A stretch of 39,535 nucleotides of DNA from Chloroflexota bacterium (GTDB lineage: Bacteria; Chloroflexota; Anaerolineae; Anaerolineales; Villigracilaceae): assembly GCA_021824575.1 (NCBI GenBank), contig JAKAKJ010000032.1:1-39535 (forward strand), given 5' to 3'. Below, piece after piece: positions 1 to 39,535 of the stretch. Position 1 is the stretch's first letter; the number at the start of each line of letters is the position of its first letter. Below the pieces are notes generated by a model. That model was not told the origin of the DNA. It saw only the letters and a program-made list of their open reading frames with translations, and made no database searches. The position numbers and the translations under genes are program-made.

Positions 1-712
1 AGAACAGATAAAACGTATAAGCGTACATGTACGACGCGATATGTAAAATGTTCGTGCCCTGTGACATTGGGTCGAGCCAATATTGCTTGATCAACGCGGC
101 GAGGATGAACTTGTAAAGGAATCCAGTGAAGATGCGGTGGATGCCGCCGTCGAGGTCGAGCAGAAATTCATCGCGTGTCCGCTCACGCTTCCAGTCTTCG
201 TTGAAGCGGCGAAAGCGGTCAATCGGGCCGGACGAAATCGTCGTGAAGAGCAGCAAATAGGTGATGTATTGAATCGGCGGCACGGACTGGATCATCTCGT
301 CGTGGATTCCGATGATCACATCCAGGCTGCGGAAGCTCACGTATGACAATCCCAAAAAGAAAATCTGATAACCGGGTTGAAACAGCGGAACGAACTTTGC
401 ACCAAGCAACGGCAGGAGACTCAGAAAGACAGCCAGATAAAAAGTCGGCTGGCTCTTGCCGCGCTTGCGAATGGCCAAAAAGATGATAGCAAGCAGCCAT
501 TGATAGACCGCGTATGCGATAACCAGCAAAATTTCATTGACTGGAAAATCTGGCAGGATTTTTTGCGTGGTGAAATATTGGATGATCAGCATCACCGCGG
601 TTGCAATCACGAGCCAAATTCTCCAAACGCGTTTGAAGAGACCCGCGATCAACGCCGGAATGATGACGTAAAGCGAAATCCCAAAATAGAGAAAGCTGGT
701 GTATGGGATCAT
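1..712 (-). CDS. dltB: DltB, MBOAT D-alanyl transferase (partial, cut by window edge)
   Basis: Reverse-strand reading from 712 is open for 237 codons to the window edge, so the C-terminal part is outside. The N-terminus MIPYTSFLYFGISLYV and later segments such as SSGPIDRFRRF match DltB of the MBOAT family, the membrane channel-like enzyme that passes D-alanine from DltC-phosphopantetheine across the membrane for cell-wall polymer esterification. Several hydrophobic helices alternate with short basic loops. The catalytic MBOAT histidine lies in the missing part and cannot be checked. The start ATG overlaps the dltA stop in an ATGA (709-712), which fixes the start and implies translational coupling. 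It is the last visible gene of the dltC-D-X-A-B operon. Confidence 0.88.
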   Translation of the reverse strand, partial: MIPYTSFLYFGISLYVIIPALIAGLFKRVWRIWLVIATAVMLIIQYFTTQKILPDFPVNEILLVIAYAVYQWLLAIIFLAIRKRGKSQPTFYLAVFLSLLPLLGAKFVPLFQPGYQIFFLGLSYVSFRSLDVIIGIHDEMIQSVPPIQYITYLLLFTTISSGPIDRFRRFNEDWKRERTRDEFLLDLDGGIHRIFTGFLYKFILAALIKQYWLDPMSQGTNILHIASYMYAYTFYLF

Positions 713-2172
713 TGAAGCATCTCGGCTAATTTGCGTCGGTCAGCTTTGCCATTGGTCGTCATCGGGAATCCTTCGAGAAAAATAAATTTGCGCGGGATCA
801 TGTAATCAGGCAGGCGTTCGCTCAACTCGCGTTTGAGCCCGCGCGTGATTTGAAAATCAGAGCCGGAAGGACGCGCCTTCAAAATCACGAACGCGGCCAG
901 ATGATCGGCTTGTCCGTTTTTCATGGCAGGGATGACGACCGCGTCCTGCACAATCGTCAGTGCCTGCAAATTGGCTTCCACATCGCCGATCTCGATTCGA
1001 TAACCGTGCAGTTTGATTTGAAAATCCATGCGGCCATCGAAAAACAAAAATCCATCCTGATAGTGCCCCGCATCGCCCGTTCGATAAGCGCGCATCCCGT
1101 TGACTTCATAAAATGCGCGCGACGTCAAATCAGGACGATGGATATAACCAATGCTGACGTTTTTTCCTGCGATGACGATCTCGCCTCGTTCGCCGACCGG
1201 AGCCGGATTCCCGTCAACCAGAATTTTGACTTCGCTGTCAGGCTTGGCGCGACCAACCGGCAGCGGATTATAGCGCGCTAAAACGTCCTGATCGATTCGA
1301 ATGGACGTGGTCGCGACTGTTGCCTCGGTGGGACCATATGTGTTCCACACTTCGGCTTTCGGAAAACGATTGAGCAACCCCGACGCGACTTCCGGCGCGA
1401 GTGTTTCGCCACAAAACCAGAATTTGCGAGCAGTCGGAATCATTTTCTCGTTGAAGGTTGGTTCTGCAAGACACAATCTTGCGAACGATGGCGTCGAAAC
1501 CCAAACGCTGACATTTGACTCCGCAAGTGTTTGATACAACAATTTTGGTTCTGAAATCTGATCTTTCGTCAGACTAAAAAGTGTTCCGCCGCTGGCGAGA
1601 CTCGAATATAGATCCATCACCGAAAGATCGAACGAGAACGGAGCTTGATTGAGGAAAGTTTCTTTTGCCTCGGCAAAATTTTGCTCACCGAGAATCCAAT
1701 CCACGAAACTTTCCAAACAGCCGCGCGTGATCACCACGCCTTTGGGTTCACCTGTGCTTCCTGACGTGAAAATAATGTACCAGGCATTTTCCAACGCGGG
1801 ACGACGAATTTCGACTTTTGATGCGTTCTTTTCTTTTATCAACGACTGAATTTTTTCGGGTGTCAATAACAACGACGCTTTTGCAGTTTCGATGATCGTT
1901 TCGACGCGCTGTGATGGTAAGGAAGTGTCCAATGGGATATACGGATGTCCGGATTTGACCGCGCCGAGGAAGCCTATCAGCATCTCCGGCTCTTTATGTC
2001 CAAGCACGGCCACCGGCGAATGGTCGTTCGGCAGAGTCTGCGTTAAATGCGCCGCCAGCGCATTGGAACGCGAAATCAGTTCCCGGTAATTGAGTAATTG
2101 GTCGCCGCTGATGTGCGCGACGCGATCCGGCGCGAGCTGACTCCAGCGGTCAATGCGTTCGATCAAATCCAT
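709..2172 (-). CDS. dltA: D-alanine--D-alanyl carrier protein ligase DltA
   Basis: 487 aa, full length for DltA, an adenylate-forming enzyme that activates D-alanine with ATP and loads it on the DltC phosphopantetheine in the cytosol. Visible motifs: A3 phosphate loop IIFTSGSTGEPKGV (about 133-146), FCGE with the Cys typical of the DltA D-Ala pocket, NTYGPTEATV, YRTGD, the hinge DFQIKLHGYRIE, and the C-terminal catalytic Lys in TTNGKADRRK (K476). The start ATG at 2172 begins MDLIERIDRW. It lies 90 nt after dltX, and that gap holds a palindromic repeat (2210-2253). The stop overlaps dltB. DltA is preferred over a generic peptide synthetase because DltB, C, D and X are all adjacent. Confidence 0.95.
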   Translation of the reverse strand: MDLIERIDRWSQLAPDRVAHISGDQLLNYRELISRSNALAAHLTQTLPNDHSPVAVLGHKEPEMLIGFLGAVKSGHPYIPLDTSLPSQRVETIIETAKASLLLTPEKIQSLIKEKNASKVEIRRPALENAWYIIFTSGSTGEPKGVVITRGCLESFVDWILGEQNFAEAKETFLNQAPFSFDLSVMDLYSSLASGGTLFSLTKDQISEPKLLYQTLAESNVSVWVSTPSFARLCLAEPTFNEKMIPTARKFWFCGETLAPEVASGLLNRFPKAEVWNTYGPTEATVATTSIRIDQDVLARYNPLPVGRAKPDSEVKILVDGNPAPVGERGEIVIAGKNVSIGYIHRPDLTSRAFYEVNGMRAYRTGDAGHYQDGFLFFDGRMDFQIKLHGYRIEIGDVEANLQALTIVQDAVVIPAMKNGQADHLAAFVILKARPSGSDFQITRGLKRELSERLPDYMIPRKFIFLEGFPMTTNGKADRRKLAEMLQ

Positions 2173-2209
2173 ATGGTCACGTTTATCCCAAAACCGATTT
2201 ACAATTTTG

Positions 2210-2253
2210 TGCTCTCGGCTGCGTCCTCGCCGCCGAGGATGGTGGCTTGAGCA
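2210..2253. repeat. Dispersed palindromic repeat, copy 1
   Basis: About 44 bp starting TGCTCTCGGC and ending GAGCA, imperfectly self-complementary. It matches 13906-13948 with few differences, and both copies are followed by a GAATTTTT-like stretch. It sits in the only real gap of the dlt operon, between dltX and dltA, where it could affect mRNA processing. Confidence 0.6.
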
Positions 2254-2262
2254 AGAATTTTT

Positions 2263-2427
2263 TTAGAAGCCTTGATAGATAAACTTTGGCGTGGAAAAAT
2301 TTCCCCGCCCGTACATGATGATCAATCCCGCGATGATGGCGAGGTAATAGAGCGTGAGCAAAACCACGCGCCCGGTGGGATTATTGTATACGCCCGTGAA
2401 AAAACGCATCAAGCGTTTGATCCACAT
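2263..2427 (-). CDS. dltX: DltX, teichoic acid D-Ala incorporation microprotein
   Basis: A 54-aa protein starting MWIKRLMRFF with one transmembrane helix (about residues 21-39) and ending KFIYQGF. The C-terminal F-I-Y-x-x-F signature is the hallmark of DltX, the single-pass subunit that works with DltB and DltD in moving D-alanine outside the membrane. The start at 2427 has a GAAGGA ribosome binding site 7 nt upstream; a second ATG at 2409 would give 48 aa. The gene overlaps the 3' end of dltD by 47 nt in another frame. In Firmicutes dltX precedes dltA, as it does here. The same frame can be extended upstream, but the extension is only a shadow of dltD. Confidence 0.85.
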   Translation of the reverse strand: MWIKRLMRFFTGVYNNPTGRVVLLTLYYLAIIAGLIIMYGRGNFSTPKFIYQGF

Positions 2428-3598
2428 AAATCCATCCTTCCCGGCTGGTGTGCGAAGCCATATCGATGCTGAAATATTTATCCGTGCCGTATTGGTGAAA
2501 ATCAACCAGCGGCACATGATATGGATCCACCACCGAATGTAATTTCTGGTAATAAAAATTCTGTGCCTGTTCCGAGACGCCCAACGTTTCCCAAATCTGA
2601 ACATTCATCGGGCGCGCCAGGATCAAAGGCTTTGCGCCAAGTTCCTGTAAAACCTGAAGCATGATATCAAGGTCCTGCCAATCCAGAGCTTCGTCAACGT
2701 GTTGCATAAATGCCGCGTCGCGTGAGCCGGTTGGCAGCGGATCGCTCATCAGCGCTTTGTATTGCGGCCAGCGGCTGTTGTCAATGCCGTATGGATTGCT
2801 GTCCGATTGTTTGATCTGCTCGGCGCGCGCGGCCGCTACCAGCGAAGTCCAGTCAATGTTTGACGGAGTCCGCTTCACGTCTGGTTTGAGCAAGCGGCGG
2901 AACATGAATGAGACGACCGCGCGGTGATCCTGCAATCGAATCATTGCGATTTGAAGTCTGCCAAGCGGCCATGACAGATAATATAAAACTTGATTCGCTG
3001 GCGAATCGTTTGCAAGATTATTCAAAGCAAAATCCAGAAGCGGATCGTTCTTCAATGGGTCGGGAAAATTCAACATACGCAGCGCGGCTTCATGCTTGGT
3101 CTTAATGCTCAAATATGGACTGAATGTCAACTCGTTCGCATGCAAATCCGAAAAGTTGGCGTTGTAATTATCGGCGTTGACTCCGCCGCCGGGTCCCATC
3201 GTGACCGTGGAAGGCGTGAACGAGATGACAACTTTTTTGCCGCGCAAATCGGGGCCGAGTGCAGCCAGCGATTGAGCAATTGTCAGATTGGACGCACCCA
3301 TGTTGGCAACGTCGAAGACCGCGAAGCCGGTTGGATATTTTGCAAAGAATGTTGAGGCCTCATATTTCGTGTTCAACATCGTAATCTCAGAACTTCCATA
3401 AAGCGTCAACAAATCCGGCTGTTTGATCGCGGCGCGCTGTAACGCGCTTCCATTCGCAAACTGTGAAAGGTCAAGTGTATTCAGAGTGTTGATATAACGT
3501 TGCTCGAGAGATTGGGCGTAATAATTAAATCCCGCGGCGGCGATGATGCAAAACAAAAATGCCGCGGCGGCTGAGATCAAATGCGGCGACCGCTTCAC
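2381..3598 (-). CDS. dltD: D-alanyl-lipoteichoic acid acyltransferase DltD
   Basis: 405 aa with an N-terminal membrane anchor (about 8-27, hydrophobic after MKRS) and an extracytoplasmic SGNH-like domain. GSSEI (Ser70) gives the nucleophile, and the C-terminal IDMASHTSREGW supplies the Asp379/His383 pair expected of DltD. The family transfers D-alanine onto teichoic acid at the outer membrane face. The start is GTG at 3598, overlapping the dltC TGA as GTGA (3595-3598). The tail overlaps dltX. Length fits the family (about 400-430 aa). Confidence 0.92.
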   Translation of the reverse strand: MKRSPHLISAAAAFLFCIIAAAGFNYYAQSLEQRYINTLNTLDLSQFANGSALQRAAIKQPDLLTLYGSSEITMLNTKYEASTFFAKYPTGFAVFDVANMGASNLTIAQSLAALGPDLRGKKVVISFTPSTVTMGPGGGVNADNYNANFSDLHANELTFSPYLSIKTKHEAALRMLNFPDPLKNDPLLDFALNNLANDSPANQVLYYLSWPLGRLQIAMIRLQDHRAVVSFMFRRLLKPDVKRTPSNIDWTSLVAAARAEQIKQSDSNPYGIDNSRWPQYKALMSDPLPTGSRDAAFMQHVDEALDWQDLDIMLQVLQELGAKPLILARPMNVQIWETLGVSEQAQNFYYQKLHSVVDPYHVPLVDFHQYGTDKYFSIDMASHTSREGWIYVDQTLDAFFHGRIQ

Positions 3599-3840
3599 GG
3601 CTGTTTGACTCGCTCTTGAAAATAGTCAATGATCTTGCGCGGCGTCGCCCACAGTTCGCGGTCAATTTGTCCCGGCGTGACCTCGATGCTGAAATCCTCC
3701 GATAACGCGAGAATCAATTCGACCGTTCCAAGCGAATCCAAAACCTTCTCACCAAATAAGTCGAGGTCGAGATTTTTCCGCACTTCATCCGTGCCGGTAA
3801 TGTTTTCCAACTCTTTGAGAACAGTTTCTTTGACGGGCAT
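3595..3840 (-). CDS. dltC: D-alanyl carrier protein DltC
   Basis: 81 aa, acyl-carrier fold. The phosphopantetheine site is Ser36 in VLDSLGTVEL, a DltC signature, and the later block DRELWATPRKII matches the conserved DltC helix. It carries D-alanine as a thioester from DltA to DltB. It is the first gene of the dlt group here, so the usual X-A-B-C-D order is circularly permuted to C-D-X-A-B. It starts 35 nt after the acyl-CoA synthetase stop and may have its own promoter (TATAAT at 3880-3875). Confidence 0.94.
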   Translation of the reverse strand: MPVKETVLKELENITGTDEVRKNLDLDLFGEKVLDSLGTVELILALSEDFSIEVTPGQIDRELWATPRKIIDYFQERVKQP

Positions 3841-3874
3841 GGCTAAAAATCTTTCTTGAAAATAACAACGCCCG

Positions 3875-3880
3875 ATTATA
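3875..3880 (-). promoter_or_regulatory. Putative -10 box of the dlt operon
   Basis: On the reverse strand TATAAT overlaps the stop codon of the upstream synthetase gene. A start near 3868 would give a leader of about 28 nt before dltC. No good -35 match is visible, so this is a candidate only. Confidence 0.4.
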
Positions 3881-6020
3881 CACTGTCTGCCTGATGAAAT
3901 TTTATTCGTACGTCCACTGCGATTGCGCCTTTTGACAACGCACGCAAAGGATTGATTTCGATTTCTTGAATCTCCGGATGTTCATGCGTGAGCCAGGATA
4001 ATTTAATTAGGATGTCTTGCACTGCGGCCTTGTCAGCGGCTGGAATATTTCTGAACCCGTCGAGTTTTTTCCCGGCCCAGGTTTTACGAATCATTTCCTC
4101 CGCCTCGAGCGGACTCAATGGCCCCAAGGCGAAAGCCACATCCTTGAGTCCTTCCGCTTCGACTCCGCCCGAACCGAACATGACCAGCGGCCCGAACGTT
4201 GGATCGCGAACCACGCCAACGATGACTTCCTGCCCGCCTTCGATTTGGCGTTGGATGTGAACACCTTCAATGCGTGCATTCGGCTTCGCAATTTTGGCGC
4301 GTTCAATCAGCTGCGTGTAGCCGCCCTGGACATCTGCTTCTGATTTGATGTTCAACAACACACCGCCAATATCCGACTTATGCAAAATATCCGGCGAAGC
4401 GATTTTCATTACAACGGGAAAACCGAGTTCCCTGACAATCGTCGCGGCTTCGGTTTCGTTGCGCGCTAGTTTGATTGGCGCAGTTGGGATGCCATAAGCA
4501 GCAACAAGTTCATCAGCAGACGCTGGTCGAGTAAGCGCTTTTTTCTGTATCGAGACCATCGCTGCTGTTGCTTGGTCTCGATACGCCGCTTCGCGGCTAC
4601 TCGACCAGCGTGACAGTTGATCCGCGCGGCGCGCAAGAATTCCCAATGCGGACGCGGCGCGCTCAGGAAATGGATACGTCACAACTTTGGCTTCATTGAA
4701 TTGCTCGAACGCGTTGGCTGTTAATTCTGATCCAAGCAGTGCGACAACAACGGGTTTCTCTGATGATTGAATGATTGGAATGATCGCATCGGCAACATCT
4801 TCAGTTTTGAACATCGGCGGAGGAGGCAGGATGACCATGACCGCGTCAACGTTGGAATCATCCAACAGTAATTTCAAGCAATCGGCATAATTTTGCGGCG
4901 ATGCAGATGCCAGCATGTCAACCGGATTATGAATGCCAGCCGCGGGCGGGAGACTCGCAGATAACGCTTTCAGTGTTGCATCACTTAATTGAGCAAGATG
5001 CAATCCATTGACTTCCAATGCATCAGCAGCAATGACCCCGGGGCCGCCAGCGTTTGTCAACACGGCGACATTATGCCCCTTCGACTGCGTGGCGCTTTCG
5101 AGCGCCGCTCCGCCCGGGGCGACAGATGGCAATGGGCAATGTTCAAGTGCGCGCGCCCAATCAAACATCTGCTCGGCGGTGTCAGCGCGAAAGATTCCGG
5201 CTTTGGCAAAGGCCGCGTCGAAAGCGGTGTCAGACGCGGCCAAAGCTCCGGTATGCGAGGCGGCCGCTTTCTGTCCAGATTCGAAGCGTCCGACTTTCAG
5301 TGCGATGACCGGTTTATGCTGAGTCACCTCGTGCGCGGCTTCGACGAATCGAATCCCATCCGAAACACTTTCCATATATAAAACAATAACGCGTGTGTGC
5401 TCATCGTCTGCGACCGCGGGAAGCACATCTGTCTCATTGACGTCGGCTTGGTTGCCGAGGCTGACAATTTGCGAAAATCCAAAACCCTGACGGCGTGCCC
5501 AGTCAATGATCGCCGCGGCGAACGCGCCCGAATGTGAAACAAAAGCAATACCACCCGCGGCGGGCATGGGCGGCTGCAAAAAAGTTGTATCGAGCGGAAG
5601 ATGTGTATCAATGATGCCAATGCAATTTGGGCCAAGCAAGCGCACATTATTTTTGCGCGCGACCTCAACGCATTGCTTCTCAAGCGTCGCGCCCTCCGCA
5701 CCTGCTTCGCGAAATCCTGCAGAAACAACGATGGCCGCGTGGATGCCGCGCTTTGCACACGATTCGATTGCGTTGGGCATGGCTGTGTTTGGGACGACGA
5801 GTACTGCAAGTTCAATCGGATCAGGAACTTGTGCAAGATCTGTGTAAAGCGGACGTCCGAACAGTTCGCCCTGCTTTTGACTCGCGAAATGAATCGCGCC
5901 TTGATATCCGCTTTGAATCAAATTGCGCGCCACGCCATAGCCAAGTTTTTCAGGTTGTGTTGACGCGCCGACGATGACGATTCCGCTGGGTTTGAGAAAT
6001 GGTGTGAGGGAGGAATTCAT
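3876..6020 (-). CDS. ADP-forming acyl-CoA synthetase, fused alpha-beta subunits
   Basis: 714 aa from ATG 6020 (MNSSLTPFLKPSGIVIVGAS). A longer frame from 6065 would run through an inverted repeat and lacks family support. Order: CoA-binding domain (SGIVIVGAS), succinyl-CoA-ligase-like domain with the phosphorylated His in KAAASHTGALA (about H256), then an ATP-grasp domain from about residue 500 (GFPVVMKIASPDILHKSDIGGV). The family interconverts acyl-CoA, ADP and Pi with acid, CoA and ATP, usually acetyl-CoA in anaerobic energy conservation; the substrate here is not determinable. Odd: residues about 471-500, the linker between the two halves, are encoded by a palindromic element (4522-4609). 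It lies 35 nt ahead of dltC on the same strand. Confidence 0.88.
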   Translation of the reverse strand: MNSSLTPFLKPSGIVIVGASTQPEKLGYGVARNLIQSGYQGAIHFASQKQGELFGRPLYTDLAQVPDPIELAVLVVPNTAMPNAIESCAKRGIHAAIVVSAGFREAGAEGATLEKQCVEVARKNNVRLLGPNCIGIIDTHLPLDTTFLQPPMPAAGGIAFVSHSGAFAAAIIDWARRQGFGFSQIVSLGNQADVNETDVLPAVADDEHTRVIVLYMESVSDGIRFVEAAHEVTQHKPVIALKVGRFESGQKAAASHTGALAASDTAFDAAFAKAGIFRADTAEQMFDWARALEHCPLPSVAPGGAALESATQSKGHNVAVLTNAGGPGVIAADALEVNGLHLAQLSDATLKALSASLPPAAGIHNPVDMLASASPQNYADCLKLLLDDSNVDAVMVILPPPPMFKTEDVADAIIPIIQSSEKPVVVALLGSELTANAFEQFNEAKVVTYPFPERAASALGILARRADQLSRWSSSREAAYRDQATAAMVSIQKKALTRPASADELVAAYGIPTAPIKLARNETEAATIVRELGFPVVMKIASPDILHKSDIGGVLLNIKSEADVQGGYTQLIERAKIAKPNARIEGVHIQRQIEGGQEVIVGVVRDPTFGPLVMFGSGGVEAEGLKDVAFALGPLSPLEAEEMIRKTWAGKKLDGFRNIPAADKAAVQDILIKLSWLTHEHPEIQEIEINPLRALSKGAIAVDVRIKFHQADSV
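4522..4609. repeat. Palindromic REP-like element inside the acyl-CoA synthetase gene
   Basis: Two 37-nt arms, 4522-4558 and 4573-4609, are inverted copies separated by 14 nt. The outer 12 nt (GCTGGTCGAGTA) and the inner 11 nt (TATCGAGACCA) are identical between arms; the middles differ. The right arm is itself a hairpin (GCCGC-GAA-GCGGC). The element is in frame and encodes the linker of the host protein. Confidence 0.75.
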
Positions 6021-6035
6021 ATAGCGAATTAAACC

Positions 6036-6078
6036 ACAGAAAGTAGAGGTGACATAAAATATCACCTCTACTTTCTGT
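6036..6078. promoter_or_regulatory. Perfect 17-bp inverted repeat between divergent genes
   Basis: Arms 6036-6052 and 6062-6078 are exact inverse complements (ACAGAAAGTAGAGGTGA) around a 9-nt spacer. It lies 16 nt upstream of the synthetase start and 84 nt upstream of the phosphatidyltransferase start. It could be an operator or an RNA hairpin in the 5' leader of the minus-strand gene. Confidence 0.6.
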
Positions 6079-6102
6079 ATTAATGTGATTCTGTCGCTGA
6101 TT

Positions 6103-6111
6103 TGCTAGAAT
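6103..6111 (+). promoter_or_regulatory. Extended -10 promoter candidate for the phosphatidyltransferase
   Basis: TGCTAGAAT matches an extended -10 (TGnTATAAT, one mismatch). A start near 6118 leaves about 44 nt before the ATG. No clear -35 is present, as expected for extended -10 promoters. Confidence 0.4.
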
Positions 6112-6161
6112 GATTGAGGACGCACAAACATATTCTTTGCTTGGGGAGGCAGGAGGTCCGT

Positions 6162-6713
6162 ATGTTGGATGCGAAGGTGATTGCAGACTTCATCACGGCA
6201 TCCCGCGGCTTGTTGGGGGTCCTCATGATCTGGTTAGGGCTGGTGCAGGGTGTTCGTGCCTTGCCGACCATTGTGCTGCTCATGCTTGTGTGCTGGACGG
6301 GAGATTTTGTCGACGGCGGGATTGCCCGTCTCAGCCGTCACCCGCGCCACACTTTCATTGGCGATCACGACGTTTATGTCGATCTCTTTGTTTCGCTATG
6401 CCTGGGAGCTTACTTGTTGAGCGCGGGATTCGTGGGGCCGATCTTCAGCTGCGGCTATTTGATCGTCTGGACTCTGTTGCTCTGGCGCTTCGGCTTGGAC
6501 AAGAACCTGCTCATGCTCATTCAGCTTCCCATCTACCTGGACTTGATTATGAACGCGTTGCGGCTCATCCCTCAGATCGGAATCTGGCTGGTCGTCTGGG
6601 TGCTGGTTGCGACCGTCATCAACTGGCGACGATTCACTCATGAGATCGTCCCCCAATTCATCGCCGGCATGCGCTCCATTGGCGGCGGACACGGAGGCTC
6701 ACACAGTCCGTAG
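6162..6713 (+). CDS. CDP-alcohol phosphatidyltransferase family membrane protein
   Basis: 183 aa from ATG 6162, chosen because AGGAGG (6151-6156) stands 5 nt upstream; a longer frame from 6114 lacks a site. The CDP-alcohol signature is visible as GDFVDGGIARLSRHPRHTFIG followed by DHDVYVD (D-x2-D-G-x2-A-R ... G ... D-x3-D). The spacing between R and the last two Asp is shifted by one residue from the classic pattern. About five hydrophobic segments follow. The family makes phospholipids by displacing CMP from a CDP-alcohol; the acceptor cannot be told. The next gene starts 1 nt after its stop, so the two are probably cotranscribed. Confidence 0.8.
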   Translation: MLDAKVIADFITASRGLLGVLMIWLGLVQGVRALPTIVLLMLVCWTGDFVDGGIARLSRHPRHTFIGDHDVYVDLFVSLCLGAYLLSAGFVGPIFSCGYLIVWTLLLWRFGLDKNLLMLIQLPIYLDLIMNALRLIPQIGIWLVVWVLVATVINWRRFTHEIVPQFIAGMRSIGGGHGGSHSP

Positions 6714-6714
6714 C

Positions 6715-7677
6715 ATGAAAGATATTTATGTTCAGCCATACCCGGAGATACTCGCGCACCCATGCCCGCATCTCTGGTCTGCGGTGCGGCGTTTGCTGGG
6801 TTGGATCGGGCATGAACATTTACCAGAGTTTGTAAAGATTGCCATGTCGGTGGCCGAGCCCGCGGGGCGCGTATCCCTGCAGAGCGAGCCGTATCCCATC
6901 CCCGTGGAGGGATGCGGCGTGCTGACCGTCCTCAGCGCGAATCTTTGGCATGATTGGCCGCGGTTTAAAAACCTGGAGAAGCGACTCGAATCCTTTGCCC
7001 AACTGATCGAATCAGAGCAAGTGGATTTGATCCTGCTTCAGGAATTGGCACGGACTCCATTCCTGAACGCGGACGAATGGCTGGCGGAGCGTTTGCAGAT
7101 GGCATACGTTTATTCACGCGCCAATGGTTCGGAGAAGATCGGGTTTGAAGAGGGGCTTGGAGTGTTCAGCCGTTTTCCGCTCAAGCGACTGCCTTTTGTC
7201 CGCCAGATGGGGCGCAGATGCAATCCCTTTTCGCGGAGATTGGCATTGGGCGCAGAAATTGATACACCCTGCGGAGAGGTGCTGGCTTTTTCCACGCATC
7301 TCGGTTTGCTTCGCCGGGAGAACGCACGTCAACTGTATGAATTACATCTCTGGGTTGATCAAATCAGTGCGGGACGATCCGCCATTATCGCGGGGGATTT
7401 CAATGCGCCGGAACATACCCGTCAAATAAAATCCATCCGTTCTTACTGGCAGGATACATTCCGCGAGATTCACCAGCACGGCGCTGCAGCGACACATGAG
7501 ATCCGCTGGCCGTGGGGCGGCGTGATTCTGAGCCATCGCCTGGATTACATCTTCCTGCAGCCCGGACAGCCGGCTTGGCAGGTGATCGACGTCAGCCACG
7601 TGGATTCGCCCAAAGGCCCGCACTCGGATCATCGTGCCGTGCTGGCTCGCCTTTCACCGGCACATTTGGTTGTGTAA
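6715..7677 (+). CDS. Endonuclease/exonuclease/phosphatase (EEP) family hydrolase
   Basis: 320 aa from ATG 6715, 1 nt after the previous stop; an in-frame extension to 6607 only overlaps the upstream gene. The first 75 residues are unassigned. Then come the EEP metal-site motifs in order: SANLWHD (Asn), LLQELA (Glu), FSTHLG (His), AGDFNAP (Asp/Asn), RLDYIF and the C-terminal GPHSDHRAV (Asp-His pair). No signal peptide is seen. EEP enzymes cleave phosphodiesters or phosphomonoesters in nucleic acids, inositol phosphates or phospholipids. Pairing with a CDP-alcohol transferase favours a lipid or head-group role, but that is inference. Confidence 0.8.
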   Translation: MKDIYVQPYPEILAHPCPHLWSAVRRLLGWIGHEHLPEFVKIAMSVAEPAGRVSLQSEPYPIPVEGCGVLTVLSANLWHDWPRFKNLEKRLESFAQLIESEQVDLILLQELARTPFLNADEWLAERLQMAYVYSRANGSEKIGFEEGLGVFSRFPLKRLPFVRQMGRRCNPFSRRLALGAEIDTPCGEVLAFSTHLGLLRRENARQLYELHLWVDQISAGRSAIIAGDFNAPEHTRQIKSIRSYWQDTFREIHQHGAAATHEIRWPWGGVILSHRLDYIFLQPGQPAWQVIDVSHVDSPKGPHSDHRAVLARLSPAHLVV

Positions 7678-7775
7678 TTTACCTGAGCTAATCGTTATCA
7701 TTAAGCGGGAAACGCTCTTTTCATCTCCCTGTCATCTGGCTATGCTACCATTTTGCCATTAGCCAGAGGAAACCT

Positions 7776-8321
7776 ATGCCGAGAAGCAGATCAAATTCCA
7801 CATTTAATTTTAGCCAGGGGATCAAGAAATTTTTCCTGTCTGCGTTCGTGGTGTTCGCGTTCGTCGCGTACGCCATCCATGAACGACTGACAAGCTCGAA
7901 TGGCGGCCTCGCTTCCGCTTCAGCCGCGCCCGCTTCGGGGTCAGGGCAGAGCGCATCGGATCCGGCATCGAATGCGTCCGCGTCGAATTCATCGGCGCAG
8001 CAGGTTCCCGCGTCCAATTTATCATCGTCGAGTCAGGTCAGCTATAAGAACGGGACGTATAGCGGGCCGGATGTCAACGTATTTTATGGACTTGTAAAAG
8101 TGCAGGCAACGATTCAGAACGGGAAGCTTTCCAGCGTTCAATTCCTGGATTATCCGAGCGACCGCCGTACGTCACAGCAAATCAATTCGATTGCGATGCC
8201 GTATCTTCAACAGGAAGCGATACAGGCGCAATCTGCCAACGTGGACATTATTTCGGGCGCCACGCTGACCAGCGAAGGATTCCAGATGTCGCTGCAATCG
8301 GCGCTTGCGAGCGCTCATTAG
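7776..8321 (+). CDS. Membrane-anchored FMN-binding domain protein (NqrC/RnfG-like)
   Basis: 181 aa. Residues about 18-34 form one transmembrane helix. A Ser/Ala-rich linker (about 40-88) follows, then an FMN-binding domain (about 90-181). The flavinylation motif SGATLTSEGF near the C-terminus carries the Thr that receives FMN by a phosphoester bond in this family. The start has AGAGGA 6 nt upstream. The domain is predicted to lie outside the membrane on its flexible tether, as an electron carrier. The next gene encodes the FMN transferase that would modify it, and the third is a membrane flavoreductase, so the three probably form one electron-transfer unit. Confidence 0.85.
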   Translation: MPRSRSNSTFNFSQGIKKFFLSAFVVFAFVAYAIHERLTSSNGGLASASAAPASGSGQSASDPASNASASNSSAQQVPASNLSSSSQVSYKNGTYSGPDVNVFYGLVKVQATIQNGKLSSVQFLDYPSDRRTSQQINSIAMPYLQQEAIQAQSANVDIISGATLTSEGFQMSLQSALASAH

Positions 8322-8331
8322 TGAGCGCTCG
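8308..8331 (+). promoter_or_regulatory. 10-bp stem-loop over the stop codon
   Basis: Arms 8308-8317 (CGAGCGCTCA) and 8322-8331 are perfect complements with the loop TTAG. The loop contains the stop codon of the FMN-binding protein, and the GTG of apbE follows 8 nt later. No T-run follows, so translational tuning or mRNA stabilisation is likelier than termination. Confidence 0.5.
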
Positions 8332-8339
8332 TTAATCTC

Positions 8340-9086
8340 GTGAAGCAGACGCGAATTCTGATGGGCATGCCAGTGACGCTGGAAGTCGTAGATGCGGGGG
8401 CGAGCGAGCCGCTCTTTGATGAAGTGTTCGATTACTTCGTCTACGTGGACGAAAAGTTCAGCACGTATAAAAACCAATCTGAAATCTCGCGCATCAACCG
8501 CGGCGAGATAAAGTTCGATGATGCCAGCGAAGATATGAAAATGATTTTCGGCCTGGCTGAACAAACCCGGCAAGAGTCGAACGGATATTTCGATGTTCAT
8601 CACAATGGAATCATTGACCCGTCCGGCATTGTCAAAGGCTGGGCGATCTATAACGCCGCTGAAATTTTGCGTAAAATGGGTTTCGTGAATTTTTATGTGG
8701 ACGCGGGCGGTGATATTCAAGCTAGCGGAAAAAATGACCGGGGCGAGAAGTGGCGCGTCGGCATCCGCAACCCGTTCAACATGGATGAGATTGTCAAGAT
8801 TCTTTCAGTGACGGACTGCGGCGTGGCGACATCCGGCACGTACGTGCGCGGACAGCACATCTACAATCCGAAGAATGACGGCGAAGATATCACCGAGATT
8901 TTGAGTCTGACCGTGATTGGGCCGGATGTTTACGAAGCGGATCGCTTCGCCACTGCCGCGTTTGCGATGGGCCGCGCTGGAATTGATTTCATCGAATTCC
9001 TGCCCGGCTTCGAAGGTTACATGATTGATAAGGATAAACAGGCAACTTACACCACTGGCTTTGCGAGGTATGTTCTGAATGCTTAA
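8340..9086 (+). CDS. apbE: FAD:protein FMN transferase ApbE
   Basis: 248 aa, GTG start at 8340; the frame is closed by a TGA at 8322, so no longer N-terminus exists. Family blocks: MGMPVTLEV at the start, DPSGIVKGWA, NFYVDAGGDI, the TSGTYVRG segment and the C-terminal ADRFATAAFAMG. ApbE uses FAD to attach FMN to Thr/Ser of target proteins. Odd: most ApbE proteins are exported lipoproteins, but this one has no signal peptide or lipobox, although its presumed target has an external-looking domain. It overlaps the next gene by 8 nt. Confidence 0.9.
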   Translation: MKQTRILMGMPVTLEVVDAGASEPLFDEVFDYFVYVDEKFSTYKNQSEISRINRGEIKFDDASEDMKMIFGLAEQTRQESNGYFDVHHNGIIDPSGIVKGWAIYNAAEILRKMGFVNFYVDAGGDIQASGKNDRGEKWRVGIRNPFNMDEIVKILSVTDCGVATSGTYVRGQHIYNPKNDGEDITEILSLTVIGPDVYEADRFATAAFAMGRAGIDFIEFLPGFEGYMIDKDKQATYTTGFARYVLNA

Positions 9087-10599
9087 AACCATTGACAACC
9101 TGCTCAACCGCGTCACGATGTACCGGCTGGTGCTGTATTATTTGATTTTTCTTGTCGTTGTCGCGTTCCTTTTGAGTGTTGCAAATGTATTTTCATTTGA
9201 CCCGTTCGCGCTCCTGTTGACGATTGCATTCCTGCTAATCGTCTCGGCGATTGCGAACCGTATCTTTTCCCGGACTTTTGGCGTGCCGGCCAACGTGGAG
9301 TCGGTCTACATCACGGCTTTGATCCTGGCGCTCATCATCACGCCGCTCCATTCGTGGAGCGACTTATGGTTTTTGTTTTGGGCCGCGGTCTTGTCCATGG
9401 CATCCAAGTACATCCTCGCGATCAAGGGGAAACATTTGTTTAATCCCGCGGCCTTCGCTGTTGCGGTGACATATTACGCGATCAATCAGTCCGCTAGTTG
9501 GTGGGTGGGTTCCGGCCCGATGCTGTTCTTTGTTGTCGTGGGAGGTTTGCTGGTTGTCCGCAAGCTGGGGCGCTTTGACATGGTGCTGAGTTTTCTGCTT
9601 GCGGGCGTTGCCACCATTTGGGTTTCCAGCTTGTTCACTGGAAATAATTTCATCTCTGCCTTGCAAAATGCCATGCTCTATTCGCCATTGTTCTTTTTCG
9701 CATTCATCATCCTGACCGAACCGCTGACGACTCCGCCGACGCGCAAACTGCGGATGTATTACGGTGCGCTGGTCGGTTTCCTTTTCACGCCGCAATTCCA
9801 TTTGGGCGCGTTGTTCATCACGCCGGAAGTTGCCATTTTGCTGGGGAATATTTTCTCTTACATCGTCAGTCCCAAAGAGAAACTTATTCTCCGACTTAAA
9901 GAAAAGAATCGCATCGCCCCCGATACCTACGAATTTGTTTTCCCCGCGCCGCGCCGATTTGCCTTTGCTCCCGGCCAATACATGGAATGGACGTTAGCCC
10001 ATCCCGATACCGACGACCGCGGCAATCGTCGCTATTTCACGATTGCCTCCTCGCCGACTGAGCGCAATCTGCGGTTGGGCGTCAAGTTTTACCAGAAGTC
10101 CAGCACGTTCAAAAAGGCATTGCTGGAAATGGATAAAAATACGGAAATTGTCGCGTCGCAGTTGGCAGGTGATTTTGTTTTGCCGGATGATCCGGAACAA
10201 AAAGTTGTCCTCGTCGCGGGCGGCATTGGCATCACGCCATTTCGAAGCATGATCAAATATCTGCTGGATAATCGCGAGCGCAGGCCGATTACGGTTTTTT
10301 ATACTGCCACGACCATCAATGATTTTGTTTACAAAGATGTATTCGATCGCGCCGCGCAGGAATTGGGAATCAAAACGATTTACACCGTGACCGACAATCA
10401 CAACCTGCCGTCTTCGTGGACGGGCAAAGTTGGGCGCATCAACCCGGAGATGATTCGCGCGGCGGTGCCTGATTATCGAAATTGTTTATTCTATATTTCC
10501 GGTTCGCGCAATTTGGTGGATTCCATGAAAGATACATTGCGGCGACTTGGAGTGGCAGGCCATCAAATCAAGACGGATTATTTTGCAGGGCTGGCGTAG
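9079..10599 (+). CDS. NqrB/RnfD-like membrane domain fused to ferredoxin-NAD(P)H reductase domain
   Basis: 506 aa. Residues about 15-270 are a polytopic membrane domain with GKHLFNPAAFAVAV, the block shared by NqrB and RnfD. The NqrB covalent-FMN motif (SGAT) is not present here. Residues about 275-506 are an FNR-type flavoreductase: FAD motif RRYFTIASSP, the nucleotide motif VAGGIGITPFRSM, and a C-terminal block ending KTDYFAGLA. No 2Fe-2S domain follows. The layout suggests NAD(P)H oxidation in the cytosol with electrons passing through the membrane to the FMN-binding protein encoded two genes upstream. The acceptor outside is unknown. Confidence 0.85.
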   Translation: MLKTIDNLLNRVTMYRLVLYYLIFLVVVAFLLSVANVFSFDPFALLLTIAFLLIVSAIANRIFSRTFGVPANVESVYITALILALIITPLHSWSDLWFLFWAAVLSMASKYILAIKGKHLFNPAAFAVAVTYYAINQSASWWVGSGPMLFFVVVGGLLVVRKLGRFDMVLSFLLAGVATIWVSSLFTGNNFISALQNAMLYSPLFFFAFIILTEPLTTPPTRKLRMYYGALVGFLFTPQFHLGALFITPEVAILLGNIFSYIVSPKEKLILRLKEKNRIAPDTYEFVFPAPRRFAFAPGQYMEWTLAHPDTDDRGNRRYFTIASSPTERNLRLGVKFYQKSSTFKKALLEMDKNTEIVASQLAGDFVLPDDPEQKVVLVAGGIGITPFRSMIKYLLDNRERRPITVFYTATTINDFVYKDVFDRAAQELGIKTIYTVTDNHNLPSSWTGKVGRINPEMIRAAVPDYRNCLFYISGSRNLVDSMKDTLRRLGVAGHQIKTDYFAGLA

Positions 10600-10634
10600 A
10601 TCATTCAAACAAACGTGGTTGCTAAAATTTAACT

Positions 10635-10700
10635 GGACGCGGACGAGCGCAGATCAACGCGGAGAAAAATCAATTAAAGAGTCCGCGTTGGTCCGCGTCC
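10635..10700. terminator. Nested inverted repeats between convergent genes
   Basis: Outer arms 10635-10643/10692-10700 (GGACGCGGA) and inner arms 10656-10663/10682-10689 (AACGCGGA) form a long interrupted hairpin. No T-run follows on either side, so this may be a dispersed palindromic element that also shields the two convergent 3' ends. Confidence 0.45.
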
Positions 10701-10707
10701 CCAAAGC

Positions 10708-12342
10708 CTAATGTCCGCCGGGCATGGGCGTTTGCGTGGAACCTCGTCCGCCCCATTTGCCGGGCCAGCCGGGAAGGAACGCGGCCATGATGAGCGCGGC
10801 AATGGATGCGTAGAACGTCAGCTTGTAAGCCGCGTCAAAGCCTTGCATCGTTTGGTCGCAAACGAGTTTTAGTTCATCAAGGATTTTAGTCTTTGCAGCC
10901 TGTGCGGCTTGCGCTGGCAGGGATGCCAACGATGCGGATGTGCCCGGCGGAAGATTATCCTGCGCCGCGATGCCCGGCGTCTCGCAGACACCGAATGGCG
11001 TGGTGACTGTGACCAATGAATCCTGCATTTGATCCGCCTGCGCTTTGACATCCGGCGAATAATAGCTGACGAGAATCGTTGCCAGCGCCGCAACTGCAAC
11101 GGCTTGAACAACAAAGCGCGTGCTGTTCAATAACGATGAGCCGCGTGGTAACACATCAAGATGGATACTGCTCAATGCGGTCACGTAAGATGTTTGAAGC
11201 GTCAAGCCAATGGCCAGTCCGCGCAACGCCAGCAGGAAAACGATATAAGACATGGGTGTTGTGCCGCGAATTTCTGCCAGTTGCCATGTGTTGATGCAAA
11301 GGATAACAAAGCCAGTCACCATGATGGCGCGTGGACCGATCTTGTCATAGAGCCTTCCGGCAAGCGGCGTCGCAATTGCGGATGTGGCTGCCACGCCCAG
11401 CAAAATGATTCCGGCGTCTAGTGCGGTGCGCCCGCGGAAGGTTTGCAGATAGATGGGCATCAGAAATTCTGCGCCGAATAATGCGACGGTTGCAATGTAG
11501 CCGACAATGGACGCATTCAGAAAAGTCGGATTGGAAAAAAGGCGCAAATCCATCATTGGATCTTTGGCGGCATAAAGTTCTACCAACGCGTGGACGATCA
11601 ACACCACAAATCCAAATGCCAATGCGAGCAAAGTAAACGTCCCGCTCCAGCCAAAATTCTCTGCGATGGATGCGGCGTATAGCACCGCACCGAAGCCGAT
11701 GATCGCTGTAATTAATCCCAGTGGATCAAACAGCGGCCGCTGGCCGGTCCGGTAATCGGGCAAAAAGCGTGAACCGAGAATGACACCGATGATTCCGATT
11801 GGAACGTTGACGAAGAAAATTGCCCGCCACAGGCCGATGTCCACGAGCCAGCCGCCCAAAATGGGTCCAAGCGCTGGAGCGACTACCAGCGCGATGCCGA
11901 AGAGTCCGAGCGCGGTGCCTTGTTCCTTTGGCGGGAAGGCGCGATAAAGTTGGGCCGGGCCGAGCGGTTGAGCTATCCCGCCGCCGATTCCCTGCAGGGC
12001 ACGCGCGGCCACTAAAAGTCCAAGAGAGGGTGCGACGCCGCATAGAAATGAACCGAGGGAAAACAGCCCCAGTCCAAAAAGATAAACGCGTTTGATTCCA
12101 AAGCGGTCCGCAAGATAACCGGATATGGGTGTTGTCACGCCCAGCGCCAGCACATAAACGCTGATGACCCATTGTGCGTCGGCCAGGCTTGCGCCGAACT
12201 CGAGCCGCAGAGTCGGAAACGCGATATTGACAATGGTCGAATCCAGAATGACCATGAAAATGCCGAACATCACCGAGATGAGCACTTTCCACTTTTGTTC
12301 CAGGCCGCCGCGTTTTTGTATCGGGGCAGTTTCAACACTCAT
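10708..12342 (-). CDS. MFS drug exporter, DHA2 (EmrB/QacA) family
   Basis: 544 aa, 14 predicted helices, full length for DHA2 proton-coupled exporters. TM1 holds LDSTIVNIAFPTL (motif D1), the loop after TM2 has GYLADRFGIKR (motif A), and TM5 has the Gly/Pro-rich APALGPILGGWL (motif C). A long loop of about 60 residues rich in Ala, Thr and Gln (with Cys in FGVCETPG and LVCDQTM) precedes the last helix and probably faces outside. GAGGAG stands about 10 nt upstream of the start. No MarR/TetR regulator or membrane-fusion partner is adjacent. Substrate unknown. Confidence 0.88.
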   Translation of the reverse strand: MSVETAPIQKRGGLEQKWKVLISVMFGIFMVILDSTIVNIAFPTLRLEFGASLADAQWVISVYVLALGVTTPISGYLADRFGIKRVYLFGLGLFSLGSFLCGVAPSLGLLVAARALQGIGGGIAQPLGPAQLYRAFPPKEQGTALGLFGIALVVAPALGPILGGWLVDIGLWRAIFFVNVPIGIIGVILGSRFLPDYRTGQRPLFDPLGLITAIIGFGAVLYAASIAENFGWSGTFTLLALAFGFVVLIVHALVELYAAKDPMMDLRLFSNPTFLNASIVGYIATVALFGAEFLMPIYLQTFRGRTALDAGIILLGVAATSAIATPLAGRLYDKIGPRAIMVTGFVILCINTWQLAEIRGTTPMSYIVFLLALRGLAIGLTLQTSYVTALSSIHLDVLPRGSSLLNSTRFVVQAVAVAALATILVSYYSPDVKAQADQMQDSLVTVTTPFGVCETPGIAAQDNLPPGTSASLASLPAQAAQAAKTKILDELKLVCDQTMQGFDAAYKLTFYASIAALIMAAFLPGWPGKWGGRGSTQTPMPGGH

Positions 12343-12546
12343 GATTTATGTTATCTCCTCTTGTTTCCGTTGCGAAATAAAAAAAACTAAATTTCCCGAA
12401 CAGATTGCGAACGAGCCGCAATCATACAAACATTGTCTTGGCCGGTCAAGTGGTAATGACAACCCATATTCGCATTTTCTTTCGGCGCAGAACATGGGAA
12501 ACAAAATCATCTGGGTTGTCGTCTATGAAAAACGAAAGGAGCCTCG

Positions 12547-13830
12547 ATGAGAAACCTGACCAAGATCTTAATGACGCTGGCGGCAATGTCATTGTTTTTT
12601 GCCGCCTGCGGACCTGCGCCGTCAGCCAGCCTGGCGCAATCCAATTTGCAGCGCGAGACAAATCCGAACGTGCCGCAGACTGACCTCTCGACTCTGGTGG
12701 ACGGTAACAATGCCTTCGCTCTGGATCTTTACCAAGCGCTTCGAACCCGGACCGGAAACCTGGTCTATTCGCCTTATAGCATTTCCCTCGCCCTGGGCAT
12801 GACGTACGCCGGCGCGCGCGGCCAGACCGAGTCGCAGATGGCGGGCGTGCTGCATTTCACATTGCCGCAAAACCAATTGCATCCGGCTTTCAATCAACTC
12901 GATCTCAATTTGGAAAAGGAAGGACAGTCTGAGTCCAAAAATGAGCAGCCGCTGCAACTCAACATCGCCAATGGAGTATGGGCACAGCAGGATCATCCAT
13001 TTCAACAGGCATACCTTGACCTCATTGCCCAAAATTATGGCGCGGGGATTCACCTTGCGGATTTTGTGAAAAACGCCGAGTCGATTCGACAGGAGATCAA
13101 TGGCTGGATCAGCGACCGCACCAATAACAAAATCCAGAATCTGATTCCGCAAGGCGCGTTGGATGCGTTGACGCGCATGGTGCTGGTCAATGCCATTTAT
13201 TTCAAGGCGGACTGGCAGGAGCCATTTGATCCCAACTCCACACGCGATGCGCCTTTCAATCTGTTGGACGGCTCGCAAGTGCAAGTCAAGATGATGTCCA
13301 ATGCTTTGCACGGCGTGCCCTATGCCAGCGGCGATGGATATCAGGCGATTGAACTTGGTTATCAAGGCGGAAACGCGGCGATGGATATCATCGTCCCGGA
13401 TGAAGGCAAATTCAACGATTTCGAGTTGACGATCAATTCTCAAAAGATGGATGAAATCTTGAACCAATTACAGCCATCGGATGTGGATTTGGGTTTGCCC
13501 AAGTTCACATATTCGAGCGAATTTGGGCTTGCAGATACGTTGAAATCATTGGGCATGGCTGACGCTTTCGATGGTGCCAAGGCGGATTTCTCCGGCATGG
13601 ATGGCGCACGCGATTTATTCATCGGCGATGTGATTCACAAAGCCTTTGTCGCCGTGGATGAAAAGGGAACCGAAGCCGCGGCTGCGACTGCCGTCATCAT
13701 GCGGGCCGCAGGCGCACTCCTCCCTCCACCTGTGCGATTGACCGTGGATCGTCCGTTCATTTTCATCATCCGCGATTTGAACAGCAATCAAATTCTCTTC
13801 ATCGGACGCGTTGTAAATCCTGTTCAATAA
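12547..13830 (+). CDS. Secreted lipoprotein serpin (serine/cysteine protease inhibitor)
   Basis: 427 aa. An N-terminal signal with the lipobox-like FAAC (Cys21) predicts a membrane-anchored lipoprotein, followed by a serpin fold: NLVYSPYSISLALGMTYAGARG, LVNAIYFKADWQEPF, LPKFTYSSEFGLADTLKSLG and the terminal RPFIFIIRD. The hinge EKGTEAAAATAV (from Glu372) has the small residues required for loop insertion, so it should be inhibitory. By the standard count P1 falls at the Ala-Ala/Gly step after MR, but the loop seems a few residues longer than in antitrypsin, so P1 is uncertain. AAGGAG precedes the ATG. Role: likely protection of the surface from proteases of neighbours (inference). Confidence 0.9.
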   Translation: MRNLTKILMTLAAMSLFFAACGPAPSASLAQSNLQRETNPNVPQTDLSTLVDGNNAFALDLYQALRTRTGNLVYSPYSISLALGMTYAGARGQTESQMAGVLHFTLPQNQLHPAFNQLDLNLEKEGQSESKNEQPLQLNIANGVWAQQDHPFQQAYLDLIAQNYGAGIHLADFVKNAESIRQEINGWISDRTNNKIQNLIPQGALDALTRMVLVNAIYFKADWQEPFDPNSTRDAPFNLLDGSQVQVKMMSNALHGVPYASGDGYQAIELGYQGGNAAMDIIVPDEGKFNDFELTINSQKMDEILNQLQPSDVDLGLPKFTYSSEFGLADTLKSLGMADAFDGAKADFSGMDGARDLFIGDVIHKAFVAVDEKGTEAAAATAVIMRAAGALLPPPVRLTVDRPFIFIIRDLNSNQILFIGRVVNPVQ

Positions 13831-13833
13831 AAA

Positions 13834-13857
13834 AGGGCGACAGATGAAAGTCGCCCT
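13834..13857 (-). terminator. Intrinsic terminator for the minus-strand nucleosidase
   Basis: Stem 13834-13841/13850-13857 (AGGGCGAC), 8 bp, 8-nt loop. On the reverse strand the stem is followed by TTTTTTATT. It also sits directly after the serpin stop, where it could serve weakly in the other direction. Confidence 0.7.
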
Positions 13858-13905
13858 GATGTTCGTTCTTGTAAGTAGTCATTCGAAACTGATTTTACAA
13901 AACAT

Positions 13906-13948
13906 TGCTCTCGGCGGCGTCTTGCCGCCGGGGACGGCGGCGAAAGCA
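13906..13948. repeat. Dispersed palindromic repeat, copy 2
   Basis: Second copy of the element at 2210-2253: the same TGCTCTCGGC start, a GCCGCC-rich core, and an AGCA end followed by GAATTTTT. Located in the gap between the convergent serpin and nucleosidase genes. Confidence 0.6.
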
Positions 13949-13991
13949 GTGCAGAATTTTTGTGACCGTTTCGGCTGGCCGTCTAGGTTCG

Positions 13992-14696
13992 CTAATACCC
14001 GCGATAACCTTGTTCGACCTTTTCAATTGCAGCCAGCCAATCGAGAAGTTGATCGAATAGTTTTTTCATGATCTCGCGCGTGCGCTGAATGAACAATTCG
14101 TAATCGCCGTAAGCTTCCCCGCCGTTTGGATTAACCAAATCAGTGACGCCGCGCAGAATCAAAGTGCGGATGTTGTTTTTCTTTGCCGTCCACGCAATCG
14201 CACCGGATTCCCAATCGGCTGCGACCGCATTGTATTTTTTGATCAGCATCGGAATATCGCTTGCAATAATGTCTCGGTCGCCGGAGATCAACAAGCCGCG
14301 TAGAACCGGAGACGGCAAAACGCGCGGCAGCCAGGATAAATCCAGTTTGGTTGTATAAAAAGCGATCTCTTCTTCGCCATCCGTCATCTGCTCGATGATG
14401 TCGTAAACGATTGTTTTCTCAACCAAAATGATCGTGCCGCGTTCGATGCGACCTTCAAAGCCGCCGCAGGTTCCAAGGTTGATGAGCAGGTCGGGTTTTA
14501 AATGGTCTATCACGTATTGCGTTGTCGCCGCCGCGGAAATTTTTCCCCAACCGCCGTGGAAAAATGTCATGGGCCAAGTATCAAGCGCCAAGTTGATAAA
14601 TTCGCCAAACGGCGATTGCTCGAATTTTGCATCAGGGAACAGCGGCTTGACTACTTTCCATTCAGCATTTGCGGAAATGACAACGACAACATTCAT
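13992..14696 (-). CDS. MTA/SAH-type nucleoside phosphorylase/nucleosidase
   Basis: 234 aa of the PNP/UDP phosphorylase fold: an N-terminal [12 protein letters not shown] with the general-acid region, [21 protein letters not shown] (ribose/phosphate side), [11 protein letters not shown] (the Met-Glu-like substrate Glu appears as W-E-S) and [10 protein letters not shown] with the catalytic Asp. This pattern fits 5'-methylthioadenosine/S-adenosylhomocysteine or futalosine-type nucleosidases; the exact base is not determinable. The start overlaps the pncC stop as ATGA (14693-14696), so the two are translated together. A terminator lies at 13857-13834. Confidence 0.75.
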
Positions 14697-15205
14697 GATC
14701 GCTTCCGGTGGTCTCCATCAAGCTGGCGTGAGCCGTTGAGATAATCCAATACCATTTGCAGCGCGGCATCTGCTGACGAGGATTTGTTCTGCAACCGGTC
14801 GCCATCGAAGCAATAAATCCGCGCCCATTCGCCGTCTTCAGCGGATAAGCCAAACCATGTTGTCCCAACCGGTTTGTTGGGCAATCCGCCACCGGGTCCG
14901 GCAATGCCGCTGACCGAAATCGCCAGTCCCGCACTTAATGCTTTGCGCGCGCCGCGCGCCATCTCCAAGACCGTCTCACGGCTGACTGCGCCGTATGTCC
15001 GCAAAGTGTCCCACGAAACATTCAGCAGCGCGACCTTGGCTTCATACGCGTATGCAACAATTCCGCCGAGAAAATAATCCGATGATCCGGGCACGTCTGT
15101 GATGCGGCTGGCAATCAGCCCTCCGGTGCAGGATTCGGCGGTCGCGAGCCTAAGCCCTTTACGTTTCAACAGGTCACCGAGCTTTATTTCGAGTTCCAAT
15201 TCCAA
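14693..15205 (-). CDS. pncC: Nicotinamide-nucleotide amidohydrolase (CinA C-terminal domain)
   Basis: 170 aa, only the CinA C-terminal domain. Motifs: [15 protein letters not shown] (catalytic Ser), [23 protein letters not shown] and KPVGTTWFG. PncC deamidates nicotinamide mononucleotide to nicotinate mononucleotide, recycling NMN made by DNA ligase. The start is TTG at 15205, supported by GGAGG (15212-15216 on the reverse strand) 6 nt upstream. An extended -10 lies at 15240-15232. It is coupled to the downstream nucleosidase gene. Confidence 0.9.
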
Positions 15206-15231
15206 GCTGTGCCTCCGAAAAAGATGAAGCG

Positions 15232-15240
15232 ATTATAGCA
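15232..15240 (-). promoter_or_regulatory. Extended -10 promoter of pncC
   Basis: Reverse strand TGCTATAAT is a perfect extended -10. A start near 15225 leaves a leader of about 20 nt containing GGAGG. No -35 match. Confidence 0.55.
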
Positions 15241-15520
15241 TTGCGTTTGGAAGTATTTTTCCGTTCACTTTCTACCTGCAAATGGGTGAGGAATGGGCCA
15301 ATACGTTCGGCAAGCTTAAATCGCAGAAGGTACGGATTTTATCTGCTCGTTTTTTCTTGGTTGTCAAAATGTTCGCGATAGCGTTGATGTGAAACTATTG
15401 CCGCAATTTTGCGTCTTAAATATAGCTAACAAAATTGTAAGGGAAGTTCATGTTATTCTAAGCTTTCAGTGAAAAAAAAGAGCATTTTACGGAAAAATCG
15501 CAAAGATTCAACGAAAGTAG

Positions 15521-15526
15521 TATAAT
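15521..15526 (+). promoter_or_regulatory. -10 box of the surface-protein gene
   Basis: TATAAT in an A/T-rich stretch. A start near 15533 gives a leader of about 47 nt with GGGAGGG 4 nt before the ATG. The -35 is poor. Confidence 0.45.
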
Positions 15527-15579
15527 TTGACCACCTTGCAGTTTTGTAAGGAAATCGTGGGCAATCTTGGGAGGGCAGT

Positions 15580-18500
15580 ATGTATAGAAAAAAGAGTGTC
15601 ACCTTTTGGTCAATTCTTCTAGTTCTTGTAGTTTGTGTCAGCCTTGTAAATGTAAGGGTGGTTTGGGCAGATGATGGCACGCCAACGGACCCACCTCCAG
15701 CAGTTGTAACTGATGCTCCGTCCGCTACAGCGCCGGATGCAACGCAACAGGATGTTCCAACGGCTCAAGCATCAGATGCGCCATCAGAAGAAGCCACAGC
15801 ATTGGATTCGGCACAGCAAGATGCTCCGACAGTTCAGGAGACTACCATGCCGCCTGAATTTACACCGACGCCTGCATCGCTGAACGAATCGATGGCTACT
15901 GCAACGGAAGCGGCTACGACAACCCCGGACGCCACTGTGGGGGATTTGATTGCACAAGCGCCGAAAAATACTGATGTGGTTGTGCTAAATCAGAGCGGGG
16001 AACAGGTTCCGTTGGTGTCACAGGAGGCTGCGGATATCGTACAGACAGCCGACCCGATCTGGTGCCCGGCAAATATCACCACACCAACGCCGGGGGCCAA
16101 TGGTTGTACAACGAGTTTCTCTTCGATTGGCGATTTGCTTGCCAATATGAACAGCGCTGACTCGGCCAGTTGGGCGGCAAACTTTGCCCAAGATGGGGTT
16201 ATTTATTTGGCGCGTACAACAGACGCATCAACCACCATTACCTCCGCGGTAACCATCAACGATACAACGTATTCGAATCTGTTCAACAATTTCAAGAATT
16301 ACAACTTAACACTTCAGGGTGGATGGAATACAAGTACAGGCACAACAACGGATCAAACCGTCTTCGACGGCGCCAATGCAACTTTGGAGATTGGCACGAG
16401 CACCAATCCGTGGATCGGTTCGGTCACTCTCAACAACATCACCATCCAAAATGTGAGTTCAACGAGTCAGGCAAGTTTGTCCGTCAGCTCGGGCGGGACA
16501 GTGGAGATGAACAACGTTGTTGTCTCCGGCTCGGGCGCGGGACAGAACAACATTGATATCAATGCCTCCAACGCCAAGCTGAAGAATGTTCATTCATCGA
16601 ATAGCAATATGAACGGCATTGCAATTACAGCAACTGACGCAGGCACCGTCACATTGATGGATGTGATTGCCAGTAATAACGGGCATCAAGATGGCTCAAA
16701 TCGCTATGGTTCGGGCGTCCTCGTCAACGGCGCATCCACATTGATCAACGTGGTCGGCGGTTCTTATACAAATGATGCCCGCTATGGAATCGAAGCGACC
16801 AACAGCGCCAGCACTTCGCTCCCGATTGCAAATATCTGGACTGATCTGCCGGATTATTCACCGGGAAGCGTAGTTACCATCAGCGGCAATGACAATAGTC
16901 TCAACAACACCAATGTGGGATTCCTGGCAGGCGAAACTGTTCATGTGGATGTTACCGGACCAAACGGTTATGCAGCCACGTGTGATGGAATTGCGGATTC
17001 GTTTGGAAAGTGGTCGTGCCAGATAACGCTTTGGGCCAGTGATTTGGCAGGTGGAAGCTATACTTATATCGCTGTTGGTTTAACTTCCGGGATATCCATA
17101 TCCGGCTCGTTTGATGATTCTGTATCCAGTGTCACTATTACTTCACCAACAACTTCGAGTCCTGTGACTGTTACTTCGTTGCCGGCAAATGTCACTATTT
17201 CTTTCAATTACAGTACCAGCGCAGGGGGAACGACAACAGGTACAGCATCTGTAATTGGCGCTACAACAATTGCAAGTAACAGCAAGGCTCTTACAGGTGG
17301 AAATAATAAAGCAGATAGCATCACTGTTACGATTCCAGCGGGTACAGTGAATGGAAATTATGCTGCCAGTGTCGAGGTGAGCAATACAAGTGGACGAGGA
17401 AATCCATCTATAACAGACACTCAAAGCAATGCCATAATTGTGGCCATCCTTGCAACTCCAACGATCACATTCGATCCTGCGCCGAGCCCAACGTATTTGG
17501 GCGGCAACTTCACCGTCCATGCAACCACCAATTCAGATGGCGCTTTGACTTATAGCTATGTCAGCGGACCGTGTGCATTGGTCAATGCAAACACTGGCGT
17601 TTTTAGTTCTTCTGGCGCAGGGGTCTGCGTAGTGCAGGCGAACACTGCGGCTACTTCAACCTTCAGCGCCGGTTTTGCACAGCAGAGCGTTACGATTGCC
17701 AAGGCCACGCCAACCATTACGTTTGGCCCAGCGCCAACGCCCACTTATTTGGGCGGCAACTTCACGGTCAGCGCAACAACGACTAATACTGATAGTGGCA
17801 CATTGACTTATAGCGTTATGAGTGGACCATGTGCAATTGTAAGCGGAGCTACATTTAGTTCAACGGGTGCTGGCATCTGTGTAGTCCAGGCCAGCGGCGG
17901 GGCTACCACGAACTTTAATGCCGCGGCGCAAACTCAAAACATTTCGATTGCCAAGGCGACACCAACATTGTCCGTGTCCAATTCACCTGTGACTTATGAT
18001 GGTAGCACCCATTCGGCCTTGGTCTCCGGTTCCGTGGCCGGGTCCGTGACCAACGTTTTGACGGGCGGCGCGTCCTCTCAAACCAACGCAGCCACCTATG
18101 CGGTGACGGCGGACTTCACACCGACGGACATCACGAACTACAACAGTTTGACCGGCGCTTCGGCTGGCAATTTTGTGATCGAGCAGGCGACGCCCGTTCT
18201 GACCGTGACAAACTCGCCTGTGACCTATGACGGCAATCCGCATTCTGCGACTGTTTCCAGTTCCGTGCCCGGCGCTATCAGTAATATCCTGACGGGCGGC
18301 GCGGCAACACAGATAAATGTGGGCGTCTATGCGGTCGCCGCTGATTTCACCCCGGACGATACAACAAATTATAAGAGTCTAACCGGCGCATCGGCTGGTA
18401 ATTTCACCATCAGCCAACTCAGCCCAACGATTACATTCGATCCTGCGCCAAGCCCAACGTATTTGGGCGGCAACTTTACCGTCCATGCAACCACCAATTC

Positions 18501-20109
18501 AGACGGCGCTTTGACTTATAGCTACGTCAGCGGACCGTGTGCATTAGTGGATGCCAATACTGGCGAGTTTAGTTCCACTGGTGGAGGCACTTGTGTAGTT
18601 CAGGCGAATACCGCTGCAACTACGAATTTCAGCGCGGGGTCAGCGCAACAAAGCGTTACGATTGCGCCCGCGGCTCCAACGATCACATTCGATCCTGCGC
18701 CAAGCCCAGCGTATTTGGGCGGCAACTTCACTGTCAATGCGGCCACCAATTCAGATGGCGCTTTGACTTATAGCTACGTCAGCGGACCATGTGCATTTGT
18801 AAGTGGAGCTACATTCAGTTCAACGGGCGCAGGTATTTGTGTAATAGAAGCGGATACTGCCGCGACAACCAATTTCATTGCAGGTTTGGCTCAGCAAAGC
18901 GTCACGATTGCGAAAGCAAGCCAGACGATCACCGCGACAACGAGCGCGCCGTCCAATGCAACGTACAACACTACATTCACCGTGGCGGCTGCAGCCAGTT
19001 CTGGTTTGTCGGTTGCATACAGCAGTGGAAGCCCGACGGTATGCACGAATTCCGGCGCGACGTTCACAATGGTCACCGGCACTGGAACTTGTGTTGTCCA
19101 ATATGATCAAGCTGGTGACAGCGATTTCGATGCGGCTCCGCAAATCACAGAAAATGTCACCGCACAGAAAGCCGATCAAACGATCAACTTTGCGGCTCCT
19201 GCCAGTCCTGCAACGTTCAATACCACTTTTGCGGTATCTCCAACGTCAACTTCCGGTTTGCCTGTGATCGTGACTCCTTCCGGCGTATGCTCGATCTCCG
19301 GGAATATGGTTACCATGATGAGCGGCACCGGAGCCTGCGTTTTGACTGCATCACAAAGCGGCGATGCAAATTACGGCGCGGCCCCCGATGTTATTCAGAC
19401 GGTTGCCGCACAGAAGGCCAATCCGGTCATCACGTGGAACAATCCGGCTGCGATCTATGTTGGAACTGCATTGAGTTCGACGCAATTGAATGCGACCGCA
19501 TCCATTCCCGGATCTTTTGTGTACACACCCTCAGCTGGTACAGTCATGTCAGTTGTCGGTTCGGGTCAGATTTTGCACGTTGACTTTACTCCGTTCGACT
19601 TGCTTGATTACACCCCTGCATCCAAAGATGTGACCATCAGTGTTCTTCCGAAATCTTCCAGTGGGACCACTGGGGGCGCCAGCTCTGGAATTGGCGGCTT
19701 CGTCCCCGTTACCGGCGGCGGCGCGTTTGCGATTCGTTGTTCCAACCCGGCGGTGTATAACTTCCCGGTTGAGGGCTTCCGCGTTTCCTATTTCAATCTC
19801 TGCAATTTCCAGGGAACGCTCGAAGTGGAGCAGGCTTCGGGATTACCCGGCAAACTTCCCAATGGACGACCGTTTGTAAAAGGCTTGACTGCGAATGTGA
19901 TCCAGAACGGCGCGTTGGTCAATCCTCTGCCCTCCAGCTCGCAAATCCAGATTGAATTCCTGATCCCGGCGAATCAACAGAATGCAAATCTTGGCGTACT
20001 TTCGTGGAACGGGAGTCAATGGATTGAAATAACCGGCCAGAAGACTGCGGATGGATATTTCCGAATCACAACGAATCAGCCCGGCACATTCGTTCTGGTC
20101 ACGAAGTAA
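15580..20109 (+). CDS. Giant secreted surface protein with beta-helix and MBG/Ig-like repeats
   Basis: 1509 aa. Signal peptide about 1-31, cut near VWA-DDG. A Thr/Ala/Pro-rich stretch (32-135) follows, then a right-handed beta-helix-like region (about 150-415) rich in Asn and short strands, and an Ig-like domain beginning LPDYSPGSVVTISG (about 421). Six related beta-sandwich repeats of 80-85 aa start TITF or TIT (near 626, 711, 947, 1032, 1113, 1198). Four of them share SGPCA...CVV, two Cys that could form a disulfide. Two MBG-type repeats with VTYDG (near 795 and 870) interrupt them. After GGFVPVTGGG (about 1367) comes a C-terminal domain ending TFVLVTK. No membrane anchor is seen. Likely adhesion or sheath function; unproven. 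Confidence 0.85.
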   Translation: MYRKKSVTFWSILLVLVVCVSLVNVRVVWADDGTPTDPPPAVVTDAPSATAPDATQQDVPTAQASDAPSEEATALDSAQQDAPTVQETTMPPEFTPTPASLNESMATATEAATTTPDATVGDLIAQAPKNTDVVVLNQSGEQVPLVSQEAADIVQTADPIWCPANITTPTPGANGCTTSFSSIGDLLANMNSADSASWAANFAQDGVIYLARTTDASTTITSAVTINDTTYSNLFNNFKNYNLTLQGGWNTSTGTTTDQTVFDGANATLEIGTSTNPWIGSVTLNNITIQNVSSTSQASLSVSSGGTVEMNNVVVSGSGAGQNNIDINASNAKLKNVHSSNSNMNGIAITATDAGTVTLMDVIASNNGHQDGSNRYGSGVLVNGASTLINVVGGSYTNDARYGIEATNSASTSLPIANIWTDLPDYSPGSVVTISGNDNSLNNTNVGFLAGETVHVDVTGPNGYAATCDGIADSFGKWSCQITLWASDLAGGSYTYIAVGLTSGISISGSFDDSVSSVTITSPTTSSPVTVTSLPANVTISFNYSTSAGGTTTGTASVIGATTIASNSKALTGGNNKADSITVTIPAGTVNGNYAASVEVSNTSGRGNPSITDTQSNAIIVAILATPTITFDPAPSPTYLGGNFTVHATTNSDGALTYSYVSGPCALVNANTGVFSSSGAGVCVVQANTAATSTFSAGFAQQSVTIAKATPTITFGPAPTPTYLGGNFTVSATTTNTDSGTLTYSVMSGPCAIVSGATFSSTGAGICVVQASGGATTNFNAAAQTQNISIAKATPTLSVSNSPVTYDGSTHSALVSGSVAGSVTNVLTGGASSQTNAATYAVTADFTPTDITNYNSLTGASAGNFVIEQATPVLTVTNSPVTYDGNPHSATVSSSVPGAISNILTGGAATQINVGVYAVAADFTPDDTTNYKSLTGASAGNFTISQLSPTITFDPAPSPTYLGGNFTVHATTNSDGALTYSYVSGPCALVDANTGEFSSTGGGTCVVQANTAATTNFSAGSAQQSVTIAPAAPTITFDPAPSPAYLGGNFTVNAATNSDGALTYSYVSGPCAFVSGATFSSTGAGICVIEADTAATTNFIAGLAQQSVTIAKASQTITATTSAPSNATYNTTFTVAAAASSGLSVAYSSGSPTVCTNSGATFTMVTGTGTCVVQYDQAGDSDFDAAPQITENVTAQKADQTINFAAPASPATFNTTFAVSPTSTSGLPVIVTPSGVCSISGNMVTMMSGTGACVLTASQSGDANYGAAPDVIQTVAAQKANPVITWNNPAAIYVGTALSSTQLNATASIPGSFVYTPSAGTVMSVVGSGQILHVDFTPFDLLDYTPASKDVTISVLPKSSSGTTGGASSGIGGFVPVTGGGAFAIRCSNPAVYNFPVEGFRVSYFNLCNFQGTLEVEQASGLPGKLPNGRPFVKGLTANVIQNGALVNPLPSSSQIQIEFLIPANQQNANLGVLSWNGSQWIEITGQKTADGYFRITTNQPGTFVLVTK
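17461..18916 (+). repeat. Internal mosaic repeats within the surface-protein gene
   Basis: The 240-250-bp units beginning at about 17461, 18424 and 18680 are almost identical in their first halves. The unit near 18680 has a second half closer to the unit near 17713 (GTAAGYGGAGCTACATT), so it looks like a recombinant of two neighbours. Confidence 0.7.
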
Positions 20110-20133
20110 ACCAGGTAAAATTCACTCTAATCC

Positions 20134-20165
20134 TGAGGGACGGCGTTAAGCCGTCCCTCAATTTT
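20134..20165 (+). terminator. Terminator-like hairpin after the surface-protein gene
   Basis: A perfect 11-bp stem, 20134-20144/20150-20160, with the loop GTTAA, followed by ATTTT. It ends 17 nt before the next gene's start, so read-through would place the hairpin just upstream of that ribosome binding site. Confidence 0.65.
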
Positions 20166-20181
20166 GCAAAAGGAATATTTT

Positions 20182-20697
20182 GTGAAAAAGCTTGTCTGGC
20201 TATTCTTCGTTTTGATATCCTCCCTCTTACTCAACGCTTGCGGAATCCTACAAGCTTCGCCGAGTTCGACGGCTACCGTAACGGTTGCCCCAACGCTGAC
20301 GGCTACCCCGGATCCGTGCGCGGCGGCGAACTTGTCAGCCTCTGTGAAAAAAGTAAACGATCTTCAGCGTGAATTCGACGATGCATCGCAGCTGGCATCC
20401 AATCTTTCGCGGGATCAATTGCCAGATTCGATTGCCAGCCTTCAACGCATCCGCCGCGCCTCCGAGGATCTGGAAGTTCCATCATGTCTTGATACGCTCA
20501 AGACCTATCAATTAGATCATATGAATACAGTCATTCAAACCCTGTTGGCTTTTGTGGGCGGGGCGGATCAAAAATCATTGACTGATGGAATCGCCCGCGC
20601 CAGACAGGAACACGATCAATACACATTGGAAATGGCGCGGCTCCTTGGCATCACGGTGACGCCAGCTGCTGTGGCAACAAATACGCCATCGAAATAA
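20182..20697 (+). CDS. Small lipoprotein of unknown function
   Basis: 171 aa from GTG 20182, preferred because AAGGA lies 8 nt upstream and it gives a clean signal MKKLVWLFFVLISSLLLNAC with a lipobox (LNAC, Cys20). A TTG at 20164 is the alternative. After a Thr/Pro-rich spacer (about 25-45) the protein is alpha-helical with two Cys (in DPCAAA and VPSCLD) that may pair. The C-terminus is again Thr/Pro-rich. No family recognised. It follows the giant surface protein on the same strand and may be exported with it. Confidence 0.7.
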   Translation: MKKLVWLFFVLISSLLLNACGILQASPSSTATVTVAPTLTATPDPCAAANLSASVKKVNDLQREFDDASQLASNLSRDQLPDSIASLQRIRRASEDLEVPSCLDTLKTYQLDHMNTVIQTLLAFVGGADQKSLTDGIARARQEHDQYTLEMARLLGITVTPAAVATNTPSK

Positions 20698-20728
20698 ATA
20701 TAAGCGGGTCAGGGAATCGAATGATAAA

Positions 20729-20759
20729 AAGACCTCCTGCAATAATTGCGGGAGGTCTT
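20729..20759 (-). terminator. Intrinsic terminator between convergent genes
   Basis: A 12-bp stem (20729-20740/20748-20759, one G-U pair) with a 7-nt loop. On the reverse strand it is followed by TTTTTATCATT, serving the Yip1-family gene; in the forward direction it may also block read-through. Confidence 0.7.
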
Positions 20760-20778
20760 GATTTGATGGGGTTGAATA

Positions 20779-21513
20779 TTACGGAGCTGTCAGGCTTTGG
20801 TTGATCGTGCTGAACGCATTGCCGATGGCCGGGCCAAGAGCAAAGATCATAACGCCGACGATGCAGGCGCACAACAATCCGATCACCAGCCCCGGAATGA
20901 ACACTGCGCCCAGCGCCGCGCCCCAGCCAAATTGATTGACACCTTTGACTGCAATCACTTCGAGCACGATGATGTAGATCGAGAAAACGAAGAGCAATAT
21001 ACTGAAGCAAAGTCCTACAAATGGAATCGCAGCAAGCAGGCTAAACACCCCCGCAACTATCGAGTACGGCGCGGCGAACGCGGCCCACGCATAGGCCAAT
21101 TGGGCGCTGGTTCCTCTGCCGCCAAACATTTTTGCGATCCACTGGACGAGCACCACCCCGATGGCAAAAAAGATGGTGCCAATCAGAGCGAGAATGGGGG
21201 CGCCGCAGACCAGACGTATTGCTGTGCTGGCAAATCCGCCGCCCACTTGTTGTCCCGTGTCTATGCCATATTGCGACAACATGCTTCCAAGCGCTCTCTG
21301 GGGGACAAGAAATGACAGGAAAAACTCAATGAGGAAACCAACAAAAACCCACAAATACGCAGTGCTTGATTTGGCATTCGGCGATGCCGCCAATTCGGCG
21401 AAAGTTGCTTCGCTGGGTTTGGTCAGCGCGTCCATCCAGACTTGGAAAAATGGTTTGGGGCCGCTGGACATGGGCATTGTAGGCGGCACGCCAGTTCCGG
21501 ACATTTGATTCAT
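20779..21513 (-). CDS. Yip1-family multi-pass membrane protein
   Basis: 244 aa from ATG 21513, with AGAGGAGG about 6 nt upstream; an upstream in-frame ATG (21567) lacks this site. A cytosolic Pro/Met-rich N-terminus (about 30 residues) precedes FFQVWMDALTKPSEATFAELAASP, typical of bacterial Yip1/DUF1282-like proteins. Five hydrophobic segments follow. Function in bacteria is not established. The gene is divergent from uvrC and convergent with the lipoprotein gene. Confidence 0.75.
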   Translation of the reverse strand: MNQMSGTGVPPTMPMSSGPKPFFQVWMDALTKPSEATFAELAASPNAKSSTAYLWVFVGFLIEFFLSFLVPQRALGSMLSQYGIDTGQQVGGGFASTAIRLVCGAPILALIGTIFFAIGVVLVQWIAKMFGGRGTSAQLAYAWAAFAAPYSIVAGVFSLLAAIPFVGLCFSILLFVFSIYIIVLEVIAVKGVNQFGWGAALGAVFIPGLVIGLLCACIVGVMIFALGPAIGNAFSTINQSLTAP

Positions 21514-21544
21514 AAAAGCCTCCTCTGAAAGAATGGTTTTGTTA

Positions 21545-21553
21545 CTTATAGCA
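21545..21553 (-). promoter_or_regulatory. Extended -10 promoter candidate for the Yip1-family gene
   Basis: Reverse strand TGCTATAAG. A start near 21538 would give a 25-nt leader ending in AGAGGAGG and the ATG. Confidence 0.4.
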
Positions 21554-21623
21554 TTTCTGTAAGACAATTACAATAGCCCAAAACACCTACGGTCATGAAC
21601 AGATACGAGTAAAATTGCCTGCA

Positions 21624-23510
21624 ATGGAAATTGCCGAACACATCAAAGGTATTCTTGCCACGCTCCCAACCAAGCCCGGTTGTTATATTTACCGCAACAC
21701 CGCGGGCGATGTGATCTATGTTGGCAAGGCCATCAACTTGCGGAACCGCGTCCGCTCATATTTTCACGCGGACAACAGCCACGACGCAAAGACACGCCGC
21801 CTCGTGCGCGAGGTAGCGAACATCGAATGGATTTTGGTCGGATCGGAACTCGAGGCGCTGATCCTCGAGATGAATCTCATCAAGAAGCACCGGCCCAAAT
21901 TCAATGTTCGGCTCAAGGACGACAAGCGTTATCCGTACATCAAAGTTCATTGGGCTGACCCGTTTCCAAAAGTTACGGTGACGCGGCAGATGGCCGAGGA
22001 CGGCTCGCGTTATTTCGGGCCGTATACATCGGCATGGGCAGTTTATCAAACGCTGGATGTGCTGCGCCGCATCTTTCCGTATTTGACGTGTGATCGCGAG
22101 ATCACCGGCCAGGACAAGCGGGCGTGCCTTTACTACGACATCAAACTGTGTACCGCGCCTTGCATCGGTGCGGTCAACCAGGCCGGATACCGCCAAATGA
22201 TTTCTGACTTGATGTCCTTCCTCAGCGGACACAGCGAAGAGATCGTCACGCGCATGCAAAATGAAATGCAGAAGGCTGCGGACGAAATGCGCTTTGAAAA
22301 AGCTGCGGCATTGCGCGACCAACTCAAGGCGATTGAATCAATCATCGAACGACAAAAGGTTGTCTTTGCAACGGATTACAAAGACTCGGATGTTCTCGCC
22401 ATGGCACGCTCGGATGGTGAAGCTTGTGTGCAAATCTTTTTCATCCGCAACGGAAAGTTGATCGGACGCGAATACTTTATTTTGGAAGGCACGGAAGATA
22501 CCGGCGATTCCGAAGTAATGGCAGAATTTGTAAAGCAGTTTTATGCTGAAGCCGCCACCGTTCCAGAGCAGGTAATGCTGCCGCAGGAAATTGAAGTCGA
22601 AGAAGCAAAGATCATCGGCCAGTGGATGCGGTCGAGACGCGGCGGCGAAAAAGTGGAATTCTTCGTCCCGAAGAAGGGACAGCCGCATGATCTTGTAAAA
22701 ATGGCGGCGGAGAACGCGTCAGAGACATTGTCTGCGCTGCGGGCGCAATGGCAGGCGGATACACACAAACAGGAGCAGGCCTTAGCTGAACTCCAGTCCG
22801 CGCTGCAATTGCCTGAGCCGCCGAACCGCATCGAATGTTATGACATTTCCAATACGCAGGGTACAGCCATCATCGGCGCGATGGTCGTGTTCGAGCAGGG
22901 CGTGCCAGCGAAGAGTCTATATCGCAAGTTCAACATCGAAAGCGTGGTCGGCGCGCCGGACGATTTTGCTTCGATGGAGGAGATGTTAACGCGGCGATTC
23001 CGCAGATGGAAAGCAAGTCAGGACGCTTCGACTTCGCACAGTGGGAATCCGCTTCCGGGGTCCAAGCCGGACGCGTCGTTTTCGTTTTTGCCTGATCTCA
23101 TCATCATTGACGGCGGAAAAGGCCAGCTTGGGCGCGCCGTCGGCGTCCTTGAGAAAGCCGGTTTATCCGGCAAGGTTCCCATCGTGGGTCTCGCAAAACA
23201 ACAGGAAGAAATTTTCTTCCCAAATAAATCCGACTCGCTGATGCTGCCGCGACATTCGCAGGCGCTTTATCTCGTCCAGCGCATCCGTGACGAGGCGCAT
23301 CGTTACGGCATCACCGCGCATCGCAAGAAACGCACGAAGCTGGGCATGGCCTCGCAATTGGATTCGATTCCCGGCATTGGCCCGACGCGCCGAAAGGCGC
23401 TCTTGAAACATTTCGGGTCTGTGGATAAGATTAGGGAAGCAAGCATTGAGGAATTGAAGGCTGTCGTGCCGGAAAACGCAGCGCAGTCCATCAAAGCACA
23501 TTTGGAGTGA
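21624..23510 (+). CDS. uvrC: UvrABC excinuclease subunit C
   Basis: 628 aa from ATG 21624; a TTG nine nt earlier is possible, and the ribosome binding site is weak for both. Domains: GIY-YIG nuclease (about 10-95, PGCYIYRN...VIYVGKA) for the 3' incision, a Cys-containing region (CLYYDIKLCTAPCIG), the UvrB-binding helix pair (about 205-240), the RNase H-like 5' nuclease (CYDISNTQGTAIIGAMVVF and LIIIDGGKGQLG supply acidic residues), and the C-terminal helix-hairpin-helix (SIPGIGPTRRKALLKHFGS). It works with UvrA/UvrB in nucleotide excision repair. A Ser/Gly/Pro-rich insert (about 472-492) precedes LPDLIIIDGG. Confidence 0.95.
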   Translation: MEIAEHIKGILATLPTKPGCYIYRNTAGDVIYVGKAINLRNRVRSYFHADNSHDAKTRRLVREVANIEWILVGSELEALILEMNLIKKHRPKFNVRLKDDKRYPYIKVHWADPFPKVTVTRQMAEDGSRYFGPYTSAWAVYQTLDVLRRIFPYLTCDREITGQDKRACLYYDIKLCTAPCIGAVNQAGYRQMISDLMSFLSGHSEEIVTRMQNEMQKAADEMRFEKAAALRDQLKAIESIIERQKVVFATDYKDSDVLAMARSDGEACVQIFFIRNGKLIGREYFILEGTEDTGDSEVMAEFVKQFYAEAATVPEQVMLPQEIEVEEAKIIGQWMRSRRGGEKVEFFVPKKGQPHDLVKMAAENASETLSALRAQWQADTHKQEQALAELQSALQLPEPPNRIECYDISNTQGTAIIGAMVVFEQGVPAKSLYRKFNIESVVGAPDDFASMEEMLTRRFRRWKASQDASTSHSGNPLPGSKPDASFSFLPDLIIIDGGKGQLGRAVGVLEKAGLSGKVPIVGLAKQQEEIFFPNKSDSLMLPRHSQALYLVQRIRDEAHRYGITAHRKKRTKLGMASQLDSIPGIGPTRRKALLKHFGSVDKIREASIEELKAVVPENAAQSIKAHLE

Positions 23511-23511
23511 A

Positions 23512-23590
23512 AGTCAACAGGTCTAACAGGTCAATAAGTTCGACATGTCAGACTTGTAAGACTTGTAAGACCACTGGACTTGTTAGACTG
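23512..23590. repeat. Short degenerate repeat tract
   Basis: The gap between uvrC and the receiver-domain gene consists of variants of GACTTGTAAGAC and GTCTAACAGGTC, with outer inverted copies GTCTAACA (23521-23528) and TGTTAGAC (23581-23588). It has the look of a slippage-prone spacer. Confidence 0.5.
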
Positions 23591-23598
23591 ATGAAATC

Positions 23599-23985
23599 AT
23601 GAAACAAATTTGGATTGTAGACGACGACGAAGAAATGATCCGCGCCATCCGGTTGATGCTGAAACTGCTCAACTGCGAAGTGACATCATATCTCAGCGCG
23701 CGTTCAGCCGCATCGGCTTTTGCGACGGGCAAGCAGCCGGATTTGTTGATCCTCGACATCAACATGCCCGAAGTCACCGGACTTGATCTGCTGGAATTTC
23801 TGCGGCGGCGCGGCGGCTGGAAGGATTTGCCAATCATCATGCTTTCCACCGAAGCCGCGGACGTGACGGTGGACAAGGCGCTCGAACTCGGTGCGGACGG
23901 TTACGTGTCCAAGCCGGTTACAATCGAAGAATTGGAGAAGGTCATGAACGCGGCCTTCCAGAAACATCAGAAAGGTTTGTTATAA
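23599..23985 (+). CDS. Single-domain response regulator (receiver only)
   Basis: 128 aa, one REC domain with nothing attached. Acidic pocket VDDDEE (8-12), phospho-acceptor Asp53 in LLILDINMPEVTG, switch Ser83 in IIMLST, and Lys105 in SKPV. Such CheY/Spo0F-like proteins act by protein-protein contacts or phosphorelay. No histidine kinase is in the window. Its stop TAA is followed without a gap by the ATG of a 40-aa membrane peptide, suggesting coupling. Confidence 0.9.
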   Translation: MKQIWIVDDDEEMIRAIRLMLKLLNCEVTSYLSARSAASAFATGKQPDLLILDINMPEVTGLDLLEFLRRRGGWKDLPIIMLSTEAADVTVDKALELGADGYVSKPVTIEELEKVMNAAFQKHQKGLL

Positions 23986-24108
23986 ATGGCGAGAAGCAAG
24001 ACACAAACGAGAAAGACAAATCGTCCAAGCACGAGTCAAATCATCTTCACGGTATTGACGCTGGTCATCGTTTTCTCCTTCATCCTTTCACTTTTCGTAA
24101 AATTGTAG
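23986..24108 (+). CDS. 40-aa single-pass membrane peptide
   Basis: Starts MARSKTQTRKTNRPSTSQ, a strongly basic N-terminus, then one hydrophobic helix (about 19-38) and ends FVKL. The ATG directly follows the stop of the receiver-domain gene (23983-23985), so ribosomes could reinitiate. The positive-inside rule puts the N-terminus in the cytosol. No family assigned. The clean charge/helix layout and coupling argue that it is real. Confidence 0.6.
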   Translation: MARSKTQTRKTNRPSTSQIIFTVLTLVIVFSFILSLFVKL

Positions 24109-24172
24109 ATTGAACGAATCGATTCTTTTGGTTGGAGCCGATGGATTCGCCGGCTCAGTTTTGTGTTGCTGG

Positions 24173-24244
24173 TATAATGCTGCCGCTCAAAAGCAATCCG
24201 CTAATCTCCGCGAATTCGCGTGAAAATTTTTGGCGGAAATTAGC
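24173..24244 (+). promoter_or_regulatory. prfA promoter and leader hairpin
   Basis: TATAAT at 24173-24178 would start transcription near 24185. The leader then contains arms 24200-24211 and 24233-24244 (11 of 12 paired), with the 12-bp palindrome CGCGAATTCGCG (24209-24220) near the left arm. This could be a regulatory hairpin or a dispersed palindrome. Confidence 0.45.
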
Positions 24245-24270
24245 ATACCTTCGCGGAAACAGGAATCTTT

Positions 24271-25350
24271 ATGCTCGATAAATTACAGGGAATCGAAGAA
24301 CGATACGAACAACTCGGCAGGGAATTGCTTGAGGTTGGTTCGAATTATCAGCGTGCGGCGGAGATCAACAAGGAGCGCGTCGATCTGGAAACGATTGTGG
24401 CAAAGGCGCGCGAGTACCGTCAGGCGCTGAAAAGCCTCGAGGAAGCCAGAGCCATCCTCGAGTCCGGGAATGACGCGGAACTTAATGCGCTGGCTGAAGC
24501 CGATGTCGCTGATTTGAATCCAAAAATCGAAAAGCTGGAAAAAGAAATCAAAGATTTATTGGTTCCAAAAGATCCGCGTGATGAAAAGAATGTCATCGTG
24601 GAAATTCGCGCGGGCGCGGGCGGCGATGAAGCCGCCATCTTTGCCGCGGACTTGTTCCGCATGTACACGCGCTATGCTGAAAACCATAGATGGAAATCGG
24701 AAATCCTTTCTGAAAATGCGATTGGCGTTGGCGGTTACAAGGAAGTCATTTTCGAAATCCGCGGCAAGGGCGCGTATTCGAAGTTGAAATACGAATCGGG
24801 CGTGCATCGCGTCCAACGTGTGCCGGTTACAGAATCTTCGGGACGCATTCACACGTCAACAGCGACCGTTGCGGTGCTGGCCGAAGTGGACGAAGTTGAA
24901 GTTGATATTCCTGAGTCTGATATCGAGATCGAAGTTTATCGTTCGTCGGGCGCGGGCGGACAGAACGTGCAAAAGAACTCGACCGCGGTTCGCCTGTATC
25001 ACAAACCGACCGGCATGGTCGTGACCTGTCAGGATGAACGCTCGCAGCTGCAAAACAAATTGCGCGCCATGAGCATCTTGCGCGCTCGGCTTTATGAAAT
25101 CGAAGAAGAGAAGCGGCGATCCGAACTTGAGCAAACGCGCCGCTCGCAGGTTGGAACCGGCGAACGCTCTGAAAAAATCCGCACATATAATTATCCGCAG
25201 AATCGCGTGACCGATCACCGCATCGGTATTTCAAGCTATAACCTTCCCGGCGTAATGAGTGGTGAAATTGATCAATTCATTGAAGAACTTTCGACGCGCG
25301 ATGAAGCGGATCGTTTGGCGGCAACCGGCGCTGATGATGACGATGAATAG
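24271..25350 (+). CDS. prfA: Peptide chain release factor 1
   Basis: 359 aa, full length. The peptidyl-transfer motif GGQ is in [18 protein letters not shown], and the codon-recognition PxT is PVT in [18 protein letters not shown], the RF1 form, so UAA and UAG are read. AGGAA lies 6 nt before the ATG. The Gln of GGQ would be methylated by PrmC, whose gene lies three genes downstream on the same strand. The C-terminal [17 protein letters not shown] and the tail ending in acidic DDDDE are normal for the family. Confidence 0.96.
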
Positions 25351-25432
25351 ATCATAAGCAATTGCGCTTCCGGTCCTGTTTTTGAAACGCGAATTTTGGT
25401 TTGTGCAAGTAGAAGTAGAAGGCGAAGGGAGA

Positions 25433-27592
25433 ATGGCAAAACTGAAACTTCCGTTCCGCATTCTTGCTATTATGCTGGTAGTCGCCGTCGCCTGGGGATT
25501 GCGATCGCGCGCTGTCAATCAGCTCGGCATTGATTACGATGAAGATGATTATCTTCGCGCGGCTCAACAATACGCGGCACTGATTCGCTCCGGAGACTGG
25601 GCGGGGTTTCTGAATACCAATTATCGCCCCGAGCACCCGCCGCTGGCGAAGATTGTTTTTGGCGCGAGCATTTTATTTGCGCCCGAAGAACCACTCATCC
25701 CTGATGTGTCCACGTCCGCTTCGCCTAATGGTAAATTGCCGCGCGACTTGGTCGAACCGGCACGGACAACCAGCGCGGTCTTTGGAACTTTGACGGTTCT
25801 TGCATTGTCGCTGGTCAATCCGCTCGCGGGATTTTTCCTGGCGGTCCACACATTTACCATCAAATATACCAGCGAGATCATGCTGGAGGCTTTGCCGGCT
25901 TTTCTTATTTTGCTTTCAGTACTTTGTTACATCCAGGCAAAGAAAAATGGGATTTCAAAAGGTAATAGTCTATTCAACGGATGGATCATCGCGTCCGCGA
26001 TTCTGCTCGGCCTGACCGCCGCGTCGAAATATTTGTATTGTGTGGCAGGAATTGCGATTCTGATGGATTGGTTCTTTGAGGCAAAACAAAATAATCAATT
26101 GGCGCGATTTTACACGCAAGCTGCAGCGTGGGGAATCCTTTCGTTGATTGTTTTCTTCGCGGCTGATCCGTATCTTTGGCCCGATCCTCTGACCCGTTTG
26201 AAAGAATCCGTTTTTTATTTTTCTGGTTATGCTGCTACCGCGCCGGAAGTTCAACAGGCAAATTATCCAATCTGGCAGCCGCTCGCATGGTTGGCGCAAT
26301 CCGTTCCCTGGCAGTCAAGGGTCTTTTTGATTTCAATTGATTTTTTCATTTCGGCTTTGGCTTGTGCTGGTCTTGTCCGCCTTTGGAAGAAAGAACGCGT
26401 TTATGTTTTGTGGCTGGGAATTGCCATGCTGTTCCTGCTGCTCTGGCCGACCAAATGGCCGCAGTATATCATCATACTGACAGCGCCGCTTTCGCTGTCC
26501 GCGGCGGAGGGATTCCAAGTTGTCGTCGTGGAACCGATTCAAAATTGGAAGGCCGCTCGCAGGTCCGGGAAAAGAAGCGCAGAACCGAATCGCAAGGATG
26601 TCAAGCGCGCGTTGCCCTGGTTGATTCCGGGCTTGATTTTCTTCACTGTGTTGACTGTCGCACCGCTTGTTTTTCAATTTGCTGTCTCGATGACGGACTT
26701 CAGTTCGGCTTCCATCCGCGACGGATTTAATGGCGGCATTTGGCGCGCCGTCTCGGGTGGATTAACGGGACAGGTTCCCATCACAAGCTTTGATCTTCAG
26801 TTGCGCTCCAATCGTGTCAATTTTACGGCGCTGAATTTATATGGGCCTGTGTTCAATTTCATCAGCGGCGGTCAAGGTGGATGGAGCATTCTGTTCTATA
26901 ACATCCTATGGACTGCGCTCTCGGTTTTGCTCCAATGCGGGCTTGGCTTGGGGGCGGCTCTTTTGCTCTGGCAGCGCGGCCTGCGCCTTGGAAAATTTTG
27001 GCAGGCTTTATTCATTTTGCCGTGGGCCATCCCGGAATACATCGGCGCGTTGATGTGGTTCAACGTGCTTCAACCGGAATCCGGCTGGCTGGCACTGGCC
27101 GTCAAAAAATATGGAGAAGGGATTCCGTTTGCGTTTCTAAGCAATTGGAACAATCCCAACATATTTTTGCTTGTTCTATTGATTCCCGCTGTATGGTATG
27201 GCTTTCCTTTTATGATGCTTGCCTCCAGCGTTGGCTTGAGGATGGTCCCGAAAGAGGTTTTGGATGCCGCCGCTGTGGATGGGGCTACTGCCTGGCAGAC
27301 ATTCCGCTCGGTGACTTGGCCGCTGTTGCTGCCATTGATCATTCCTGCCATCATTGTGCGCGGCATCTTTGCCTTCAACCAGTTTTATTTATTCCAGGCA
27401 TTTCACGCGTGGGATGCAACCCTGGCTGCACTCTCGTATAACATATTCAATCCGGTGGGCGGGGCCGGTGGGCGGAACGGCTTGTTTGCTGTGTCGGCTG
27501 TTGTCAATATCATTACGGTTGTCATCCTGATGATATTTGTCTTGCTTTTCAATCGTTGGAGCAAGGCGAGCGAAGGGGTGACTTATGCGTAA
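25433..27592 (+). CDS. Fusion of a GT-C glycosyltransferase domain and a MalF-type ABC permease
   Basis: 719 aa from ATG 25433 (GGGAG just upstream); a TTG at 25382 is less likely. Residues about 1-370 resemble PMT/ArnT-type GT-C membrane glycosyltransferases: an acidic first loop (IDYDEDDYLRAAQQYA), then NYRPEHPPLAKI, and about eight helices. A basic linker (about 371-390, with RRSGKRSAEPNRK) follows. Residues about 391-719 are a sugar ABC permease: LPWLIPGLIFFTVL, a periplasmic loop, six helices and the EAA contact loop LDAAAVDGATAWQTFRSVTWP (about 607-627). The reading frame is continuous through the junction. It overlaps the MalG-type gene by 8 nt. No binding protein or ATPase gene is nearby. 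Confidence 0.82.
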   Translation: MAKLKLPFRILAIMLVVAVAWGLRSRAVNQLGIDYDEDDYLRAAQQYAALIRSGDWAGFLNTNYRPEHPPLAKIVFGASILFAPEEPLIPDVSTSASPNGKLPRDLVEPARTTSAVFGTLTVLALSLVNPLAGFFLAVHTFTIKYTSEIMLEALPAFLILLSVLCYIQAKKNGISKGNSLFNGWIIASAILLGLTAASKYLYCVAGIAILMDWFFEAKQNNQLARFYTQAAAWGILSLIVFFAADPYLWPDPLTRLKESVFYFSGYAATAPEVQQANYPIWQPLAWLAQSVPWQSRVFLISIDFFISALACAGLVRLWKKERVYVLWLGIAMLFLLLWPTKWPQYIIILTAPLSLSAAEGFQVVVVEPIQNWKAARRSGKRSAEPNRKDVKRALPWLIPGLIFFTVLTVAPLVFQFAVSMTDFSSASIRDGFNGGIWRAVSGGLTGQVPITSFDLQLRSNRVNFTALNLYGPVFNFISGGQGGWSILFYNILWTALSVLLQCGLGLGAALLLWQRGLRLGKFWQALFILPWAIPEYIGALMWFNVLQPESGWLALAVKKYGEGIPFAFLSNWNNPNIFLLVLLIPAVWYGFPFMMLASSVGLRMVPKEVLDAAAVDGATAWQTFRSVTWPLLLPLIIPAIIVRGIFAFNQFYLFQAFHAWDATLAALSYNIFNPVGGAGGRNGLFAVSAVVNIITVVILMIFVLLFNRWSKASEGVTYA

Positions 27593-28436
27593 AATATCAT
27601 TCCTCCGCCAACTTGTCACACAACTCGCATTGGCGTTGATCGGCTTTTTCGTCATCCTTCCCATTTGGGGCATGCTGCGCCTGGCGTTCGATGGCTCGAT
27701 CATTGATAAAGCGACAGAATTTCGATGGGTCCCTAAAGTCTGGTCTTTTGACGCGTTCCTGCATGTGCTCCAAGCTCCATATCAATCTGTAGGCTTTCAG
27801 GCATTGCTCAAGAATAGCCTGTTGGTTTCTGTCAGCGCGGCATTGATCGCGATTTTGTTTGGCGTGAGTCTGGCCTACGCTTTTGCGCGTTTCCGCTTTC
27901 CGGGCCGTCAGATAGGCTTATTCGGATTATTGCTCGCCGCCATCCTGCCGCCGGTCGCGTTCATGACGCCGCTTTATATCATCCTGAGTTTGATGCACAT
28001 CCGCACCACGCTTTGGGCGTTGGTCATTGCCTATGCTGTCTTTGCCATGCCGTTTTGCATCTGGAATATGCGCGCCGCATTTCAAGCTGTCCCAAAAGAA
28101 ATCGAAGAAGCCGCCTTCCTCGATGGAGCAAATGATTTCACGTCTTTCATCTTGGTGACCCTTCCGCTTGCTCTGCCGTCCATTGCAGTGGCTGGCTTGA
28201 TTGCATTCCTGATGGCTTATTCTGAATTTGCACTCGGTTGGTTATTTGTTGAGAGAAGTGATACTCTTACACTTGCAATGACTATTTACGGCATGGTTCA
28301 AAGCCAATCCTTTGTCCAATCATGGAATTTAATCGGCTCGCTGGCGATTATCATGTCCATCCCGGTTGTGATTATTTTCTTGATCTTTCAACGCACGCTG
28401 CTCGACCGTATGATGTTTGGCGTATCAGGAGAATGA
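27585..28436 (+). CDS. MalG-type ABC sugar transporter permease
   Basis: 283 aa, six helices, with the EAA loop EIEEAAFLDGANDFTSFILVTLPLALP (about 181-207) that docks on the ATPase. It belongs to the binding-protein-dependent carbohydrate permeases (MalG/UgpE-like) and pairs with the permease half of the preceding fusion, which it overlaps by 8 nt. The substrate is unknown. The ATPase and solute-binding protein must be encoded elsewhere, possibly a shared MsmX-like ATPase (inference). Its stop overlaps the prmC start region. Confidence 0.9.
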   Translation: MRKISFLRQLVTQLALALIGFFVILPIWGMLRLAFDGSIIDKATEFRWVPKVWSFDAFLHVLQAPYQSVGFQALLKNSLLVSVSAALIAILFGVSLAYAFARFRFPGRQIGLFGLLLAAILPPVAFMTPLYIILSLMHIRTTLWALVIAYAVFAMPFCIWNMRAAFQAVPKEIEEAAFLDGANDFTSFILVTLPLALPSIAVAGLIAFLMAYSEFALGWLFVERSDTLTLAMTIYGMVQSQSFVQSWNLIGSLAIIMSIPVVIIFLIFQRTLLDRMMFGVSGE

Positions 28437-29296
28437 TGGAGAATTTGGACAACCTGGTCGAGTCCATTACTTCACGCATCAAAAGCGATACACCGCAGCT
28501 TGACGCGCAGGTTTTACTCGCGCATGTTTTTCAAAAACCGCGGACGTGGATGCTGGCGCACCCCGAATCGACTCTCGACCCGCAGGCGGCATCCGTTTTG
28601 GAGAGTTTGATTCAGCGCCTTGAGCGCGGCGAGCCGCTGCCATACGTGCTGGGTCACTGGGAATTCTTCGGCCTCGACTTTGATATCACGCCCGATGTTT
28701 TGATTCCGCGCCCCGAAACGGAACTGCTCGTCGAACATGCGATTTCATGGCTTCAAGCTTTGCCAGAACGACGAATGGTCGCGGATGTTGGAACTGGCTC
28801 CGGCTGCATCGCGGTTGCCATTGCCGTGAATGTTCCAAATGCGCGTGTCGTAGCCACCGATCTTTCGCACAAGGCGCTGGAAGTTGCCATCCGCAACGCG
28901 CGCAAGTTTGATGTTGCCCATCGAATTGATTTCGTTCAATGCGACATCCTGCCTGACCACATTGCCTCCCTGCCAACGGATCGCCACTTCGATTTGATTT
29001 GTGCCAACCTGCCGTATATCCCAACCCAAAAACTCCACCACCTCCCGGTTTATGGCCGCGAGCCGACGCTTGCTCTCGATGGCGGCCAGGATGGACTTGA
29101 TCCATTCCGCAAGTTACTGCGACTCGCTCCAGATTGGCTGGCTCCCGCCGGGCGGATACTGCTTGAGATCGAATCGTCGCGCGGCGCGGCGGCATTATCA
29201 TTGGCATACGATGTGTTGACCGCGGGCGAAATGCACCTCCACCGCGATTTGGCCGGGCAGGACCGCCTGCTTGAAATTCAAATGCCGATTCTATGA
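28436..29296 (+). CDS. prmC: Release factor glutamine N5-methyltransferase
   Basis: 286 aa from the second ATG of ATGATG (28433 or 28436); AGGAG at 28427-28431 is better spaced for 28436. An N-terminal helical domain for release-factor binding (about 1-85) ends with LIPRPETELLVE. The SAM site is VADVGTGSGCIAVAIA, and the catalytic motif is NLPYIP (the NPPY of the family with Leu). PrmC methylates the Gln of GGQ in RF1/RF2. The prmC-tsaC junction is an ATGA overlap. It lies downstream of the permease genes and so is probably cotranscribed with them. Confidence 0.93.
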   Translation: MENLDNLVESITSRIKSDTPQLDAQVLLAHVFQKPRTWMLAHPESTLDPQAASVLESLIQRLERGEPLPYVLGHWEFFGLDFDITPDVLIPRPETELLVEHAISWLQALPERRMVADVGTGSGCIAVAIAVNVPNARVVATDLSHKALEVAIRNARKFDVAHRIDFVQCDILPDHIASLPTDRHFDLICANLPYIPTQKLHHLPVYGREPTLALDGGQDGLDPFRKLLRLAPDWLAPAGRILLEIESSRGAAALSLAYDVLTAGEMHLHRDLAGQDRLLEIQMPIL

Positions 29297-29910
29297 AAAC
29301 ACAAATCCTTGATGCTCATTCGCCGGATGCAGTTTTGCGGGCGCTCGGAGTCTTGAAATCCGGCGGGCTGGTGGCGTTCCCAACGGATACTGTTTATGGC
29401 GTCGGTTCTTTGGTTTTTGATGGCAAGGCCGTCGAAGCGATTTACCTTGCCAAGGACCGTCCCATCGAAAAGGCGATTCCTGTTTTGCTGGGTGACGCGG
29501 ATGATCTCGCCAAAGTTGCTTCTGAAGTTCCAACAATGGCGCGGCGGCTTGCCATTCGCTTTTGGCCCGGACCTTTGACTCTGGTTGTGCCCAAAAGGTT
29601 GACTCTCCCTGAGCCCGTATCTGCCACCGACACGGTTGGCGTTCGTGTGCCAGATCACCCCTTTGCCCGCACATTGCTCCTCGCCGCGGGACCGATGGCC
29701 GTGACTTCCGCAAATATTTCGGGGCAGGCGAGTCCGTCCACCGCGGAAGAAGTCCTTTCCCAGCTTGGCGGTCGCATCGAATTGATTTTAGATGGCGGAA
29801 GGACGCTGGGCGGCAAACCGTCCACGGTGGTTGATTGCAGCGGGCGCGAACCGGTCATTTTGCGCGCTGGGCCGATTACATTGATGGAAATTGAATCCGC
29901 GCTGGCATAA
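29293..29910 (+). CDS. tsaC: Threonylcarbamoyl-AMP synthase (TsaC/Sua5/YwlC)
   Basis: 205 aa, single YrdC domain without the Sua5 C-terminal extension. Typical segments: GGLVAFPTDTVYGVG, KDRPIEKAIPVLL, RFWPGPLTLVV, VGVRVPDHP and VTSANISGQASP. It makes threonylcarbamoyl-AMP from Thr, bicarbonate and ATP for t6A in tRNAs reading ANN codons. Its partner TsaD is encoded 335 nt away on the other strand. The start overlaps prmC as ATGA (29293-29296). Confidence 0.93.
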   Translation: MKTQILDAHSPDAVLRALGVLKSGGLVAFPTDTVYGVGSLVFDGKAVEAIYLAKDRPIEKAIPVLLGDADDLAKVASEVPTMARRLAIRFWPGPLTLVVPKRLTLPEPVSATDTVGVRVPDHPFARTLLLAAGPMAVTSANISGQASPSTAEEVLSQLGGRIELILDGGRTLGGKPSTVVDCSGREPVILRAGPITLMEIESALA

Positions 29911-29981
29911 CCACATCTTTTGTATATAAAACTCTCACCACCGCTTTAGTCCCCGCTCAGCCTGCGCTAAATTGCCTGGCT

Positions 29982-30050
29982 GATAATTTGGGTTGCATTC
30001 TCCTCAAAACCGCGCAGGGACGGGGCAAGTCCCGAGGCGGTTTTATTATT
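29982..30050 (+). ncRNA. Candidate small RNA 1 (promoter, seed, hairpin)
   Basis: GATAAT (29982-29987) stands 2 nt before GGGTTGCATTCTCCTC (29990-30005). Then comes a hairpin: outer stem 30006-30013/30037-30044 (AAAACCGC/GCGGTTTT), a 3x3 internal loop, inner stem GGGAC/GTCCC (30017-30021/30029-30033), then ATTATT. The same layout recurs at 30109-30183. The seed is complementary to a ribosome binding site plus ATG (GAGGAGAATG). It could also act as the tsaC terminator. Confidence 0.5.
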
Positions 30051-30108
30051 ACAGAAATTCTCTTATTTTATTTTTAGCTTTTGTTCAGGCTGGTTTCAGG
30101 TCGCTGAA

Positions 30109-30183
30109 TATAATAAGGGTTGCATTCTCCTCTACAAACCGCGTACGGGTCTGGGCCGGCCCAAAGCGCGGTTTGGGTTTTAA
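30109..30183 (+). ncRNA. Candidate small RNA 2, sibling of unit 1
   Basis: TATAAT (30109-30114), again 2 nt before the identical 16-nt GGGTTGCATTCTCCTC (30117-30132). Hairpin: outer stem 30135-30143/30167-30175 (CAAACCGCG/CGCGGTTTG), internal loop, inner stem GGGTC/GGCCC with one G-U (30147-30151/30158-30162), then GGTTTT. The stems differ in sequence from unit 1 but keep the fold. No coding potential. Confidence 0.5.
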
Positions 30184-30188
30184 ACGGA

Positions 30189-30237
30189 CAACGGACGATG
30201 GACCACACGAATTGTTTTCCATCGTCCGTTGTTTTTT
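30189..30237 (+). terminator. Strong intrinsic terminator
   Basis: A perfect 14-bp stem, 30189-30202/30218-30231, with a 15-nt loop, followed by TTTTTT (30232-30237). It ends 9 nt from the tsaD stop codon and would halt plus-strand transcripts before they run antisense into tsaD. Confidence 0.75.
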
Positions 30238-30245
30238 GTTTGCAG

Positions 30246-31274
30246 TCAGCTCAGCGGCCATGTCGGCTGGATATCAAAGTCCAGTCCGCTTGTGTGTCCA
30301 AGCGCAAAACGATAGTAACCAGCCGCGGCAATCATGGCGGCGTTGTCTGTGCAAAGGGAAAGGGGGGGAATGTGAACGTTGAATTCCTTTTGATTCTGAA
30401 ACGCCTGGCGCAGTGCGCGGTTGGCGGACACGCCGCCCGCGACGATCATTTCTTTCACACCAAATTCGTGTGCGGCGTTCATGGTCTTATTGAACAAAAC
30501 ATCCACGATCGCAGCCTGGAACGAGGCGGCCATGTCAGATACCGGCAGGGATCTGCCCTGTGCCTGATAATTCTTCGCTTCGCGCAGGACGGCAGTTTTG
30601 ATTCCGCTAAAGGAAAAATTCCATGTGCCCTCGAGCCAGGCGCGCGGAAAGTTGAAACGCGTCGGGTCGCCATCTTCCGCAGCTTTCTGAATGGACGGCC
30701 CGCCGGGGTAGGAAAGCCCGAGGATGCGCGCCACTTTATCGAAGGCCTCGCCCGCCGCGTCGTCCAATGTGGAGCCGAGGCGTTTATATTCCAGGTGGTT
30801 TGTCATCAAATTCAATTCCGTGTGTCCGCCTGAGACCAATAAAACCATCAATGGAAATTGCGGCTCATCCGGCACGGACTCGCCCGCGTTATGAACCCAC
30901 GCTGAATAAATATGACCTTCGAGGTGATTGGCGGCAATCAGAGGAACGCCGCGGCCCAGCGCCAGTCCTTTTGCCGCGTTGACGCCGACAACCAGCGATC
31001 CAGCCAAACCGGGGCCGCGCGTTACCGCGATGGCATCCACATCGTTCAATGTGAGATGCGCTTTTGCGAGCGTGTCTTCCACAACCGGCACGATCGCCAA
31101 AACATGCTGACGCGAGGCAACTTCGGGGAACACGCCGCCATAACGCGCATGGATGTCCATTTGGGAAGCGACTGTGGACGCCAGCAGTGCGCGCCCGTTT
31201 TCAAGGATGGCGCAGGCAGTTTCGTCGCAGGAAGTTTCGATGGCAAGGATTCGAGCCGAAGGCAGGATGGGCAT
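30246..31274 (-). CDS. tsaD: tRNA N6-adenosine threonylcarbamoyltransferase TsaD
   Basis: 342 aa. N-terminal ILAIETSCDETACAIL (ATPase-like fold), metal-binding His in PEVASRQHV and NHLEGHIYSAW, then VLLVSGGHTEL, GEAFDKVARILGLSYPGGP, NFSFSGIKTAVL, VAGGVSANRALR and CTDNAAMIAAAG. It transfers the threonylcarbamoyl group to A37 of tRNA together with TsaB/TsaE. It starts 3 nt after the M24 peptidase stop, the last gene of a four-gene minus-strand operon, and is convergent with tsaC. Confidence 0.95.
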   Translation of the reverse strand: MPILPSARILAIETSCDETACAILENGRALLASTVASQMDIHARYGGVFPEVASRQHVLAIVPVVEDTLAKAHLTLNDVDAIAVTRGPGLAGSLVVGVNAAKGLALGRGVPLIAANHLEGHIYSAWVHNAGESVPDEPQFPLMVLLVSGGHTELNLMTNHLEYKRLGSTLDDAAGEAFDKVARILGLSYPGGPSIQKAAEDGDPTRFNFPRAWLEGTWNFSFSGIKTAVLREAKNYQAQGRSLPVSDMAASFQAAIVDVLFNKTMNAAHEFGVKEMIVAGGVSANRALRQAFQNQKEFNVHIPPLSLCTDNAAMIAAAGYYRFALGHTSGLDFDIQPTWPLS

Positions 31275-31277
31275 CGT

Positions 31278-32531
31278 TTATTTCTTCTTCCACTTTTTCA
31301 TCGGCAGAACAAAGTCATAGGGATATTCAGCAAGCAATTCAATTTTGCCGTCAGGTCGCATCCAGTATGTATCCTCGATGCGAACGCCCATGCCTTTTTC
31401 GGGATAATACAATCCCGGCTCTGACGTGACCACCACGCCGGGCGCGAGCCGGTGATCGTCGCCGGCTTGCAATCCGCTGAATGGGCGCTCGTGGATATTG
31501 AGTCCGACGCCGTGTCCAAGCGAATGGACGTACCCATCCAGCGGTGCTTTCGTGTTGAGCTGCGACTTATGTCCCTTCGACTCGAAATATTCGCAGACCA
31601 TCTGCTGGTATTGTTTGAAGGGCGCATTCAAATCAAAGTTGTCCAATACTTTGTTATAGACTTCGTGGACTTGGTCATAAAGTGCCTGCGCTTCGGGATC
31701 AGCATAACCTAGCGACCATGTGCGCGTGAAATCATAGAAATAACCGCCGCCCGGCTCGCAGGGATAAATATCGAAGACAATGGTCTTGCCTAAAGTAATC
31801 AGATCGGTTGGATTGCCTGCTGAATGCGGCACGCCCGCATCGCGTCCGATGGCAAATATAGTTCCTTCCGGGTTCTCCGCGCCGAGTTCGCTCAACCATA
31901 AATTGATTTTTGATTTTACGTCGCCGATGGTCAGGGGAGAGCCATCTTCTTTCAATAGGACTTCATCGGTGCGGACCTCGCGGCTCGTCAAATATTCAGC
32001 GACGCGCCGCACGACTTCGGTCGTGACCTTTCCCATTTTGCGAATACGCGCGACTTCCGATTCCTCTTTGGTCTCCATTGCCCGCAGGAAAATTGAATCC
32101 ATCCCTGATTCGCCGATGAATTCAACCTCGGGCATCAGCTTCTGCAAATGAAGCATCATCCCAAACGTGGACGAAAATTCGGTATGTCCGTAAACGCCGA
32201 CACGCCCGCGCGTCAGGCCGAAATCAGCCAGGATTTTTTGCAGGCGCATGGCAGTTGCCAGCAACATATCGCCGTTCGCCTGCTTTCTCAATTCTTCGAG
32301 ATCAAATTGATTGAGCGAACGTGTATCGAGTCCGCTTTTGGCGGCTTCATCCCGCTCCATGTCGTTGTAGAAAAGCACAGGCGCTTGATCGCGCTTCTTG
32401 ATCAGCACAGCGCCGGTCACATGTCCGCCGCCAACGAAATAATACATCGGTGGATTATGTTCGGCATCGCCAAGCACAACGATGGCATCCAGTTTTCCAA
32501 CTTGCATGAGGGTGTCGAGGTCTGATTTCAT
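31278..32531 (-). CDS. M24 family metallopeptidase (Xaa-Pro dipeptidase-like)
   Basis: 417 aa: a creatinase-type N-terminal domain (about 1-165) and a pita-bread catalytic domain. Metal ligands of the family are visible in order: FDIYP (Asp), YDFTRT (Asp), HSLGHGVGLNIHE (His), TSEPG (Glu) and RIEDT (Glu). It should cleave Xaa-Pro peptides in the cytosol; specificity is unproven. The start overlaps the selA stop as ATGA (32528-32531), and the stop lies 3 nt from tsaD. The Lys-rich tail (KKWKKK) is unusual but short. Confidence 0.88.
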   Translation of the reverse strand: MKSDLDTLMQVGKLDAIVVLGDAEHNPPMYYFVGGGHVTGAVLIKKRDQAPVLFYNDMERDEAAKSGLDTRSLNQFDLEELRKQANGDMLLATAMRLQKILADFGLTRGRVGVYGHTEFSSTFGMMLHLQKLMPEVEFIGESGMDSIFLRAMETKEESEVARIRKMGKVTTEVVRRVAEYLTSREVRTDEVLLKEDGSPLTIGDVKSKINLWLSELGAENPEGTIFAIGRDAGVPHSAGNPTDLITLGKTIVFDIYPCEPGGGYFYDFTRTWSLGYADPEAQALYDQVHEVYNKVLDNFDLNAPFKQYQQMVCEYFESKGHKSQLNTKAPLDGYVHSLGHGVGLNIHERPFSGLQAGDDHRLAPGVVVTSEPGLYYPEKGMGVRIEDTYWMRPDGKIELLAEYPYDFVLPMKKWKKK

Positions 32532-33892
32532 TTCAACTCCGATAATAGAGAATGGAGAATCGTAATTAATAATTGGTCTTGTTCTGGCAAAACAGTGCGC
32601 GGATCGAAAAGGATTTTATCATTCTCGGTTCGGGCGATGACGGACGGATTTTGTTCGCGCAGTTTCTTCAAAAACTTATCAGGACTTTTTACGCTCAGGG
32701 ACAAAACATAAGATGGAAACGATTCGCCCGGCAAACTGCCGCCGCCGACAGTCGCTTCATTTTTTGCAACCGAACCGGCCCCCAGTTCACTCGCCCAGTT
32801 CTCCGCCCGCGCTTTGACCTCGTCAAGCGGCATCGAGATCATTTTCCAAATCGGAATTTCGCGCTCGGCTTCGTCTTTGAGATAATGCAGTAGCGTCGCA
32901 GTAATTCCGGCGAGTGAAGTTTTATCGGCTCGCACCGCGCGCGCCAACGGATGCTTTTTGATCTTCGCGACCAAATCGGCTTTGCCGACGATGATCCCGG
33001 CTTGCGGACCGCCAAGCAATTTATCGCCAGAGAAGCAAATTACATCCGCGCCTGCGGCCAGCGATTCTTGAACCATCGGTTCATGATCCATGCCGTATTT
33101 GGATGTGTCAACAAATGAACCTGAGCCCAGATCATCCACAAAAAACGTTTCATGTTTGTGCGCGATATTGACGATCTGTTTGAGCTCCGGCTCTTCGGTG
33201 AAGCCGATCAATTTGAAATTCGAGCGGTGAGCGCGCATCACCAATCCGCTGGCTTCGGCGAGCGCTTCTTCGTAATCGGATAGCCGGACTTTGTTGGTTG
33301 TCCCTACTTCGACGAGTTTTGCGCCCGATTGTTTCATCACGTCCGGCACGCGGAATCCGCCGCCGATCTCAACCAGCTGCGAGCGTGCAATGATGACTCG
33401 TTTCTTCGATGCCAAAGCGGATAGAACCAGCAAAACTGCTGATGCATTATTGTTGACCACCACTGCGGCTTCCGCACCTGTCAATCTTTTCAAAACTGTT
33501 TCCGCATGAATTAAACGCGAACCGCGCTTGCCGGTTTCCAGATCGAATTCAAGATTGGAATAACCAAGCGAGACTTCATTCATCGCTTTGATGGTTGCAT
33601 TGGATAAGGGCGCGCGTCCAAGATTGGTGTGCAGGATTACGCCGGTTGCGTTGATGACCGGCCGCAGAGTTGGCTTGGTCCACGCGGATAAACGGGATTC
33701 GGCGTCAGACAGGATCAAATCATTTTCAGGCGCGGCCGCCTCCGGGTCCGATTTGATGCGGGCGCGCACATCGGCGAGAGTCGCGCGAAGCGCGTCCAAA
33801 GTCAAGGAGCGGCCATACGCGGCGATCAAATCCGCTGAGCGCTGGGTCTGCAAAAGTTGCTCAATCGAGGGTAGTGTCTGAAGGTTGTTCAT
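32528..33892 (-). CDS. selA: L-seryl-tRNA(Sec) selenium transferase
   Basis: 454 aa from ATG 33892 (MNNLQTLPSIEQLLQTQR); a longer frame to 33955 is a shadow of the upstream gene. PLP enzyme: the N-terminal tRNA-binding domain leads to RPVINATGVILHTNLGRAPLS, VVNNNASAVLLVL, and the Lys that holds PLP in FSGDKLLGGPQAG. It converts Ser-tRNA(Sec) to Sec-tRNA(Sec) with selenophosphate. The start lies 32 nt inside the 3' end of the membrane-protein gene. No selB, selC or selD and no obvious selenoprotein (in-frame UGA) was seen in this window. Confidence 0.93.
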   Translation of the reverse strand: MNNLQTLPSIEQLLQTQRSADLIAAYGRSLTLDALRATLADVRARIKSDPEAAAPENDLILSDAESRLSAWTKPTLRPVINATGVILHTNLGRAPLSNATIKAMNEVSLGYSNLEFDLETGKRGSRLIHAETVLKRLTGAEAAVVVNNNASAVLLVLSALASKKRVIIARSQLVEIGGGFRVPDVMKQSGAKLVEVGTTNKVRLSDYEEALAEASGLVMRAHRSNFKLIGFTEEPELKQIVNIAHKHETFFVDDLGSGSFVDTSKYGMDHEPMVQESLAAGADVICFSGDKLLGGPQAGIIVGKADLVAKIKKHPLARAVRADKTSLAGITATLLHYLKDEAEREIPIWKMISMPLDEVKARAENWASELGAGSVAKNEATVGGGSLPGESFPSYVLSLSVKSPDKFLKKLREQNPSVIARTENDKILFDPRTVLPEQDQLLITILHSLLSELK

Positions 33893-34295
33893 CGTTGGTA
33901 GTGGGAGGGCGCCAGCGGGCGCGCTCGCGCAGTCGAATGAGATACTCGATGGCAATCAGTCCGCCGGCGAGGCCCATCCAAACCCAAAGCGTAACAAGAT
34001 GGCCCAGTTGAAGCCATGCAAGAGTCGCGCCGTACACGCCGACCCACAATGCCTGACGCACAATGGCGTTCGGTTCTGCTGGCGGATCGGATGGAAAACG
34101 CAGATTGAAAAAATAGGTGATAGGGAGCGCTGTGCCGGTGAGGGCGATGATCCACAGCACAAAGAATCCCCAACGCGCCCATACCAGCGGCGGCGTGTCG
34201 AGGACGAATAGCAGCAATGCCAAGCCGCCCCAACCAATGACCATGAGAATGAGCGCGGAGAAAAGATACTGTCGGGGTGATGGCGTGTTGTTCAT
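33861..34295 (-). CDS. Small multi-pass membrane protein of unknown function
   Basis: 144 aa from ATG 34295 (MNNTPSPRQYLFSALIL). About four hydrophobic helices (about 10-31, 37-60, 80-98, 102-119) and a polar C-terminus rich in Arg, Pro and Thr. No family recognised. TATAAT sits 7 nt before the ATG with no Shine-Dalgarno, implying a leaderless mRNA. First gene of the operon with selA, the M24 peptidase and tsaD; it overlaps selA by 32 nt. Confidence 0.65.
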   Translation of the reverse strand: MNNTPSPRQYLFSALILMVIGWGGLALLLFVLDTPPLVWARWGFFVLWIIALTGTALPITYFFNLRFPSDPPAEPNAIVRQALWVGVYGATLAWLQLGHLVTLWVWMGLAGGLIAIEYLIRLRERARWRPPTTNDEQPSDTTLD

Positions 34296-34302
34296 CGGGT
34301 GA

Positions 34303-34308
34303 ATTATA
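34303..34308 (-). promoter_or_regulatory. -10 box of a probable leaderless transcript
   Basis: Reverse strand TATAAT-TCACCCG-ATG puts the expected start of transcription on or next to the initiation codon at 34295. No convincing -35. Confidence 0.45.
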
Positions 34309-34361
34309 CTCTTGGCAGTATATCCGCTGGTGTTTTTTGCGAAACTGCGAGAGAACATCTC

Positions 34362-34390
34362 TTGACTTCATCTATTGGCAGGAGTATAAA
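34362..34390 (+). promoter_or_regulatory. Near-consensus sigma-70 promoter of the metal-transport operon
   Basis: TTGACT (34362-34367), 17-nt spacer, TATAAA (34385-34390). Transcription should begin near 34397, giving a leader of about 285 nt before the sensor-protein gene. Confidence 0.75.
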
Positions 34391-34445
34391 CGCGATGACT
34401 GTTATGCGCGCATATTTCGCGCAATCTCGAAAGGAGGTGATCGCC

Positions 34446-34592
34446 TTGGACGCTGATGACCATTTACTGCGCCCGATATTTATGAATTCAAGATACTCCG
34501 ATTTACGATTGCTCCGAATAGAACCCGCACAACAAATGCAAGTGGACCGTATTCAAGCGCGTGATGACATCCCTGCCATGTGCGCGGTTTGA
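34446..34592 (+). CDS. Candidate 48-aa leader peptide
   Basis: TTG start at 34446, 8 nt after the core of AAAGGAGGTGATC (34430-34442), a match to the full anti-16S tail far better than most genes here. The product begins MDADDHLLRPIFMNSRYSDL and is rich in Arg, Asp and Gln. It ends 35 nt before a terminator stem. The same frame can start at ATG 34396 (65 aa). Placed between a strong promoter and an attenuator-like terminator, it is likely a regulatory uORF for the metal-transport genes. No family recognised. Confidence 0.5.
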   Translation: MDADDHLLRPIFMNSRYSDLRLLRIEPAQQMQVDRIQARDDIPAMCAV

Positions 34593-34627
34593 GTGAAGAA
34601 TTTTGTTCGTTGCCCTTGAGCCAATCG

Positions 34628-34669
34628 CCACCTTCGGAGAATCGTCGAAGGTGGTTTTTTTTTTTTTTT
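34628..34669 (+). terminator. Attenuator-like intrinsic terminator before the sensor gene
   Basis: A 9-bp stem, 34628-34636/34646-34654 (CCACCTTCG), followed by 15 T (34655-34669). The ribosome binding site GGAGGAGG follows at once (34670-34677). Since the promoter and leader ORF lie upstream on the same strand, the terminator must be bypassed for expression. Confidence 0.75.
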
Positions 34670-34682
34670 GGAGGAGGTTTAC

Positions 34683-35948
34683 ATGGCTTTCATCAGCGAA
34701 TTGATCGGGCGGCCGGTGACAGATTATGATGGCTCACAAATTGGCGTCTTGAAAGATTTGATAGCACACCAGCACAAGGAATTTTCGCATCCAATGGTGG
34801 ATGCAATTGTTGTGAAAACCAGGCAGGGAGAGCGGATTTTCTCGTATGCCGATTTGGCGGCATTGCTTTCTGCGGCGATTCCTCTCAAGCGCCCGGCGGA
34901 TGAAATTCAAAACTATGAAGCGCGTGAGGACGATATCCGCCTTGCGGAGGATGTACTCGACCAGCAAATCCTCGATATGGATGGCGGGCGCGTCGTGCGC
35001 GTGAACGACATCGAACTTGTGCGCGCCAACGGCAATGTGGTTGTCAGCAATGTGGATATTGGCATGCTTGGGATTCTGCGCCGCATCGGGCTCGAGAGGC
35101 CGGGGCGCTGGGCCGCCCAACGCTTCAAGGCGGACCTTACGGCGGGTTCCATTTCGTGGGATTTCGTCGAACCCCTTTTGCACGACAAATCCATGCGCTT
35201 GAAAGTGCCAGTGGAAAAACTGAAAGATTTGCATCCTTCTGACCTGGCTGAGATCATTTCAGATCTCAGCCGCGCCGAACACAGCGATTTGCTACATCAA
35301 CTGGATATAAAGCAACTGGCTGATACGCTCGAAGAAGTCGAACCGGATTTCCAGGCGAATCTAATCGAGCATTTCCCTGATGAAAAAGTGGCTGATGTGC
35401 TCGAAGAAATGTCACCGGATGAAGCAACCGATTTGCTGGCCGAACTTCCTGATGAACGCCGTCAGGGTTTGCTGGAGCTTATGGAAACCGAGGAAGCGGA
35501 TGAAGTCCGGGAATTGCTGCGCTATGACGAAGATTCAGCCGGCGGGTTGATGACAACCGAATACGTCACAGTCCCACCCGATATGACCGCGGCGCAAGCC
35601 ATTGAGCATCTGCGCAGAGTCGGCGAAGATGCCGAATTGGTCTATTATGTTTACGTGACGGATCCCGAAGAACATTTACTGGGAGTTTTTTCGTTGAGCG
35701 ATTTGATCGTCGCGCAGCCGGATACGCCGGTCACGGATTTCATGCACAAGCGTTTGGTCAGCGTGGAACTCGATACCGAGCAGGATGAAATTGCCCAGAT
35801 TGTTGCCAAATACAATTTGATGGCCGTGCCGGTGGTGGATGCCGAGAATCATATGCATGGCATTGTCACAGCCGACGATGCCCTTGACAAAGTTTTGCCG
35901 ACGGCATGGAAGAAACGCCTTCCACATTTCTTTGGTGCGCTTCAATGA
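34683..35948 (+). CDS. MgtE-type cytosolic sensor: PRC-barrel, MgtE N-domain and CBS pair, no membrane part
   Basis: 421 aa from ATG 34683, five nt after GGAGGAGG. Order: two PRC-barrel-like segments (about 6-60, with IGRPVTDYDGSQIG, and 85-130), an MgtE N-terminal superhelical domain (about 180-285, with repeats such as LHPSDLAEIISDL and FPDEKVADVLEEMSPDEATDLL), the DEDSAGGLMTTEYVTV link, and two CBS motifs (about 290-415). In MgtE these parts sense Mg2+ and gate the pore, but here no transmembrane segment follows. The stop overlaps the start of an NRAMP-family transporter (ATGA, 35945-35948). It probably gates that transporter in trans (inference). Confidence 0.85.
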   Translation: MAFISELIGRPVTDYDGSQIGVLKDLIAHQHKEFSHPMVDAIVVKTRQGERIFSYADLAALLSAAIPLKRPADEIQNYEAREDDIRLAEDVLDQQILDMDGGRVVRVNDIELVRANGNVVVSNVDIGMLGILRRIGLERPGRWAAQRFKADLTAGSISWDFVEPLLHDKSMRLKVPVEKLKDLHPSDLAEIISDLSRAEHSDLLHQLDIKQLADTLEEVEPDFQANLIEHFPDEKVADVLEEMSPDEATDLLAELPDERRQGLLELMETEEADEVRELLRYDEDSAGGLMTTEYVTVPPDMTAAQAIEHLRRVGEDAELVYYVYVTDPEEHLLGVFSLSDLIVAQPDTPVTDFMHKRLVSVELDTEQDEIAQIVAKYNLMAVPVVDAENHMHGIVTADDALDKVLPTAWKKRLPHFFGALQ

Positions 35949-37234
35949 GCGGCATTCTTACGACGCTTCACGAGAAGTGGATGAACAATCCGTGGCTGCG
36001 GCAGATCATCATTTTCCTTTCGGTATTTGGCCCGGCGACGATTGCCGCGATGGCAGATAATGACGCGGGCGGCGTTGCGACGTATTCGCTCGCGGGAGCG
36101 ACACTTGGTTATCCCATCCTGTTTTTGCTTTTCATCATCACGCCTCTGCTTGGCATCACGCAGGAAATGGGGATGCGCCTTACACTTGTGACGCGCCGCG
36201 GCCTGGCCGATTTGATTCGTGAAAAGTATGGGGTGAAGGTGTCGCTGTTTATTTTTCTCGGTTTGTTTATCGCGAATCTGGGGACGATCACCACGGAAGT
36301 TTCGGCGATCAGGACGGTCAGCCGGATGCTGCAAATCCCTGCCGCGCCGTTTGTGATTGGGATGTTGTTGATTGCTTTCCTGTTCATTACGCGAGGAAAT
36401 TACAAACTGACGCAGACCATTATGCTGGTCGTGTCACTGTTCTATTTGACCTATATTGCATCGGCGATTAAAGCCAATCCAGATTGGGGAACGGCTTTGA
36501 GCAACCTTGTTTATCCTCATGGCGTTGCCTGGACGGGCGAGTATATTCGCAACTACCTCATTATCGGCATGGGCGTGCTGGGAACGACCATCACGCCATG
36601 GGGACAATTTTTTATCAGCAGTTTTGCGTTCGACAAAAAGATGGATAAAAATACCATCCGGTATTCCCAGTTTGAAACATACTGGGGCGCCTTTCTCACC
36701 GACTTCTTCTCGTTCTTCATGATTGTGGCAACCGCCTCGACGCTTTTCGCACGCGGCATTGTCTTGACCTCAGGCGAGCAGGCGGCAGAAGCCATCCGTC
36801 CCTTCGCGGGTGATTTGGCCGGAACCCTTTTTGCAATTGGGATTCTCGCCGCGGCTTTTATGGGACTGGTCATTGTTCCGCTCTCGACCGCGTATGCCTT
36901 TTCGGAATTTTTCGGTTTATCCGGCAGCCTCGACAGCGATTACCAGAAGAGCAAAACCTTTTACGTTTTATTCATTGTCCAATTGCTGCTGGCAGCGCTG
37001 GTCATTACGATCCCCGGAATTTCGCTTTTTGGCATCGCGGTTGCGTCCCAAACACTGAACGCGATGATACTGCCGCTGGTCTTCTACTATCTGATCAAAC
37101 TGACGAACAGCGGAGAGTTGATGGGGCTTTACGCAAATAATAGTTTCCAGAAATATTTCACAATCATTTTTTCGGTCGTTATTTTCATTGCGTCGGTCCT
37201 GACGGTTGGCGCGGTTGTTTTCGGATGGCATTGA
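35945..37234 (+). CDS. NRAMP-family transporter with altered metal-site motifs
   Basis: 429 aa, about 11 helices, start fixed by ATGA overlap with the sensor gene. TM1 reads MADNDAGGVATYS, so the NRAMP signature DPGN is DAGG (Asp40, Gly43), and TM6 reads LGTTITPWGQFF, so the Met of the MPH motif is Thr217. Those Asn and Met residues give NRAMPs their Mn/Fe preference; their loss is a feature of NRAMP-related Mg2+ transporters. The MgtE-like partner points the same way. It is more likely a Mg2+ importer than MntH, but transport is untested. Confidence 0.82.
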   Translation: MSGILTTLHEKWMNNPWLRQIIIFLSVFGPATIAAMADNDAGGVATYSLAGATLGYPILFLLFIITPLLGITQEMGMRLTLVTRRGLADLIREKYGVKVSLFIFLGLFIANLGTITTEVSAIRTVSRMLQIPAAPFVIGMLLIAFLFITRGNYKLTQTIMLVVSLFYLTYIASAIKANPDWGTALSNLVYPHGVAWTGEYIRNYLIIGMGVLGTTITPWGQFFISSFAFDKKMDKNTIRYSQFETYWGAFLTDFFSFFMIVATASTLFARGIVLTSGEQAAEAIRPFAGDLAGTLFAIGILAAAFMGLVIVPLSTAYAFSEFFGLSGSLDSDYQKSKTFYVLFIVQLLLAALVITIPGISLFGIAVASQTLNAMILPLVFYYLIKLTNSGELMGLYANNSFQKYFTIIFSVVIFIASVLTVGAVVFGWH

Positions 37235-37253
37235 TGCTTTGATGTAGTGCCGC

Positions 37254-37282
37254 TTGCCAGCCTGCGGATTTGAGTCTATACT
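37254..37282 (+). promoter_or_regulatory. Sigma-70 promoter of the CBS-amidase pair
   Basis: TTGCCA (37254-37259), 17-nt spacer, TATACT (37277-37282). A start near 37289 gives a 26-nt leader carrying AAGGAG (37301-37306). Confidence 0.6.
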
Positions 37283-37314
37283 TTGCAAAACCCTGAGCCA
37301 AAGGAGATGCAGGC

Positions 37315-37749
37315 ATGATCAACGTTCGAGATTTGATCCGCAAGAAAGGCGGCCAGATTTTCAGTCTCGGCCCAGAGGCAACTGCCTTCGAGGCCATGAG
37401 ATTGATGGCGGACAAAAATACCGGAGCGGTATTGATAATGGATGGCGGCAAGATCGCCGGTATTCTTTCCGAACGGGATTGCGTTCGCAAGGTGGAACTG
37501 GCTGGCAAATCCGCGAAGAATACGAAAGTCAGCGAGATCATGACCAGCAAAGTTCTTTACATGGAAGCGAGTCAATCCATTGAAGAGTGTATGGCAGTCA
37601 TGATTGACAAAAACATCCGCCACTTGCCGGTTTATGAAAATGGAACGCTCCTTGGTGTGATTTCCGTCCGCGATGTGCTCAAGGAGGTTGTGGATTATCA
37701 AAAGTTTATGATCTCACAGCTTGAGCATTATATTTCCGGGAGCCGCTGA
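37315..37749 (+). CDS. Stand-alone CBS-pair protein
   Basis: 144 aa, two CBS motifs (about 10-65 and 72-128): GAVLIMDGGKIAGILSERDCVRKV and IRHLPVYENGTLLGVISVRDVLKEVV. Such pairs bind adenosyl ligands (AMP, ATP, SAM or others) and act as regulators. A short C-terminal helix (KFMISQLEHYISG) follows. It has its own promoter and a good AAGGAG. Its stop overlaps the amidase start by one base (TGATG). Whether it serves the metal transporter upstream or the amidase is unknown. Confidence 0.88.
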   Translation: MINVRDLIRKKGGQIFSLGPEATAFEAMRLMADKNTGAVLIMDGGKIAGILSERDCVRKVELAGKSAKNTKVSEIMTSKVLYMEASQSIEECMAVMIDKNIRHLPVYENGTLLGVISVRDVLKEVVDYQKFMISQLEHYISGSR

Positions 37750-39287
37750 TGATGCTGCAGGAATGGAGCATCTCGGAATCGCAAAGCAAAATGGAATCCG
37801 GCGAGTTGACAGCGCGTCAGCTCGCCGAGTTGTATCTGGAGCGAATCGAATCCCTGGACAAAAACGGGCCGCGCCTTAACTCTGTGATCGAACTCAACCC
37901 GGACGCGCTCGCGATGGCCGACGCGCTTGATAAAGAACGCCGCGCCGGGAAGACGCGCGGACCTTTGCACGGAATTCCAATTCTCATTAAAGATAATATC
38001 AGTACGCATGATCATATGCAGACAACCGCCGGTTCGCTCGCACTCGAAGGCAACATCGCACCCCGCGACGCGTTTATCGTGAAACGATTGCGTTTGGCTG
38101 GCGCGCTCATTTTGGGAAAAACTAATTTGAGCGAATGGGCAAACTTTCGCGGCAAACATTCCGTGAGTGGATGGTCGAGCCGCGGCGGATTGACGCATAA
38201 CCCATATGCCCTCGACCGTTCGGCGTGCGGATCATCATCGGGATCGGGCGCGGCGGTAGCCGCCAATTTTTGCGCCGCTGCGATTGGCACCGAAACTGAC
38301 GGCTCGGTCATTTGTCCATCGCAGACGAATGGCATTGTCGGCATCAAACCGACGGTTGGCTTGTGGAGTCGAAGTGGAATCATTCCCATTGCACACAGCC
38401 AGGACACGGCTGGCCCGATGGCGCGTACCGTTGCCGACGCCGCGATTCTGCTTGGGGCGTTGACGGGGCTCGATGAACGCGATCCCGCTACAAAGCGCCG
38501 CCCTGAGCGTGTCGAAGGGTCTAGTACGAAGCGGGCGCTTCGCGCTTACATCAAGTACCTTGATCCAAATGGACTCAAGGGTGCGCGCATTGGTGTCGCG
38601 CGGAACATGGCTGGCACGGACCCGCGCATCATCAAGATTTTTGAATCCTGCATTGACATCATGAAAAAGTTGGGCGCGATCATTGTTGATCCGGCGGATG
38701 TGCCTAACTTCGACAAATTTGGAAAGACGGAACTTGAAGTCCTGCATTTTGAGTTCAAAGCGGATCTCAACAAATATCTCGCGTCGCTTGGAAAAGCATC
38801 GCGTGTTCACTGCATTGCCGATGTAATCAAGTTCAATGAGGAAAACAAAGCGCGAATTATGCCGTATTTCGGCCAGGAACACATGATCGCCGCGCAGGAA
38901 AAAGATTCTTTATCGAGTAAAAAATATCGGGACGCGCTTGCAAAGAATCACAGATTGACGCGCAAAGAAGGCATTGACGCGGCCATGAAGAAACATCGGC
39001 TCGATGCAATTGTGGTCCCATCGGGCGGTCCATCGTGGATGATTGATTTGGCAAATGGCGACGCCATCAACTGGGACATGGAAAGCACATCGCCCGCGGC
39101 GGTGGCGGGTTACCCGCACATCACCGTTCCTGCTGGATATATTTTCGGTTTGCCTGTTGGAATTTCATTCTTCGCGGGCGCGTGGCAGGAATCTACGCTC
39201 ATCAAACTGGCATATGCGTTCGAGCAGGCAACGAAGATTCGCAAGCCGCCTCAATTTTTGCCAACGGCAAATTTAACGATGACATAA
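37749..39287 (+). CDS. Amidase signature family enzyme
   Basis: 512 aa. Ser-cisSer-Lys triad: Lys81 in HGIPILIKDNI, the cis-Ser in ACGSSSGSGAAVAAN (about 162-164) and nucleophile Ser186 in GTETDGSVICP. The family hydrolyses amides, and some members work on peptide amides or amidotransfer. The GatA role is unlikely because the sequence resembles stand-alone amidases and gatB/gatC are absent here. No signal peptide. Odd: residues about 249-264 (KRRPERVEGSSTKRAL) are encoded by a palindromic element between the catalytic half and YLDPNGLKGARIGV. The start is ATG 37749 (or 37752), overlapping the CBS-gene stop. Confidence 0.88.
   Translation: MMLQEWSISESQSKMESGELTARQLAELYLERIESLDKNGPRLNSVIELNPDALAMADALDKERRAGKTRGPLHGIPILIKDNISTHDHMQTTAGSLALEGNIAPRDAFIVKRLRLAGALILGKTNLSEWANFRGKHSVSGWSSRGGLTHNPYALDRSACGSSSGSGAAVAANFCAAAIGTETDGSVICPSQTNGIVGIKPTVGLWSRSGIIPIAHSQDTAGPMARTVADAAILLGALTGLDERDPATKRRPERVEGSSTKRALRAYIKYLDPNGLKGARIGVARNMAGTDPRIIKIFESCIDIMKKLGAIIVDPADVPNFDKFGKTELEVLHFEFKADLNKYLASLGKASRVHCIADVIKFNEENKARIMPYFGQEHMIAAQEKDSLSSKKYRDALAKNHRLTRKEGIDAAMKKHRLDAIVVPSGGPSWMIDLANGDAINWDMESTSPAAVAGYPHITVPAGYIFGLPVGISFFAGAWQESTLIKLAYAFEQATKIRKPPQFLPTANLTMT
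38494..38539. repeat. Palindromic REP-like element inside the amidase gene
   Basis: Contains CCCTGAGCGTGTCGAAGGG (38501-38519), an imperfect palindrome, flanked by AGCGCC (38494-38499) and GGCGCT (38534-38539). It is in frame and translates to a surface-loop-like stretch containing RPERVEG. Confidence 0.65.
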
Positions 39288-39535
39288 AATAAGCCAATGT
39301 GGGACGCGACTCGGCGAGTCAAGTTATCAGTTTGAAGTTGGATGAAGTCAGCGAGGAGATGTTGGAAAGCGGGATTTAAAAAGCCAGTGCAGGTGGCAGT
39401 TATATTTGCTAAATGAAACCAAGAAATAATTGCGGTTTTGAAACTGGCGGAATAGAATGAGACTGCTCCTGAAATTGTTCGCTCGCGGAGAGGCTATCCA
39501 TGCGTCCACCAGTTCAAATCCAAGTGCGCGGGCAT
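39288..39535. other. Terminal region without a supported gene
   Basis: 248 nt. A 25-codon frame from GTG 39299 and a frame from ATG 39457 open at the window edge exist, but neither has a good ribosome binding site or recognisable product. No terminator or tRNA found. Confidence 0.5.

Follow-up and report, generated by a model that had tools for sequence, protein, structure and literature searches.

A short leader ORF with an acidic start precedes NrmT-sensor and mgtA genes in Anaerolineae and may act as a ribosome-based Mg2+ attenuator

Introduction

The window analysed here (the whole stretch of 39,535 nucleotides), taken to be of Chloroflexota origin, contains an operon for a putative divalent metal importer, and between its predicted promoter and its first gene lies a short, Shine-Dalgarno-led ORF with an acidic start, followed by an intrinsic terminator. 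We consider that this is a Mg2+-import operon in which the already known pair of an NrmT transporter and its sensor stands behind an MgtL-like, ribosome-destabilising Mg2+ attenuator, and put the probability of this reading at about one half. The leader is the new part of the system, the sensor-transporter pair having been described before. With somewhat less confidence, at slightly below even odds, we suggest a more general scheme: Anaerolineae would possess a family of leader ORFs that sense Mg2+ and whose conservation lies mostly in a ribosome-destabilising M-D-x-D start. Common to nrmT-sensor operons and mgtA, these ORFs would work in tandem with an M-box, would have taken its place entirely in the genus of the window, and would be independent of the enterobacterial MgtL. 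If this is true, an RNA sensor has been exchanged for the ribosome itself. Ribosome-based Mg2+ sensing is known from enterobacteria, and the leader would extend it to a distant phylum, with natural pairs of the same genes with and without a riboswitch.

Organization of the operon and its leader

The first gene of the pair runs from an ATG at position 34,683 to a stop at 35,948 (421 aa, forward strand) and is preceded by GGAGGAGG. It encodes a stand-alone sensor-like protein with PRC barrels, an MgtE_N domain, a CBS pair and a basic tail (PTAWKKRLPHFF). The second gene (35,945-37,234, forward strand, 429 aa) overlaps it by 4 nt (ATGA) and codes for an NRAMP-related transporter.

All leader elements are located upstream of this pair on the same strand. 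A predicted sigma70-type promoter, TTGACT-N17-TATAAA (34,362-34,390), would start transcription ~48 nt before the leader ORF. TTGAC-N18/19-TATA is found at -84/-85 from the leader start in all five leaders of the genus, one of which precedes mgtA, and this spacing would leave no room for an aptamer. The consensus promoter scan missed the site at 34,362-34,390 because its rule demands T as the last base of the second hexamer; it reported instead a site within the sensor gene, against a chance expectation of 0.6. A long Shine-Dalgarno (SD) site, GAAAGGAGGTGATC (34,429-34,442; pattern AAGGAGGTNNTCGN{1,3}TGGAYG), which we take to match the 3' end of 16S rRNA, is followed by the leader ORF (34,446-34,592), a 48-codon frame with a TTG start encoding LDADDHLLRPIFMNSRYSDLRLLRIEPAQQMQVDRIQARDDIPAMCAV. 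The start reads AAAGGAGGTGATCGCC-TTG-GAC-GCT-GAT-GAC, so that the peptide begins LDADD, with D-A-D at residues 2-4. A possible antiterminator within the ORF (34,494-34,518) consists of ACTCCGA followed by CTCCGAA, a complement of the 5' arm of the terminator. The latter, a CCACCTTCG / CGAAGGTGG stem with a T run (34,627-34,669), lies directly 5' of the SD of the sensor gene; the terminator scan returned this single site in 511 bases, where shuffled sequences give 0.5. The initial annotation of the locus mentioned neither the leader ORF nor the terminator.

Conservation of the leader

The strict pattern of SD and start was found in 5 of the 251 genomes of the window's order, once in each and always before the sensor-NrmT operon, and its reversed control gave no match in these 251 genomes. 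The looser pattern, AAGGAGGTNNTCGN{1,3}TGGAYG, was retrieved from 12 of 152 family genomes; in 11 it stands ahead of the sensor gene and in one ahead of mgtA. Its reversed control matched once. Taken alone, the SD 14-mer is unspecific: its 15 matches in 61 genomes include 5 leaders and, by eye, 2 rpsU-like gene starts. A chance origin of the leader pattern was rejected on the distribution of the 32 loci recovered in a scan of genome contigs: 9 precede the sensor gene, 21 fall within long ORFs and were counted as chance matches, and 2 (L085 and L111) are free-standing ahead of other genes.

Most of the genomes compared are drafts. Within the family, 32 genomes have an NrmT match and 26 are readable upstream; G660, G668, G671 and G672 are cut by contig ends, and G631 (weak) and G666 (partial) were left out. 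The leader and sensor of G675 are found on a contig other than that of the transporter. An SD followed by an ORF of 32-54 codons precedes the sensor gene in all 26 readable operons. Their leaders carry Asp2 in 24 cases and Asp4 in 25, both in 23, and the exact D-A-D in 20. When three mgtA leaders and that of locus L111 are added, Asp2 is present in 28 of 30 leaders, Asp4 in 29 and both in 27 (L121, L187 and L188 lack one of the two), these ORFs having been chosen in part by eye among the SD-led ORFs listed. Ala3 is found in 25 of the 30 and is encoded by all four Ala codons. Conservation is concentrated at the start: among 18 non-redundant leaders, identity amounts to 76% at residues 2-4, 29% at residue 5, 23% at residue 6, and 10% over residues 5-24 together. 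As a background, Asp occupies both positions 2 and 4 in 1 of 108 other SD-led short ORFs, taken from 83 loci that the pattern had not fetched. This lone match, LDADERPP... at locus L050, is situated ~580 nt 5' of the sensor gene there and could be a leader too.

In alignable groups of leaders, differences by codon position amount to 60/62/96, an excess that stems from three of six groups and from pairs that are not independent, and the control region downstream of the stop is flat. A hairpin with a T run lies 3' of the ORF in 29 of 30 leaders (weak in L178 and L186), as counted by a loose rule and without a shuffled control.

The same leader precedes the gene for a Mg2+ P-type ATPase in a sister species (TIGR01524, 7e-108 over the 318 residues given), the genome of which is 78% complete and gave no NrmT match. 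In the window's own genome, an M-box and a leader starting MDPDS... precede mgtA; in total, two of three mgtA leaders are behind an M-box (window genome and G028). A second mgtA of the window's genome (L196) has neither M-box nor leader. The family-wide ATPase search covered 61 genomes at an E-value of 1e-150; G617 is not listed in it, and its ATPase contig is short with runs of N. Beyond these genes, a similar SD with an MDDDND ORF precedes asnS at L085, such leaders thus not always being tied to a Mg2+ gene, and at L111 an MDAD ORF stands before an ABC permease gene, behind an M-box. L085 appears T-box-like by eye, with no Rfam match at the gathering score. Outside the window's family, L065 and L066 have M-box-linked ORFs that start with MDAG. 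Globally, there is good support for conservation of the leader at Mg2+-import genes of the family.

M-box distribution and a candidate antiterminator

An M-box (RF00380) was detected ahead of the leader in 19 of the 26 family operons, which agrees with the link to Mg2+ drawn in the initial annotation. In the window, the covariance-model search gave only weak lines far under the gathering scores, and an M-box at this operon was rejected. None was found in three sister operons (L035-L037) either, nor in G716, G722 and G623, the last three having been searched at the gathering score only.

The leader ORFs that lack an M-box tend to contain an exact complement to the 5' arm of their terminator: 7 of 8 hold one of 7-10 nt (codon-shuffle fractions 0.001-0.05), these seven cases being related and possibly derived from a single ancestral event. 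The complement of the window is the shortest, at 7 nt (fraction 0.05), and those of six relatives measure 8-10 nt. Among the leaders behind an M-box, 4 of 21 fall below a codon-shuffle fraction of 0.05. Judged from base complementarity, the pattern fits an antiterminator that would have taken over upon loss of the M-box. A family-wide antiterminator was rejected, duplex energies of whole ORFs with the terminator arm being weakly better than those of shuffles.

The NrmT-type transporter

The transporter matches the Pfam Nramp model at 5e-70 over nearly its whole length. In a phmmer search against the PDB, its best relative of solved structure is EleNRMT (PDB 7qia; PMC8806188) at 4e-62, the remaining NRAMP structures scoring 1e-19 or weaker. 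TM1 reads ADNDAGG and TM6 reads GTTITPW, with Thr in place of Met, as the initial annotation had stated together with the ATGA overlap; the same positions of the MntH-type protein encoded in the window's genome are DPGN and GATVMPH. EleNRMT shares NDAGG and the loss of the TM6 Met but has Ala where the window has Thr, and is reported to transport Mn2+ besides Mg2+ (PMC8806188).

A tree of 46 rows, with EleNRMT as the sole characterised NrmT, places the transporter together with EleNRMT and 40 further Chloroflexota proteins at a fork of 91/93, a value below the threshold that the tree tool sets for strong support. Three MntH-type rows separate at 100/100, and the placement among MntH proteins that would have counted against the initial annotation is not seen. 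The tree is rooted at its midpoint, and two long branches, the third NRAMP of the window's genome and one PDB row, are of unsure placement. TM1 is gapped in 6 of the 41 Chloroflexota rows; D-A replaces D-P in all 35 that can be read, as NDA-x-G or NDAGA in 34 and as TDAGG in L045. The TM6 Met is absent from 41 of 41 rows (Thr 31, Ser 6, Ala 4). By its motifs and its grouping apart from MntH, the second gene is an NrmT, a predicted importer of the NRAMP family with its metal site remodelled for Mg2+.

The pore-less MgtE-like protein

Pfam assigns to the first gene a PRC match at residues 3-27 (25 residues of the model only), MgtE_N at 183-284 (3e-28) and two CBS domains, with no match to the pore domain PF01769, which confirms the domain composition proposed initially. 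The NCBIfam MgtE model scores 1.5e-60, under its cut-off, as is expected with the pore absent. An AlphaFold model built with 11 aligned relatives (pLDDT 79.8, pTM 0.51) contains two small β-barrels (about residues 1-70 and 87-173), the MgtE_N helices and the CBS pair, with a tail of low confidence from residue 406. Its top PDB match by Foldseek is the MgtE cytosolic domain 2yvy and, together with the Pfam domains, argues for the proposed MgtE ancestry.

Aligned with the MgtE channel TtMgtE, the protein retains D91, D95, G136, A223, D247 and D250, and carries the changes E59D, E216D and D226N. G136, A223 and E216 were included in the comparison in addition to the residues named in PMC5882242. 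The numbering was set by the offset that reproduces the residue names in PMC5882242, which describes the roles of the cytosolic Mg2+-site residues D91, D95, E59, D226, D247 and D250. Residues of the Mg4 and Mg6 sites are retained in 11 of 11 aligned sensors. A basic C-terminal tail of the form P-x-x-W-[KRH] is present in 46 of 63 sensor ORFs, a set that was not deduplicated and includes two pore-bearing proteins and one gene split into two frames. The tail presumably lies about where the plug helix of MgtE would begin. The protein therefore shares with TtMgtE the MgtE_N and CBS fold and most of the cytosolic Mg2+ ligands, but differs in having no pore, in its N-terminal PRC barrels and in its conserved basic tail. 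Judging from these features, it corresponds to the cytosolic half of an MgtE channel, apparently released from its pore, and most likely it would bind Mg2+ in the replete cell and restrain the transporter.

The genome of the window (3.6 Mb, 98.2% complete) holds a single MgtE_N copy, that of the sensor, and no PF01769 pore was found anywhere in it. It encodes three NRAMP proteins: the NrmT of the window, one of MntH type with DPGN and the TM6 Met, and a third that is divergent.

Gene neighbourhoods across Chloroflexota

A transporter match at 1e-30 was obtained in 197 of 400 Chloroflexota genomes, the window's own included. We sampled 40 neighbourhoods, comprising those of the top-scoring matches and others spread across the phylum. 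The sensor gene adjoins the transporter gene in 30, a count that includes L046, where the pore is retained. In 26 of these it is encoded upstream on the same strand; L060, L065 and L066 have it downstream, and L040 on the opposite strand. Ten loci have no adjacent sensor; L053, one of them, ends at a contig edge, and some carry an M-box (L052, L057). The sensor was also present at 11 of 11 further loci selected for long open frames, that of L214 being broken into two frames. The neighbourhood is thus conserved, as had been anticipated; a fusion of the two genes, proposed for inspection along with their co-occurrence, was rejected, the long frames of these 11 loci being overlapping ones.

Two loci are of the kind expected if the sensor had been cut from an MgtE, a direction that we infer: at L046, a 598-aa PRC-MgtE_N-CBS protein with the pore retained is encoded 13 nt upstream of NrmT, and at L038 a complete MgtE lies downstream of the sensor-NrmT pair.

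The pair itself belongs to a published class. Shin et al. (2014; PMC4072509) gave these transporters the name NrmT, reported an MgtE-fragment gene beside most of them and an M-box ahead of many, which they treated as the mark of Mg2+ NrmTs, and suggested feedback regulation by the cytoplasmic fragment, so that the idea of gating in trans is already in print. The operon of the window is of the same kind, an NRAMP-related transporter beside a gene for the cytoplasmic part of MgtE, but no M-box was found at it. In a word search, PRC, leader peptide and Chloroflexi were absent from the main text of PMC4072509. That paper leaves the role of the fragment open, and no later test of it was found in the open-licence literature.

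Proposed mechanism and alternatives

We propose that a ribosome would load at the long SD and translate the short ORF starting L-D-A-D-D. At low Mg2+, the acidic start would destabilise the ribosome, as in MgtL, and the remainder of the leader ORF would be left free; its CUCCGA stretch could then pair with the 5' arm of the terminator, and RNA polymerase would read through. At high Mg2+, the ribosome would complete the ORF and the terminator would form. The sensor, Mg2+-bound in the replete cell, would restrain NrmT. Operons of the window's genus, having no M-box, would depend on the leader alone.

The proposed leader would use the same physical sensor as MgtL, with intrinsic termination. In E. 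coli MgtL, Glu2 and Asp4 are part of a destabilising EPDP motif and the ribosome is reported to drop off at low Mg2+ (PMC11282234), and Salmonella MgtQ is reported to need Asp2 and Glu5 (PMC8092293). As described there, both are, like the leader of the window, short ORFs that precede a gene for a Mg2+ transporter, and their acidic residues occupy positions 2 and 4 (MgtL) or 2 and 5 (MgtQ). They differ in phylum and genes, in that window-type leaders are mostly D-A-D and not EPDP, and in relying on Rho-dependent termination, whereas window-type leaders have intrinsic terminators and in many cases an M-box ahead of them; we do not claim homology. The mycobacterial uORF Rv1805A, of unknown role and controlled by an M-box (PMC12810186), is likewise a conserved small ORF between M-box and operon, but is described there as mycobacteria-specific, with a conserved Pro7, a translational platform and Rho. 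Among the matches listed in a literature search covering few subscription journals, no paper concerned such leaders in Chloroflexota.

The leader ORF could instead be a coupling device, with the long SD loading a ribosome early and shielding a long 5' region from Rho, and with the acidic start being incidental. The M-box that already senses Mg2+ upstream in most family operons speaks for this, as do the ORFs ahead of asnS (L085) and of the ABC permease gene (L111) and the mycobacterial precedent (PMC12810186). However, residues 2-4 are conserved while the rest of the leader is free, 29 of 30 leaders have a hairpin and T run behind the ORF, and in the window, where no aptamer was detected, only ~48 nt separate the predicted start site from the ORF; we regard the coupling reading as rather unlikely. 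Still less probable, in our judgement, is that Mn2+ or some other divalent metal is the main substrate and is sensed by the MgtE-like protein. In Shin et al., A. capsulatum NrmT, which has the same kind of neighbour, gave full rescue of a Mn defect but rescued a Mg defect at low millimolar Mg2+ only, and looked like a Mn transporter (PMC4072509); EleNRMT carries both metals (PMC8806188). Against a Mn2+ role stand the M-boxes ahead of 19 of 26 family operons, the leader shared with a Mg2+ ATPase gene, and the separate MntH-type protein of the window's genome.

The attenuator reading includes gating of the transporter by its neighbour, and here a competing possibility, doubtful but the least so of the alternatives, is that the MgtE-like protein is a metal-responsive scaffold or chaperone, or acts on another target. 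PRC barrels can bind other partners, 10 of 40 NrmT loci have no adjacent sensor, and no fusion occurs among the 11 candidate loci. The 4-nt overlap in the window, the adjacency in 30 of 40 loci, the Mg4 and Mg6 residues conserved throughout the 11 aligned sensors and the tail common to 46 of 63 sensor ORFs nevertheless favour gating. Of the sensor-gated Mg2+ NRAMP put forward in the initial annotation, the NrmT type, the neighbourhood, the MgtE ancestry and the link to Mg2+ stand. Gating in trans is unproven, since in the published co-expression test on one homologue, that of A. capsulatum, the fragment gave no help in Mg2+ rescue (PMC4072509). The homologue in that test is the one that behaved as a Mn transporter (PMC4072509). 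A direct comparison for the role of the sensor is offered by L046, in which the protein encoded next to NrmT has kept its pore.

Leader types and their distribution

The leader ORFs of the window operon and of six further loci (L035-L037, L175, L176 and L206) fall into two sequence types, DADDHL... and DADGSKS..., whose distribution does not follow the kinship of the host species. Indeed, the window and genome G028 possess leaders of different types, even though their transporters are 93% identical. This discordance between leader sequences and species kinship suggests that regulatory cassettes have been exchanged. A further leader is perhaps represented by an SD-led ORF, LDADERPPIWRPS... (L050:6229-6348, minus strand), which belongs to a distant Chloroflexota family and precedes that locus's sensor gene by ~580 nt.

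Leader-like ORFs also precede other genes. In a Chloroflexi MAG, an SD site and a 21-codon ORF, MDDDNDDLK... (L085:3590-3616, minus strand), separate an asnS-like gene from a T-box-like element; the gene and the element were assigned by eye. An M-box and an MDAD leader ORF are found upstream of a gene for a MacB/LolC-like ABC permease (L111:2192-2590). The 14-mer SD sequence of the window leader, AAAGGAGGTGATCG, recurs around base 1500 of L114, L124 and L125, ~70-90 nt upstream of lipoprotein-like genes (as judged by eye); at these three loci it is an SD-like element that no start codon closely follows.

Genomic context of the operon

At L046 (2965-6025, minus strand), a complete PRC-MgtE_N-CBS-MgtE pore protein is encoded directly before an NrmT gene, and it possibly connects the pore-less sensor with MgtE. 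The window, where no tRNA genes were found, also contains a gene for a homologue of SelA, the L-seryl-tRNA selenium transferase (32528-33955, minus strand; Pfam 2.5e-133), and, immediately 3' of the operon, one for a small stand-alone CBS-pair protein (37315-37749, plus strand).
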